DNA from: Sanguibacter suarezii NBRC 16159
GTDB taxonomy: Bacteria > Actinomycetota > Actinomycetes > Actinomycetales > Cellulomonadaceae
Length of the DNA: 64,000 nt
NCBI RefSeq assembly: GCF_001552735.1
Contig: NZ_BCRT01000004.1
Location: 124,001-188,000, forward strand
Direction: 5' to 3'
The position numbers and the translations under genes were made by a program. Within the stretch, counting starts at the first letter, position 1. Every line of letters starts with the position of its first letter. The notes beneath the pieces are model-generated. The model ran no database searches and was not told the DNA's origin. It worked only from the letters and a program-made list of their open reading frames with translations. Positions 1-64,000 of the stretch are shown piece after piece.

Positions 1-11
1 CCACGTGAAAC

Positions 12-28
12 TCCCGACCCTGTCGGGA
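12..28. terminator. Hairpin upstream of recF
   Basis: A perfect 7-bp inverted repeat (12-18 and 22-28) with a 3-nt loop lies at the window edge, before recF. It has no T-run, so it is only a possible terminator of the gene to the left, which is outside the window. Confidence 0.3.
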
Positions 29-64
29 CGCGCACCTCGATACTCCTGAGAGACTGATGCTCTG

Positions 65-1378
65 ATGTATGTCTCCCACCTGTCCTTGCTGGACTTCCGC
101 TCCTACGCCCAGGTCGACGTCGAGCTCGAACCGGGGATCAACACCCTCGTGGGCCCGAACGGCCAGGGCAAGACCAACCTCGTCGAGGCCATCGGCTATG
201 TGGCGACCCTCGGCAGCCACCGGGTGGCCACCGACGCCGCGCTCATCCGCGCCGGTGCCGCTCGCGCCGTCGTGCGGTCCCGGATCGTGCGCGGCGACCG
301 GGCCAGCGTGATCGAGCTCGAGATCACCCAGGGCAAGGCGAACCGCGCGCGCCTCAACCGGTCCCCCGTCACCCGTCCCCGCGACATCCTCGGCATCGCC
401 CGGACAGTCCTCTTCGCCCCCGAGGACCTCGTCCTGGTCAAGGGCGACCCCGATGCCCGACGCCGCTACCTCGACGAGCTCTCCGTCCTGCTCGTCCCGA
501 GGATGGCCGGGGTCTACTCCGACTACGACCGCGTGCTGCGCCAGCGCGGCGCGCTGCTCAAGACCGCCGGAGCGGCCCGGCGCTCGGCGGCCTCGGCCGA
601 CCTGCGGACCTTGGACGTCTGGGACGCCAAGCTCGCCGAGATCGGCGCCCAGATCATCGCGCTGCGCACCGAGCTCGTCGCAGCGCTCGCCCCGCACGTC
701 GCCACCGCCTATGAGCAGGTCAGCTCGGGGCAAGGGCACGCTGAGATCGAGTACAAGTCCTCCCTCGCCACGGTGCTCGCCGGCGCTGACGTGGCCCGCG
801 TGCCTGCCCGCTCGGGTGCCGCGGCGGTCGGTCCGCTCAGCGCTGGCGGCGCCGGCGGCACCGACCTCGCGGGCGGCGAGGTCGGGACCGGGGCGGGCGC
901 CCCAGGAGAGGCCCCACGCCCCTCAGCGGCCCAGATCGAGCTGCAGCTGCTGGAGGCCATGGCAGCGGTGCGCAGCAAGGAGATCGAGCGCGGGGTGTGC
1001 CTGGTGGGACCGCACCGCGACGACGTCGTGCTCACCCTCGGCGGGCTGCCGGCGAAGGGGTACGCGAGCCACGGCGAGTCGTGGTCCTTCGCCCTCGCAC
1101 TGCGCCTGGCCTCCTACCGGCTGCTGACCGACGGACCCGAGCACATACCTGGCGCGGAGTCGTTCTGGTTCGCGGAGTCGGGCCCGGACACCGAGCCGGT
1201 GCTCATCCTCGACGACGTCTTCGCCGAGCTCGATGCCCGACGCCGCACCCGGCTCGCCGAGCTGGTCGCCGGCGCCGGACAGGTCATCATCACCGCCGCC
1301 GTCCTGGACGACATCCCCGACCAGCTCGTGGGGACCCGTCTCGACGTCGCCGGAGGGACGGTGACCCGTGCCTCGTGA
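65..1378 (+). CDS. recF: DNA replication and repair protein RecF
   Basis: SMC-like ABC ATPase that loads or stabilises RecA at gaps through RecFOR. Visible: Walker A GPNGQGKT at residues 30-37; the family motif GPHRDDVVL near residue 317; the signature block around [17 protein letters not shown]; and Walker [16 protein letters not shown] near the C-terminus. At 437 aa it is longer than the usual 360-400 aa. The surplus is a Gly/Ala-rich, low-complexity insertion at about residues 240-285, between the coiled-coil half and the C-terminal ATPase half. The ATG at 65 gives the canonical N-terminus (short beta strand, then the DFRSY motif). It overlaps the next gene by 11 bp, as is common for recF-DUF721 in actinobacteria. 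Confidence 0.97.
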
Positions 1379-2120
1379 CGCGGGCCGTGACAGGTCCCCT
1401 GACGTTCCTGGAGCCGGGTCTCGCGGTGAGCCCCGCTCGGCCGAGGAACGCCGCTCCCCCGCCCGCACGGGCCGTCGAGACGCTCCGGTGAGCGCGGAGA
1501 GCGCCGTACAGCCGGGCGAGGACGCCGCACAGACGCAGGACGCGACGACGACGCAGGACGCCGCGCAGACGGCGATCGACAACCGTCGCCGCATCGAGGA
1601 CGGCACCCCGGTGAGCGAGATCATCGAGCTCAAGCCTCCGGGGGACGTCGCCCGGGAAGCCCTCAACCGTGCGCGGGCGGCTGCGAAGGCGAAGGGGCTC
1701 TACCCCGGCAAGCAGCGGCGTCGGATCCTGGCGGAGCAGCCGCGCAGCGGACCCGGCAAGGACGGGCGCGACCCCAAGCTCTTCGCCGAGACGCTCGCGG
1801 CGCTGCTGCAGCAGCGCGGGTGGGTCCAGGAGGTCTCCGTCGGCGGCGTGATCGGTCGCTGGCGCGAGGTGGTCGGCGACGACATCGCCGACCACTGCGA
1901 GCCGGAGACCTTCGCGAACAACGCTCTCGTGGTGCGTGCCTCGTCCACGGCGTGGGCCACGCAGGTCCGTCTCCTCATCCCCCAGCTCCTGGAGATCATG
2001 GAGCGGGAGGTGGGTCCGGACGTGGTCCAGGAGATCACCGTGCTGGGTCCTGCGGGCCCGGGTTTCGGGCGTGGTTTCCGGTCTGTCAAGGGTCGTGGAG
2101 CGCGCGACACCTACGGGTGA
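1368..2120 (+). CDS. DciA-like DUF721 protein, probable replicative-helicase operator
   Basis: 250 aa from a GTG start inside the recF tail. The N-terminal 120 residues are charged, low-complexity and probably disordered. The C-terminal half, from about [17 protein letters not shown], carries the DUF721 pattern ([18 protein letters not shown], then [17 protein letters not shown]). Known for the family: DciA assists loading of the DnaB helicase in bacteria that lack DnaC. The recF-dciA-gyrB order is a typical actinobacterial origin arrangement. The true start could be downstream, because the first about 100 residues carry no conserved signal; the 11-bp overlap with recF is the main argument for 1368. 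Confidence 0.9.
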
Positions 2121-2373
2121 TCGGTCCTGCGGGGAGCCATCGGGGCGTCCGAGAAAAATGTTGGCGGCGCACAGTGCGCGGTGCTTGGGGTCACCCTGTG
2201 GAAATCTCGCGGGAATCCCCGTGTTTTCGGTAGTTTCCGGTAGACTCACCTAGTCATTCCGATCGCTGACCGCAGTCGGAAAATGAGCAGCGTCCAGCCT
2301 CCGCCGGGAACTTCGTACCATCCCCCTGCGCTGGCGGTTCAACGCTGCAGGAGGACTAGGAGCACCACCAGCC

Positions 2374-4431
2374 GTGGCAGAACTCAACAACGCCGCCGAT
2401 TCCGAGCCGAAGGCACCATCTCTCGGGTCGAGCGACGGAAGTTACGACGCCAGCGACATCACCGTCCTCGAAGGTCTGGAAGCCGTTCGTAAGCGCCCCG
2501 GCATGTACATCGGGTCCACCGGCGAACGGGGTCTGCACCACCTTGTCTACGAAGTTGTGGACAACTCTGTGGACGAAGCTCTCGCCGGGCACTGCGACCA
2601 CATCGAGGTGACCCTCCTCGCCGACGGCGGAGTGCGCGTCGTCGACAACGGCCGAGGGATCCCCGTCGACATCCACCCGACCGAGGGACGCCCCACCGTC
2701 GAGGTGGTCATGACCATCCTGCACGCCGGTGGAAAGTTCGGCGGTGGCGGCTACGCCGTCTCCGGTGGTCTGCACGGCGTCGGCATCTCAGTGGTCAACG
2801 CCCTGTCGTCCCGGGTCGAGACTCAGGTCAAGCGCCAGGGCTACACGTGGTTCCAGTCCTTCGCCAACGGCGGCAAGCCGGTCGGGACCCTGCGTCAGGG
2901 TGAGCCGACCACGGAGACCGGGACCACCCAGACCTTCTGGGCCGACCCGACGATCTTCGAGACCACGCACTACGACTTCGAGACGCTGCGCGCCCGGTTC
3001 CAGCAGATGGCCTTCCTCAACAAGGGCCTGCAGATCACCCTCACCGACGAGCGGCCCGAGCAGTCGGGCACCGACGACGAGGTGACCGGCGAGGACGGTT
3101 CGAGCGACGAGAACGCCGCCGCCAAGCCGCGCGTGGTCGTCTACAAGTACGACAACGGCCTGCTCGACTACGTCCACCACCTCAACTCCGCCAAGCGCGT
3201 CGAGGTCGTCCACCCCGAGGTCATCGCCTTCGAGGCCGAGGACACCGAGAAGCGGATCTCGCTCGAGGTGGCCATGCAGTGGACCAACGCGTACTCCGAG
3301 TCGGTGCACACCTACGCCAACACGATCTCCACGACCGAGGGTGGCACCCACGAAGAGGGCTTCCGCGCGGCGATGACCTCCCTGGTCAACCGCTACGCAC
3401 GGACCAAGGGCCTGATCAAGGAGAAGGAGGACAACCTCACCGGAGACGACATCCGCGAGGGCCTGACCGCCGTCATCTCGATCAAGCTCGGCGAGCCGCA
3501 GTTCGAGGGCCAGACGAAGACCAAGCTCGGCAACACCGAGGCCAAGACCTTCGTCCAGTCCGTGGTCAACGACCAGTTCGGGGACTGGCTCGGGTCGCAC
3601 CCGAACGAGGCCAAGGACATCATCCGCAAGGCGATCCAGGCCTCCCAGGCCCGGATGGCGGCGCGCAAGGCCCGTGAGGCGACGCGCCGCAAGGGTCTTC
3701 TCGAGTCGAACTCCATGCCCGGCAAGCTGCGCGACTGCCAGTCGAACCGGCCCGAGGAGTGCGAGGTCTACATCGTCGAGGGTGACTCCGCAGGTGGGTC
3801 CGCTGTGCGTGGTCGTAACCCGCGCACCCAGGCGATCCTGCCCATCCGAGGCAAGATCCTCAACGTCGAGCGTGCCCGCCTGGACAAGGCGCTGGGCAAC
3901 CAGGAGGTCCAGGCCCTCATCACGGCCTTCGGCACCGGGATCGGCGAAGACTTCGACATCGCCAAGCTCCGCTATCACAAGATCGTCCTCATGGCCGACG
4001 CCGACGTCGACGGCCAGCACATCTGCACCCTGCTGCTGACGCTGCTGTTCCGGTACATGCGCCCGCTCATCGAGCACGGCATGGTGTACCTGGCCCAGCC
4101 GCCGCTGTACCGCATCAAGTGGTCCAACTCCGAGCACGACTACGTGTACTCCGACCGCGAGCGGGACGAGTACATCGCAGCCGGCCTCGCAGCCGGCAAG
4201 CGTCTGCCCAAGGACAACGGGATCCAGCGCTACAAGGGTCTGGGCGAGATGGACTACTCCGAGCTGTGGGACACCACCATGGACCCCGACCACCGCACGC
4301 TGCTGCAGGTCACGCTGGACGACGCGGCCGCAGCCGACGAGATCTTCTCGGTGCTCATGGGTGAGGACGTGGAGTCTCGGCGCAACTTCATCCAGCGCAA
4401 CGCCAAGGACGTGAGGTTCCTGGACATCTAA
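2374..4431 (+). CDS. gyrB: DNA gyrase subunit B
   Basis: ATPase subunit of type IIA topoisomerase (A2B2), which introduces negative supercoils. Seen in order: GHKL ATPase with the QTK-type fold start [16 protein letters not shown] and VVDNSVDEA; transducer domain with a short acidic insertion (about residues 228-250, [14 protein letters not shown]); TOPRIM motifs [14 protein letters not shown] and DADVDGQHI; and C-terminal QRYKGLGEM. Length 685 aa is normal. The GTG start at 2374 has AGGAG 11 nt upstream (2358-2362) and a further AGGAGG at 2349-2354. The 253-bp gap before it (2121-2373) should hold the promoter; no convincing -35/-10 pair is visible. Confidence 0.98.
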
Positions 4432-4507
4432 GGGACGGCGGGCCCGACCCGCTACCGACGACCCAGGACCATGACGGCGGACGCGCCGGAGAAGAACGAG
4501 GTTTACC

Positions 4508-7183
4508 GTGACTGACGACCAGATCCCTGAAGCAAACGACGCGACCGAGCTCGCCCGGGGCCCCGTGCTCTCCGGCGGCGGCGACATCATCGAGCACGGC
4601 AGGATCGAGCGGGTCGACCTGCAGCTCGAGATGCAGCGCTCCTACCTCGACTACGCGATGTCCGTCATCGTCGGGCGCGCGCTGCCCGACGTCCGCGACG
4701 GGCTCAAGCCCGTGCACCGCCGCGTGCTCTACGCCATGTACGACGGCGGCTACCGCCCCGACCGGGCCTTCTCCAAGTGCAGCCGCGTCGTCGGCGACGT
4801 CATGGGAAAGTTCCACCCGCACGGTGACACCGCGATCTACGACGCCATGGTGCGTCTGGTCCAGGACTGGTCGCTGCGCTACCCGTTGGTCGCCGGCCAG
4901 GGGAACTTCGGCTCCCCCGGCAACGACCCCGCGGCCGCCCCGCGATACACCGAGTGCCGCATGGCCCCGATCGCCATGGAGATGGTCCGGGACATCGACA
5001 AGGACACCGTCAACTTCCAGGACAACTACGACGGTCGCACGCAGGAACCGTCCGTGCTGCCCTCCCGGTTCCCGAACCTGCTGGTCAACGGCTCCTCCGG
5101 GATCGCCGTGGGCATGGCCACGAACATCCCCCCGCACAACCTGCGTGAGGTTGCTGAGGGTGTGCAGTGGTACCTGGACAACCCCGAGGCCACGCGGGAG
5201 GAGCTGCTCGAGGCACTCCTGCTGAAGATCAAGGGCCCGGACTTCCCGACCGGGGCGACCATCCTGGGTCACCGTGGCATCGAAGACGCCTACCGCACGG
5301 GCCGCGGCTCGATCACGATGCGCGCGATCGTCAACGTCGAGGAGATCCAGGGCCGGATCTGCCTCGTCGTCACCGAGCTGCCCTACCAGGTCAACCCGGA
5401 CACCCTGGCGCTGAAGATCGCCGAGCTCGTCAAGGACGGGCGCATCCAGGGGATCGCCGACATCCGCGACGAGACCTCCGGGCGCACCGGCCAGCGCCTG
5501 GTCATCGTGCTCAAGCGCGACGCCGTCGCCAAGGTGGTGCTCAACAACCTCTACAAGCACACCCAGCTGCAGGACAACTTCGGGGCGAACATGCTCGCCC
5601 TCGTCGATGGTGTGCCCCGCACGCTGAGCATCGACGCCTTCGTCCGGCACTGGACCACGCACCAGCTCGAGGTCATCGTGCGTCGCACGGCCTACCTGCT
5701 GCGCGAGGCCGAGGCGAGCATCCACATCTACCGCGGCTACCTCAAGGCCCTCGACGCTCTCGACGAGGTCATCGCCCTCATCCGCCGCTCCCCCGACGCC
5801 GACGGTGCCCGGACCGGGCTGATGGAGATGCTCGAGATCGACGAGCTGCAGGCCAACGCGATCCTCAACATGCAGCTGCGCCGCCTCGCCGCGATGCAGC
5901 GCCAGGAGATCATCGACCAGCACGACAAGCTCGCGCGGGAGATCTCCGAGTACGAGGACATCCTGGCCAAGCCCCAGCGTCAGCGGGACATCGTCTCGAC
6001 CGAGCTCGCCGAGCTCGTGGCCAAGTACGGCGACGAGCGTCGCACGACCATCCTGCCCTTCGCCGGCGAGGTCTCCATGGAGGACCTCATCGCCGAGGAG
6101 GAGGTCGTCGTCACGATCACCCGCGGTGGCTACGTCAAGCGCACCCGCAGCGACAACTACCGGGCGCAGAAGCGCGGCGGCAAGGGGGTGCGTGGCGCTC
6201 AGCTGCGCGAGGACGACATCGTCGACCACTTCTTCGTCACCACCACCCACCACTGGCTGCTCTTCTTCACCAACCTGGGCCGGGTCTACCGGGCCAAGGC
6301 CTATGAGCTCCCCGAGGGTGGCCGGGACGCCAAGGGTCAGCACGTGGCAAACCTGCTGGCCTTCCAGCCGGGCGAGAAGATCGCCCAGGTCCTCGACCTG
6401 CGCGACTACGACGCGGCCGAGTACCTCGTGCTCGCCACCCGTCGCGGCCTGGTGAAGAAGACCCGCCTGAGCGAGTACGACTCCAACCGCAGCGGCGGCG
6501 TCATCGCCATCAACCTGCGCGAGGACGACGAGGGCGTCTCCGACGAGCTCGTCGCGGCGCGCCTGGTGGACTCCACCGATGACCTCATCCTCGTCTCCCG
6601 CAAGGGGCAGTCGATCCGCTTCACCGCGAGCGACGAGGCGATGCGCCCGCTGGGGCGTGCGACGTCGGGCGTGACGGGCATGAAGTTCCGTGACGACGAC
6701 GAGCTGCTGGCGATGGACGTGGTGCGCGAGGGCGCTGCCCTGTTCGTGGTCACCGAGGGCGGGTTCGCCAAGCGGACCAGCGTCGAGGAGTACCGCGTCC
6801 AGGGTCGCGGCGGGCTCGGCATCAAGGTGGCGAACCTCGTCGAGGCCCGCGGAGACCTCGTCGGTGCGCTCGTCACCGACGAGGACGACGAGGTGCTCGT
6901 GATCATGGAGCGCGGCAAGATCGTGCGCTCCGCCGTCAAGGAGGTCCACCTCACCGGACGCAACACCCAGGGCGTGACCTTCGCGAAGCCGGACAAGAAC
7001 GACCGGATCATCGCTGTGGCGCGTAACGTGGAACGCAACCTCGGTGACGACATCGACTCCGAGGACGTCGGCGAGGCCGAGACAGAAGCGATCGACGCAC
7101 CCGCTCGCGGTGAGGACCACGAGCTCACGGACGTCGCTGAGACCATCACCGAGACCCCAGCAGACTCCGAGGAGAACCAATGA
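4508..7183 (+). CDS. gyrA: DNA gyrase subunit A
   Basis: Breakage-reunion subunit of gyrase. Catalytic Tyr147 sits in [10 protein letters not shown]. The quinolone-resistance region reads [15 protein letters not shown], so the position of E. coli Ser83 is Thr and the Asp87 equivalent is kept; this is a small hydroxyl residue, not a classical resistance change. The C-terminal pinwheel contains the GyrA box [10 protein letters not shown], followed by an acidic tail. It starts with GTG after a 76-bp gap from gyrB and ends with a 4-bp ATGA overlap with the DUF3566 gene, so the three are probably co-transcribed. Confidence 0.98.
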
Positions 7184-8058
7184 GCCGTGACACCGCCGGA
7201 CAGCCGGTGACCGCATCCGGTCCCGGGAAGTCGTCGGCGTCTGGCACCGGGGCGATGCCTCCGGTGCCCGGGCCCGACGCGCCGTCCACGGACGCCGCAG
7301 CGCCAGCAGCCAAGGCTGCCTCCCCGGCGACGTCCGGGAAGGCCTCTGCCGGCGCTGGAACCGGCTCCGGGGCAGCGGCTGCTGGCACCGCGAAGGTGGC
7401 GGCCGGGAAGCCCGCTCCGGGGAAGTCTTCTGGGACTGCGACCCCGGCGGCTGGTTCTGCGAAGGTACCGGCCGCTCAGGGCTCCTCGACTCAGACGCAG
7501 ACCAAGGTCCAGTCGACGAAGGCGGCCTCGCCAGCGTCGGCGCCGACCACTCCCGAGGCAGCTGCCTCGGCGGCGTCGGCCTCGGCTGGGTCGCGGTCGG
7601 GCGCCGGAGACCCTGTCTCCTCCGTCCGTGAGCCCAAGGCCCGCACGACCCAGGAGAAGGCCTCTGCGCCCTCGCTGTCACAGAAGACGACGACCGGCCC
7701 GCGCCGGGTGCGTCTGGCCGTCTCCCGGCTCGACCCGTGGTCGGTCATGAAGCTGTCGTTCCTGCTGTCCATCGCGATCGGCATCATGATCGTCGTCGCG
7801 TCGGTGGTGTTCTGGATGGTTCTGGACGGTCTGCACGTCTTCACCGAGGTCAACGACATGATCGTGGCGATCCTCGGTGAGGAGACCGAGGTAAGCATCT
7901 TGCAGTTCGTCGAGCTCAAGCGGGTCGTCTCGCTATCGACGATGATCGCCATCGTGGATGTGGTTCTTCTCACAGCGCTGTCCACAATCGCAGCATTCCT
8001 CTACAACGTGGTCGCTGCGCTGGTCGGCGGAGTTCATCTCACGCTCACTGACGAGTAA
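7180..8058 (+). CDS. DUF3566 membrane protein
   Basis: 292 aa. Residues 1 to about 170 are almost entirely Ala, Ser, Pro, Thr, Gly and Lys and look disordered. The C-terminal 110 residues form the DUF3566 domain: a basic stretch [18 protein letters not shown], a transmembrane helix at about 192-215, a soluble loop, and a second helix at about 250-280. Known: this family lies directly downstream of gyrA in many actinobacteria; its function is unsettled. Translation is coupled to gyrA by a 4-bp overlap. Confidence 0.88.
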
Positions 8059-8108
8059 GATCACACAAGCGCCAGACCACGGTCTGCGGAACTGCTGAAG
8101 CTCTCAGT

Positions 8109-8138
8109 TTGAGCGGGGGTCGTTTCGTGGGGTAAGGT
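8109..8138 (+). promoter_or_regulatory. Probable promoter of the tRNA-Ile/DLW-39/tRNA-Ala unit
   Basis: TTGAGC at 8109-8114 and TAAGGT at 8133-8138 are separated by 18 bp and sit about 45 bp upstream of tRNA-Ile. Both match the sigma-70 consensus reasonably for a GC-rich genome. Confidence 0.5.
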
Positions 8139-8184
8139 CAAGCGCTGCACCAGCCTGAAGTCCTCGGACGCAGGGCAGGTGCAT

Positions 8185-8258
8185 GGGCCTTTAGCTCAGG
8201 CGGTTAGAGCGCTTCGCTGATAACGAAGAGGTCGGAGGTTCAAGTCCTCCAAGGCCCA
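8185..8258 (+). tRNA. tRNA-Ile(GAT)
   Basis: 74-nt cloverleaf. Acceptor stem GGGCCTT pairs with AAGGCCC. The anticodon stem CTTCG/CGAAG holds loop CTGATAA with anticodon GAT at 8219-8221. The T-arm GGAGG-TTCAAGT-CCTCC is canonical. CCA is not encoded. Confidence 0.97.
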
Positions 8259-8286
8259 CTGCCGGATCCCACTCAAGGGGGAACGT

Positions 8287-8406
8287 ATGAAGAAGCTGTT
8301 GTTTGTACTGGTGGTTGTCGGCGCCGGATACGCGGTATGGCGCAAGCTCTCCGAGGACAACGCGGAACGCGACCTGTGGTCTGAGGTCACGGACACCTTC
8401 GAGTAG
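8287..8406 (+). CDS. DLW-39 family small membrane protein
   Basis: A 39-aa gene lying between two tRNAs. The protein begins MKKLLFVLVVVGAGYAVWRK and continues with a charged tail containing the DLW motif (ERDLWSEVTD). The hydrophobic N-terminal half can form one membrane helix; the rest is acidic. An AGGGGGA ribosome site precedes the ATG by 4-8 nt. Known: DLW-39 proteins are 39-40 residues and sit near gyrA and these tRNAs in actinobacteria. Length, motif and context all fit. Function is unknown. Confidence 0.9.
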   Translation: MKKLLFVLVVVGAGYAVWRKLSEDNAERDLWSEVTDTFE

Positions 8407-8443
8407 GTCAAGGTTCCGGCACGAAGCACGCTCAGGCGTGTGC

Positions 8444-8516
8444 GGGGCCATGGCGCAATTGGTAGCGCACCTGCTTTGCAAGCAGGGGGTTAGGGGTTCG
8501 AGTCCCCTTGGCTCCA
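8444..8516 (+). tRNA. tRNA-Ala(TGC)
   Basis: Acceptor GGGGCCA (8444-8450) pairs with TGGCTCC (8509-8515) including G-T pairs. Anticodon stem CCTGC/GCAGG encloses TTTGCAA with anticodon TGC at 8477-8479. The T-arm GGGG-TTCGAGT-CCCC is canonical. The discriminator A is followed by an encoded CCA (8517-8519). Its 3' half is a common integration target, which fits the recombinase remnant just downstream. Confidence 0.97.
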
Positions 8517-8537
8517 CCACGATTCTTGTTCGACCAG

Positions 8538-8577
8538 CACAAACGCCCTCGCCCTGAACTGGACGGGGGCGTTTGTG
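8538..8577 (+). terminator. Terminator of the tRNA unit
   Basis: An 11-bp perfect inverted repeat (CACAAACGCCC at 8538-8548, complement at 8567-8577) ends with GTTTGTGGTT, 22 nt after tRNA-Ala. Confidence 0.6.
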
Positions 8578-8680
8578 GTTCAGAAACCCCACAGTTAACC
8601 CACGGATATTCGTCCACGGGGTCATCCACGACCATGAACGCGCGAGTTGGCGATGTCTTGGCGTCCGTGGAGGCCGTGGA

Positions 8681-8857
8681 TCGGCCGAGTCGGTTAAGGA
8701 CCGCAGAGGCGTCCGGAGCGTCGATGGCGCGCGCGAGGTAGTACGCCTCGGTCACGGCCGTGTGACCGTGACTAAGCTGACCGCTCGCGGTCTCAACGTT
8801 CGCGAAGTCTCGGATCCACGGGGCGACGGTTGCGCGCATGGTGCGCGGTTCGTGTCT
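8681..8857 (-). pseudogene. Degenerate tyrosine recombinase (integrase) C-terminal fragment
   Basis: The minus strand reads a stretch like the end of phage-type integrases: a PRTMRATVAP segment (the LRRTVAT helix carrying the catalytic Arg), VETASGQLSHGHTAVTEAYY (box II His plus the candidate nucleophile Tyr), then LAR and APDASAVLNRLG. There is no N-terminal half. The upstream sequence in this frame is not integrase-like and the frame runs on through tRNA-Ala. I infer the scar of an element once integrated at the tRNA-Ala 3' end. The rest of 8578-9070 shows no other coding signal, apart from lower GC and several short hairpins. Confidence 0.65.
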
Positions 8858-9070
8858 GAGGGCACTGACGCGTCGAGGACGCACTGCAGTCCAGCGGCGC
8901 CGAGACGGTCTTGCGAAGGTTCCTCGACTACTTAGATGGCCTAGCTGCCACGTCCGGTATCGAGCGGGTGGTCGCTGAGCACTTAGGAGGCCAACCAGCG
9001 CAACGCAGCCCATCATGGCTGGCGTTGCGCTCGCCGACCAGACAGCCCTACGCCCGGGCGTCCGAACCTG

Positions 9071-9541
9071 TCACGGGTAGCGAGCAGAGAGTGAGACAGT
9101 CCCAGAACCTTCACCCTCTGGGCGCGTCGAGCGGTAACTGGCGCGGATCTCGACGCCGTCTACCTCGCCGGTTGCTGTGCACAGGCGGGCGTTACCAGTT
9201 GGGGGAGGTGGGGGCAGCGAGCAGGAGGCTGACATCTGCAGGCCCCACCCAGTGGCGCGAAGGACAGTTGTGAAGTCTTCCAAGGTGGTGGACGCCGGGA
9301 CAGTCCAGCCCACCTGCGTGCTCGGACACGGATTGTCTCCCAAGCACACAAGCCTGGCTGGCTCTGTGGCCACCACCGGTTCTGCCCAACTCGCTGGCGC
9401 CGGGAAGGCCTCCGCCGTGCGTTGGAGATGCCCCACATCAGGTAACGCGCTGCGGACCGCCACCAAGACACCTGCAAGCACGACGATCGTGACCCCAACG
9501 ACGATCAGCGTCACCTTGGCAGCTCTAGAGAGCGTAGACAT
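9071..9541 (-). CDS. Hypothetical membrane-anchored protein
   Basis: 156 aa, not recognised. Starting at MSTLSRAAK it has an N-terminal helix (VTLIVVGVTIVVLAGVLVAV, about residues 12-31) without a lipobox, so it is either a membrane anchor or an uncleaved signal. The external part is about 120 residues with four Cys (VCLGDNPCPS, SASCS, RLCTA) that could form two disulfides, plus a six-proline run. No ribosome site is obvious before the ATG, and an upstream in-frame ATG at 9628 is possible. It is flanked by the integrase scar and by ddh, and its codon use is less GC-biased than its neighbours. It may be recently acquired. Confidence 0.6.
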   Translation of the reverse strand: MSTLSRAAKVTLIVVGVTIVVLAGVLVAVRSALPDVGHLQRTAEAFPAPASWAEPVVATEPARLVCLGDNPCPSTQVGWTVPASTTLEDFTTVLRATGWGLQMSASCSLPPPPPTGNARLCTATGEVDGVEIRASYRSTRPEGEGSGTVSLSARYP

Positions 9542-9656
9542 GTTCAGGACTTTACGGGCTCGCTTCGACCACGAACGCACCGACTCCCACGAGCGCCCCG
9601 TAACCCCGTCCCCCGGGCGCCCAGGCACACCCCAGGCGCGCCGGCGGACGGGCGGG

Positions 9657-10640
9657 TCAGAGAAGCTCGGCGCGCAGGGCTTCAGGTGACTTGGGCGAGA
9701 GCAGGCCCGGAGCGACGTCGAGCACGGTCTTGGCGCCGTACTGACCCTGCTGGTTCAGCCGGTGCGCGGCGCGGGCGTAGGCCACCAGCACGCTCGCGGT
9801 GAACTCGGGGTTGGAGTCCAGGGCGAGCGAGTACTCGACCACCTGGGAGGTCCCCTGGCTCGTGGTGCCGCTGCGGATCACGAAGCCGCCGTGCGGCATC
9901 GCTGAGTGGTCGCGAGCCAGCTCCTCGGCGCTGATGGCGCGCACCTGGGTGTCGTAGTCGGCGAAGTAGTTGGGCATCGTCACGATCGCCTCGGTCACCG
10001 CCTGCAGGTCTGCGCCCTCCTCGAGCACGACGAAGCACTCCCGGGTGTGCTTCTGCCGGGTGGACAGGACCGGACGTTCCCCCTTGCGCACGCTGTCGAT
10101 CGCGTCCTGGGCGGGGATCGTGTACTGGACGCCTGCTGCGACCCCAGGAACCCGTCGGATGGCGTCGGAGTGGCCCTGGCTGAGCCCGCGGCCCCAGAAG
10201 GTGTACGTCTCGCCGTCGGGCAGGAGGGCCTCGCCGAAGGCGCGGTTGATCGAGAACATCCCCGGGTCCCAGCCGCAGGAGATGATAGCGGTGGTCCCGC
10301 CGGCCTGGGCGGCGGTGTCGACGGCCGCGAAGTGCTCTGGGATGCGGGCGTGGGTGTCGAAGCTGTCGACCGTGCAGAACCGGGCGGACAGGTCCGGGGT
10401 CTGCTGCGGGAGGTCTTCCTTGGAGCCGCCGCAGAGGATGAGGACGTCGATGTCGTCCCGCGGGGAGTCCAGCTCGCTCATCGCGAGCACCGGGGTGCTC
10501 GCGTCCCGGACCGCCAGCGTCGCTGGGCGTCGGGTGAAGACTGCCGCCAGCTCAAGGTCGGGGTTCTTCGTCAAGGCGGCTTCGACGCCGCGCCCGAGGT
10601 TTCCGTAGCCGACGATCCCGATCCGAACTGCCTTAGACAT
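9657..10640 (-). CDS. ddh: meso-Diaminopimelate D-dehydrogenase
   Basis: NADPH-dependent one-step conversion of tetrahydrodipicolinate to meso-DAP, feeding peptidoglycan and lysine synthesis in the cytosol. 327 aa, the usual family length. Seen: Rossmann start VRIGIVGYGNLGRGVEAAL, VFTRRP (NADP phosphate-binding region), VLILCGGSKED, ISCGWDPGMFS and WGRGLSQGHSDAIRRVPGV. I prefer the ATG at 10640 because AAGGA lies 8 nt upstream. An ATG at 10649 would add three residues but places that site directly against the start. It stands alone between two intergenic regions. Confidence 0.9.
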   Translation of the reverse strand: MSKAVRIGIVGYGNLGRGVEAALTKNPDLELAAVFTRRPATLAVRDASTPVLAMSELDSPRDDIDVLILCGGSKEDLPQQTPDLSARFCTVDSFDTHARIPEHFAAVDTAAQAGGTTAIISCGWDPGMFSINRAFGEALLPDGETYTFWGRGLSQGHSDAIRRVPGVAAGVQYTIPAQDAIDSVRKGERPVLSTRQKHTRECFVVLEEGADLQAVTEAIVTMPNYFADYDTQVRAISAEELARDHSAMPHGGFVIRSGTTSQGTSQVVEYSLALDSNPEFTASVLVAYARAAHRLNQQGQYGAKTVLDVAPGLLSPKSPEALRAELL

Positions 10641-10792
10641 GAGCTCCATCCTTCGTCGAGGACGGCCACCTGATGTGGTCTCGTCCCGGCGTCAACGGTA
10701 CCGCGGGCAGCCTCGTCACGACGGTCGCCGGCGGCCGGCCAGGTGCGCCCGACAGGCCCGCAGGCGGTAGAGACGAGTAACGGGGAGACGCC

Positions 10793-10828
10793 ACGAGGGC
10801 CGCCCCCGTGATCGGGGACGGCCCTCGT
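10793..10828. terminator. Terminator of the coiled-coil membrane protein gene
   Basis: A near-perfect inverted repeat, ACGAGGGCCG with its complement CGGCCCTCGT around a GC-rich core (one C/T mismatch), just after the minus-strand gene that stops at 10844. No T-run is present. Confidence 0.6.
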
Positions 10829-10843
10829 CGGGTGTGTCTGGTG

Positions 10844-11851
10844 CTACTTCGACTGTGCGTCGCCCTTGGGGGCGTCGTCGTCGGGAGTCACTGCATCGGC
10901 GACAGCCTCGCCGGCGCCGGCAGCTGCGGTCTCGGCCGCGTCGGCTGCTTCCTCAGCGCTGTCCTCGACGGATTCTCCCGCGTCCTTGACGGTGTTGCGG
11001 GTCCGCGACGTGGCCTTCTTCGCGGTGGCCTTGGCCTCGGAGATCTTGTCGGTCACCTTCTCGGAGAGCTCCTCGACCGAACCGGCCACCTTGCCTGAGA
11101 CCTCGCGGCTCTTGGCCACGGCAGCCCCAGCAGCCTCGCCGACGGCCTCGGCGGCGTCGCCCACGGCGTCCTCGACGTCGAAGACGGACCCGTCGACCTT
11201 CTCCCACGGCTCAGCCCACGGGTCGGTCGTGGGCTGCGAGCGGCGCCACAGCACGTAGGCACCACCAGCGGCCACGGCGCCCGCGGCGATCCACCAGACC
11301 TTGCCGGACTTCTTGGAGTGCTTCTCTCCAGCCTTTGCGGCCTCGGCCAGCTTGATCGGGGCGTGCTCGGAGGCGGCCGTGATCGAGTCAGCCAGGTGCG
11401 TCGCGCCGGACTGCGCCTTCTCGGTGGCGATCGTGGCGCCCTTGACTGCGGCGTCCGCGGCGCTCTGCGCTGCCTCGTTGATCGCTGTCACCAGGCGCGG
11501 CAGGATCTCGTCCACGAGCTTGTCGTGCGCGGTGCCGATGACCGGGGAAGCCTTCTCTGCTGCCTTCTCCACCCGCGGAGCCGCTGCCTTGAGGGCGTCG
11601 ACCCATGCCTGCTCCAGGCGAGGGCTGGCCCACTCGACGAAGGCCTCGACCTTGGGGGTTCCCCAGTCCTTGGCCTGCAGCGCCGCATCGCGCGCCTGGA
11701 CGGCGAAGACCGTTGCCGTCTCACCAGCGTGCTGGGCACCGTCCGAGAGCGCAGCAGCCACGTCTGATGCCTGGTCCTTGAGCTTCTCAGCGTCGATCGC
11801 GTCGAGCTTGCTGCCTGCGGCGCGAGCGGACTTCTTCATTCCGTCCAACAT
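10844..11851 (-). CDS. Alanine-rich helical protein with one transmembrane segment
   Basis: 335 aa from an ATG with GGGAG 6 nt upstream. Residues about 1-180 are Ala/Glu/Lys-rich amphipathic helix (repeated A-x-x-A spacing, probably coiled coil or apolipophorin-like). A KHSKKSGK patch precedes a membrane helix VWWIAAGAVAAGGAYVLW at about 190-207. The second half is again Ala/Glu/Val helix and ends DDDAPKGDAQSK. No enzymatic motif is visible. Similar proteins sit near ppiA in actinobacterial genomes without an assigned role. A function in the envelope is only a guess. Confidence 0.75.
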   Translation of the reverse strand: MLDGMKKSARAAGSKLDAIDAEKLKDQASDVAAALSDGAQHAGETATVFAVQARDAALQAKDWGTPKVEAFVEWASPRLEQAWVDALKAAAPRVEKAAEKASPVIGTAHDKLVDEILPRLVTAINEAAQSAADAAVKGATIATEKAQSGATHLADSITAASEHAPIKLAEAAKAGEKHSKKSGKVWWIAAGAVAAGGAYVLWRRSQPTTDPWAEPWEKVDGSVFDVEDAVGDAAEAVGEAAGAAVAKSREVSGKVAGSVEELSEKVTDKISEAKATAKKATSRTRNTVKDAGESVEDSAEEAADAAETAAAGAGEAVADAVTPDDDAPKGDAQSK

Positions 11852-12004
11852 TCGAACTCCCAGCGTGTAGAGGGGGTGCACTCCCCCTACTGTGCCACCT
11901 GAGCGGCGCAATCGCACCGGAACGCTCCGCCCGGACCTCAAGTCTTCTCCCGACGCGTGATCTGCGGATACCCGTCCTCAGGCTCCGCATGAAACACTGG
12001 GTCC

Positions 12005-12544
12005 ATGTTTGCAACCCTCCACACCACTGCTGGTGACATCCGCATCGAGCTGTTCCCCAACCACGCGCCCAAGACGGTGGAGAACTTCACCGGTCTGGCG
12101 ACCGGGACGAAGACCTGGACGGACCCCAAGACGGGCGCCGAGCGCAACGACCCGTTCTACGACGGCCTGATCTTCCACCGCGTGATCCCCGGCTTCATGA
12201 TCCAGGGTGGCTGCCCCCTGGGAACCGGCACCGGAGACCCCGGCTACAAGTTCAACGACGAGATCCACCCCGAGCTGCAGTTCAACAAGCCGTACCTGCT
12301 GGCCATGGCGAACGCCGGCAGCCGTCGCAACGCCATCACCGGCGAGGTCGAGGGCACCAACGGCTCACAGTTCTTCATCTCGGTGGCTCCCACGGAGTGG
12401 CTCAACGGCAAGCACACGATCTTCGGTGAGGTCGCCGACGAGGCGAGCCGTGCCGTGATCGACGCGATCGCCTCCGCTCCGACCCGCCCCGGTGACCGTC
12501 CCGTCCAGGACATCACGATCACCTCGGTCACGGTCGAAGACTGA
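12005..12544 (+). CDS. ppiA: Cytosolic cyclophilin-type peptidyl-prolyl isomerase
   Basis: 179 aa, single cyclophilin domain without a signal peptide. Seen: TTAGDIRIELFPNHAPKTVENF at the start, the active-site segment FHRVIPGFMIQGGCP with its Arg, FNDE, GTNGSQFFIS, and LNGKHTIFGEV carrying the substrate-pocket His. It catalyses cis-trans isomerisation at Pro peptide bonds. Its position between gyrA and crgA matches Mycobacterium ppiA. Confidence 0.95.
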   Translation: MFATLHTTAGDIRIELFPNHAPKTVENFTGLATGTKTWTDPKTGAERNDPFYDGLIFHRVIPGFMIQGGCPLGTGTGDPGYKFNDEIHPELQFNKPYLLAMANAGSRRNAITGEVEGTNGSQFFISVAPTEWLNGKHTIFGEVADEASRAVIDAIASAPTRPGDRPVQDITITSVTVED

Positions 12545-12578
12545 TCACCCTGACACCCAGCGACGCCTGCCCGGCCCG

Positions 12579-13436
12579 ATGACCTCTCCAGGCTCTGTCC
12601 CCGAGATCCCGCAGGACGGACCGCCGACCTGTCCCCGCCACCCCGGCCGGGTCAGTTATGTGCGGTGCCAGCGATGCGGCCGCCCGACCTGCCCCGAGTG
12701 CGCAGTTCCGGCAGCGGTGGGGGTGCAGTGCGTGGACTGCGTCCGCGAGGCAGCCGATGCCGCGCCGGTCGTCCGGACGGCGCTGGGTGCGCCGGTGCGC
12801 GCAGGGCGACCGGTCGTCACACTGACGATCATCGCCCTGTGCGCACTGAGCTTCCTCCTCCAGCAGGTGCTGGGATGGGGTGACTGGACCAGCCGATGGG
12901 CCTTCGCCCCCGTCGTCGGGGAGGCGGAGCCGTGGCGCTTCGTCACAGGGGCGTTCCAGCACTCGACGGTGCTGCACATCGCCTTCAACCTCTACGCCCT
13001 GTGGATCGTGGGTCCCTACCTGGAGCGGATGCTGGGACGGTGGCGGTACATCGCCCTCTTCCTGCTCTCGGCGATCGGTGGGCATGTGGCGATCCTGCTG
13101 CTCGCCGACCCCATGTCGTTGTCCTGGGTGACGGCGACGGTCGGCGCCTCCGGTGCTGTCTTCGGCATGTTCGGCGCGGTGCTGCTGGTGCTGCGCCGCA
13201 TGGGCCAGGAGGCCCGCGGCATGCTCGTCATCATCGGTCTGAACTTCGTCATCGGCTTCGTGGTGCCGAACATCTCGTGGGAGGGCCACCTCGGCGGACT
13301 CATCACTGGGACCGTCCTGGGGGCCGCCTACGTCTTTGCACCACCGGCTCACCGGCGCACCGTCGGGGTCGTGGCCACGGCGGGGATGGCCGTCCTCCTG
13401 GTGGGTCTCATCCTGGCGCGCTACGCGCTGGTCTGA
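12579..13436 (+). CDS. Rhomboid family intramembrane serine protease with N-terminal zinc ribbon
   Basis: 285 aa. Residues about 14-55 form a Cys/His zinc-binding module (CPRHPG, RCQRCGRPTCPECA, GVQCVDC) resembling a B-box. Six membrane helices follow. The catalytic pair is visible: Ser191 in VGASGAVFG and His237 in WEGHLGGLITG. The HIAFNLYALW motif supplies the oxyanion-hole Asn. I chose the ATG at 12579; upstream in-frame codons overlap ppiA and encode unconserved Arg/Ser residues. Substrate is unknown. Confidence 0.92.
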   Translation: MTSPGSVPEIPQDGPPTCPRHPGRVSYVRCQRCGRPTCPECAVPAAVGVQCVDCVREAADAAPVVRTALGAPVRAGRPVVTLTIIALCALSFLLQQVLGWGDWTSRWAFAPVVGEAEPWRFVTGAFQHSTVLHIAFNLYALWIVGPYLERMLGRWRYIALFLLSAIGGHVAILLLADPMSLSWVTATVGASGAVFGMFGAVLLVLRRMGQEARGMLVIIGLNFVIGFVVPNISWEGHLGGLITGTVLGAAYVFAPPAHRRTVGVVATAGMAVLLVGLILARYALV

Positions 13437-13472
13437 GCCGCCCGCCTCCGAGATGGAGTTACACCACTGTAG

Positions 13473-13517
13473 TTATCCACACCTGTGGACAAGGTTGTGC
13501 ACAAGGCTTGTGGACAT
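13473..13517. promoter_or_regulatory. Cluster of DnaA-box-like 9-mers
   Basis: Four 9-mers in 45 bp: TTATCCACA at 13473-13481 (perfect E. coli-type box); TGTGGACAA at 13484-13492 (perfect actinobacterial box on the minus strand); TTGTGCACA at 13495-13503 (one mismatch, itself palindromic); TGTGGACAT at 13509-13517 (one mismatch, minus strand). They lie in the convergent gap between rhomboid and crgA, about 13.4 kb right of recF and outside the expected dnaA-dnaN origin. Confidence 0.6.
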
Positions 13518-13525
13518 GTGAACGA

Positions 13526-13581
13526 CAAAGGCCCCGGGGCCGCTGATCTGTGTGAAGATCGGCGGTCTACCGGGGCCTTTG
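13526..13581. terminator. Bidirectional terminator between rhomboid and crgA
   Basis: A 12-bp perfect inverted repeat, CAAAGGCCCCGG (13526-13537) and its complement (13570-13581), with inner partial pairing. It reads as a T-tailed hairpin in both directions and serves two convergent genes. Confidence 0.75.
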
Positions 13582-13593
13582 AGCGTCGTGGGA

Positions 13594-13863
13594 CTACTTC
13601 CAGCGTGTGGACAGACCGAAGCCGGCGAGCAGGATGGCGAAGCCCACAGCAATGTTCCACTGGCCGATCGCCGGGATGGGCAGGCGCAGCCCGCTCGAGG
13701 TGAGATAGAACGTCACGACCCACAGGATGCCCACGATGAACAAGGTGATCATGGTCGGCACGAGCCACGGCGGGTTGCCCGTGGTCTGCTTCGCCACCTT
13801 GGGCGTGGCAACCTTGGCGGGAGTGGCCTTCTCAGGCTTCTTGGGAGACTTCGATTCAGGCAC
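13594..13863 (-). CDS. crgA: Cell division protein CrgA
   Basis: 89 aa from a GTG with AGGAG 8 nt upstream, which fixes the start; the frame is open further upstream but has no such site. A Lys/Pro-rich cytosolic N-terminus is followed by two membrane helices (LVPTMITLFIVGILWVVTFY and WNIAVGFAILLAGFGL). Known: CrgA of Streptomyces and Mycobacterium interacts with FtsZ and peptidoglycan synthases at the septum. Length and the two-helix layout fit the family. Confidence 0.93.
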   Translation of the reverse strand: MPESKSPKKPEKATPAKVATPKVAKQTTGNPPWLVPTMITLFIVGILWVVTFYLTSSGLRLPIPAIGQWNIAVGFAILLAGFGLSTRWK

Positions 13864-13955
13864 GGAGCCAGCTCCTGTCGATGGGATGACGACGTATTCT
13901 GGACTAGCGTAGTGGCAGGACCACTTCGCCCAAGACACACCACACGGTTGGATAC

Positions 13956-14708
13956 ATGGCACAACAGTCACGCACTGCGCGGCAGCCGTTGCGGGCCACT
14001 CTCTCGGTGACCTTCGTGCTCATCCTGGCCGGCCTGCTCTTCACAGCCAACGCCCGCTTGTCCGGGGGCGAGGAGAATCGCCACCCGGAGAACTTCGGCG
14101 AGCTCGTGCGCCAGGAGAGCGAGCACGGTGACGCCCTCCAGACCGAGGTCGAGGGACTCCGCGAGACGGTCGCAGACCTGACCGTCGCCCAGGACACGAG
14201 CGGCCGCGAGCTGGACCCTGAGATCGCCGCGAACTCGGGGATCGCGACCGGTCTCACCGCGGTGACGGGGACGGGCCTGCGGGTCACCCTCCAGGACGCC
14301 CCGGCGAACCGCCCCCAGCCCGAAGGGATCGTCGCTGACGACCTCGTGGTGCACCAGCAGGACCTGGAGGGCGTGATCAACGCCCTGTGGGCGGGCGGGG
14401 CAGAGGCGATGACGCTCCAGGGCCAGCGGGTGACCAGCCTGACCGCCTTCCGCTGCGTGGGCAACGTGCTGTCGCTGCACGGACGGGTCTACTCCCCGCC
14501 GTACACCGTCGAGGTCATCGGTGACCCGGCGGCGCTGGGGAAGGCCCTCGACCAGTCCCCGACCGTGGAGATCTACCGCGAGTACGTCGACGCCGTCGGG
14601 CTGGGCTACGAGGTGCGCGCGCTCGACGAGGTGACGCTGCCCGCCTACGACGGCGTGCTCACCCTTGAGCACGCACGCCTGCCCGAGGGAACGGACGTCT
14701 ATTCGTGA
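13956..14708 (+). CDS. DUF881 family membrane-anchored protein
   Basis: 250 aa. A basic N-terminus and one membrane helix (SVTFVLILAGLLFTANAR) are followed by a coiled segment (about residues 45-75) and the DUF881 core: TGLTAVTGTGLRVTLQDAP, DDLVVHQQDLEGVINALWAGGAEAM, QRVTSLTAFRCVGNVL and PPYTVEVIGD. Known: DUF881 proteins accompany crgA, small basic proteins and division genes in actinobacteria; biochemical function is unknown. It overlaps the sortase gene by 4 bp (GTGA), so they are co-translated. Confidence 0.9.
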   Translation: MAQQSRTARQPLRATLSVTFVLILAGLLFTANARLSGGEENRHPENFGELVRQESEHGDALQTEVEGLRETVADLTVAQDTSGRELDPEIAANSGIATGLTAVTGTGLRVTLQDAPANRPQPEGIVADDLVVHQQDLEGVINALWAGGAEAMTLQGQRVTSLTAFRCVGNVLSLHGRVYSPPYTVEVIGDPAALGKALDQSPTVEIYREYVDAVGLGYEVRALDEVTLPAYDGVLTLEHARLPEGTDVYS

Positions 14709-15457
14709 CCGGCGCCCGCCGATCGGCACCTCGCCCGAGCCTGGCCCTGAGGATCACCGGGGTGATCGGTGAGCTGATGATCACCGCAGGAGTGCTGCTC
14801 GGGCTGTTCGTCGTCTGGCAGCTGTGGTGGACCGACGTGACCGCAGGACGGATCCAGGCGCAGACCCTCGCCGACCTCGGCTGGGAGGAGCCGGCCGAGA
14901 CCGTCCCTGCCGTCGACGGGCTGCCTACCGGCGACCCGCCCGTCATGGCCGAGGTACCCGTGGGAGAGGTCTTCGCCACGCTCCTGGTCCCGCGGTTCGG
15001 CGGCGACTACGAGGTGCCGATCGTCAACGGCGTGGACAAGCGGACGATCCTGGACACCGGGAACATCGGTCACTACCCCGAGACGGCGATGCCAGGGGGC
15101 CTGGGCAACTTTGCTCTGGCCGCGCACCGCACGACGTACTCCAAGCCGTTCAACCAGATCGCCGACCTGCAGCCCGGGGACCCGATCATCGTGCGGACGG
15201 CGGACACCTGGTACGTCTACGAGGCCACGGAGTCGCTCGTGGTGATGCCCAGCCAGGTCGAGGTGATCGCGCCGGTGCCGGGGCTCATGCCTGGTGAGGA
15301 GATCCCTGAGCTCACCGAGCGGTACATCACGCTGACGAGCTGCCACCCGATGTTCTCGGCGAGGGAACGGTTCATCACCCACGGGGTGTTCAAGTACTGG
15401 ATGCCGGTCTCCGCCGGGAGCCCTGCGGAGCTGACCGCGTCGGAAGGTGGTCAATAA
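14705..15457 (+). CDS. Class E sortase
   Basis: 250 aa membrane-anchored transpeptidase that attaches LPxTG/LAxTG-type proteins to the cell wall. A single N-terminal helix (about 18-40) precedes the sortase barrel. The catalytic triad is visible: His141 in LAAHRTTYSKPF, Cys213 in TLTSCHP, and Arg220 or Arg222 in SARERF. It sits in the DUF881-sortase-small protein-pabA run, with a 4-bp overlap upstream and a 1-bp stop/start overlap (TAATG) downstream. No obvious sorting substrate is encoded in the window. Confidence 0.93.
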   Translation: MTGARRSAPRPSLALRITGVIGELMITAGVLLGLFVVWQLWWTDVTAGRIQAQTLADLGWEEPAETVPAVDGLPTGDPPVMAEVPVGEVFATLLVPRFGGDYEVPIVNGVDKRTILDTGNIGHYPETAMPGGLGNFALAAHRTTYSKPFNQIADLQPGDPIIVRTADTWYVYEATESLVVMPSQVEVIAPVPGLMPGEEIPELTERYITLTSCHPMFSARERFITHGVFKYWMPVSAGSPAELTASEGGQ

Positions 15458-15612
15458 TGTACGCACTGCTGTGGCGTGCTCTGCCCGGCCCGGCGTGGGT
15501 GCGCGTGATCCTCCTCGTCCTGCTCGCCGCCGCGGTCGTCCTCGTGTGCTTCGAGTGGGTGTTCCCGGCGATCGCGGACTACATGCCGTTCAACGAACAG
15601 ACCGTGGGGTGA
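15457..15612 (+). CDS. Small single-helix membrane protein between sortase and pabA
   Basis: 51 aa, starting on the A of the sortase stop codon (TAATG). The protein reads MYALLWRALPGPAWVRVILL, then a hydrophobic run to about residue 38, then an acidic tail FPAIADYMPFNEQTVG. It has one membrane helix with a Trp/Arg-rich amphipathic start. The tight coupling on both sides and sensible composition argue that it is real. I do not recognise a named family; similar short genes occupy this slot in related actinobacteria. Confidence 0.75.
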   Translation: MYALLWRALPGPAWVRVILLVLLAAAVVLVCFEWVFPAIADYMPFNEQTVG

Positions 15613-15617
15613 ATGAC

Positions 15618-16253
15618 GTGACGACCATCCTTGTCGTGGACAACTACGACTCCTTCGTCTACACGATTGTGGGTTATCTCAACCAGCTCGGCGCCCAGAC
15701 CGTCGTCGTCCGCAACGACGCGGTCCCGCCGCTCGCTGACCGCACGGACTTCGACGGCGTCCTCGTCTCCCCAGGCCCTGGGACGCCCGCTGAGGCTGGC
15801 GCGAGCCTCCAGGTGATCCGTGACTGCGCCGAGACCGCCACGCCGATGCTCGGGGTCTGCCTGGGCCACCAGGCGCTCGGAGAGGCCTACGGCGCCACGG
15901 TGACGCACGCCCCCGAGCTCATGCACGGGAAGACGAGCCTGGTCGAGCACACCGGCCAGGGCGTCTTCGCCGGGCTGGCAGACCCTTTCACCGCGACCCG
16001 CTACCACTCCCTGGCAGTGGTGACCGCGACGGTCCCCGAGGAGCTGGAGGTCACCGCGGAGGTCGCGACCAGCCAGGGCCGCATCATCATGGGTCTGCAG
16101 CACCGCGAGCTGCCCCTGCACGGCGTGCAGTTCCACCCTGAGTCGGTGCTCACCGAGGGCGGCCACCGCCTCTTCGCCAACTGGCTGGAGATCTGCGGGT
16201 CCGACGACGCCGTCGAGCGCGCGGAAGGGCTCGCCCCGCTCGTGCGGCGGTAG
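15618..16253 (+). CDS. pabA: Glutamine amidotransferase, aminodeoxychorismate/anthranilate synthase component II
   Basis: Class I glutaminase that hands ammonia to a chorismate-binding partner for p-aminobenzoate (folate) or anthranilate synthesis. 211 aa from GTG 15618 (GGGG 8 nt upstream); GTG 15609 is an alternative that overlaps the preceding stop codon. Seen: ILVVDNYDSFVYT at the N-terminus, nucleophile Cys81 in GVCLGHQALGEAYG, and His173/Glu175 in VQFHPES. The partner (pabB/trpE) is not in the window. The same gene occupies this site beside pknB in Mycobacterium. Confidence 0.93.
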   Translation: MTTILVVDNYDSFVYTIVGYLNQLGAQTVVVRNDAVPPLADRTDFDGVLVSPGPGTPAEAGASLQVIRDCAETATPMLGVCLGHQALGEAYGATVTHAPELMHGKTSLVEHTGQGVFAGLADPFTATRYHSLAVVTATVPEELEVTAEVATSQGRIIMGLQHRELPLHGVQFHPESVLTEGGHRLFANWLEICGSDDAVERAEGLAPLVRR

Positions 16254-16276
16254 CCGCCCGGAGACCGCGGCAGGAC

Positions 16277-16315
16277 GACGAAGGGCCCCACCGGAATCCG
16301 GTGGGGCCCTTCGTC
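16277..16315. terminator. Bidirectional terminator between pabA and pknB
   Basis: An 18-bp perfect stem (16277-16294 and 16298-16315) with a 3-nt loop, A-rich on one flank and T-containing on the other. It is placed exactly between the two convergent genes. Confidence 0.9.
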
Positions 16316-16351
16316 TGCTCAGCCTGGCGTCGTGCTCAGCCTGGCGTCCCG

Positions 16352-18429
<2,078 letters not shown>

Positions 18430-18430
<1 letters not shown>

Positions 18431-20250
18431 TACGTGTCCTTAAGTGTTGTAGGTGGTGCTGGGTCCGAAGGATTCGAGCCCGTGACTTGGAAGATCATTG
18501 CATCCGCGGCAGCCACGCTGGTGAATTGTACTGAAACCGTGACCCCCGGGGCAGAAGCCGTCTGCGCCGGCCCGGCGGCTCCGTCCTCGCTGCCGCCGCT
18601 GAAGCCCTTGACGATCGTGGCGATCACGACGATGAGGACCAGCAGGGCGAGTGCGAGAGTCGGCCAACCGAGGCGGCCGATGCGCAGCCCGGTGGTCGTG
18701 GAGGTGCGCCGCGGCGGCGCCTGGGTCCGCGTCGTCGCGCTCCGCGGTGCTCTGGCGCCGTCACGGGAGCGGCTCGGCGCGCCCTGTCGGGGACGCTGCA
18801 CAGCGGTCCGGGTCGCCGAGGGGCGCTGCTCGCTGTGCAGGGTGGACCGGGTCCGGTTCTCCCGCTGGCTGGCCGCACCCGAACCCGCACCGCCTGCAGA
18901 AGCACCGCCTGCAGAAGCACGGCCCGCAGCCCTGACGGAGCCCGCTCCTGGAGCGACGGCCCCGGGGGCGCGCGGTGGGATGGCGCGCAGCGCCGCCGGC
19001 GGCGTGGCGATGCTCGCCTCGTCGCGCAGGCCCGGGCCGGTCGCCGTCGGCATCTGGCGCGGCCATCCGGACTGCCCGACGCCGGGGCTCGCGGTCGCCG
19101 GGCGGCTTGCCGGGGGCGGTGGCACGGGGTGCGGGGTGGATGGAGCGGGGGAGGAGGACTCACCGGAGGCAGCACGCCCGCCCAGGCCGGCGGCTGACAC
19201 CTGCTCAGCGGCGATCCGTGCGCTGGCGCGGGTGGTCGGTGCCGGTTCGTGGGCGGAGGGCAGCGCAGCTCCGGCCGCCCCTTCGACGGGGGTCTGCGGG
19301 GTGGTCCGAGCCCGGCGCGGAGCCGGGTCAGCCTGCGGGGCCTCGCCGGTCAGCGCGGCGCGGTTGCCGTGGCGCGGGGTCCGCGTGTCGTCGCTGCGTC
19401 GGCGCAGGCCGCTGCCCCACGGGTCGGCGGCGATCTCCTGGGCCAGCAGGTCGAAGTTGCGGGCCAGGATCGCCCCGCTGCGGGGTCGGTCCAGCGGGTC
19501 CTTCTCCAGCATCCGCATGATGAGGTCAGCGAACCCGGCGTGGACGGTGGCTGGCAGCGGCGGGACGGTCTCGTTCACCTGCGCGATGGCGATGTCCACC
19601 GGGGTGGCCCCGGTGAACGGCCGGTTCCCCAGGATCGACTCGTAGGCCACGATGCCGAGGGCGTAGATGTCGGAGGCACCGGTGGCAGCCTTGCCGATGG
19701 CCTGTTCGGGGGAGAGGTACTGGGCGGTGCCCATGACCATGCCGGCAGCCGTCATCGGCACCTGGTTCGCTGCCAGGGAGACACCGAAGTCGGTGATCTT
19801 CACCTCGCCGCCGCGCTCGAGCAGGATGTTGCCGGGCTTGACGTCGCGGTGCACCACGCCGGCCACATGGGCGGCGTGCAGGGCTCGAGCAGTCTGGGAC
19901 AGGATCGACAGCAGACGCAGCACCGGCAGCACCGGTTCGCGTTCGAGCAGGTCAGACATAGGTTCGCCCTGCACGAGCTCCATGACGAGGTAGCCCGACC
20001 CTTGCTGCTCGCCGTAGTCGTAGAGCTGAGCGATGTTGGAGTGGGACAGGGCAGCGCTGTTGCGAGCCTCGGTCCGCAACCGGTCGAGGAAGTCCTCGTT
20101 GCCGGCGAACTCCTCCTTGAGGACCTTCACGGCCACGTCGCGGGCCAGGGACTCGTCGTGAGCGACCCAGACCTCGCCCATGCCGCCGACGGCGATCAGC
20201 CGGACCAGGCGGTACCGACCGCCCAGGGCGATCCCTGCTGCGGGCTTCAC
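18430..20250 (-). CDS. pknA: Ser/Thr protein kinase PknA
   Basis: 606 aa. Kinase domain at about 8-270 with glycine loop AVGGMGEVWVAH, AVKVLKEEF, HRDVKPGNILL and DFGVS. A long Arg/Ala/Pro-rich linker (about 280-530) follows, then one membrane helix (TLALALLVLIVVIATIVKGF) and a short extracellular end without PASTA domains. Linker length is greater than in Mycobacterium PknA (431 aa). It overlaps pbpA by 4 bp (GTGA). Known partner functions: phosphorylation of division and shape proteins, opposed by PstP. Confidence 0.94.
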
Positions 20251-21716
20251 TTGTTCATCACCGCTTCCATGACTGCGCGGGCGATGGGCGCTGCGACCCG
20301 ACCACCGGTAGCTTCGCTGCCGGCGTTCCCGCCGTTCTCAAGAATGACTGCGACGACCACCTCAGGGTCGTTCGCCGGGGCGAAGGACGTGAACCAGGCG
20401 TGCGGCGCGGCGTCCTTGGTGGTCTCGGCGGTCCCGGACTTCCCAGCCACCTGCACCCCGGAGATCTGCGCGGCGGTCCCGGTGCCGGACTGCACGACGC
20501 CGACCATCATGTCCCGCAGCTCGTGCGCGGTCTGGGCGTCGATCGGCGTGGACAGGGTGGACGGCTCCGCCGAGAAGGCCACCGACAGGTCCGGGGTGCG
20601 CACCTGCTTGATGAGGTACGGCGTCATGAGCTCACCGTCGTTGGCGATGGCCGCCGAGACCAGCGCCACCTGCAGCGGTGTGACGCGGACCTCCAGCTGG
20701 CCGATCGCCGAGAGAGCCGTCTGCGCGCCGTCGAGGGGCTTGCCGTCGATCTCGATGGGGAAGGAGCTCGGGGTGACGGGCATCGGGATGGACAGCTTCT
20801 CCCCGAAGCCGAAGGCGTCGGCCTGCTCGCCCAGCGCAGGCGCACCCACGTCGATGCCGAGCTGGCCGAAGGCCGTGTTGCAGGAGATGCGCAGCGCCTC
20901 GGCCAGGGTCATCGTCCCGGTCGGGGAGCAGGAGGCACCGCCGAAGTTGTTCAGCACGGCGCTGGACGAGGGCAGCGGCAGCTGGTCAGGTGCCGGGATC
21001 TGGGACTCGGTGGTGACCGTCCCGGTCTCCAGCCCCGCCGCGGCGGTGACCAGCTTGAAGGTCGACCCCGGCGGGTAGAGGCGCCCGGCGATGGTCTTGT
21101 TGACCAAGGGGTCACCGGCGGCCGCGTTGAGCTCCTGGTAGGTGGTGCGCACCTGGGCGAGGTCGTGGGAGGCCAGGGCGTTGGGGTCGTAGCTCGGGGT
21201 CGAGACCATCGCCAGGATCTCCCCGGTCTTGGGGTTGAGCGCGACGACGGCGCCGCGCTGGTCGCCCAGGGCGTCCCAGGCGGCCTGCTGGGCGGCGGGG
21301 TCGATGGTCAGCTCGACGGCCGAGCCCTGCGGGTCCTCGCCCGAGATGAGGTTCTGCAGGCGGTTCCACCACAGCGAGTTCGAGCTGCCGTTGAGGTACT
21401 CGTTGGCGTACTGCTCGATCCCGGTCCGGCCGTAGGTCACCGAGTAGAAGCCCGTCACGGCCGCGTACATCTCACCCTGGGGGTAGACCCGCTGGTAGCC
21501 GTAGGCGTCGTCGACGGGGACAGACTCGGCGACGGGTTCACCGGCCACCAGGATCGGCCCGCGGTTGGTGCCGTACTCCCGGTAGAGGGTTCGCACGTTG
21601 CGCGGGTCGGCGTTGAGGTCGGGTGCCTTGACGAACTGGATCCAGGTGCTCGAGATCATGAGGACGAGGAACATCGCGAGGGTGACCATCGCGACGCGCC
21701 GGATGGGGACGTTCAC
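20247..21716 (-). CDS. pbpA: Class B penicillin-binding protein PbpA (transpeptidase)
   Basis: 489 aa from GTG 21716, which overlaps the rodA stop by 4 bp; the open frame upstream lies inside rodA and is rejected. An N-terminal helix anchor (VTLAMFLVLMISSTWI) leads into the dimerisation domain (NRGPILVAG) and the transpeptidase. Motifs: nucleophile Ser218 in PGSTFKLVT, SCN in RISCNTAFGQ, and KSGTAE. It crosslinks peptidoglycan stems and pairs with the neighbouring SEDS protein. Confidence 0.94.
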   Translation of the reverse strand: MNVPIRRVAMVTLAMFLVLMISSTWIQFVKAPDLNADPRNVRTLYREYGTNRGPILVAGEPVAESVPVDDAYGYQRVYPQGEMYAAVTGFYSVTYGRTGIEQYANEYLNGSSNSLWWNRLQNLISGEDPQGSAVELTIDPAAQQAAWDALGDQRGAVVALNPKTGEILAMVSTPSYDPNALASHDLAQVRTTYQELNAAAGDPLVNKTIAGRLYPPGSTFKLVTAAAGLETGTVTTESQIPAPDQLPLPSSSAVLNNFGGASCSPTGTMTLAEALRISCNTAFGQLGIDVGAPALGEQADAFGFGEKLSIPMPVTPSSFPIEIDGKPLDGAQTALSAIGQLEVRVTPLQVALVSAAIANDGELMTPYLIKQVRTPDLSVAFSAEPSTLSTPIDAQTAHELRDMMVGVVQSGTGTAAQISGVQVAGKSGTAETTKDAAPHAWFTSFAPANDPEVVVAVILENGGNAGSEATGGRVAAPIARAVMEAVMNK

Positions 21717-23200
21717 TGGTCCACCACCTTGATGACTTCGGTCTGCTGATCGGGGGAGGGGCCGTCGTCGCGGGCGGCGTGAGGGGCGGCGTCGGGTTCG
21801 ACGGGCTCGCTCGGGGCGGCGGCGTGAGCGCGTGGGGCTGCGGCGGGCGTGCCCCGCAGCGGCAGCGGCGTGGGGCGGCGGGCGTTGTCGCTGATCCGCA
21901 GGAGCAGCGCGACGATGATCCAGTTGGCCAGCAGCGAAGACCCGCCGTAGGCGAGGAACGGCATCGTCAGACCGGTCACCGGGATGACCCGGGTGACCCC
22001 GCCCACGACGACGAAGCACTGCCAGGCCACGACGAAGGCCAGGCCACCGGCGAGCAGCTTGCCGAATCCGTCACGGGTGCCGATCGCGATCCGCATGCCG
22101 CGCTCGACGAGGACGAGGTACATGATGAGGATCGCGATGATCCCGGTCAGGCCGAGCTCCTCGCCCAGGGAGGCGACGATGAAGTCGGAGGAGGCGTACG
22201 GCACGAGGTCCGGTCGTCCCCCGCCCCAGCCGGTGCCCATGAGCCCGCCGTTGGCCATGCCGAACATGCCGCGCACCAGCTGGCCGGAGCCGCCGTAGGC
22301 GGCGTTGAACACCTCGGAGTCGAAGGCGTTGAGCCAGGCGTCGAACCGGCCCTGGACGTGGGTGAAGGAGGTCGCGGCGAGGGCGGCGCCGGCGGCGAAG
22401 AGCGACAGACCGATGATGACCCAGCTGATCCGCTCGGTCGCGATGTAGAGCATCGCCACGAACAGACCGAAGAACAGCAGCGAGGTCCCCAGGTCGCGTT
22501 CGAGGACGAGCACGGCGATCGAGGCGAGCCAGACGACGATGATCGGCCCGAGGTCACGCACCCGGGGCAGCTGCAGTCCCAGGACCTTGCGCCCGGCGAG
22601 GGTGAGGGTGTCCCGGTTGGTCACGAGGTACCCGGCGAAGAACACCGCGAAGGCGATCTTGGCGAACTCGGCCGGCTGGAGCGAGAACGGGCCGAGACCC
22701 ACCCAGATCCGGGCACCGTTGATCTGCTTGCCCAGGGGCGGCACGAGCGGGAGGACGACGAGGACGAGACCGACGACCATGGCGGTGTAGGTGTACCGGC
22801 GCAAGGTGCGGTGGTCGCGCAGGATCCACACCACCACCGCGGCCGCGACCATGCCCAGGGCCGTCCACCCGAGCTGGCGGGTGGACAGGGCGCTGCTGCC
22901 GGTGAGGTCCTCCGCCAGGTCCAGGCGGTAGATCATGGCCAGCCCCAGGCCGTTGAGGGCGACGGCGATCGGCACGATCACCGGGTCGGCGTACGGGGCG
23001 CGCCAGCGCACGACGAAGTGCAGGCCGATCCCCAGGGCTGCCATGCCGAAGGTCAGGACGTAGAAGTTCCCCGGGACACGGCCCTCCGTGGCCAGGCCGA
23101 CCAGGGCGTAGGCGCCCACGCCAAGGACCAGGGCCAGGACGAGGAGGCCGAGCTCACTGGCTCGCCCGCTGCGAACCCGGCCGGGCTCAACCGTCGCCAT
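21713..23200 (-). CDS. rodA: SEDS family peptidoglycan polymerase (RodA/FtsW)
   Basis: 495 aa with about 12 membrane helices. Starts at ATG 23200 on the pstP stop (ATGA overlap). SEDS hallmarks: PLGKQINGARIWVGLGPFSLQPAEFAKIAF, VLERDLGTSLLFFGLF (with the catalytic Asp), the long external loop holding GWGGGRPDLVPYASSDFI, and a final GGSSLLAN. The C-terminal 70 residues are a Pro/Ala-rich cytosolic tail. It acts with PbpA as polymerase plus crosslinker. RodA is the usual name at this locus; FtsW cannot be excluded from sequence alone. Confidence 0.93.
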   Translation of the reverse strand: MATVEPGRVRSGRASELGLLVLALVLGVGAYALVGLATEGRVPGNFYVLTFGMAALGIGLHFVVRWRAPYADPVIVPIAVALNGLGLAMIYRLDLAEDLTGSSALSTRQLGWTALGMVAAAVVVWILRDHRTLRRYTYTAMVVGLVLVVLPLVPPLGKQINGARIWVGLGPFSLQPAEFAKIAFAVFFAGYLVTNRDTLTLAGRKVLGLQLPRVRDLGPIIVVWLASIAVLVLERDLGTSLLFFGLFVAMLYIATERISWVIIGLSLFAAGAALAATSFTHVQGRFDAWLNAFDSEVFNAAYGGSGQLVRGMFGMANGGLMGTGWGGGRPDLVPYASSDFIVASLGEELGLTGIIAILIMYLVLVERGMRIAIGTRDGFGKLLAGGLAFVVAWQCFVVVGGVTRVIPVTGLTMPFLAYGGSSLLANWIIVALLLRISDNARRPTPLPLRGTPAAAPRAHAAAPSEPVEPDAAPHAARDDGPSPDQQTEVIKVVDQ

Positions 23201-24609
23201 CAGGAGGTGCCACCAGCATCTGCGACGAGGTTCGCGACCCTGGTCTGGGCGTCGTCCAAGGACGTCGCACGGATCGTCCGGTTGAGCTGTCCGGTCACGA
23301 AGGTGTCCAGGTCGGAGGCGCTCAGGTCGGTGACGGTGACCACCGAGGACAGCTCGACGGGACCCACGCTCTGGGCGATCCCGCGGAAGATGGCGACCTG
23401 CCCGTTCTCCAGGCCCACGTAGTACTGGGTCTGGGTCCACCGGTAGGCGAAGTACCCGGCGGTGGCGATCAGGCTCACCAGGAGAAGCACGGCCACCAGA
23501 GGCCACACCCGCCGACGGCGGGGCGCGTCGTCGGTGGCGTCGCCGCTCGGGTCCGTCGTCGCCTTCGCAGCAGCCTTGGTCGCGGCACGCTCGCGCTTGC
23601 GCTCAGCCTTGTCTGCCCGACGACGCTGCCTCGGGGAGAGGGTGGGCGTCTCGGCGTCGGCGTCGGCGGGTTCGTCGACCGGTTCGGGGGCCTCGGTGAG
23701 GACCGGGGTGGTGCGAGAGGTGGGGTCGGCGAGGGCGTCGACGGTGGCGCGGGCCTCCGCCAGCAGGGCGGCCGCGCGCGCGGCGGGGCCGTCAGCGGCG
23801 ACCGTGGGGTCGTCGCGGCTCATCGCGACCGACCCGACGACCTGCACACCGGAATAGGGGCCGTCGCCGTCGGGGATGTCGTCGAGGTCGAGGATGTCGG
23901 CCACGATGCACGTGATGTTGTCCGAGCCGCCGGCGCGCAGGGCCAGCTGCACCAGGCGCTCGGCGCACGCGTCCACGTCGCTGACCTCGGAGAGGGTGCG
24001 CTCGAGGGTGGGCAGGCTGACGAAGCCGCTCAGGCCGTCGGAGCAGAGCAGCCACCGGTCGCCCGGGCGCGCCTCGCGGACGGAGAGGTCGGGGTAGAGG
24101 TCGAGGTCGAAGTCACCCAGGACGCGCATGACAACAGACCGCTGCGGGTGGTGCTCGGCCTCCTCAGCGGTGATCTTGCCCGTGTCTACGAGGTGCTGGA
24201 CGAAGGTGTGGTCCTTGGTCACCTGCGTCAGGACGCCCCCGCGCAGCACGTAGGCGCGTGAGTCGCCCATGTGTGCCATGGCGAGCTTGTTGCCCGAGCG
24301 CAGCACGGCGGTGACGGTGGTGCCCATGCCGCTGAGGTCGGCGTCCTCGCGCGCCCGGCGCACGAGCTCCAGGCGCGCGGTCTCGATCGCCGTCTCCAGG
24401 CGCTGCAGGATCTCACCCGACCCGAAGGCCTCGCCGTCCAGGGGGGCCAGGGAGGCGACCGCGAGCGAGGAGGCGATGTCCCCGCCGGCGTGGCCGCCCA
24501 TCCCGTCCGCCACCAGCAGCAGGTGCGGGCCGGCGTAGGCGGAGTCCTGGTTGTTGGCCCGGACGAGCCCGACGTCGGAACGGGCGGCGTAGCGCAGTGC
24601 GATGGTCAT
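23200..24609 (-). CDS. pstP: PP2C-type Ser/Thr protein phosphatase PstP
   Basis: 469 aa. The PPM phosphatase domain (about 1-240) shows the metal-binding motifs VGLVRANNQDSAY, VADGMGGHAGGD, MAHMGDSRAYV, LLCSDGLSGF and GSDNITCIVADI. A charged Ala/Arg/Lys linker leads to one membrane helix (VWPLVAVLLLVSLIATAGYF) and an extracellular domain of about 100 residues. It removes phosphate from PknA/PknB and their targets. The chosen ATG lies 2 nt after the fhaB stop. It is the only phosphatase in the operon. Confidence 0.95.
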   Translation of the reverse strand: MTIALRYAARSDVGLVRANNQDSAYAGPHLLLVADGMGGHAGGDIASSLAVASLAPLDGEAFGSGEILQRLETAIETARLELVRRAREDADLSGMGTTVTAVLRSGNKLAMAHMGDSRAYVLRGGVLTQVTKDHTFVQHLVDTGKITAEEAEHHPQRSVVMRVLGDFDLDLYPDLSVREARPGDRWLLCSDGLSGFVSLPTLERTLSEVSDVDACAERLVQLALRAGGSDNITCIVADILDLDDIPDGDGPYSGVQVVGSVAMSRDDPTVAADGPAARAAALLAEARATVDALADPTSRTTPVLTEAPEPVDEPADADAETPTLSPRQRRRADKAERKRERAATKAAAKATTDPSGDATDDAPRRRRVWPLVAVLLLVSLIATAGYFAYRWTQTQYYVGLENGQVAIFRGIAQSVGPVELSSVVTVTDLSASDLDTFVTGQLNRTIRATSLDDAQTRVANLVADAGGTS

Positions 24610-24611
24610 GT

Positions 24612-25130
24612 CTATCGCTGCAGCTCGACGACGCTCTGCCCGATGCGGACCTGGACTCCGGGAGTGAGCGGGGTGGGCGTGGTCACTCGTTGCGCTCCGA
24701 TGAACGTGCCGTTGGTCGACCCGAGATCCTCGAGGATCCACTGGTCGCCGGACGGGAAGATCCTGGCATGGCGGGAGGAGGAGTAGTCGTCGTCGAGCAC
24801 GAGGGTGCAGCTGGGCGCACGGCCGATGAGGATGGCCGAGCTCGACAACGGGAGGGTGGTGCCGCGCAGCGGTCCCTCCGAGACGACCAGCCGGCTCGCG
24901 CGGGAGCGGGCTGGTGCCGGCGGGGCTGCCGCCGTGGGCGCGCCGCCCCTGGCGGGGCTGGCCGGGGGCGCGGCGGCTGCTACGGCGGGCTTCTCACGCA
25001 CGGTGCCCTTGCGTGAGGTGATGCGGGTCCCGTACAGGTCGCGGCGCAGCACGCGCACGACGGAGTAGACGAAGACCCACAGCATCACCAGGTAGCCCAG
25101 CCGCAGCAGGGTCATCGTCAGCTCGCTCAT
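24612..25130 (-). CDS. fhaB: FHA-domain membrane protein FhaB (FipA)
   Basis: 172 aa. The N-terminal helix (LLRLGYLVMLWVFVYSVVRVL) is followed by an Ala/Pro linker with a TVREK segment, then an FHA domain (about 85-170) with the phosphothreonine-binding residues in ILIGRAPSCTLVLDDDYSSSRHARI and the DLGSTNGTFIG strand. Known: the homologue is phosphorylated by PknA and recruited to the division site. It lies 10 nt after fhaA. Confidence 0.93.
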   Translation of the reverse strand: MSELTMTLLRLGYLVMLWVFVYSVVRVLRRDLYGTRITSRKGTVREKPAVAAAAPPASPARGGAPTAAAPPAPARSRASRLVVSEGPLRGTTLPLSSSAILIGRAPSCTLVLDDDYSSSRHARIFPSGDQWILEDLGSTNGTFIGAQRVTTPTPLTPGVQVRIGQSVVELQR

Positions 25131-25140
25131 GCCGGGGAAG

Positions 25141-25857
25141 TCACCAGTCCCCGTTCGCAGAGTCGTCTGCGACGCCGGTCCAGAACATGATCCTGGTCCG
25201 TCCGATGGTGAGGGAGTTGCCGTCCAGCAGGGTCGCGGCGGGAACCTGGTGGCCTTCGACGAAGAGGCCGTTGGTGGAGCCGAGGTCGGTCGCCACGACG
25301 CCGTCGGGGGTGACCCGGATCTCGAGGTGACGGCGGGAGACGCCGGGGTCGTCGACGACGATGTCCGCCTCCGCGCCGCGTCCGATGACCGTGACCGGAC
25401 CGGTGAGCAGGTAGCGCTGGCCGTCGATGTCGACGAGCGGGTGGCGTGAGCTGGGGGCGGCCGAGGTGGCCGGGGCGACCGCGCCGCGCACGGTCGAGGA
25501 GTGGACCTCGAAGCGCCCGACCTCGAGGCCGTCGACCTCTTCGAAGGTCACCGTGACCGGGCCGACGAAGGCGTAGTGCTGGGTCGCCGCGTGCTGCGTG
25601 ACGTTGGCCGCGAGCTCGTCGGCGAGGGTCTCCGCGCCCCATCCCTCGACCTGGGCGAAGTCGTCGACGGACAGGGAGATGGTGAACTCGTTGGGCGCGA
25701 CCGTGCGGTCGCGGTCGACGGCGGCTGCGCGCTCGTCGACCTCGCGGCGCAGCGCGCTGGCCATCTCGACGGGCTTGAGCTCGCTGCGGAACACCCGGGC
25801 GAAGGTGTTGTTCACCGCGCGCTCGACGCTCTTCTCGAAACGATCAAGGACTCCCAT
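25141..25857 (-). CDS. fhaA: FHA-domain protein FhaA with DUF3662 domain
   Basis: 238 aa from an ATG with GGAGGAGG 5 nt upstream. An N-terminal DUF3662 domain (MGVLDRFEKSVERAVNNTFA to about 120) is joined by a very short linker to a C-terminal FHA domain (VTVIGRGAEADIVVDDPGVSRRHLEI, DLGSTNGLFVEG). Mycobacterial FhaA has a linker of hundreds of residues; here it is about 20. It is the first gene of the operon; the 180-bp gap to tRNA-Leu should contain the promoter. Confidence 0.93.
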   Translation of the reverse strand: MGVLDRFEKSVERAVNNTFARVFRSELKPVEMASALRREVDERAAAVDRDRTVAPNEFTISLSVDDFAQVEGWGAETLADELAANVTQHAATQHYAFVGPVTVTFEEVDGLEVGRFEVHSSTVRGAVAPATSAAPSSRHPLVDIDGQRYLLTGPVTVIGRGAEADIVVDDPGVSRRHLEIRVTPDGVVATDLGSTNGLFVEGHQVPAATLLDGNSLTIGRTRIMFWTGVADDSANGDW

Positions 25858-26023
25858 GGCACCTCCTCCCGTCTGACCAGCGTGGTTTGTGCATTCGCGT
25901 ACCGGACCTATGATTACTGCTGTCGCCTCGCAGTACGGGCTACGACTCGCGGTATCTCTGGCTTCATCGTATCGACCTCTTGGGTGCGGTGGCGCAGATG
26001 ACAGAGGTCCGGTGCAGACGTGG

Positions 26024-26029
26024 TAGTGT
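26024..26029 (+). promoter_or_regulatory. Candidate -10 of tRNA-Leu
   Basis: TAGTGT lies 11 bp before the tRNA 5' end. A TGACAG at 25999-26004 is a possible -35, with a long 19-bp spacer. Confidence 0.4.
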
Positions 26030-26039
26030 TCGAGGCTGC

Positions 26040-26122
26040 GCGTGAGTGGCGGAATGGCAGACGCGCTGGCTTCAGGTGCCAGTGCCCGCAAGGGCGTGGG
26101 GGTTCAAGTCCCCCCTCACGCA
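26040..26122 (+). tRNA. tRNA-Leu(CAG)
   Basis: 83-nt type II tRNA with a long variable arm. Acceptor GCGTGAG (26040-26046) pairs with CTCACGC. The anticodon stem CTGGC/GCCAG encloses TTCAGGT with anticodon CAG at 26073-26075. The variable arm TGCCCGCAAGGGCG is self-paired. CCA is not encoded. Confidence 0.96.
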
Positions 26123-26150
26123 CAAGAGCCCGCTGAGCGGGTTGTTGTGT

Positions 26151-26195
26151 GACGACAGGCCCCGACCGAGTTTCTCGGTCGGGGCCTGTCGTGTT
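26151..26195 (+). terminator. Terminator of tRNA-Leu
   Basis: A 19-bp perfect stem (26151-26169 and 26173-26191) with a TTT loop, followed by GTTTTCC. It is the strongest intrinsic terminator in the window. Confidence 0.93.
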
Positions 26196-26415
26196 TTCCG
26201 CTGATCATCAGGGTTTCTGGGCGGGCCAGCGGCTGGCGCCCGGCCAGTGCCCGGCCAGTCCCGACGCCCGTCCGGTCCGCTCCCGGCGGGGGGAGCGGAC
26301 CGGATGGGTAGGTTCTGTGCGGGCTCTGTGACTGCTGCGGCAGCCGGGGCGGATGTGAACACCCGCGGGATCTTGTGTGGACGCCGCAGACGGCGACCAG
26401 ACCGGCCCGCAGGGC

Positions 26416-27564
26416 TCAGTGGGCCGTGTAGAACTCCGGCTCCGGGAGCCCGGCGTCCGCACGAACCTGGCGGGAGAGGCCCTCGATCGAGCGCAGCGCG
26501 TCGACGACGTCCGCCGCCGTCACCGGGAAGGGCATGTTCGACATCGTCTCGCCCTCAGCGGTGGCGGCCTCGGCCACCCGCTGCAGATCAGCGACGTCAG
26601 AGACCTTCAGGCCGATCTCGGTCAGGGTGTTGGGCAGGCCGACGCGCGTGGTGAAGATGATGAAGTCCCGGATCTCCTGGGTGGGCGCACCCTCCAGGAC
26701 GAGCTGGGTGATCGACCCGATGTTGACCTTCTGCCCGTGGGTGAGGCCGTGGGTCTGGGGGGCCGCGGTGAGCCCGTTGTGGATCGCGTGCGCGGCGGCC
26801 AGGCCGCCGGACTCGAAGCCGAGACCGGAGAGCAGCGTGTTGGCCTCCACGAGCTTCTCCACAGCAGGTGTCACCAGGTGGTCGCGCACAGCGGAGATGG
26901 CCGGCAGGGCGTTCTCCCAGATGAGGTCCCAGGACAGGCGGGCGAGGGCCGCTGCGGTCTCGGTCTGCTGACCCCCGGCCATGGTCGTGGCGTGGGCGCG
27001 CTGGGTGGCACGGGCCTCGAGCCAGGTGGCCAGGGCGTCACCGACCCCGGCGACCAGGAAGCGGACCGGAGCGTTCGCCACGAGCTGGGTGTCCACGAGG
27101 ACGAGGTCGGGGTTGCGGGGGAAGAAGCGGTACTCCTCGAAGGCGCCGTCCTCGGTGTAGATGACCGACAGGGCGGACGTCGGTGCGTCCGTCGAGGCGA
27201 CGGTCGGCGTCGACACCCAGCGGATGCCGGCGAGGTAGCCCGCTGACTTGACCGCGTCGATCGCGCTGCCGCCGCCGATGCCGATGACGACGTCGGCCTT
27301 GGCCTCCTTGATCGCCTCGACCAGGCGGTCGACCTCGACCTTCGTGGCGAGCCCGCGGGACGTCTCGCGCCGCACCTCCAGCCCCGCTGATGCGAAGGAC
27401 GCGGTCACCTTGTCCTTGACCAGCTCCCAGACGATGTCGTCGGCCACGACGAGCGGGGCCGAGCCGATCTCGGTGGTGAATTCTCCCAGGCGCGTGATCG
27501 CGTCCTTGCCCTGGACATAGCGTCCGGGGCTGATGACGGTACGGACGGGGACGGGCGTAGACAT
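26416..27564 (-). CDS. gldA: Glycerol dehydrogenase (iron-containing alcohol dehydrogenase family)
   Basis: 382 aa NAD-dependent enzyme that oxidises glycerol to dihydroxyacetone. Seen: NAD motif GIGGGSAIDAVKSAG (residues 95-109), STPTVASTDAPTSALSVIY, and metal ligands Asp176 (GVGDALATW), His259 (GLAAAHAIHNG) and His276 (THGLTHGQKV), matching zinc-dependent GldA spacing. It is transcribed away from the GH3 cluster. It could act on another polyol. Confidence 0.9.
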   Translation of the reverse strand: MSTPVPVRTVISPGRYVQGKDAITRLGEFTTEIGSAPLVVADDIVWELVKDKVTASFASAGLEVRRETSRGLATKVEVDRLVEAIKEAKADVVIGIGGGSAIDAVKSAGYLAGIRWVSTPTVASTDAPTSALSVIYTEDGAFEEYRFFPRNPDLVLVDTQLVANAPVRFLVAGVGDALATWLEARATQRAHATTMAGGQQTETAAALARLSWDLIWENALPAISAVRDHLVTPAVEKLVEANTLLSGLGFESGGLAAAHAIHNGLTAAPQTHGLTHGQKVNIGSITQLVLEGAPTQEIRDFIIFTTRVGLPNTLTEIGLKVSDVADLQRVAEAATAEGETMSNMPFPVTAADVVDALRSIEGLSRQVRADAGLPEPEFYTAH

Positions 27565-27686
27565 GAGGTCTCCTCGGGGTTGACGGGCGGTCCTTCCACA
27601 GTAGGTCCGGTGGCTCCAGCGCGCTGAGGGAGCGCCGAGAGAGCGCTGATCCCGGGCGCGTCACCGCCTGTGACAGCCCCGCTGCG

Positions 27687-27717
27687 ACAGGTTGTGTCGC
27701 GGGTTCGACAGGTTGTG
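27687..27717 (+). promoter_or_regulatory. Putative LytTR operator 1, upstream of GH3-1
   Basis: Two identical ACAGGTTGTG copies at 27687-27696 and 27708-27717, start-to-start distance 21 bp, both on the plus strand. A T-rich TCTACT lies about 43 bp after the second start. The rest of the 484-bp gap (27565-28048) contains the gldA promoter side and a candidate 42-codon ORF. Confidence 0.65.
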
Positions 27718-27888
27718 CGGAGCGGCCCGAGAGTGCCCCTGCGGTGCTGGTCTACTGGCAAGACCCGCGTGCGCCGCACCCGTCGAACGACGTCGCTCGA
27801 CGCACCAGGTCGCACGCCATGCACCGACACGTCAGTAACGCCGACCGGACCGCAGACGCCGGACGGCACATGCAAAGGAGCATCCTTC

Positions 27889-28017
27889 GTGACCACGACA
27901 GTGGCGAAGCCGCCTCTGAGCCCCAGGTGGCTCGAGCGCCGGCCGGGCGCGGGCACCCGCGCGAGCACCGCCGTCGTCCCTCTCGGCCTCGACCTGCGCC
28001 GTCCGAACCGTGCCTGA
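27889..28017 (+). CDS. Candidate small ORF between LytTR site 1 and GH3-1
   Basis: 42 codons from a GTG with a consensus AAAGGAG 8 nt upstream, ending 31 bp before the GH3-1 start. The product is Arg/Pro-rich (starts VTTTVAKPPLSPRWLERRPG), basic and without a hydrophobic segment. No homologue is recognised. The ribosome site is better than at many real genes here, so it may be a leader or small protein. GC-rich random reading remains possible. Confidence 0.35.
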   Translation: MTTTVAKPPLSPRWLERRPGAGTRASTAVVPLGLDLRRPNRA

Positions 28018-28048
28018 CCTGACCACCCCGTCCCGAGGAGACTCACCC

Positions 28049-30451
28049 ATGTCTGTAGAACTCACCGCATTCGAGAAGGCATCGCTGCTCAGCGGGGCCT
28101 CCGTCTGGGAGAGCCGAGCGGTCCCGCGCGCCGGGATCCGGTCGCTCATCCTGGCTGACGGCCCGCACGGTGTCCGTCGCCAGGTGGGTTCCTCCGACCA
28201 CCTGGGGATCAACGCCTCCAGCCCGGCCACCTGCTTCCCCACAGCGGTGACCATCGCCAGCACGTGGAACCCGGCCCTGGCGCAGGAGGTCGGCGAGGCC
28301 CTCGGAGCCGAGGCGGCGAACCTCGGCGTCGACGTGCTGCTCGGCCCGGGCCTGAACATCAAGCGCAGCCCGTTGTGCGGACGCAACTTCGAGTACTTCT
28401 CCGAGGACCCGTTCCTCTCCGGCGCCCTCGCCACCGGCTATGTCCGGGGCATCCAGTCCCAGGGCGTGGCTGCCTGCCCCAAGCACTTCGCCGTCAACAG
28501 CCAGGAGCACCGGCGCATGACGTCGGACTCCGTGGTCGACGAGCGGACGCTGCGGGAGATCTACCTCACCGGCTTCGAGAAGGTCGTCCGTGAGGCCGCC
28601 CCGCGGACAATCATGTCCAGCTACAACCTCGTGGACGGCGTCTACGCGAGCGAGAGCCGTCACCTGCTCCAGGACATCCTGCGCGACGAGTGGGGATTCG
28701 ACGGCGCAGTCGTGACCGACTGGGGCGGCGGCAACGACCCCGTCGCCGCAGCGCTCGCCGGCGGCACGCTGGAGATGCCGTCACCCGGCTTCGACTCGGT
28801 CCGCCAGCTGCTGGCCGCGATCGAGGACGGACGGATCACCGAGAGCGACCTGGACCCCCGCGTGGCGGAGATGCTGGCGCTGGGTGAGTGGGCAGACCGC
28901 CGCGATGCACGCCCGGTGGACCTCGACGCCCACCACGCCCTGGCGCGTCGTGCCGCCGCGGCCGGTCACGTCCTGCTCCGCAACGAGGACCAGGTCCTCC
29001 CGCTCTCCCCGGGCACCCGCGTCGCCGTGATCGGCGACTTCGCGACGACCCCTCGCTACCAGGGCGCCGGGTCCTCCCTGGTCAACCCCACGCGTCTGTC
29101 CGTCCCCTCCGAGGTGCTCGCCACCTCCGGCCTCGAGGTCGTGGCCACCGCGCAGGGCTTCCAGCGCTCCGGCGCGCCAGACGACGCGCTGCGCGAGGAG
29201 GCCGTGCGCGCAGCGCAGGGCTCCGACGTCGTGCTGCTGTTCCTGGGGCTGGACGAGGTCTCGGAGTCCGAGGGACGCGACCGCACGCACCTGCGCCTGC
29301 CGGACAACCAGGTGGCGCTCCTGCAGGCCCTCGACGCCGCCGGTGCGACGGTCGTCGTCGTCCTGGCTGCCGGGTCTCCGGTCGAGATGCCGTGGCTGGG
29401 CTGCACCCAGGCGCTGCTGCACGGATTCCTCGGCGGGCAGGCCGGCGCGGAGGCCACGGTCGACGTGCTCACCGGGCAGGTCAACCCGTCAGGCCGCCTC
29501 GCCGAGACGTACCCCGTCCGGCTCGAGGACACCCCCGCCCACCGCTGGTACGGGGCGGACGACGTCCTGGAGTACCGCGAGGGGCTGTTCGTGGGCTACC
29601 GGTACTACTCCACCGCCGGGGTGCCGGTGCTGTTCCCCTTCGGATTCGGGCTCAGCTACACGACCTTCGAGTACTCCGACCTCTCCGTCACCGAAGGCGG
29701 CGCGACGTTCACCGTGCGCAACACCGGTTCCCGTACCGGGGCCGAGGTGGCCCAGGTGTACGTCGCCCGTGACAGCGAGGGTGTGCACCGCCCGGCGCGC
29801 GAGCTCAAGGGATTCGCCCGGGTCGAGCTGGCACCGGGGGCCTCGCGCACGGTCACCGTGCCGCTCGACGAGCGAGCCTTCGCCCACTACAGCACCGAGC
29901 TCGGCGGCTGGGCCGTCGAGCGTGGCACCTACTCCGTCCACGTGGGCTCCAACGTCGCCGAGACCGCGCTGCAGGCGACGCTCGAGGTCGACGGCGTCGA
30001 GCCGGTCTCCGACGCGGCCCGGCTGCCGCACTACGCCGCAGCTGACGTCACCGACGTCTCCGACGCGGAGTTCGAGGCACTGCTCGGCAAGCCGCTCACC
30101 GCTCCGGCGCAGGCCGCGCTGCTCGGCCTGAACGACCCGCTGCTCGCCATGCGCGGGGCCCGCAGCCCGCTGGCCCGCTTCGCCGCCTGGGTGCTGCGGT
30201 CCTTGGAGAAGCGCGCTGAGCGTCGCGGGAACCCTGACCTCAACCTGTTCTTCCTGCAGAACATGCCGCTGCGCGCCATCGCCAAGATGACGAACGGGTC
30301 GGTCAGCACACCGATGGTCGAGGCGATCCTCACGATCGTCAACGGCAAGCACCTGCGCGGGATCGGCGCGCTCATGGGGGCCACGGCGAAGAACATCCGG
30401 TCGACGCGCACCATGCGCCGGGCGCTCACGGCCGGCCACGACCCGCGCTGA
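28049..30451 (+). CDS. Glycoside hydrolase family 3, cytosolic beta-glucosidase-like enzyme (GH3-1)
   Basis: 800 aa without a signal peptide, so it acts on imported oligosaccharides. The ATG at 28049 has CGAGGAG 8-9 nt upstream. Order: GH3 N domain (LADGPHGVRRQ, RNFEYFSEDPFLSG, CPKHFAVNSQEHRR, nucleophile Asp224 in VVTDWGGGND); GH3 C domain (VAVIGDFATTPRYQGAGSS, LFLGLDEVSESEGRDR); fibronectin-III-like domain (FGFGLSYTTFEYSDL). A C-terminal tail of about 150 residues (from SDAEFEALLGKP) has helical segments NMPLRAIAKMTNG and NGKHLRGIGALM. Substrate cannot be read; beta-glucoside or a related linkage is likely. It leads the unit GH3-gtrA-GT2 behind LytTR site 1. Confidence 0.92.
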   Translation: MSVELTAFEKASLLSGASVWESRAVPRAGIRSLILADGPHGVRRQVGSSDHLGINASSPATCFPTAVTIASTWNPALAQEVGEALGAEAANLGVDVLLGPGLNIKRSPLCGRNFEYFSEDPFLSGALATGYVRGIQSQGVAACPKHFAVNSQEHRRMTSDSVVDERTLREIYLTGFEKVVREAAPRTIMSSYNLVDGVYASESRHLLQDILRDEWGFDGAVVTDWGGGNDPVAAALAGGTLEMPSPGFDSVRQLLAAIEDGRITESDLDPRVAEMLALGEWADRRDARPVDLDAHHALARRAAAAGHVLLRNEDQVLPLSPGTRVAVIGDFATTPRYQGAGSSLVNPTRLSVPSEVLATSGLEVVATAQGFQRSGAPDDALREEAVRAAQGSDVVLLFLGLDEVSESEGRDRTHLRLPDNQVALLQALDAAGATVVVVLAAGSPVEMPWLGCTQALLHGFLGGQAGAEATVDVLTGQVNPSGRLAETYPVRLEDTPAHRWYGADDVLEYREGLFVGYRYYSTAGVPVLFPFGFGLSYTTFEYSDLSVTEGGATFTVRNTGSRTGAEVAQVYVARDSEGVHRPARELKGFARVELAPGASRTVTVPLDERAFAHYSTELGGWAVERGTYSVHVGSNVAETALQATLEVDGVEPVSDAARLPHYAAADVTDVSDAEFEALLGKPLTAPAQAALLGLNDPLLAMRGARSPLARFAAWVLRSLEKRAERRGNPDLNLFFLQNMPLRAIAKMTNGSVSTPMVEAILTIVNGKHLRGIGALMGATAKNIRSTRTMRRALTAGHDPR

Positions 30452-30453
30452 CC

Positions 30454-30486
30454 TGATCTGCCACTGATCTGCCACTGACCTGCGAC
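30454..30486 (+). repeat. Three tandem 11-bp units
   Basis: TGATCTGCCAC occurs twice exactly and once with two changes (TGACCTGCGAC) immediately after the GH3-1 stop codon. No role is evident. Confidence 0.7.
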
Positions 30487-30525
30487 AGCCCTCGCCGACC
30501 CTGACCACCGAGAAAGAGACCTGAC

Positions 30526-31158
30526 ATGCTGCGACGGATCGGCGAGGCCTGGAAGGGCCTTGAGCAGAGACGCCCGGGAACTGCGCAGTTCCTCATGTTC
30601 TTCGTGCTGAGCAACGGCGTGACCGCGCTGCAGCTGGCGCTCATGCCGGTGTTCAAGAGTGCCTTCGGTCACACCGCCCTGGTGAGCACCGCCTTCCAGG
30701 TCTTGCCGATCGGGGCGAACGTCGACGGGTCGCAGTTCTTCGTCTTCGACTACGCCGCTGGGGCATTGCCCCAGGGTGGAGGGGGTCTGGCGTACTTCCT
30801 CGCGGTGCAGATCACGCTGCTCATCGCGCAGGTCATCAACTTCTTCCTCCAGCGCAGGGTGACCTTCCGGTCCAACTCGAGCATCTGGCGGGCCGCTGCC
30901 TGGTACCTGCTCGCCTATATCATCATCACCTTTGCCGCAGCAGCGTTGCAGGGCCTGTACAAGGCCCCGATCTACGACCTGCTGATGACGACCTGGGGTT
31001 GGGGAGAGTTGGGCGGCACCGTCGCCGACGTCGTGACGATGATCATCAACAGCGCACTGTCCTTCTGGGTCTTCTTCCCCATCTTCAAGGTCATCTTCAA
31101 GCGTGAGCCCGAGCTGCATCTCGAGCCCGCGCCGGCCACCTCCCGAACGGCGGTCTGA
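30526..31158 (+). CDS. GtrA-like polytopic membrane protein, copy 1
   Basis: 210 aa with about four to five membrane helices. The GtrA hallmark is visible as INFFLQRRVTFRSN near the middle and [16 protein letters not shown] at the C-terminus. An extended, Gly-rich loop (PIGANVDGSQFFVFDYAAGA) lies between helices 1 and 2 and is not typical of short GtrA proteins. Known: GtrA proteins are thought to flip polyprenyl-phosphate-linked sugars for glycan decoration. It sits between GH3-1 and a GT2 gene, 4 bp before the latter. A close paralogue lies at 40152-40772. Confidence 0.85.
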   Translation: MLRRIGEAWKGLEQRRPGTAQFLMFFVLSNGVTALQLALMPVFKSAFGHTALVSTAFQVLPIGANVDGSQFFVFDYAAGALPQGGGGLAYFLAVQITLLIAQVINFFLQRRVTFRSNSSIWRAAAWYLLAYIIITFAAAALQGLYKAPIYDLLMTTWGWGELGGTVADVVTMIINSALSFWVFFPIFKVIFKREPELHLEPAPATSRTAV

Positions 31159-31162
31159 CACC

Positions 31163-32200
31163 ATGACCGCGAAGCTGCTCACCGTCGTGGTGCCGAGCTA
31201 CAACTCGGCAGACTACCTGCACCGCTGCCTGGACTCCCTCGTCCCAGGCCCGGCGGACACCGAGGTCGTCGTCGTGGACGACGGCTCCCGCGACGCGACC
31301 GCTCAGATCGCCCGTGGCTACGCCGAGCGGTTCCCCGGCATCGTGCGGGTGGTCTCCAAGCCCAACGGCGGTCACGGCTCGGCGATCAACGCCGGGCTGG
31401 CCGTCGCCCAGGGGCGCTACATCAAGGTCGTCGACTCCGACGACTGGGTGGACCGCGGGGCCTACGCGTCGTTGCTGGACATGCTGCGGGAGCGGGCGGA
31501 GCGCGGCGAGGACGACCTCGACGTCGTCGTGAGCAACTTCGTCTACGAGAAGGACGGCCGACGCACCAAGCGCGCGGTGCGCTACCGCGACGTGCTGCCG
31601 GTGGGGGAGGTCTTCGACTGGGACGACGTCGAGGCCTTCGGGGTGTCGCAGTACATCCTCATGCACTCCCTGGTCTACCGCACGGCTCTGCTCGTCGAGT
31701 GCGGCCTGGTGCTGCCCGAGCACACCTTCTACGTGGACAACCTCTACGCCTACGTCCCGCTCGCGGACGTGCGGACGATGTACTACCACGACGTCGATCT
31801 GTACCGGTACTACATCGGCCGGGCCGACCAGTCCGTCAACGAGAGCGTCATGATCTCGCGGCTGGACCAGCAGCTGCGGGTCAACCGGATGATGCTGACG
31901 CACCTGCAGGAGGTGCGCAGCCGCGACGACGTGTCCAAGGGGCTCGTCCGCTACCTCGTGCACTACGCCAAGATCGTCTCCGCGGTGTCCTCGGTGCTGC
32001 TCGCGCGGGCGGGGACCCCTGCTGCCCTGGAGGAGCGGGACCGCTTCTGGCGCGAGGTCCGCGAGACGGACCCGTGGCTGTACTCCCGGCTGCGCTCGCG
32101 CTCGGTCATGGGGCAGGTCGCCAACCTCCCCGGGCGGCCCGGGCGGGGTCTGTCGGTCCTGGCCTACCTCGTGGCCCAGCGAGCCGTCGGCTTCAACTAG
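31163..32200 (+). CDS. Family 2 glycosyltransferase
   Basis: 345 aa, soluble or peripherally bound. GT-A fold start LLTVVVPSYNSADYLHRCLDS, VVVDDGSRDATA (nucleotide-binding Asp), SKPNGGHGSAINAGL, and the DxD-type metal motif VVDSDDW. The second half lacks the membrane helices of dolichyl-phosphate-sugar synthases, so direct transfer of a sugar from UDP or dTDP is likely. The acceptor is unknown. The ATG at 31163 follows gtrA by 4 bp, implying one transcript. Confidence 0.9.
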   Translation: MTAKLLTVVVPSYNSADYLHRCLDSLVPGPADTEVVVVDDGSRDATAQIARGYAERFPGIVRVVSKPNGGHGSAINAGLAVAQGRYIKVVDSDDWVDRGAYASLLDMLRERAERGEDDLDVVVSNFVYEKDGRRTKRAVRYRDVLPVGEVFDWDDVEAFGVSQYILMHSLVYRTALLVECGLVLPEHTFYVDNLYAYVPLADVRTMYYHDVDLYRYYIGRADQSVNESVMISRLDQQLRVNRMMLTHLQEVRSRDDVSKGLVRYLVHYAKIVSAVSSVLLARAGTPAALEERDRFWREVRETDPWLYSRLRSRSVMGQVANLPGRPGRGLSVLAYLVAQRAVGFN

Positions 32201-32310
32201 GACCTTCGACCCGACTGTGAACGGTGTCATGACGGACGTCCGGCCGCGGCGTCGTGCGCGATCGCAGCCGCGCGAGACCCCCTTTCCGGAGGTGTTCGCG
32301 GGCTCGCTCG

Positions 32311-32341
32311 ACAGTCTGTGCGCACAACCCGACAGGTTGTG
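32311..32341 (+). promoter_or_regulatory. Putative LytTR operator 2, upstream of GH3-2
   Basis: ACAGTCTGTG at 32311-32320 and ACAGGTTGTG at 32332-32341, start-to-start 21 bp, plus strand. The 328-bp gap (32201-32528) also holds a candidate TGTGAT -10-like hexamer about 42 bp downstream and a 12-codon upstream ORF. Confidence 0.6.
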
Positions 32342-32493
32342 CAGATCGAGGCGGCGGCAGGTGGGAATCGGGTTGTGATGAGGTCGCTGAGCTCCGGTGA
32401 GGGACACCACGTGTGCCACAGGTAGCGCAGGCCCGACCGGATGTGGCGACTGTGACGTCGACCAGGTCCGCAGGGCAGTCAAAGGAGACACGC

Positions 32494-32532
32494 GTGGACA
32501 CACGCTTGTGCGACGAAAGGGAAGGTCGATGA
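32494..32532 (+). CDS. Candidate 12-codon upstream ORF coupled to GH3-2
   Basis: GTG start with AAAGGAG 6 nt upstream, peptide VDTRLCDEREGR. Its TGA overlaps the GH3-2 ATG (ATGA). GH3-2 itself has only GGGAAGG close to its start, so initiation may be coupled through this ORF. Confidence 0.35.
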   Translation: MDTRLCDEREGR

Positions 32533-34931
32533 CGACTACGTCAACACGCCATCACATGAAGGCGAAGGGCATCAAGGGAGCGGCGCTCGTCACAGGGATC
32601 GCCATGCTCGCTCTGGCTGGTTGCTCCAGCTCAGCCTCCGACGAGGGAGACGCCCCCGCCGGCGGCAACGCCTTCACCACGCGGGAGGTCACGGACGGCA
32701 CGACCGACTTCGTGGTCGTCACCAACCCGGGCGACGGACCGGTCCTGTCCTACGGTGCAGACAGCGGGATCGAGCTGCTCACCGAAGAGGTCGACGGACA
32801 GACGCTCGCGTTCAAGGACATGAACGCCAACGGCACGCTCGACGTGTGGGAAGACTGGCGCGAGAGCGCCCAGGACCGTGCGGCGGACCTCGCGGCGACC
32901 ATGTCGGTCGAGCAGGTCGCCGGGCTCATGCTGTTCAGCTCCCACGAGCGCTCTCCTGCTGACGGCCTGACCGACGCGCAGAAGACGTACCTGTCGGAGT
33001 CTCACCTGCGCAACGTCCTCAACGCTGCAGCCAGCGACGTCGAGGCGACCGTGCCGTGGGTCAACGCCATGCAGGCCTACGTGGAGACGCTGGCCACCGA
33101 GGACACCCCGTACATCCCGGTGAACTTCAGCTCTGACCCTCGGTCCTCCGCAGGCTCAGCCGGCTACAACTCCAGCGGCGTGGACATCTCGCGCTGGCCC
33201 TCCAGCCTGGGCCTGGCCGCGACCTTCGACGCCGAGCACACCCAGACCTTCGCCGAGATGGCCTCCGCGGAGTACCGCGCCCTGGGCATCACCACGGCGC
33301 TGAGCCCGCAGATCGACCTCGCGACCGAGCCGCGCTGGCTGCGTGTCGGCGACACCTTCGGCGAGGACGCGGAGCAGAACACCGAGCTCGCGGCCGCCTA
33401 CGTCGACGGCTTCCAGGGCTCTGCCGGCGAGGACGGATGGGGCGTCCAGTCCGTCAACGCCATGATCAAGCACTGGGCTGGCGACGGTCCCGGCGAAGGG
33501 GGACGCGAGTCCCACACCGAAGCCGGCAAGTACGGGGTGTACCCGGGCGGCAACTTCGACGAGCACACCCAGGCCTTCCTGGGGTCCCCGGACGCTGCCG
33601 CCATCATGACCGCCTACTCGATCGCGCTCGACGCCGACGGACAGCCGCTCCTGGGTGACCGTACCGGCACCGCGTACGACGAGGGCCGCATGGCGCTGCT
33701 GCGCGAGGAGCACGGCTACGACGGCGTCGTGGTCACCGACTGGGGCGTCATGACCGGCGCCGACGACGCCGACGCCTTCATCGCGATGGCCTGGGGCGCC
33801 GAGGAGCTCACCCCGGCCGAGCGCTACCTGCAGGTGCTCAAGACCGGGCACGACATGTTCGGTGGCGTCAACGACGCGACCTACCTGCTCGAGGCTGCTG
33901 AGCTGTGGCAGGAGAAGTTCGAGGCTGGCGAGCTGGACGAGGACGCCGAGGCGCGCTTCCAGGAGTCCGGCGCGCGCATCCTGACGATGTTCTTCAACCC
34001 CGGTCTGTACGAGAGCGCCTTCCTCGACATCGAGGAGTCGAAGGCGATCCTCGCCAGCGACGACAAGGTCGCCGCGGGCTACGAGGCCCAGCTCGACTCG
34101 GTGGTCATGCTCAAGAACGACGGTGAGACCATCACCGCGAGCGAGACCGCTGACTGGTCCGACAAGACGGTCTACATCCCGCACACCTTCAACCTCGGCC
34201 TGGCCGGCGCCTTCGGCCCCGCCACGCTCACCGAGTACCCGAGCCTGGCGATCGAGGCCGCCGAGGAGATCTTCGGCACCGTCCTGACCGACACCGTCGA
34301 GCTCGACGCGGACGGCAACGTCGTCTCCCAGACGGCCCCCGACCTGTCCGACGTGGACCTCGTCCTCGTCGGGATGGACAGCCCGGACAACGGTGGCACC
34401 TTCACCAACGCCGGCCGGGACGCCGAGACGGGCGACTTCTACCCGCTGTCGCTGCAGTACCGTCCGTACACCGCTGACGGCGAGAACGTGCGCCAGGTCT
34501 CGATCTCGGGCGACATCCTCCCCGACGGGACGCAGCAGAACCGGTCGTACTTCGGCAAGACCTCGCACATCCTCAACGAGGCTGACCTCGACGCCTTCGA
34601 GCGTGCGATCACGGCCATCGAGGCCACCGGCAAGGACATCCCGGTGATCACCGTCCTCAAGGCGGCCAACCCGGTCATCCCGACCGAGTTCGAGTCCCGC
34701 TCCGACGCGATCGTCGTCGGGTTCGGCACGAACGACAAGGCTCTCATCGAGGTCGCCCTCGGCCTGCACGAGCCCAAGGGACGCCTGCCGATCCAGTTCC
34801 CCGCCGACATGAACACCGTCGAGGCGCAGTTCGAAGACGTCGCGAAGGACGTCACGCCGTTCACCGACTCCGTCGGCAACGTCTACGACTACGGCTTCGG
34901 CCTGAACTACGCGGGACCGATCTCGAACTGA
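32529..34931 (+). CDS. GH3 lipoprotein, extracellular beta-glycosidase-like enzyme (GH3-2)
   Basis: 800 aa. A type II signal peptide ends in the lipobox LALAGC with Cys32, so the mature enzyme is tethered to the outer face of the membrane. After a Ser/Asp linker comes an EF-hand-like loop (FKDMNANGTLDVWEDWR), often seen at the N-terminus of this GH3 subgroup. Then the GH3 N domain (PSSLGLAATFDAEH, ALSPQIDLATEPRWLR, KHWAGDGPGEGGRESH, nucleophile Asp404 in VVVTDWGVMTGADD) and the GH3 C domain (SVVMLKNDG to the end). No fibronectin-III domain follows. The protein is strongly acidic. It is a single-gene unit between LytTR site 2 and a terminator. Confidence 0.92.
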   Translation: MTTTSTRHHMKAKGIKGAALVTGIAMLALAGCSSSASDEGDAPAGGNAFTTREVTDGTTDFVVVTNPGDGPVLSYGADSGIELLTEEVDGQTLAFKDMNANGTLDVWEDWRESAQDRAADLAATMSVEQVAGLMLFSSHERSPADGLTDAQKTYLSESHLRNVLNAAASDVEATVPWVNAMQAYVETLATEDTPYIPVNFSSDPRSSAGSAGYNSSGVDISRWPSSLGLAATFDAEHTQTFAEMASAEYRALGITTALSPQIDLATEPRWLRVGDTFGEDAEQNTELAAAYVDGFQGSAGEDGWGVQSVNAMIKHWAGDGPGEGGRESHTEAGKYGVYPGGNFDEHTQAFLGSPDAAAIMTAYSIALDADGQPLLGDRTGTAYDEGRMALLREEHGYDGVVVTDWGVMTGADDADAFIAMAWGAEELTPAERYLQVLKTGHDMFGGVNDATYLLEAAELWQEKFEAGELDEDAEARFQESGARILTMFFNPGLYESAFLDIEESKAILASDDKVAAGYEAQLDSVVMLKNDGETITASETADWSDKTVYIPHTFNLGLAGAFGPATLTEYPSLAIEAAEEIFGTVLTDTVELDADGNVVSQTAPDLSDVDLVLVGMDSPDNGGTFTNAGRDAETGDFYPLSLQYRPYTADGENVRQVSISGDILPDGTQQNRSYFGKTSHILNEADLDAFERAITAIEATGKDIPVITVLKAANPVIPTEFESRSDAIVVGFGTNDKALIEVALGLHEPKGRLPIQFPADMNTVEAQFEDVAKDVTPFTDSVGNVYDYGFGLNYAGPISN

Positions 34932-34942
34932 TCGACGCGACC

Positions 34943-34980
34943 ACTGGGTGGCCGGCGGCACCAGCTGCCGGCCACCCAGT
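34943..34980 (+). terminator. Terminator of GH3-2
   Basis: A 14-bp perfect inverted repeat (34943-34956 and 34967-34980) with a 10-nt loop, 11 bp after the stop codon. Confidence 0.8.
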
Positions 34981-35074
34981 CTCCGGATCGGCGGGCAGCA
35001 CCACTCCCACCGACACCGGCACGCACGACCGACTGCGGGGTGGGCCCGTGGTCAGATCTCATGAAGGAGCAGAC

Positions 35075-35497
35075 ATGAAGCGCAAGAAGATGCTGACCAC
35101 CGGCCTCGGCCTGCTGATCACCGTGACCGGTGTGCTCGGGCTCGCCGCGTGCGGCAGCGACGAGAGCGGTGCGGAGACCCCGTCCGGCTCCTCCTCCGAG
35201 AGCGCCTCGGTCGACGTCGACGTCGCAGACGACCTGGAGAACGCCCGGACGGCCATCGCCGACGCGCTCGCCGAGGACGACTCGTGGGGTCAGATCATGC
35301 TGGCCAGCGACGTCAAGGCGCCCACCGTGAAGTACGGCATGCTCGTCGTGCCCTACACCCCCTCCGACGCCGCCTCGCGCGTGCAGGGCACCGTCACGAT
35401 CACCGACGGCGCGTACACGATCGAAGCCGACTCGGCCGCCTCCGGCCAGACGTGGCAGATCGACCAGGACGGCACGATCACCGAAGCGTCGAAGTAA
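35075..35497 (+). CDS. Small lipoprotein of unknown function
   Basis: 140 aa. The start at ATG 35075 has AAGGAG 6-7 nt upstream. The signal peptide KRKKMLTTGLGLLITVTGVL ends in the lipobox GLAAC (Cys26). A Ser/Glu/Asp linker leads to an 85-residue domain with alternating beta-strand character (KYGMLVVPYTP, GTVTITDGAYTIEAD, TWQIDQDGTI). No family is recognised. It lies 72 bp before GH3-3 and is probably co-transcribed with it. Confidence 0.8.
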   Translation: MKRKKMLTTGLGLLITVTGVLGLAACGSDESGAETPSGSSSESASVDVDVADDLENARTAIADALAEDDSWGQIMLASDVKAPTVKYGMLVVPYTPSDAASRVQGTVTITDGAYTIEADSAASGQTWQIDQDGTITEASK

Positions 35498-35569
35498 CAG
35501 CTCGGAACACCGTCCGGTCATGGGTCACCCCCATGATCTGATCACTGATCGCACTCGAGGAGAACTGCA

Positions 35570-38500
35570 GTGAACGCCAAGGCAAAGAACGCCGATCGCG
35601 AGAAGAAGCCGATGTCGAACAAGAAGTACCTGTGGATCTGGGCACCCGCTCTCGCGACGGTGACTGTGATCACCGTCGTGGCGAACGTGGGCCTCAACGT
35701 CGCCGGAGGCTGGGTCGCATCCCAGTTCGGATCCGGTACGTACGAGTTCACGAACGCGGAGGAGTCCGCCGCCTGGGACACCGAGTACTACTCGTCCGAC
35801 TTCGACGACATCGACGCGGTCGACGAGGCCGCCAAGGCGCTCGTCGAGGAGATCTCCGGCGCAGGCATCGTCCTGGCCAAGAACGAGGCCGGTGCGCTGC
35901 CGCTGGCCCCCAGCTCGAGCGTGACGATGCTGGGCCGCGCGGCCGCGGACCCGGTGTTCGGCGGGTCCGGTTCCGGTTCCGTGGACACCAACTCCGCGGT
36001 CACCGCCCGTGGTGGCCTGGAGAACGCGGGCCTCGTGGTGAACGACGAGGTCTTCACCACGATCGAGGCGTTCGCTGCAGAGAACCCGCGCGGCTACATC
36101 GAGATGGACAACCCCGGCGCCTCCACCTACTACATCGGTGAGATGCCGGTCGCCGACTACCAGGCGACGTCAGCCTCCTTCGAGCAGTACTCCGACGCCG
36201 CCGTCGTCTACGTCGGCCGTCCGGGCGGTGAGGGCGGCGACCTCACGCAGGACATGACCGACTGGGACGACAACGCCGAGGCCGGTCAGCACCAGCTCGA
36301 GCTGAACAAGGACGAGCGGGACCTGATCGAGCTGGCGAAGTCCAGCTTCGAGACGGTCGTCGTCGTGGTCAACGCCTCGACGACGATCGAGATGGGTGAC
36401 CTCCAGGCGGACCCCGAGATCGACGCGATCCTGCTGGCAGGGTCGCCGGGCGCGACCGGTCTCAACGCGCTCGGTCGCGTGCTGACCGGTGAGGTCAACC
36501 CCTCCGGCCGCACCGCGGACCTGTGGGCGGCTGACTTCACAGCGGACCCGACCTTCGTCAACTTCGGCGGCTACGTCTACGACAACGTCGAGGCGTCCTT
36601 CCCGGTCTCCGCCATCGAGACGGCGACCTCCAACGCGACGGTCACCTCCGAGGCACCGTTCGTCAACTACGCCGAGGGCATCTACTTCGGCTACCGCTAC
36701 TACGAGACCGCAGCGGCCGAGGGCTTCATCGACTACGACGCCGCGGTGGTCTACCCCTTCGGCTACGGGCTCAGCTACACGGACTTCACCTGGGAGGTCG
36801 CGAGCACCGAGGCCGGTGACGTGGACGGCACCGTCTCGGTGACCGTGAACGTCACCAACACCGGTGACACCGCGGGCAAGGACGTCGTGGAGCTCTACTA
36901 CACCGCGCCCTACACCGCCGGTGGCATCGAGAAGTCCGAGGTCGTCCTGGGCGGCTTCGCCAAGACGGACCTCATCGAGCCCGGTGCCAGCGAGAGCGTC
37001 GTGATCGACCTCGCGGTCGAGGACATGGCCTCCTACGACCACCTGGACGCCGAGGCGTACGTCCTGGAGGCCGGTGACTACACCATCTCCGTGCGCACCG
37101 ACTCCCACACGGTCGCCCCGGGCACCGAGCCGATCACCTACACCGTCGACTCCGACGTCGTGTTCTCCGGTGACGACCACCGCTCCTCCGACCTCACCGA
37201 GGTCACCAACCAGTTCGACGACGTCTCGGCGCAGTTCAGCACCGAGCCCACCGAGGGCAAGGTCCTGTCGATGTCCCGCGCGGACTTCGCCGGCACCTTC
37301 CCGACGGCCCCGACCCCGGACCTGTTCGTCGCGGACGAGGCTGTCATCGAGGGCTTCGCCGCCTGGGACTACGACGCACAGGCCGAGGCCTTCGAGGGCG
37401 AGAAGCCGGCGACGGGCGAGCGCTCCGAGCTCGCGCTGATCGACCTGCGCGGACTGCCCAAGGACGACCCCCAGTGGGAGGACCTGCTCGACTCCATCTC
37501 GGTCGACGACATGACCGGCATGCTCCTCAACGGCGCCTACCAGACGGCCGCGATCGGTTCGATCGCCAAGCCGCAGACCGTCGAGCCTGACGGACCGGCT
37601 GGCCTGTCCTCGTTCATCAACTCCTCGATCAACGGTGTGGCCTACCCCTCGCAGGTCCTCATCGCCCAGACCTGGGACGTGGACCTGGGCACCGCCATGG
37701 GCACGATGATCGGCAACGAGGTGCTGCAGAAGGACCTCAACGGCTGGTACGCCCCCGCGGTCAACCTGCACCGCTCGCCCTTCGGCGGCCGGAACTTCGA
37801 GTACTACTCCGAGGACCCCTTCCTCTCCGGCGCCATGGCCACCGCGGTGTCCAACGGTGCGGCGGACAAGGGTGTCTACACGATGCTCAAGCACTTCGCG
37901 CTCAACGAGCAGGAGACGAACCGCGTCAACAACGGCATCGCCACCTGGGCCACCGAGCAGACGATCCGTGAGGTCTACCTCAAGCCCTTCGAGATGGTCG
38001 TCAAGGACACCTCGATGGACGTCCGGTACATCTCTGACGAGGACGGCACGATCTCGGAGACGACGATCGGCGCCGGCGGCATCATGAGCTCCTTCAACCG
38101 GATCGGTGCGGTCTGGGCCGGCGGCTCCGAGGCGCTCATGACGACCGTGCTCCGTGATGAGTGGGGCTTCGAGGGCTTCGCCATCTCGGACTTCAACCTC
38201 TACCCGTACATGAACCCGAACCAGAGCATCAGCGCTGGTACGGACCTCACGCTGACCTTCCAGCCGTCGAAGTCCTTCGGGGACACGTCGTCGGCCAAGG
38301 CCGTGACGGACATCCGCAACGCGACCCACAACATCCTGTTCACGGTCGCGAACTCCAACGCGATGAACGGGATCGCGCCGGGGGCCACGGTCTCGTACAC
38401 GCCGCCCACCTGGGTGTACATCCAGATCGGCGCCACCGTGGTGATCGGCCTGCTCGTGCTGGCAGGCGGGCTCATGGTGACGCGTCGCGTGCTGCGTCAC

Positions 38501-38581
38501 CGCAAGGACGAGGCCGACGTCTCCGCACCGGCTCTGGCCGGGGCCGGGGCCGGGGCTGGTCGCCCGGGCGACGAGTCCTGA
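35570..38581 (+). CDS. Domain-permuted GH3 enzyme with membrane helices at both ends (GH3-3)
   Basis: 1003 aa from GTG 35570 with GAGGAG 9 nt upstream. Order differs from normal GH3: an N-terminal helix (YLWIWAPALATVTVITVVANV, about 20-40), then the GH3 C domain (GIVLAKNEAGALPL, VVYVGRPGGEGGDLTQD), the fibronectin-III-like domain (PFGYGLSYTDFTW), and only then the GH3 N domain (PDGPAGLSSFINSS, GRNFEYYSEDPFLSG, LKHFALNEQETNR, nucleophile Asp874 in FAISDFNLY). A final helix (IQIGATVVIGLLVLAGGLMV, about 948-967) is followed by a Lys/Arg then Gly/Ala tail. Known: reversed-order GH3 enzymes exist in Butyrivibrio and Ruminococcus. Both termini would be cytosolic with the enzyme outside. Confidence 0.92.
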   Translation: MNAKAKNADREKKPMSNKKYLWIWAPALATVTVITVVANVGLNVAGGWVASQFGSGTYEFTNAEESAAWDTEYYSSDFDDIDAVDEAAKALVEEISGAGIVLAKNEAGALPLAPSSSVTMLGRAAADPVFGGSGSGSVDTNSAVTARGGLENAGLVVNDEVFTTIEAFAAENPRGYIEMDNPGASTYYIGEMPVADYQATSASFEQYSDAAVVYVGRPGGEGGDLTQDMTDWDDNAEAGQHQLELNKDERDLIELAKSSFETVVVVVNASTTIEMGDLQADPEIDAILLAGSPGATGLNALGRVLTGEVNPSGRTADLWAADFTADPTFVNFGGYVYDNVEASFPVSAIETATSNATVTSEAPFVNYAEGIYFGYRYYETAAAEGFIDYDAAVVYPFGYGLSYTDFTWEVASTEAGDVDGTVSVTVNVTNTGDTAGKDVVELYYTAPYTAGGIEKSEVVLGGFAKTDLIEPGASESVVIDLAVEDMASYDHLDAEAYVLEAGDYTISVRTDSHTVAPGTEPITYTVDSDVVFSGDDHRSSDLTEVTNQFDDVSAQFSTEPTEGKVLSMSRADFAGTFPTAPTPDLFVADEAVIEGFAAWDYDAQAEAFEGEKPATGERSELALIDLRGLPKDDPQWEDLLDSISVDDMTGMLLNGAYQTAAIGSIAKPQTVEPDGPAGLSSFINSSINGVAYPSQVLIAQTWDVDLGTAMGTMIGNEVLQKDLNGWYAPAVNLHRSPFGGRNFEYYSEDPFLSGAMATAVSNGAADKGVYTMLKHFALNEQETNRVNNGIATWATEQTIREVYLKPFEMVVKDTSMDVRYISDEDGTISETTIGAGGIMSSFNRIGAVWAGGSEALMTTVLRDEWGFEGFAISDFNLYPYMNPNQSISAGTDLTLTFQPSKSFGDTSSAKAVTDIRNATHNILFTVANSNAMNGIAPGATVSYTPPTWVYIQIGATVVIGLLVLAGGLMVTRRVLRHRKDEADVSAPALAGAGAGAGRPGDES

Positions 38582-38595
38582 CCAGCAGCGTCTAG

Positions 38596-38642
38596 CTCCC
38601 CGTCGGGCAGGAGGTGGTCCCCACCACCTGCCCGGCGGGGAG
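38596..38642 (+). terminator. Terminator of GH3-3
   Basis: A long inverted repeat of about 22 bp with one or two mismatches (CTCCCCG at 38596 to CGGGGAG ending at 38642), followed by TTCTGC. Confidence 0.75.
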
Positions 38643-38699
38643 TTCTGCATTCCCCCGCTCCGCTCCTTACAACGATGGAATCGCATCTAGAGTGGGGGC

Positions 38700-39941
38700 A
38701 TGCTCCCAGGTCCAGTCCTCGACCGCGCCCCGACGCGGCAGGCCCGACGGGCACGGCTGGCCGTCTCCGTCCTCTTCGCGCTCAACGGCTTCGTCTACGC
38801 CAACCTGCTGCCTCGCTATCCCGAGCTCATGGCGAGCCTGGGGCTGACCAAGGCCGGCCTGGGCACCGCGATCGCCGGTGCTCCGCTCGGCGCGCTGGTG
38901 GGCGGGCTCGTCGCCGGGCAGGCGGTCGCCCGGTGGGGATCACGCCGGGTCGCGCTCACCGGGGCGGTCGCCATGGCGCTGGTCTTCGCCGGCGTGGGCT
39001 TCGCCGGCTCGTGGGCCGTCCTCGTCGCGCTCATGGTCGGCACCGGGATCTTCGACGCCCTCGTGGACGTGGGGGACAACGCCCACGGGCTGCGGGTCCA
39101 GCGGATCTATGGCCGCTCCATCATCAACGCCCTGCACGGGGTGTGGTGCGTGGGTGCGGTGGCCGGTGGGCTCACGGGGTCCCTCGCGGCCGCGGTGGCC
39201 CTGCCGCTGACCGTCCATCTGCCGCTGGTCGCCGCGGGGGTGCTGGTCACCGTCGTGCTCGTGGCTCCCCTCATGCTCCCCGGACTGGACCGCAGCGAGA
39301 CCGAGGCCCCGGAGCTGGTCGGCGCCGCGCTCACCGGTGGTGCGCCCGGCCCGCGGCGACGCCCACGGGTCCTCGGGCGCCTCGTCGGGCTCGGTGCGAT
39401 CGCGACGATCGGCGCCATGGTCGAGGATCTGGGCAACTCGTGGGGTGCGGTCTACCTCGTCGACGAGCTCGGTGCGCCCACGGCCCTGGCCGGCAGCGCG
39501 TTCCTGGCGATGATGAGCGCGCTGCTGGTCGGCCGCTTCGTCGCCGACCGGGCGGTCGACCGGTTCGGCCCCCGCTCCGTGGTCGCCGCCGGATCGGTCC
39601 TGGTGGTCGTGGGGATCGGTGCGACGATGGCCTGGCCCACCCTGACGATGACCTACGTGGGCTTCGCCCTTGCAGGCCTCGGGGCCGCCGTGATGATCCC
39701 GCTGGCGACGACGACGGCGGACGAGATCCCCGGGCTCGCCCCGGGCACCGGCGTCGCCTTCGTCAGCTGGTTCATGCGGTTCGGCTGCTTCGCCGGTCCG
39801 CCCGTCATCGGCCTCATCGCCGACGGCGCAGGGTTGCGCCTGGCCTTCGGGGTGGGCGTGGCAGCCGGTGCGCTGGGGATCGTCCTCGCGCCGCTGCTCG
39901 CGGCACGGCGCACGGCGGCAGGTGCACCCTCCGCCGGCTGA
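38700..39941 (+). CDS. MFS transporter
   Basis: 413 aa with 12 predicted helices. The loop 2-3 motif GQAVARWGSRRVAL and its counterpart VADRAVDRFGPRSVV (loop 8-9) are the MFS signatures. The overall pattern (LPRYPELMASLGLTKAGLGTAI, INALHGVWCVGAV, VEDLGNSWGAVYL) resembles the YbjJ/FucP-like branch, so a sugar or sugar derivative is plausible but unproven. Context with GH3 genes supports sugar import. It ends 4 bp before LytTR site 3. Confidence 0.87.
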   Translation: MLPGPVLDRAPTRQARRARLAVSVLFALNGFVYANLLPRYPELMASLGLTKAGLGTAIAGAPLGALVGGLVAGQAVARWGSRRVALTGAVAMALVFAGVGFAGSWAVLVALMVGTGIFDALVDVGDNAHGLRVQRIYGRSIINALHGVWCVGAVAGGLTGSLAAAVALPLTVHLPLVAAGVLVTVVLVAPLMLPGLDRSETEAPELVGAALTGGAPGPRRRPRVLGRLVGLGAIATIGAMVEDLGNSWGAVYLVDELGAPTALAGSAFLAMMSALLVGRFVADRAVDRFGPRSVVAAGSVLVVVGIGATMAWPTLTMTYVGFALAGLGAAVMIPLATTTADEIPGLAPGTGVAFVSWFMRFGCFAGPPVIGLIADGAGLRLAFGVGVAAGALGIVLAPLLAARRTAAGAPSAG

Positions 39942-39944
39942 CAG

Positions 39945-39975
39945 ACAGGTTGTGCGCGTCAGCGCGCAGGTTGTG
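39945..39975 (+). promoter_or_regulatory. Putative LytTR operator 3, upstream of the second gtrA
   Basis: ACAGGTTGTG at 39945-39954 and GCAGGTTGTG at 39966-39975, start-to-start 21 bp, plus strand. An AT-rich GAATAG (40010-40015) lies about 44 bp after the second start, at the same relative place as -10-like hexamers at sites 1 and 2. Confidence 0.65.
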
Positions 39976-40151
39976 CGCACGGGGCCGTCGGGCGGCGGCT
40001 GGTCGGGTCGAATAGGGCATCGACCACCGACTTCGACGGAGAGGTGCCCGGCTCGGCGCAGCCATGCTCTCTCCTTCGCCCGCGGCCAGGTCGACCGAGC
40101 GCACACCCTGCCGACGGTCCTCGTGCCGACGGCGCTGACAAGGAGATCCAG

Positions 40152-43391
<3,240 letters not shown>

Positions 43392-43395
<4 letters not shown>

Positions 43396-44108
43396 GGCAG
43401 GCGGCCACCGACGTGGTTGGTCAACGCGTCCAGGAAGGCCCGACGCCGGGGGCGGCTCACCAGGAGCTCGTCCCCACCGAGCATGGTGCAGCTGTTCTGG
43501 CTGATGCCCGTCACGTACTTGAGGTTGACGAGGTAGCAGTTGTTGCTGCGGTAGAAGTCCTTGCCGGCGAGCTCGGACTCCAGGGCCTTGAGCGTGCCGT
43601 TGAGGGCGTAGGTGCGGTCCACGGCGTGCACCACGATGCGGTGCTTGATGCTCTCCACGTAGACGATGTTGGCGAGGTTGACCCGGGCCATCCCCCCGGA
43701 GACCGGGAGCATCACGGCGTCGTTGTCCGCCCGGCGCACGCGGGCGATGCTGCGCCGCAGCTCCTGGGCGAAGGCGAAGTACGGCACCGGCTTGACGAGG
43801 TAGCTCAGGGCGTCGACCTCGTAGCCGCGGATCGCGTACTGGGCCATGTTCGTGATGAAGACGAGGACGACGTCGGCGTCGAGCAGGCGGATCTTGCGGG
43901 CCGTCTCCAGCCCGTCGAGGACGGCCATCTGGACGTCGAGGAAGATGATGTCGAACTCGGGGCGGTAGTCCGCGGTGATCTCGCTGCCGTCGCTGAAGGT
44001 GGTGACCGAGAAGGTGACACCGTGCTCAGCCTCGTAGCGCCCGAGGTAGTCGGTGATGAGGTCCTGGCTGATCTTCTCGTCGTCGACGACGCCGATCCGG
44101 ATCATCAC
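43392..44108 (-). CDS. LytTR-family response regulator
   Basis: 238 aa. REC domain (1-125) with acidic pocket DDE at 9-11 and phosphoacceptor Asp58 (IIFLDVQM), then Lys in YLVKPVP. The LytTR DNA-binding domain spans about 135-235 (IVYVESIKHRIVVHAVDRTY, SELAGKDFYRSNNCYLVNLKYV, VSRPRRRAFLDAL). AGGAG lies 6 nt before ATG 44108; ATG 44105 would also work. It forms an operon with the kinase. The paired 21-bp-phased repeats at 27.7, 32.3 and 39.9 kb are its most likely targets. No such repeat is seen before its own operon. Confidence 0.94.
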
Positions 44109-44162
44109 TCACTCCTGTCACCTCATCGTCACCGGGCGCGTACCGGCACTGCAGGATACCAA

Positions 44163-44196
44163 GGGGGCGCCGCCAGATAACGCAGGCGGCGCCCCC
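44163..44196. terminator. Terminator of the LLM oxidoreductase gene
   Basis: A 12-bp perfect inverted repeat (44163-44174 and 44185-44196) with a 10-nt AT-containing loop, just beyond the minus-strand stop at 44216. Confidence 0.8.
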
Positions 44197-44215
44197 GTGG
44201 CCGGGCGACCGGTGG

Positions 44216-45310
44216 TCAGCCGAGCAGCTCGGCTGCCATCAGCCGCAGGGTGGCCTCACGGGTGGTAGCGGTGCGCGGGTCCGTGCCGGCGTGGGCCGAT
44301 CCGACGGGGGAGAGCATGACCTCGTCGGTGCCCACGAGCTCGGCGAGGGCACGCACCTGGCGAGCGGCGACGTCGGGCGTGCCGATGGCCCAGGTGGAGC
44401 GGATCTGCTGGGCGAGCCCGGCGTGCTCGGGGGCGATGCCGGCAGCCTCGGCGTCCTCGATGAGCTCGACGGGGCCCATCTCGCCACCGGTGCGCAGACG
44501 GATCATGGACCGGATGTAGGGCAGCGCCTGGCGCTCGGCGTCCTCGGCCGTCTCGGCGACGACGGCGTTGATGATCGCGAAGGTCCGCGGCTCCGGGTAG
44601 GCCTCGGACGGGCGGTAGGACGAGCGGTAGGCCGCCATCGCCTCGGCCGTGCCCTGCCCGGCGAAGTGGTGGGCGAAGACGTAGGGCAGGCCCAGGGCCG
44701 CGGCGAGCTGGGCGGAGTACATGGAGGAGCCGAGGAGCCAGACGTCCGGGACGCTCGTGGCGCGCGGCGTCGCTGACAGCGGGTAGGTGCGTCCGCGCAG
44801 GTCGAGCAGGACGCCGCCGGGGGACATGAGGTCGATCGTGTCCCGCACGTCGTCGGGGAAGGTGTCCACGGAGTCGGTGCCGCGGGCAGCGCCGGAACGC
44901 AGCATGTGGCTGGTGACGGGGTCAGACCCAGGGGCCCGTCCGATCCCGAGGTCGATGCGGCCCGGGAAGGCCGCCTCGAGCAGGGCGAACTGCTCGGCGA
45001 CGACGAGCGGGGCGTGGTTGGGCAGCATGACGCCACCGGACCCGATGCTGATCTGCTGCGTCGCGGAGGCCAGCAGGGCGATGAGCACGGCGGGGTTGGT
45101 CGAGGCCACGGCCGGCATGTTGTGGTGCTCGGCCACCCAGTACCGCCGGAAGCCGAGCTCGTCGGCGGTCTGTGCCAGGCGGGTGCTGGCGGCCAGGGCG
45201 TCAGAGGTCGTCTGGTCGGTCCTGACGGGGATGAGGTCGAGGACCGAGAGTGCGGCGACGGGGGTGGTGGGCGCGGACGGGTCAGGGAGTGCTGAGAGGG
45301 TCGAGGTCAC
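44216..45310 (-). CDS. LLM-class flavin-dependent monooxygenase (MsnO8-like)
   Basis: 364 aa from GTG 45310, immediately after the stop of the preceding gene. Luciferase-like TIM barrel: LSVLDLIPVRTDQT near the start, YWVAEHHNMPAVASTNP, ISIGSGGVMLPNHAPLVVAEQF, and the MsnO8-type RIDLGIGRAPGSDP and YVFAHHFAGQGT. The family uses reduced FMN and O2; substrates vary widely. Next to an SsuABC-like transporter, desulfonation of an organosulfur compound is possible, but the sequence resembles MsnO8 more than SsuD. Confidence 0.85.
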   Translation of the reverse strand: MTSTLSALPDPSAPTTPVAALSVLDLIPVRTDQTTSDALAASTRLAQTADELGFRRYWVAEHHNMPAVASTNPAVLIALLASATQQISIGSGGVMLPNHAPLVVAEQFALLEAAFPGRIDLGIGRAPGSDPVTSHMLRSGAARGTDSVDTFPDDVRDTIDLMSPGGVLLDLRGRTYPLSATPRATSVPDVWLLGSSMYSAQLAAALGLPYVFAHHFAGQGTAEAMAAYRSSYRPSEAYPEPRTFAIINAVVAETAEDAERQALPYIRSMIRLRTGGEMGPVELIEDAEAAGIAPEHAGLAQQIRSTWAIGTPDVAARQVRALAELVGTDEVMLSPVGSAHAGTDPRTATTREATLRLMAAELLG

Positions 45311-45757
45311 TCACACTGCAACTGGGGCGTGGTGCGCGCTATTCCGTGCGAGCGGGGCGACCGCGTCCTCCTGGGCGAGGAACTCCTCGGCCTGGCGTGC
45401 GGACAGGCGGTCCTGCTCGGCGCCGTCGAAGACGGCGACCGGGATGGTGTCCGTGGCGCCGAGCAGGAGGGCGGGCTCGACGACGGCAGCGGCCACGAGG
45501 CGCGCCCGCTGGTTGAGGAGGGTCATCAGGGCCCAGACGCCGATGGCCACCCAGATGACGTTCACCACAGCCGAGGGCCAGGCGCCGTAGGTCGAGGCGC
45601 TGACGGCGAGCAGCCCGGCACCGACGATGTTCAGCCCCTGGAAGAGCAGCGAGTCCGGTGTGATCCGCTTGGCCGTGACCATCCCGTACGCAAAGACGGT
45701 GGACAGGGCACCAGTCCACCCGGCGAGGGTGACTGCGAGCTCAGCGGCGGTGGACAT
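45311..45757 (-). CDS. CBU_0592-like small membrane protein
   Basis: 148 aa from ATG 45757 with CAGGAGA 6-7 nt upstream. Three helices occupy the first 90 residues (LAVTLAGWTGALSTVFAYGM, FQGLNIVGAGLLAVSAS, AVVNVIWVAIGVWALMTLL), the pattern of the CBU_0592 family. A soluble tail follows (residues about 90-148, FDGAEQDRLSARQAEEFLAQED). Function is unknown. It directly adjoins the monooxygenase gene and is divergent from the LysR gene. Confidence 0.75.
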   Translation of the reverse strand: MSTAAELAVTLAGWTGALSTVFAYGMVTAKRITPDSLLFQGLNIVGAGLLAVSASTYGAWPSAVVNVIWVAIGVWALMTLLNQRARLVAAAVVEPALLLGATDTIPVAVFDGAEQDRLSARQAEEFLAQEDAVAPLARNSAHHAPVAV

Positions 45758-45882
45758 AGCTGTCTCCTGAAAAAGGGTGGGGTGAACGAGAAAAACGAGC
45801 CGAGCCACCGGCGTCGCCCCCTCGAGGTACCTCAATGGTGGGGCCAAAAGTCGTTTAGCACAATCGAATCAAACTCCAAACC

Positions 45883-45903
45883 CCATGTAGCATCGCTACA
45901 TGG
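45883..45903. promoter_or_regulatory. Palindrome covering the LysR start codon
   Basis: CCATGTAGC-ATC-GCTACATGG: perfect 9-bp arms and a 3-nt centre. The start codon of the LysR gene (45900-45902) is inside the right arm. It contains a T-N11-A core and is a good candidate for autoregulation and for control of the divergent genes. Confidence 0.65.
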
Positions 45904-46814
45904 TTCTTGACGCGAAAAGGCTTGGTGTTCTCCTTGCCGTCCACCGGGCCGGCGGGGTCGTCGCCGCGGCCGATCTGCTGCACCTCACGCCGTCGGCGAT
46001 CTCTCAGCAGATCGCCAAGCTCGAGGCCGAGGAGGGCGTCGAGGTCCTCCACCGCGGACCGCGCGGAGTGACGCTGACCGCCGTCGGGATCATGCTCGCC
46101 GAGGCTGCCGAGCGCATCGAGTCCGAGCTCGTGGAGGCCCGCAAGCAGATCGCCACGATCGGCCCGGACGTCAGCGGGCGCGTGGCGATCGGCGCCTTCC
46201 AGACGATCACCCGTTCTGTCGTGGCGCCCATGCTCGCCGACCTGGCCGTGACGGCGCCGGGAATCGAGATCACCGTCCACGAGGTGGAGACCGAGGAGGC
46301 GAACCGCGGCCTGCGCAGCGGGGAGTACGACGTCGCGATCGTCGAGCACGACTCCTCCGCCGAGCGCCCGGTGCCGCGCGGCTTCCGCGAGGTGCCGCTG
46401 CTCGACGAGCCGTGGCGGGTGGCCGTCCCCTCGTCCATGGCCGTGCCCACCAGCCTGCAGGACCTCACGGACGTCACGTGGATCGGCGCGGAGAAGTCGA
46501 CGGCGGCCGCCCGCGCGCTGACCCGCGTCGTCGACCTCGCCCGCCCGAACCGGCCGACCCTGCACAGCTACTACTCCTACGAGGTGGCCATCGCCCTCGT
46601 GGCAGCCGGCCAGGGCGTCGCGCTGCTGCCCGCCCTCGCCCTGGAGGGCGCCGACCTCACCGCGGTCGACGTCGTGCCGATCGCCGGGCTGGGCATGCGC
46701 CACATCGCCGCCCGCCACCGCGGCAACCGCCACGAGCCGACGCCGGCCGTGCGAGCGGTCATCGACGCCCTCGTGGCCCAGGTGGTCACCCTCGACCTCG
46801 GGTACCTCGGCTGA
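45900..46814 (+). CDS. LysR-family transcriptional regulator
   Basis: 304 aa. The N-terminal winged helix-turn-helix (LGVLLAVHRAGGVVAAADLLHLTPSAISQQIAKLE) is followed by a periplasmic-binding-like effector domain (from GRVAIGAFQTITRSVVAPML; inducer-cleft EYDVAIVEHD, GQGVALLPALALEG). It is divergent from the monooxygenase pair and upstream of the flavoprotein/transport operon, so it probably controls one or both. The effector is unknown; sulfur status or a sulfonate would fit the context. Confidence 0.92.
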   Translation: MVLDAKRLGVLLAVHRAGGVVAAADLLHLTPSAISQQIAKLEAEEGVEVLHRGPRGVTLTAVGIMLAEAAERIESELVEARKQIATIGPDVSGRVAIGAFQTITRSVVAPMLADLAVTAPGIEITVHEVETEEANRGLRSGEYDVAIVEHDSSAERPVPRGFREVPLLDEPWRVAVPSSMAVPTSLQDLTDVTWIGAEKSTAAARALTRVVDLARPNRPTLHSYYSYEVAIALVAAGQGVALLPALALEGADLTAVDVVPIAGLGMRHIAARHRGNRHEPTPAVRAVIDALVAQVVTLDLGYLG

Positions 46815-46929
46815 GCCGTCCCCGCTGACCCCGGGCGGTGGCCGTTCACCGGGCGAAACCTGGCGAAACCTTCTCCCGAGGCGCGAGACGGGTATGGCCA
46901 CCTTGCGGACACCATGGGACCTTTGACCT

Positions 46930-47016
46930 ATGAGCCCGCAGATGCCAGCAATGCCCCTCACCGCCGTGGTGAGCGACGCGCGACGCTGCCTGCGCGCCCG
47001 GTGCTGTCCGGCCTGA
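46930..47016 (+). CDS. Candidate cysteine-rich leader peptide
   Basis: Up to 28 codons (ATG 46930; internal ATGs at 46942 and 46951). The last residues are RRCLRARCCPA, with three Cys codons including a TGC-TGT pair just before the stop. Known: short Cys-rich or RRxxDL-type leader peptides precede sulfur-assimilation operons in actinobacteria and act by cysteine-dependent attenuation. The rest of 46815-47237 has no other coding signal. Only weak hairpins and a repeated GATCTG are visible. Confidence 0.5.
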   Translation: MSPQMPAMPLTAVVSDARRCLRARCCPA

Positions 47017-47237
47017 TCCCGCTCCACCGGATCTGCTCGCCTAGATCTGGATCTGCACGCCGACCTGCCGCCCCGCGCCCTCACCCGGCGCCCTCGTCGC
47101 CGGTCGCCTGCGACGACCGCGCACCCGTGCTGCTCCAGCACTGACAGCGCACGACGCCCCCCGCCCTGGGCATCACCCCCGGCCCCGCTCTCACCCCTCA
47201 CCGCGACCGTGCAGTCGCGGCACTCAAGGACACCCCT

Positions 47238-48956
47238 ATGACCACTGTGCGGGCCCCGCGCGCCCCAAGACCCGTCATCCTCACCGACTCCGCCGACCTC
47301 ACCGACCCCCTGGAGCTGCTCACCGACGTCCTCGTCATCGGTGGGGGACCAGCCGCGACGTGGTCGGCGATCGCAGCCGCAGAGGCCGGTGCCTCCGTGG
47401 TGCTCGTCGACAAGGGGCACTGCGGCTCGAGCGGGGTCGCGGCGACGTCGGGCGTCGGGCACTGGCTCGTCGCCCCGGAGGTCGCCCGCCGTGACGAGGA
47501 GATCGGTCGGCGCGAGCGCGCCGGCGCCTTCCTCACCGACCGCACCTGGACCGACGCGACCCTCGACGTCGCCTGGGACCGTACCGCGGAGCTGCCCGGC
47601 TGGGGCTGGGAACGTCGCGGGGTCCGCGGTGCCAACCGCCTCTTCGGCACCGGTCCCGCCGACCGCGCCTTCAACGGCCCCGCCCCGGACTACCTGCGCT
47701 TCCTGCGCGGCAAGGTCAAGAAGTCTGGCGTCGTCGTCCTCGACCACAGCCCTGCCCTCGAGCTCCTCGTCGACGCCGCCGGCGTCGTCTCCGGCGCTCG
47801 CGGCTACCAGCGTCAGGTGGGCCGGGCGTGGGCGGTCGGCGCCGGCGCCGTCGTGCTGGCCACCGGCGGGACCACGTGGAAGAGCCACTCCCTGGGCGGG
47901 GATGTCAACACCGGTGACGGGCACCTCATGGGTGCGGAGGTCGGGGCGCACCTGTCGAGCATGGAGTTCTCCAACTTCTACGGCATGGTCCCCTTCGGCA
48001 CGAGCATGGACAAGAACGGGTTCTTCGTCCACGCCTCCTACTGGGACCACACCGGCGCCCCGATCGAGTACGCCGACCTGCACGTGAGCCGCGCCGAGCT
48101 GCTCTCCGCCTCGACCCAGGGCACCATCACCGCCCAGTTCACGCAGTTCACCCCGGACCTGTGGCCGCAGCTGCGCGCCGCCATGCCCAACTTCTTCATG
48201 GTCACCGACAAGCTCGGGGTGAACCCCTTCACCGAGCGCTTCCCCATCGACTGGGTGAACGAGGGCACCGTGCGCGGCACCGGCGGCCTGCACGTCCTGG
48301 ATCGCAGCGGCACCGTGGGGGTCCCGGGGCTGTACGCCGCCGGTGACGTCGCAGCGCGGGACCGGATCGTCGGCGCCGCGACCGGCGCCGGGGGACCGAA
48401 CCTCTCGTGGGCCATCGCCTCGGGCACGTGGTCGGGCACCTCGGCCGCGCGCTTCGCCCGCGGCGCCGGCACAGCCGGGCACCGCCACGGCCTGACGCCG
48501 GCCGCGCTCACCCGCACCGGCACCATCGGCCTGCACCGCGCCGGCCCGGGCACCGACGAGCGCGCCTGGCGGTCCGTGGTCGCCGCGACCCAGGCCGAGC
48601 TGCTGCCCATCACGAAGTCCGCCTTCCGCAGCGCGGCCAGCCTGACCAGCACCCTCACCGTGCTCGACCGCGCGTGGGCGGCCGCCCCGGAGACCCTGAC
48701 CGGGCGCGGCGCCACCGAGATCCGCACCCGGGAGGCCGCCGGCATGCTCGCGATGGGCCGGTGGGCCAGCCGGGCGGCGCTCGCGCGGACCGAGAGCCGC
48801 GGGATGCACACCCGCACCGACCACCCCGACCAGGACCCCCACCAGACGCACCGCCTGCTCACCGGCGGCCTGGACGAGGTGTGGGTCGCCGTCGACCCAG
48901 AGCTGCCGGTCACCGGACCGCAGCCCGTCCCCGCACTGACCGGAGCCACCTCGTGA
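47238..48956 (+). CDS. FAD-binding flavoprotein of the fumarate reductase/APS reductase alpha family
   Basis: 572 aa, soluble. FAD dinucleotide motif VLVIGGGPAATWSAIAAAEAGA (about 35-56), flavin-contact SSGVAATSGVGHWLV, second FAD region AVVLATGGTTWKSHSLGGDVNTGDGHLMG, and the C-terminal FAD segment GVPGLYAAGDVAARDRIVGAATGAGGPNL. The catalytic residues of true succinate dehydrogenase are not evident. With the downstream di-[4Fe-4S] protein it resembles the AprAB pair, suggesting a sulfur-compound oxidoreductase. AAGGA lies 8 nt before the ATG. It overlaps the ferredoxin gene by 4 bp. Confidence 0.87.
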   Translation: MTTVRAPRAPRPVILTDSADLTDPLELLTDVLVIGGGPAATWSAIAAAEAGASVVLVDKGHCGSSGVAATSGVGHWLVAPEVARRDEEIGRRERAGAFLTDRTWTDATLDVAWDRTAELPGWGWERRGVRGANRLFGTGPADRAFNGPAPDYLRFLRGKVKKSGVVVLDHSPALELLVDAAGVVSGARGYQRQVGRAWAVGAGAVVLATGGTTWKSHSLGGDVNTGDGHLMGAEVGAHLSSMEFSNFYGMVPFGTSMDKNGFFVHASYWDHTGAPIEYADLHVSRAELLSASTQGTITAQFTQFTPDLWPQLRAAMPNFFMVTDKLGVNPFTERFPIDWVNEGTVRGTGGLHVLDRSGTVGVPGLYAAGDVAARDRIVGAATGAGGPNLSWAIASGTWSGTSAARFARGAGTAGHRHGLTPAALTRTGTIGLHRAGPGTDERAWRSVVAATQAELLPITKSAFRSAASLTSTLTVLDRAWAAAPETLTGRGATEIRTREAAGMLAMGRWASRAALARTESRGMHTRTDHPDQDPHQTHRLLTGGLDEVWVAVDPELPVTGPQPVPALTGATS

Positions 48957-49414
48957 TCGAGATCCTGGACGTCGACCGCTGCACCGAGTGCGACATCTGC
49001 GTGCGCATCTGCCCCACGAACGTCTTCGACGCCGTCGAGGGCGGGGTGCCGGTCATCGCCCGCCACTCCGACTGCCAGACCTGCTTCCAGTGCGAGGCGT
49101 ACTGCCCGGCGGACGCGATCTTCGTGGCTCCGTCACGGATCCCGCTGCGGCCCGGCTCCCCGATGGCCGACGGCGACGCGTTGCGCGCCGCCGGTCAGCT
49201 CGGCCTCTACCGGGACCGGGTGGGCTGGCGCACGACGCCCGGCGCCGCCGCAGTCACCGCCGCAGCCGAGCCGGGTGCCGGTGTCGCCGCCGACCAGCCC
49301 AGCGCTTCACCGACCGTCTCGTCCACCCCACCCACCCCACCCACAGCACCCCTGCCGTCCTCGTCCGTCGACTACCACCGCCTGGTGGAGACCCTGCACA
49401 GGAGCACACCATGA
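48953..49414 (+). CDS. Di-[4Fe-4S] ferredoxin (AprB-like)
   Basis: 153 aa from GTG 48953 within the flavoprotein tail. Two cluster motifs: CTECDICVRICP (residues about 10-21) and CQTCFQCEAYCP. After residue 75 the protein becomes an Ala/Pro/Ser-rich tail ending SSSVDYHRLVETLHR. It probably delivers electrons to or from the flavoprotein. Start and stop overlap both neighbours by 4 bp, so the whole operon is translationally coupled. Confidence 0.9.
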   Translation: MIEILDVDRCTECDICVRICPTNVFDAVEGGVPVIARHSDCQTCFQCEAYCPADAIFVAPSRIPLRPGSPMADGDALRAAGQLGLYRDRVGWRTTPGAAAVTAAAEPGAGVAADQPSASPTVSSTPPTPPTAPLPSSSVDYHRLVETLHRSTP

Positions 49415-50442
49415 ATCGCACACCCGTCCGTCCCTCTGCGCTTCGCCGCCTCACCGTCGCGCTCGCGGTGACCAGCCTCGTCGCCGCCCTCGCCGCGTGC
49501 TCCTCCTCTGACGCGACGGAGGCCACCGGCCCGGCCACGACCTCCGACGCTGCCCTGACCCCGCTGGTCACCGGCGGACCGTGGAACGGCGCGGCAGGCA
49601 AGGACCCGGTGCTCACCGGACCCTTCGGCTACGCCGTCGCGACGGGGATCGCGGACCCGATCCTCGCCGAGCACGGCTTCGTCTACGACGCCTTCGTCGG
49701 CTTCAACAACGGCCCGCCCGTCGTGCAGGCGCTGCAGACCGGTGACATCCACCTCGGCTTCATCGGCGACACCCCCGCCACGCAGGCCAAGGGCTCTGGC
49801 CTCGACGTGCCCGCGCTCGTGGTGGCCAAGCCGAGCTCGGACATCTGGTTCCTCACCAAGACCGGCGGGGTGGCCACCATCGAGGAGCTCGCCGGCAAGA
49901 AGGTCGGGCTGCAGTTCGGGTCGAACTTCGACAAGTACGGTCGCGCGGTCCTGGCCCGGCACGGCGTCGCGGACTCCGTGGAGTACGTCAACCTGCTCTT
50001 CGCCGACGCGCTCCCCGCGCTGCAGCGCGGGGACATCGACGCCGTCCCGGTGCCCGCCACGACCGCGGGGATCTGGCGCGCGGTCAACGACTTCCCGGTG
50101 CTGTCCAAGGCCAGCGAGGACGACCCTGACCTGCTCGCCACCTCCGTCGTGCTGACCTCCCGCGCCACCCTCGAGGCCAACGACGAGCTCGCCGCCGCGG
50201 TGTGGGCGGTCACCGAGGCGGGCAGCGCCAAGATCCTCCAGGACACCGACGCCTACGCCCAGTGGCTCTCGGACGCGACCGGGTCCCCGGTCGACATCAT
50301 CAACGACGCCGAGCTGTGGTCTTACGGCACTGAGGCGATCGACCCCGACGGCCTGGCGACGATCGGCACCACCCTCGACTTCCTCGTCGAGCAGGGCACC
50401 GTCCCCGAGGCCTTCGACGTCGCCGGCTGGGTCGTCCAGTGA
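49411..50442 (+). CDS. ABC transporter substrate-binding lipoprotein (SsuA/TauA-like)
   Basis: 343 aa. The signal peptide ends in ALAAC (Cys30). The mature part has the NMT1/SsuA-like fold: GYAVATGIADPILAEHGF, VVQALQTGDIHLGFIGDTPATQAKG, VEELAGKKV-type strand IEELAGKKVGLQFGSNFDKYG, and ALPALQRGDIDAVPVPA. Family ligands are sulfonates, nitrate or thiamine precursors; the setting favours an organosulfur ligand. AGGAG lies 6 nt before the ATG. Confidence 0.88.
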   Translation: MNRTPVRPSALRRLTVALAVTSLVAALAACSSSDATEATGPATTSDAALTPLVTGGPWNGAAGKDPVLTGPFGYAVATGIADPILAEHGFVYDAFVGFNNGPPVVQALQTGDIHLGFIGDTPATQAKGSGLDVPALVVAKPSSDIWFLTKTGGVATIEELAGKKVGLQFGSNFDKYGRAVLARHGVADSVEYVNLLFADALPALQRGDIDAVPVPATTAGIWRAVNDFPVLSKASEDDPDLLATSVVLTSRATLEANDELAAAVWAVTEAGSAKILQDTDAYAQWLSDATGSPVDIINDAELWSYGTEAIDPDGLATIGTTLDFLVEQGTVPEAFDVAGWVVQ

Positions 50443-51275
50443 CCGCGCTGACCACGGCGTCGACCACGGCGGGGCTGGTCACGCCCGCCGTGCGGCGGGT
50501 GTCTCATCAGGCGCCGTGGATCTCGGCCGCGCTGCGGGCGGGGGTTCCGCTCGCGCTCTTCGCGGCGTGGTGGTTCGGCTCGTCGAGCGGGGCCATCGAC
50601 CCCAAGGTCTTCCCGTCCCCGCAGTCGGTGTGGACCGCCTTCCAGACCCTGTCAGCCAACGGGGTGCTGTGGGACAACGCCTCGGTGTCCCTGTCCCGGG
50701 TGGCCGTCGGCTTCGCCATCGGCGGGTCGCTCGGCCTCAGCCTGGGGATCCTGGCCGGGCTGTTCCGCCTGGGCGACCAGCTGCTCGACCCGACCCTGCA
50801 GATGCTGCGCACCATCCCGTTCCTGGCCATCGCACCGCTGCTGATCCTGTGGTTCGGCATCGGTGAGCTGCCCAAGATCGTCATCATCGCCGCGGCCGCG
50901 CTGTTCCCGCTCTACCTCAACGCCCACTCCGGGGTGCGCAACGTCGACAAGAAGATCCTCGAGGCGGCCGGCACCTTCGGGCTGCGCGGGCTCGGCCTCG
51001 TACGTCACGTCATCCTGCCCGAGGCCATCCCGTCGATCCTCGTGGGCCTGCGGGTGTCCCTGTCGGTGTCGTTGCTCGCGCTCATCGTCGCCGAGCAGTC
51101 CAACGCACCGCGCGGCCTGGGCTTCCTCATGACCTCCGCGCAGCAGTACTTCCAGACCGACATCCTCGTGCTCTGCATCATCATCTACGCGGTCTGGGGC
51201 CTCGGCGTCGACCTCCTCGTGCGCCTCCTCGAGCGCGCGCTCCTGCCCTACAAGCACTCCAGGAAGCGATCATGA
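50439..51275 (+). CDS. ABC transporter permease (SsuC-like)
   Basis: 278 aa with about six helices. The binding-protein-dependent permease motif is visible as EAAGTFGLRGLGLVRHVILPEAIPSILVGLRVS. The front end KVFPSPQSVWTAFQTL and FLAIAPLLILWFGIGELPKI match the sulfonate/taurine/nitrate permease group. Both ends overlap neighbours by 4 bp. Confidence 0.9.
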   Translation: MTALTTASTTAGLVTPAVRRVSHQAPWISAALRAGVPLALFAAWWFGSSSGAIDPKVFPSPQSVWTAFQTLSANGVLWDNASVSLSRVAVGFAIGGSLGLSLGILAGLFRLGDQLLDPTLQMLRTIPFLAIAPLLILWFGIGELPKIVIIAAAALFPLYLNAHSGVRNVDKKILEAAGTFGLRGLGLVRHVILPEAIPSILVGLRVSLSVSLLALIVAEQSNAPRGLGFLMTSAQQYFQTDILVLCIIIYAVWGLGVDLLVRLLERALLPYKHSRKRS

Positions 51276-52045
51276 CCACCTCCGCACAGGTCCAGCCGAC
51301 CCCGGCCCCGGCCCAGGCACGACCGGCCGGCGCCCTCGCCGTCCACGTCGACGCCGTGACCAAGTCCTTCGGCGACCGGACCATCCTCGACGGCTTCACC
51401 CTCGACATCGCCCCGGGGGAGTTCGTCGCCCTGCTCGGGGCGAGCGGCAGCGGGAAGACGACCTTCCTGCGGATCCTCGCCGGGCTGGAGCCGACCGACT
51501 CCGGGACCGTGCTGACCCCGCGCCGACGCACCGTCGTCTACCAGGAGCCGCGGCTCATCGCTGCCAAGCGGGTGGGTGCCAACGTCACCCTCGGCCAGCG
51601 GCGCACCCGTAGCGTCCGCGACGCCGCCTCCGCCGCGTTGACCGAGGTGGGCCTGGGCGGTCGCGAGCGCGCCTGGCCGACGACGCTCTCCGGCGGGGAG
51701 GCGCAGCGCGTCGCCCTGGCCCGGGCGCTGGTCCGCGAGCCCGAGCTGCTGCTCCTGGACGAGCCCTTCGCCGCGCTGGACGCGCTCACCCGCATCAAGA
51801 TGCAGGCTCTCGTGGCGGACCTGCGGGCCACCCACGGCCCTGCGGTGCTGCTGGTGACCCACGACGTCGACGAGGCGATCCTGCTCGCGGACCGCATCGT
51901 CGTGCTGCAGGAGGGCAAGGTCGGGGTCGAGCACGTGGTGCCCTTCGCCAAGCCGCGCCGGCGCGGGGTGCCGGGCTTCGGGGACCTGCGCCGTCAGCTG
52001 CTGCTCGAGCTCGGCGTGGAGGAGGCGATCGGCGTCGCGGGGTAG
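51272..52045 (+). CDS. ABC transporter ATP-binding protein (SsuB-like)
   Basis: 257 aa. Walker A GASGSGKTTF, Q-loop VVYQEPRL, signature LSGGEAQRVALARAL, Walker B LLLLDEPFAALDAL and switch His in THDVDEA. The RRTVVYQEPRLIAAKRV segment is typical of the SsuB/TauB group. It is last in the operon, followed by a structured intergenic RNA. Confidence 0.93.
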   Translation: MTTSAQVQPTPAPAQARPAGALAVHVDAVTKSFGDRTILDGFTLDIAPGEFVALLGASGSGKTTFLRILAGLEPTDSGTVLTPRRRTVVYQEPRLIAAKRVGANVTLGQRRTRSVRDAASAALTEVGLGGRERAWPTTLSGGEAQRVALARALVREPELLLLDEPFAALDALTRIKMQALVADLRATHGPAVLLVTHDVDEAILLADRIVVLQEGKVGVEHVVPFAKPRRRGVPGFGDLRRQLLLELGVEEAIGVAG

Positions 52046-52053
52046 GCGTGGAA

Positions 52054-52115
52054 AAGCCCGTGGGCTGGTGAACGGCACCGGCCGCGGCGGACGAATTCGC
52101 GGCTCCCACGGGCTT
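52054..52115 (+). promoter_or_regulatory. Three-way-junction-like structured element after the ABC operon
   Basis: An 11-bp perfect outer stem (52054-52064 with 52105-52115) encloses two further stems: GGTG/CACC (52067-52070, 52076-52079) and GCCGCG/CGCGGC (52081-52086, 52098-52103). It may simply be the operon terminator. The nested design is more elaborate than other terminators here, and no T-run follows. Confidence 0.45.
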
Positions 52116-52120
52116 CGGAA

Positions 52121-52226
52121 GCGTCCCTCGCCTGACGGCGACTAGCGGGACGCCACCTCATGTGTCCTAGGAGAAATCATGTTCTGGACCACCTCCTTTC
52201 GTGTGTTCCAGCGACGCTACGCCTGA
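52121..52226 (+). promoter_or_regulatory. Second folded segment with a 15-codon ORF before the phosphatase gene
   Basis: GCGTCCC (52121-52127) pairs with GGGACGC (52147-52153) around an inner CGCC/GGCG hairpin. Then AGGAG at 52169-52173 precedes an ATG at 52179 opening a 15-codon ORF (MFWTTSFRVFQRRYA, stop at 52224-52226). Inside it, CCTCCTTTC at 52192-52200 can pair with that AGGAG. This could be a leader with self-sequestering initiation. Confidence 0.35.
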
Positions 52227-52329
52227 GCCGGGCGAGGCTCAAGGGTTTTTCTCCGACGAGTTCCCCGGGCCTGGGCCGGTCCGCCCGCAGATGCCCGATG
52301 GGCGCTGCGTCTCAGGCATCATGGAAGCC

Positions 52330-52872
52330 ATGACGCTGCACATCATGACCGTCTGCACGGGCAACATCTGCCGCTCGCCCATGGCCGAGGTCGTCCTGCG
52401 GGAACGCCTCGACGCCGCGGGGCTGGGTGATCGGGTCGTCGTCGACTCCACGGGGATCAGCTCCGAGGAGCAGGGCAACCCGATGGACCGCCGGGCCCGC
52501 CAGGTGCTCCTCGCCGCCGGGTACTCCGACCCCGCGCTCACCGAGCACCGTGCTCGCCGGGTGCGTCCGGCGGACCTCGGCGAACGGGACCTCGTCCTGC
52601 CGATGACCGCCGTCCACGCCGCCGAGCTGCGCCGCCTCGCCCTGCGTCACGGCCTGCCCGACGCCGTCGCCGACATCATCATGTTCCGCACCTTCGACCC
52701 GGCCGCCCCGCGCACCCAGGACTCCTCCCAGGAGCGCCTGCTCGACGTGGAAGACCCCTGGTACGGGGACATCAGCGACTTCGAGGTCTGCCTGAGCCAG
52801 GTCGAGGCCGCCGCGGACGGCATCGTGGAGTGGGCCCGGGTGCGCCTGGGCGACGTGCTGGAAGGCGCCTGA
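52330..52872 (+). CDS. Low-molecular-weight protein-tyrosine phosphatase
   Basis: 180 aa from ATG 52330 (ATG 52321 adds three residues). The phosphate loop VCTGNICRSPMAE lies at the extreme N-terminus with nucleophile Cys9 and Arg15. The general-acid Asp is in DVEDPWYG. Substrates may be phosphotyrosine proteins linked to capsule/exopolysaccharide synthesis, as usual for this family, but no BY-kinase is in the window. Confidence 0.9.
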   Translation: MTLHIMTVCTGNICRSPMAEVVLRERLDAAGLGDRVVVDSTGISSEEQGNPMDRRARQVLLAAGYSDPALTEHRARRVRPADLGERDLVLPMTAVHAAELRRLALRHGLPDAVADIIMFRTFDPAAPRTQDSSQERLLDVEDPWYGDISDFEVCLSQVEAAADGIVEWARVRLGDVLEGA

Positions 52873-52935
52873 GACGCACCGACGGCCGAGGCGCTGCCGG
52901 GAGGCCGCTCAGTCGACGGCGTCGTCAGTGGGTCG

Positions 52936-54450
52936 TCAGTCGAAGGCGTAGCCGGTGACGAGCTGGTCGAAGGTCGTCACCAGGGATTCCCCGGCGACCG
53001 AGTGCGCGGCTGCGTAGGTGTAGGACTCCTGGGTCATGAGATCGGTGTAGTCCAGCGACCACACCGTCTCGCCCGTGCCCAGGTGCAGTGCCTCGATGCC
53101 GAAGGACGTGTCGGCGAGCAGGGCGTCGCCGGTCCGGGACAGGAGCAGGGCACTGCGGGTCCCGCTCGTCCAGCGCGGCTCCCCGGTGAGGGCGTCGACC
53201 GCGGCGATCGTGACGGACTCCTCCCACCACGTCTGGTGCAGCACGAGGTCGTCGACGGCCGTGTAGCTCGTCCACAGCGCCTCGGGATCAGGCGTGGCCG
53301 ACCACAGCTCGACGCCCGTGCGCGAGTCGTAGGCGGCGTCACCGACGCCGGCGAAGGCCTCCATCACGTCGCTGGACCCCAGTCGCGCCCATGCGTTCCC
53401 GGCGGCGGTGAACGGCGCCGCACCCGAGGGAGTGACGGTCACCGTGACGGTCTCGTCCACCTCAGCGGTGGGCTCCGGCGCATTCTCGTCCACCTCGGTG
53501 ACGGACTCCAGCAGGGTCCCGCCCGGCCACGGGGCGCTGGTCTGCTTGCTCGCCGCGGACAGGCTCTCCCCCTGGCCGGTGGCCAGGTCCACGATCATGG
53601 TTGCCCCCGAGACGTAGGACCACGCCGTGCCCTCGTCCACGAGGAACCCGCCGTAGTACTCGGTGGCCGGTACGTATCCGTTCTCCGACGACGTCTGCCA
53701 GCGGGCGTCAAGGTCGTCCGGGGTGCCGCGCGTCATGTGCAGCGCGCCGGTGAGGAGCGCGCTCCCCGCCAGGACGAGGTCTCCGTTGATCTCGGTGACC
53801 GTCACCGGCTTGAAGGTGACGCTGTCGCGCCCTTGGACGGTGCCGGTGCTGGTCTCGAAGGTCGCCACGTCCCAGGTCTCGGAGTCGAGGAGGTCCGTGC
53901 CGGTCACGCACACGGTTGAGGCTCCGGTGCCCACGACGTGACAGTCGACGGACACCGACCCGGCGAGATCGGTGCGCCACGACACTGCTCCGCTGTCCCG
54001 GTCCAGGCCGACCACAGCGGCTGCTGAGCCGGCCTCGACCGTCACGACCACCGTGTCCTGGCTGTTGGGCCGGTCGAGCGGGTCACCGGCGGCGAGCGCG
54101 ACGAGGGTCATCGGGTCACCGGACATGAGGTCGGGGGCGCTGACCTGCCACACCTGGGTCGGCTCCGTGGTGTAGTCGACCGTGGGGCCCGCCGGGGCTG
54201 TGGGGTCGACCGGCTCGGGGGAGGACGGTGGCTCCTGCGTCAGGGCGGGGCTCGGGTCGGGGGTGGACGCCGCCACGGGGTTCTCCGCCTCGCCGCCCCA
54301 GTAGGCGTCGGCTCCCAGCGCGATCGCCGTCACCGCTGCGACGCCACCCAGGGCGACCGCGGCCACCAGCCCGGTCCGCTGCCACGGCGGGCGGGGGGTG
54401 GCAGAGGCAGGGGGAGACGGCTCTGTGGAGTCGTGAGGTGCTGAGGACAT
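52936..54450 (-). CDS. Membrane-anchored PQQ-like beta-propeller protein
   Basis: 504 aa from ATG 54450 with AGGAG 9 nt upstream. A Pro/Ser cytosolic start and one helix (GLVAAVALGGVAAVTAIALGA) precede a Pro/Thr linker and an extracellular propeller of repeated blades, shown by recurring AAVVGLDRDSGAVSWRTDL, DSRTGVELWSATPDP, DALTGEPRWTSGTRS and HLGTGETVWSLDY. No PQQ cofactor ligands are evident. Such proteins usually serve as scaffolds or sensors; function is unknown. Confidence 0.82.
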   Translation of the reverse strand: MSSAPHDSTEPSPPASATPRPPWQRTGLVAAVALGGVAAVTAIALGADAYWGGEAENPVAASTPDPSPALTQEPPSSPEPVDPTAPAGPTVDYTTEPTQVWQVSAPDLMSGDPMTLVALAAGDPLDRPNSQDTVVVTVEAGSAAAVVGLDRDSGAVSWRTDLAGSVSVDCHVVGTGASTVCVTGTDLLDSETWDVATFETSTGTVQGRDSVTFKPVTVTEINGDLVLAGSALLTGALHMTRGTPDDLDARWQTSSENGYVPATEYYGGFLVDEGTAWSYVSGATMIVDLATGQGESLSAASKQTSAPWPGGTLLESVTEVDENAPEPTAEVDETVTVTVTPSGAAPFTAAGNAWARLGSSDVMEAFAGVGDAAYDSRTGVELWSATPDPEALWTSYTAVDDLVLHQTWWEESVTIAAVDALTGEPRWTSGTRSALLLSRTGDALLADTSFGIEALHLGTGETVWSLDYTDLMTQESYTYAAAHSVAGESLVTTFDQLVTGYAFD

Positions 54451-54541
54451 CCCCCCATACTCCTGTGACCAGCGAAGAAACGCCTGATGACACGCTGCTC
54501 CGCCGCGCACGAGGGAGCCAGGGCTGGAAGACTGCTGCACC

Positions 54542-55783
54542 ATGAGCACCTCGTCACACACCCAGTCATCGAGCAGGCCGCACTGGGCAGGGCGTTGGGA
54601 GTCGCGCTTCGACCGTGGTCTTGCTCGCTCCTTGCGCCGCCGTGGATGGGCGCCGCGGGTCGAGCCCTACACCGGGTACGGCCTGGCCGCGGCAGCCGCG
54701 GAAGGGACCAGCGACGGGACCGGCGACGGGACCGGCGACGGAGCCGAGGGCTGGGTCCGCGTGCTGGCACGCGTGATGCTCGCCCCGGTCGGCCCGACCG
54801 ACCCCACCCGCCAGCGCGGCCGCCACGAGCCGGCCGACCCCTCCGCGCTGCCCGAGGACTCCGCCCCGCAGCCACGGCGGCGCCGTGACCGCACCCGCAC
54901 GCCAGACCCGCTGCTGGCGGTGCGCGGCTGGCGCAGCTTCGTCACCGCGCAGCTCCCGGGTGCGCGGGTCACGGTGGTCGTCGGCGACGTCGTGCACGAG
55001 GTGCTGACCGACCGTGGCGGCTACGTCGACGTGACCCTCCCTGCGCACCTGGACGCCGGCTGGCACGACGTGCAGGTCATCCCCGAGGGGGGCCCGGCCG
55101 TGGCGGCACCGGTCCGGGTCATGTCCACGCAGCCGTGCACCGGACTCGTGAGCGACATCGACGACACCGTCATGGTGACGATGCTGCCGCGTCCCCTGAC
55201 CGCGATCTGGAACCTGCTCGTGCTGCACGAGGACGCCCGCCGCCCGGTCCCGGGGATGTCTCGGCTCTACGCCGACCTCGGTGCGCTCGGGACGTCGATG
55301 CCGGTGGTCTACCTGTCCACCAACGCCTGGAACGTGGCCCCCGCGATCCGCCGGTTCCTCGCCCACCACCGCTTCCCGGCCGGCCCGCTGCTCCTGACCG
55401 ACTGGGGACCGACGAACACCGGATGGTTCCGCAGCGGCCCCGAGCACAAGCACCGCGTCCTGGAACGTCTGGCGAGGGAGCTCCCGCACGTGCGCTGGGT
55501 CCTGGTGGGCGACGACGGTCAGCACGACCCGCAGATCTACCGCGCCTTCGCCCGAGCGCACCCGGAGGAGGTGCGCGCCGTCGTCATCCGGGAGCTCTCA
55601 CCCGGTCAGCACGTCTTCGCCCACGGTGCGCCCGCACCCACCGACGCCGCCCGGTCCGACGGCGGGACCGTGTCCGGCACGGATGTCCCTGAGGTCCGTG
55701 GCCCCGATGGCGAGGCGCTCGCCCGCCAGCTGCGCGCCGCCGGCGTGATCCCCGCACGGTCCACCCACCGCCCCGCTCACTGA
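54542..55783 (+). CDS. APP1 family phosphatase (DUF2183)
   Basis: 413 aa, no signal peptide. The conserved DUF2183 core shows a HAD-like acidic motif VSDIDDTVMVTMLPRP, then PVVYLSTNAWNVAP, LLLTDWGPTNTGWFRSG with KHRVLERL, and VLVGDDGQHDPQIYR. Known: yeast App1 is a Mg-dependent phosphatidate phosphatase, and bacterial homologues are uncharacterised. The N-terminal 90 residues contain a Gly/Thr repeat EGTSDGTGDGTGDG. It is divergent from the propeller gene, with a 91-bp gap. Confidence 0.88.
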   Translation: MSTSSHTQSSSRPHWAGRWESRFDRGLARSLRRRGWAPRVEPYTGYGLAAAAAEGTSDGTGDGTGDGAEGWVRVLARVMLAPVGPTDPTRQRGRHEPADPSALPEDSAPQPRRRRDRTRTPDPLLAVRGWRSFVTAQLPGARVTVVVGDVVHEVLTDRGGYVDVTLPAHLDAGWHDVQVIPEGGPAVAAPVRVMSTQPCTGLVSDIDDTVMVTMLPRPLTAIWNLLVLHEDARRPVPGMSRLYADLGALGTSMPVVYLSTNAWNVAPAIRRFLAHHRFPAGPLLLTDWGPTNTGWFRSGPEHKHRVLERLARELPHVRWVLVGDDGQHDPQIYRAFARAHPEEVRAVVIRELSPGQHVFAHGAPAPTDAARSDGGTVSGTDVPEVRGPDGEALARQLRAAGVIPARSTHRPAH

Positions 55784-55815
55784 GGCGACCGCACGGTGCC
55801 CCGGGGTCCGGGCGA

Positions 55816-55895
55816 GCAGCCGACATCCCGCACTCGGCGGAGGGCGTAGGAGAGGGCAGCCGACATCCCGCACTCGGCGGAGGGCGTAGGAGAGG
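55816..55895 (+). repeat. Perfect 40-bp tandem duplication containing the aminotransferase RBS
   Basis: Units 55816-55855 and 55856-55895 are identical. Each contains a small inverted repeat GCCGA/TCGGC and ends GTAGGAGAGG, a strong ribosome site. The second copy lies 8 nt before the ATG at 55904. Confidence 0.95.
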
Positions 55896-55903
55896 ATGGT
55901 CAG

Positions 55904-57109
55904 ATGAAGATCTCCGGTCGGTCCCAGGTTCCCGCCTTCGCGGTCATGGAGGTGCTCGCTGAGGCGAATGCGCTGCGGGCTGCGGGCCGGTCCGTGCTCA
56001 ACCTGTGCGCGGGCGAACCATCCACCGGCGCCTCCGACGCCGTGCGACGCCGGGCGATCGACCTGCTCACCGCGGGGGACCTCGGCTACACCGAGGCGAT
56101 GGGCGCACCGGCCCTGCGCCAGGCGATCGCCGACCACTACGCCCGCTGGTACGACGTCGACGTCTCACCCGCGCAGGTCGCGGTGACCACCGGGTCCTCG
56201 GGCGGGTTCATGCTCGCCTTCCTCGCGGCCTTCGACGTCGGGGACCGCGTCGCGCTGGCGCGCCCGGGCTACCCGGCCTACCGCAACATCCTCACCTCCC
56301 TCGGCTGCGAGGTCGTCGAGCTCGACTGCGGCCCGGAGACCCGGTACCAGCCGACCATCTCCCAGCTGCAGCAGGCCTACTACGACGGCGGCCTCGACGG
56401 ACTGGTGCTGGCGAGCCCGGCCAACCCGACCGGCACGATGCTCCCCGCCGACGACCTCGCCGCGCTCGCGGCCTGGTGCGAGGACTACGACGTCCGCCTC
56501 ATCAGCGACGAGATCTACCACGGCATCTCCTACGACGCCGACGGCGCGGCGGCCCCCGGCGCCGGAGCCGCGACCGCGGCGGCCTTCCTCGGTGGCGGGG
56601 CCGTGGTGGTCAATTCCTTCTCCAAGTACTGGGCGATGACCGGCTGGCGGCTGGGCTGGCTGCTGCTGCCCGAGGACCTCGTCGTCCCCGTCGACGCCCT
56701 CGCCGGCAACGTCGCGCTGTGCCCGCCGGCCCTCGCCCAGCACGCCGGCATCGCCGCCTTCAGCGCGGAGGGCTACGCCGCCGCCCGGGAGAACGTCGAG
56801 CAGTACGCCGTCTCCCGGCGCCTCGTCCTGGACCGCCTCGGCGACCTCGGCTGGGGTCCGGTCGCCCCGGCCGACGGCGCCTTCTACGTCTACGCCGACA
56901 TCTCCCGCTCCGGCCTCGACTCGGTCACCTGGTGTGCGCGGCTGCTCGCCGAGACCGGTGTGGCGCTCACCCCGGGCACCGACTTCGACGCGGTCCGCGG
57001 CACGGACTGGGTCCGGCTGTCCTTCGCGGCCGCCCCCGAGGTCGTCGCCGAGGCGGTCGACCGGATCGTGGCGTGGCAGGCGGGCCTGGACGGGACGCGC
57101 GCCGGGTGA
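55904..57109 (+). CDS. PLP-dependent aminotransferase, class I/II
   Basis: 401 aa fold-type I enzyme. Seen: NLCAGEPSTGASDAVR (N-terminal substrate loop), YTEAMGAPALRQAIADHYA, TTGSSGGFMLAFLA (PLP phosphate), LASPANPTGTMLP, ISDEIYHGISYD (Asp for the pyridine N), SFSKYWAMTGWRLGW with PLP Lys241, and C-terminal WVRLSFA with the carboxylate Arg. The amino-acid specificity cannot be read. It stands alone behind the 40-bp tandem repeat and ahead of the glycine riboswitch. Confidence 0.9.
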   Translation: MKISGRSQVPAFAVMEVLAEANALRAAGRSVLNLCAGEPSTGASDAVRRRAIDLLTAGDLGYTEAMGAPALRQAIADHYARWYDVDVSPAQVAVTTGSSGGFMLAFLAAFDVGDRVALARPGYPAYRNILTSLGCEVVELDCGPETRYQPTISQLQQAYYDGGLDGLVLASPANPTGTMLPADDLAALAAWCEDYDVRLISDEIYHGISYDADGAAAPGAGAATAAAFLGGGAVVVNSFSKYWAMTGWRLGWLLLPEDLVVPVDALAGNVALCPPALAQHAGIAAFSAEGYAAARENVEQYAVSRRLVLDRLGDLGWGPVAPADGAFYVYADISRSGLDSVTWCARLLAETGVALTPGTDFDAVRGTDWVRLSFAAAPEVVAEAVDRIVAWQAGLDGTRAG

Positions 57110-57177
57110 GACGGTGCCTTCCCGCAGGTCCCTGCGCCTGTAAAGTTGGCAGCACAACCGCATATCGCGCTGCTCGA

Positions 57178-57400
57178 ACCGCGGTGGGAGAGTCCTGAGA
57201 GGCCACCCATCACCTCAGGCGCCGAAGGAGCAAACCCTCCCCGGGAAACTCTCAGGCTCACGTACCGCCGCGGCGAGGCAACTCTGAACAGCAGGCCCGA
57301 CGGCGGCCCTCCCTACGGGGAGTCCCGCCGCGTGCCTCACCGAAGGGGCAAGCCCGCTCACCGTCGCGGGCCAAACTCTCAGGTAGACCCTCCCGCCCGG
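57178..57400 (+). promoter_or_regulatory. Tandem glycine riboswitch
   Basis: Two aptamers in series. Aptamer 1 (about 57178-57268) has CGCCGAAGGAGCAA at 57220-57233 and AAACTCTCAGGC at 57246-57257. Aptamer 2 (about 57270-57400) has CACCGAAGGGGCAAG at 57338-57352 and AAACTCTCAGGT at 57373-57384. These are the family's conserved core and 3' strands. Known: glycine binding usually turns on gcv expression. A -10 element TAAAGT at 57141-57146 is the likely promoter. Confidence 0.95.
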
Positions 57401-57443
57401 TCACTCGGGCTGTCCAGGTCCGATGACAGAGCGGGGAGGATCC

Positions 57444-57490
57444 ATGCCCATGGGGTCGGCTGCCGCCGTCCCCGACCACAGGAGCCTCCC

Positions 57491-57494
<4 letters not shown>
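57444..57494 (+). CDS. Candidate 16-codon leader ORF coupled to gcvP
   Basis: An ATG with GGGGAGGA (57433-57440) upstream, peptide [16 protein letters not shown]. Its TGA overlaps the gcvP GTG (GTGA). A GGTCGG/CCGACC stem inside it ends just before the gcvP ribosome site. It may be part of the riboswitch expression platform. Confidence 0.35.
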
Positions 57495-60525
<3,031 letters not shown>

Positions 60526-60529
<4 letters not shown>

Positions 60530-61671
60530 GCACCGAACGGTTCACCCCGCTGCACGACGAGCACGTCGCCCTCGGTGCCTCGATGACGGAGTTCGGCGGC
60601 TGGCAGATGCCGCTGCGCTACGGCTCCGACCTGGCCGAGCACAACGCGGTACGCACTGCGGCAGGCCTGTTCGACCTCTCCCACATGGGCGAGATCACGC
60701 TGACCGGGCCGCAGGCCGGTGCGGCGCTGGACTACGCCTTCGTCGGGTGGCTGAGCACCCTCGAGGTGGGCCGGGCCCGGTACACGATGATCGCCCAGGA
60801 GGACGGTGCGGTGATCGACGACCTCGTCGTCTACCGCACGGGGGAGACCGAGTTCCTCGTGGTCGCCAACGCGGGCAACGCCGAGGTGGTGCACGGCGAG
60901 CTCGTCGAGCGTGCCGTCGGCTTCGACGCCGAGGTCACCTTCACCTCGCCCGAGACGGCGCTCGTCGCCGTCCAGGGCCCCCTCGCCGAGGGCATCGTCA
61001 CCGCGCTGGCCAGCCCCGAGTCCGCCGCCGCCGTCGCCGGGCTGAAGTACTACGCCATCACCGGCGCCGTCGTCGCCGGGATCGACGTGCTCGTCGCCCG
61101 CACCGGGTACACGGGGGAGGACGGCTTCGAGCTGTTCGTCCCCGCGGACCACGCGGTGGCGCTGTGGCGGGCGCTGCTCGCCCACGGGGAACCGGCCGGA
61201 CTGGTCCCGGCGGGCCTGTCCTGCCGAGACAGCCTGCGCCTGGAGGCCGGCATGCCGCTCTACGGCCACGAGCTCGACCTCACCACCACGCCCTACGAGG
61301 CAGGGCTCGGGCGCGTGGTGCGCCTGGACAAGACCGGGCCGGACGGCGAGCCGCTGCCCTTCGTCGGCCGTGAGGCGCTGGCCTCCCGCAAGGGTTCTCA
61401 GCCCGCGCGGGTCCTCGTCGGGCTCAAGGTCGACGGACGCCGCCCCGCGCGGGCGGGGTACCCGGTCGCCTTCGACGCGACCAAGCTCGACCTCGTCATC
61501 GGGCACGTGACGTCGGGGGCGCCGTCCCCCACGCTCGGGTACCCGATCGCCCTGGCCTACGTGACGCCGGAGGTGTCCGCTGTGGGCACCCGGCTCGCGG
61601 TCGACGTCCGCGGCCGGGGCGAGACTGTCGAGGTCGTCGAGCTGCCCTTCTACCGCCGGCCGCGGTCCTGA
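60526..61671 (+). CDS. gcvT: Aminomethyltransferase, glycine cleavage T protein
   Basis: 381 aa. It releases ammonia from aminomethyl-lipoyl-GcvH and forms 5,10-methylene-tetrahydrofolate. Seen: [56 protein letters not shown] (folate-site Asp region), [32 protein letters not shown], and C-terminal [22 protein letters not shown]. The ATG overlaps the gcvP stop; the longer open frame upstream lies within gcvP. Confidence 0.97.
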
Positions 61672-61737
61672 CCCAGGTCACCACAGCCAGCCTCTGCCCC
61701 CGTCCCATCCTTCGCTCAACCCGTTCAGGAGACCACG

Positions 61738-62109
61738 ATGACGAACTTCCCCGCTGACCTCACCTATACCGCCGAGCATGAGTGGCTCACCAGCGGCTCG
61801 CCCGCCACGATCGGCATCACCTGGACCGCTCAGGACGCTCTGGGTGACATCGTCTACCTTGAGCTGCCCGCCGTGGGCACCGCGATCACGGCCGGGTCGG
61901 TGATCGGTGAGGTCGAGTCCACCAAGTCCGTCTCCGAGCTCTTCTCGCCGGTCACCGGCACCGTGGTGGAGGTCAACGCCGCCGCGGTGGACAGCCCTGA
62001 GCTGCTCAACTCCGACCCCTACGGGGCGGGCTGGCTCATCAAGGTCGACGTCTCGGAGGTCGGTCCCGTCCTGACGGCAGCCGAGTATGAGGCTAAGGTC
62101 GGTTTCTAA
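61738..62109 (+). CDS. gcvH: Glycine cleavage H protein
   Basis: 123 aa lipoyl carrier shuttling the aminomethyl group between P, T and L proteins. The lipoylation site is Lys63 in GEVESTKSVSEL. Also visible: YTAEHEWLTSG near the N-terminus and AGWLIKVDVSEVG near the end. CAGGAG lies 6-8 nt before the ATG. It follows gcvT by 66 bp. The L protein (lpd) is not in the window. Confidence 0.97.
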   Translation: MTNFPADLTYTAEHEWLTSGSPATIGITWTAQDALGDIVYLELPAVGTAITAGSVIGEVESTKSVSELFSPVTGTVVEVNAAAVDSPELLNSDPYGAGWLIKVDVSEVGPVLTAAEYEAKVGF

Positions 62110-62120
62110 CGGTCTCATAA

Positions 62121-62190
62121 CGAATCGGGTGGGCGCCTTACGGGGCGTCCGGTTTCGGCCGATGCGCCGCCCACCCGATTCGGCCTTTAT
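62121..62190 (+). terminator. Terminator of the gcv operon
   Basis: A 15-bp perfect stem (62121-62135 with 62168-62182) around a 32-nt loop, followed by GCCTTTAT, starting 11 bp after gcvH. Confidence 0.85.
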
Positions 62191-62490
62191 CTGACGATCT
62201 GTCCGGTGTGCCGGGAGTGCGGATCTGCCAGGAGGTGGTTGGATTGGAGGAGTATTCAGGGGATTGTGGAGAGATTCGGGACGGCCGACGGCCTCGCAGG
62301 TCACGAAAAACGCCGATGACCTGCGGATACACCAACGGAGCGACGTGTCATCACCCGCAGCGGGGGAAATCTCCCAAACTCAGGGTGAAATCCGCGTCAT
62401 AGACCCCCGGTCAGGGCGTCTCTCCTTAGGACAGATGGAACCGGGCACTGATCCAGACTCGCTGGGCCGCCGGGAAGGGCTGGAGGAAGA
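62191..62490. other. Gene-free 300-bp leader before the LuxR-type gene
   Basis: The stretch has lower GC than its surroundings and purine-rich runs (for example GGATTGGAGGAGTATTC near 62243). Open frames here lack ribosome sites or recognisable products. It probably holds the promoter of the downstream HTH gene. No clear -35/-10 pair, operator or known riboswitch is seen. Confidence 0.5.
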
Positions 62491-62736
62491 ATGACCACGA
62501 TGGAGCTGCAAGGAACGGCCAAGGCGTCAAACGGCTCACTCACGCGACGCGAGCGCGTAGTGCTGTCGAACCTCACTGAAGAGGTGACGCTCGAGCAGAT
62601 AGCCTCGAAGCTGTTCGTGACGCGCAACACCGTCAAGTCCCAGGTGCGCAGCGTCTACCGCAAGCTGGGTGTCTCCACCCGCTCCGAGGCTGTGGAGTGG
62701 GCCCGCGCAGCAGGTCTGTACACCAGCGAAGGGTGA
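62491..62736 (+). CDS. Stand-alone LuxR/GerE-type helix-turn-helix protein
   Basis: 81 aa, consisting almost only of the HTH: LTRRERVVLSNLTEEVTLEQIASKLFVTRNTVKSQVRSVYRKLGVSTRSEAVEWARAAG spans the domain, with the recognition helix in RNTVKSQVRSVYRKL. No receiver or sensor domain is present. GGAGGAAGA precedes the ATG. Such lone HTH proteins act as small DNA-binding regulators in actinobacteria; the target is unknown. Confidence 0.88.
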   Translation: MTTMELQGTAKASNGSLTRRERVVLSNLTEEVTLEQIASKLFVTRNTVKSQVRSVYRKLGVSTRSEAVEWARAAGLYTSEG

Positions 62737-62788
62737 CCCACGCGAGGACGTCACACGCATGACACACATGCCTGGAACAATCTCAGGT

Positions 62789-63211
62789 ATGTCAAGCACA
62801 CCCGTCCTGGTCGTGGCAGCCGTGCTCGTCGACGACCTCACCCGTCCGACGATGCTCATGGCTGCGCGCAGGTCGCGCCCCGAGCACCTTGCCGGCCGCT
62901 GGGAGTTCCCCGGCGGCAAGGTCGATCCCGGGGAGACGCCGGTCGAGGGCCTGCACCGCGAGCTCCACGAGGAGCTGGGCGTGCAGGTCGAGCTGGGCAC
63001 CGAGCTCGTCGGGCCTGACGACGGCGGCTGGACCATCACCGACCGCCACCTCATGCGCCTGTGGTTCGCCCGTGTGGTCGACGGCGAGCCCCAACCCCTC
63101 ATCGAGCACGACGAGCTGCGCTGGCTGACGCCGGCCGCCTTCTTCGACGTGCCGTGGCTCGACGGCGACGTCCGGATCGTCGAGGCGCTCGCGCCGTATT
63201 TCCAGGAGTGA
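62789..63211 (+). CDS. Nudix hydrolase (MutT-like)
   Basis: 140 aa. The Nudix box GKVDPGETPVEGLHRELHEELGV matches the GX5EX7REUXEEXGU pattern exactly. The preceding GRWEFPGGK and following strands fit MutT/8-oxo-dGTP or CTP pyrophosphohydrolases. I chose the ATG at 62789 because the beta-strand start TPVLVVAAVLV follows directly; upstream in-frame ATGs at 62759 and 62768 are possible. Confidence 0.92.
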   Translation: MSSTPVLVVAAVLVDDLTRPTMLMAARRSRPEHLAGRWEFPGGKVDPGETPVEGLHRELHEELGVQVELGTELVGPDDGGWTITDRHLMRLWFARVVDGEPQPLIEHDELRWLTPAAFFDVPWLDGDVRIVEALAPYFQE

Positions 63212-63298
63212 CCGGCGGCGGATCTCTCCGCCGACCGGCCCATCCCCTCTGAGGCGTCCCGCTGGCCGCCCTTCAGGCCACCAGGTCCACCCCCCGGC

Positions 63299-64000
63299 TC
63301 ACCAGGCGGACGGCTTGTAGTCCTTGAGGAAGCAGCCGAAGACGTCCTCGCCCAGCTCCCCGCGCACGATGGGGTCGTAGACCCGCGCCGCGCCGTCGAC
63401 GAGGTCGAGGGGGGCGTGGAAGCCCTCCTCCGCCAGGCGCACCTTCGTGGTGTGCGGCCGCTCGTCGGTGATCCACCCGGTGTCGACGCTGGTCATGAGG
63501 ATGTTGTCGGTCTCGAACATCTCGCGCGCGCTGGTCCGGGTGAGCATGTTCACCGCTGCCTTGGCCATGTTCGTGTGCGGGTGGCCGGGGCCCTTGTACC
63601 CGCGGGAGAACTGCCCCTCCATCGCCGAGACGTTGACGATGTACGTCCGCTCGGCGGCCGCCGCGCGCATGGACTCCCGCAGCCGGCTGATGAGGATGAA
63701 CGGCGCGGTGGAGTTGCACAGCTGGACCTCGAGCAGCTCCAACGGGTCCACGTCCTCGACGTTCTGGACCCAGGAGTTGGAGGAGACGAGGTCCGGGACC
63801 AGCCCGGCGGCGTCGATCGCGGTCGCGTTGGCCACGCGGTCCAGTGAGGCCGAGCCAGCGGTCAGCGCGAGCTTGGTGAGCAGGTCCGCGCTGGTCACGC
63901 TCGCGTGGGCGATGGCTGTGGCCTCGGTCGGGACGGTGCCCTCCAGCGAGGCCGGGTGGGTGTCGTGGCTGCGCCCGAAGGTCAGCGTCTCGGGCAGGTA
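63299..64000 (-). CDS. SDR family oxidoreductase, C-terminal part (runs off the window)
   Basis: The minus-strand frame is open to the window edge, giving at least 233 residues; the N-terminal cofactor-binding part is missing. Seen: LCNSTAPFILISRL, the catalytic-Ser strand TYIVNVSAMEGQFSRGYKGP, HPHTNMAKAAVNMLTRTSA and ILMTSVDTGWITDERP. The usual YxxxK is replaced by HTNMAK; the Lys is kept but the Tyr position is Thr or Asn. Activity therefore needs caution. The sequence resembles the long actinobacterial SDR proteins of unknown substrate. Confidence 0.85.
   Translation of the reverse strand, partial: YLPETLTFGRSHDTHPASLEGTVPTEATAIAHASVTSADLLTKLALTAGSASLDRVANATAIDAAGLVPDLVSSNSWVQNVEDVDPLELLEVQLCNSTAPFILISRLRESMRAAAAERTYIVNVSAMEGQFSRGYKGPGHPHTNMAKAAVNMLTRTSAREMFETDNILMTSVDTGWITDERPHTTKVRLAEEGFHAPLDLVDGAARVYDPIVRGELGEDVFGCFLKDYKPSAW

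Follow-up and report, generated by a model that had tools for sequence, protein, structure and literature searches.

Three pairs of direct repeats in a 64,000-nt stretch of the Sanguibacter suarezii NBRC 16159 genome (hereafter called the window) are very probably the operators of the LytTR response regulator encoded in the same window (43392–44108), which would activate genes for GH3 glycosidases and for GtrA/GT2 proteins. This reading rests on the sequence of the repeats, their specificity within the genome, their fixed position relative to a predicted promoter, and their co-occurrence with the regulator in other genomes, all of which are described below; the features concerned are collected in Table 1.

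Table 1. Predicted operators, promoter elements and genes in the window
Feature	Coordinates	Strand	Remark
Site 1, ACAGGTTGTG-N11-ACAGGTTGTG	27687..27717	+	predicted LytTR operator of GH3-1/gtrA-1/GT2
−10 hexamer TCTACT	27751..27756	+	predicted, site 1 promoter; one base off the common register
GH3-1, GH3 glycosidase	28049..30451	+	GH3 N, GH3 C and Fn3-like domains; predicted cytoplasmic
gtrA-1	30526..31158	+	GtrA/DPMS membrane protein
GT2	31103..32200	+	glycosyltransferase of family 2; may start near 31166
Site 2, ACAGTCTGTG-N11-ACAGGTTGTG	32311..32341	+	predicted operator of the GH3-2 unit
−10 hexamer TGTGAT	32374..32379	+	predicted, site 2 promoter
GH3-2	32529..34931	+	predicted GH3 lipoprotein, lipobox LAGC
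orf149	35075..35497	+	small predicted lipoprotein with lipobox, conserved beside GH3-2
GH3-3	35570..38581	+	domain-swapped GH3; start may be near 35615
Site 3, ACAGGTTGTG-N11-GCAGGTTGTG	39945..39975	+	predicted operator of gtrA-2
−10 hexamer TCGAAT	40008..40013	+	predicted, site 3 promoter
gtrA-2	40152..40772	+	membrane protein of the GtrA family; scores 24.3 in Pfam, under the cut-off of 26.1
Hairpin	40818..40851	+	perfect 15-bp G+C-rich stem separating gtrA-2 from glf; may be a terminator or an RNA element
glf	40888..42039	+	UDP-galactopyranose mutase; neighbour, regulon membership uncertain
Histidine kinase	42016..43395	−	about seven predicted membrane helices and HATPase_c_5
Response regulator	43392..44108	−	receiver and LytTR domains, both over the Pfam cut-off

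Specificity of the paired repeats

As described in an earlier note on this DNA, the three pairs lie on the + strand, with both copies in the same orientation and 21 bp from start to start (27687/27708, 32311/32332, and 39945/39966). When the 3.80-Mb genome of this strain was searched with the pattern given in that note, four matches with ≤1 mismatch were found on the forward strand and none on the reverse. The reversed pattern, used as a control on the same genome, gave no match at ≤1 mismatch, and composition alone would yield ~0.005 exact pairs and 0.25 pairs at ≤1 mismatch. None of the four pairs found in the whole-genome scan falls within any homologue of the cluster genes, and all of them precede GH3 or gtrA genes. 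The fourth pair is located at the start of another contig (C8:44–74), 80 nt upstream of a paralogue of GH3-2, namely a GH3 lipoprotein gene with 64% identity to GH3-2; the regulon is hence not "local", as the earlier note had termed it.

When the gap was allowed to vary between 2 and 32, exact CAGGTTGTG pairs occurred four times in 149 genomes (own included), always at 21 bp from start to start; the carriers are the own genome (twice) and the genomes G050 and G080. The loose pattern (≤1 mismatch), on the other hand, matches 61 of the 149 genomes, own included, and most of its matches in relatives are considered to be due to chance because the reversed control is about as frequent. A minority of the loose matches have an extended motif, RCAGNNTGTGC-N8-YGACAGGTTRTG, in common, and the specificity comes from this extended form.

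Conservation in relatives and promoter geometry

Of the 148 relatives, 27 have an orthologue of the regulator (E below 1e-50). The refined motif, which was derived from matches in these same relatives and whose first form was fixed before the regulator search, was present at ≤2 mismatches in 13 of the 27 regulator-positive vs 1 of the 121 regulator-negative relatives (Fisher p 1.7e-10, the genomes being related and hence not independent trials). With the own genome included, 15 genomes from seven genera bear the motif, at 30 places (≤2 mismatches), three of which are in the own genome. At 27 of the 30 places the nearest downstream cluster gene is a homologue of GH3, GtrA or GT2, 80–332 nt away from the site, and of the remaining three, two run into contig ends and one (in G147) has no cluster homologue within 9 kb. 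In 14 of the 27 regulator-positive relatives, no site was found at ≤2 mismatches; some of these have variant pairs, and in others none was found. With ≤3 mismatches, 59 places in 28 genomes were matched vs 24 by the reversed control. Among them we kept 34 sites (29 with ≤2 mismatches and five with three) and left out 25, all with three mismatches, which are about at the level of chance because the control gave 24. One of the kept sites, L092:7147, lacks a cluster gene downstream and could be background.

Downstream of the repeats, a −10-like hexamer is predicted at a fixed distance, as expected for promoters activated by a LytTR regulator. Indeed, when the 34 sites were aligned and positions were counted from the repeat edge, T was found at +33 in 30 and at +38 in 31 of them, and these are the only downstream columns above 0.9 bits. 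If a spacer of 17 bp is assumed, the second repeat ends ~9–10 bp before the predicted −35, and the operator is thus directly upstream of it; according to passages of PMC6193735, the repeats of LytTR Regulatory Systems are strongly biased to 10 bp upstream of −35. Because the repeats are upstream of the predicted −10, furthermore, they would not be part of the predicted transcript and would be suitably located for activation. Between the repeats, A is frequent at positions 16–18 (16, 18 and 25 of the 34 sites, respectively). A scan of 27600–44250 for consensus promoters found none (0.6 in shuffles), and three terminator-like sites were found in the same region (3.5 in shuffles).

Target genes

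Among the genes downstream of the sites, GH3-1 codes for a protein with no hydrophobic segment near either end; its one internal hydrophobic stretch (422–445) is in the GH3 C domain. Exo-alpha-(1->6)-L-arabinopyranosidase was the best NCBIfam model for this protein, but its score of 725.9 bits vs a cut-off of 1300 led us to assign no substrate. In GH3-3, the C domain precedes the N domain, and hydrophobic segments are present near both ends; the same swapped order is seen in alignments with solved GH3 structures, for instance 5wug and 5k6l. At E up to 0.001, a fold search with orf149 matched no PDB entry, and the structure of its folded part was predicted with high confidence. Two short open frames were also noticed: one of 42 codons (27889–28017), following AAAGGAG between site 1 and GH3-1, possibly encodes a leader peptide, and the other of 12 codons (32494–32532), following CAAAGGAG, ends in a stop codon overlapping the ATG of GH3-2 and might couple the translation of the two.

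The earlier note had placed site 3 before a gtrA-2/glf unit. While gtrA-2 stands as a predicted target, the membership of glf is insecure. The hairpin between the two genes has a 4-nt loop and no T run (−36.7 kcal/mol, z −5.4), and at none of the 34 sites examined is glf the closest cluster gene downstream, so that it was rejected as a direct target; for both of these reasons, the link to galactofuranose is weak here. In one locus (L121), a site precedes a GT2 gene that is followed by glf on the same strand, and several loci of Demequina also have glf after GT2 on the same strand. A functional link of glf to the regulon is plausible from such gene orders.

Response regulator and histidine kinase

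A search of the genome with PF04397 found a single LytTR domain, which is encoded by the regulator gene adjoining the third unit. Together with the motif, its spacing, the promoter geometry and the co-occurrence in relatives, this supports the proposal of a probable LytTR regulon. In 22 aligned regulator sequences, the phospho-acceptor Asp (D57) and K105 are invariant; the profile of these sequences has ComE (4cbv) as its best solved match, and AgrA was matched in the DNA-binding part. Autoregulation has been reported for related LytTR systems. In this genome, no site within three mismatches was found before the regulator gene, and candidate sites are present before the regulator gene in two distant loci (L161 and L162). 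The latter, from a Clostridia bin, has four successive repeats in steps of 21 bp before the regulator gene (L162:1087–1159), which might form an extended operator array.

The kinase is of the GHKL type (HATPase_c_5) with a multi-pass sensor, and its structural model (mean pLDDT 78.9, pTM 0.52) has about seven membrane helices. The kinase core matches many histidine kinases, with AgrC (6e95) among the best. Receptors of variable peptides, such as the sensors of AgrC, are expected to vary. Among 19 kinases from the own genome and relatives, the mean pairwise identity is 0.518 in the sensor vs 0.529 in the catalytic part, and 31 residues of the sensor are invariant. We then compared distant kinases, of which 39 were available from 47 loci (eight loci gave no full kinase); on average, their identity to the window kinase is 0.40 for the sensor and 0.47 for the kinase part. 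Fourteen of the 31 invariant residues, including E18, W64, E102, W109, Q110, N179 and R201, are kept in all 39 and possibly constitute a ligand site, while A17, T174 and G67 are kept in 17, 21 and 24 of the 39, respectively. AgrB (PF04647) was not found in the genome by a search that gave a match in only 1 of 14 control genomes. The description of the kinase as AgrC/ComD-like in the earlier note therefore holds for the domain make-up, but no AgrB was found and the sensor is conserved, which together favor a single common ligand over a variable peptide.

Occurrence in distant bacteria

At least 80 orthologues of the regulator were found in named genomes, and the best 80 were analyzed; these include Oerskovia, Cellulomonas, Demequina, Bifidobacterium and Propionibacteriaceae among others and also Faecalibacterium, Roseburia, Gemmiger, Mediterraneibacter and Tenericutes-type bins. 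For comparison, 20 loci of other LytTR regulators (27–33% identical) were taken from the relatives. Within flanks of up to 10 kb on each side, where several contigs end early, a GH3 homologue was found in 74 of the best 80 loci vs 1 of the 20 comparison loci, and the six loci without GH3 include short contigs (L123 and L189). GtrA, GT2 and Glf are neighbours in 46, 37 and 21 of the best 80 loci, respectively; GtrA was found in none of the 20 comparison loci.

A half-site model built from 18 pairs, taken from the own genome and from relatives, was run on the 47 distant loci (842 kb), which lie outside Cellulomonadaceae and Demequina and are partly related to each other, many being from Bifidobacterium. 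The model gave 37 pairs at 21 bp vs 0–7 at the other distances of 14–32 (7 at 20 bp), and the reversed control gave 7 pairs at 21 bp. At a threshold of 18 bits, 21 pairs at 21 bp and 0–4 elsewhere were obtained, with none at 21 bp in the control. Of the 37 pairs, 24 are within ~500 nt upstream of a GH3 homologue, four precede the regulator gene, and nine precede neither. In 20 of the 24 GH3-linked pairs, the best match to TATAAT (≥4/6) starts 30–32 nt after the second repeat, a tally that leans toward 32 since ties were broken in that direction. Given that the motif and the GH3 targets recur in Bifidobacterium and Clostridia, the regulon is not confined to the window and its relatives.

In at least seven distant loci, from a listing of those above 45%, GtrA is 57–68% identical to that of the window vs 43–53% for the regulator; in other distant loci, the identity of GtrA is only ~27–32%. 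Loci in the higher range include L172, L179, L183, L184 and L194, which are from Clostridia-type bacteria and Izemoplasmatales, and their GtrA might reflect either transfer or strong constraint.

Discussion

On the model that we propose, the multi-pass membrane kinase would sense a ligand and phosphorylate the regulator, which would then bind the two 10-bp repeats on the same face of the DNA, at a distance of two helical turns. As the repeats sit just upstream of a poor −35, the bound regulator could recruit RNA polymerase to the −10 starting ~33 nt after the second repeat, and the genes thereby switched on would be those for GH3 glycosidases and for GtrA/GT2 membrane glycosylation. The likeliest physiological role, which we suggest only tentatively, would be to regulate how a glycoside, either at the surface or imported, is turned over or remodelled: GH3s anchored at the surface would trim this glycoside, GH3-1 would finish the process inside the cell, and GtrA would move a lipid-linked sugar. 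It is also possible, with the odds somewhat against it, that one old sensory switch is common to Actinomycetota, Clostridia and Tenericutes-type bacteria, including Bifidobacterium, Faecalibacterium and Roseburia; one conserved glycan-related ligand would be perceived by the multi-pass sensor with its fixed residues, and the same 21-bp-phased operator would serve to turn on two GH3s, one of them a membrane protein with swapped domains, and often GtrA as well.

Direct repeats are used by regulators of the PhoB, MtrA and BldC types as well. An unrelated regulator of the PhoB/OmpR, MtrA or BldC type might bind the pairs and happen to control the same genes, and passages of PMC6222199 indeed describe direct repeats for OmpR-type regulators; nonetheless, the 21-bp period and the 10-bp half-sites fit LytTR, and the motif tracks the LytTR orthologue (13/27 vs 1/121) and its neighbourhood in distant groups, which makes such a coincidence improbable. 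That the repeats belong to a leader RNA or a mobile element and have no regulator at all is hardly credible; they are repeated sequences upstream of genes, as this explanation would have it, but they lie upstream of the predicted −10 and outside the predicted transcript, and their position and register are kept across genera and distant groups.

A different question is whether the kinase and the regulator constitute a peptide quorum-sensing system like Agr or ComDE, to which the glycan genes would respond according to cell density. The pairing of a HATPase_c_5 kinase with a LytTR regulator, the best match of the regulator to ComE 4cbv and the match of the kinase core to AgrC 6e95, albeit among many other histidine kinases, are in line with this idea. 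Yet AgrB, the processing protein of the Agr branch, was not found in the genome, the sensor shows nearly the same degree of conservation as the catalytic part and has 14 residues kept in 39/39 distant kinases, and the regulator gene has no own-promoter operator within three mismatches in this genome; we thus consider quorum sensing unlikely and favor control of the GH3 and GtrA/GT2 genes by a LytTR regulator responding to a shared ligand.

The recurrence of the regulator, its docking site and its sugar-cleaving targets in distant bacteria suggests an old and apparently undescribed switch for glycan handling; no description of this regulon was found in the literature searched, which took in few subscription papers. 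The precise predicted operator and the small set of targets can be searched for in any genome, and the switch could explain how one class of genes for membrane GH3 and GtrA proteins is regulated in actinobacteria and Clostridia. The conserved sensor residues, furthermore, offer a direct way to search for the ligand.

LytTR systems are known above all for controlling bacteriocins, competence and virulence, and details of the motif, such as the CAG(G)TT core of the AgrA and VirR sites, are known for these regulators. Like AgrA, ComE and YpdB, the present regulator is composed of a receiver and a LytTR domain, and its 10-nt repeats with an 11-nt spacer agree with the rule given in a passage of PMC4847170, in which LytTR sites consist of two repeats of 9–11 nt that are 11–13 nt apart. 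Unlike those three, it has a half-site near ACAGGTTGTG and GH3 and GtrA genes as its predicted targets, with AgrB and an own-promoter site (within three mismatches) not found in this genome. Direct repeats with 11–13 bp spacers are also a feature of HdrRM and BrsRM, where, according to passages of PMC6193735, a LytTR regulator is combined with an inhibitory membrane protein, whereas a kinase is combined with a receiver-bearing regulator here. With regard to polysaccharide loci, an arabinoxylan locus described in a part of PMC5320581 has a LytTR regulator with GH25, GH43 and GH51 and no GH3, and not every LytTR regulator in such loci is therefore of this kind. The nearest precedent found, in passages on Butyrivibrio proteoclasticus (PMC2914790), concerns three LytTR regulators in polysaccharide loci, each near a secreted GH3 that has a membrane helix at its C-terminus, an arrangement shared with the present system; the operator, the link to GtrA, the regulon and its distribution go beyond those passages.
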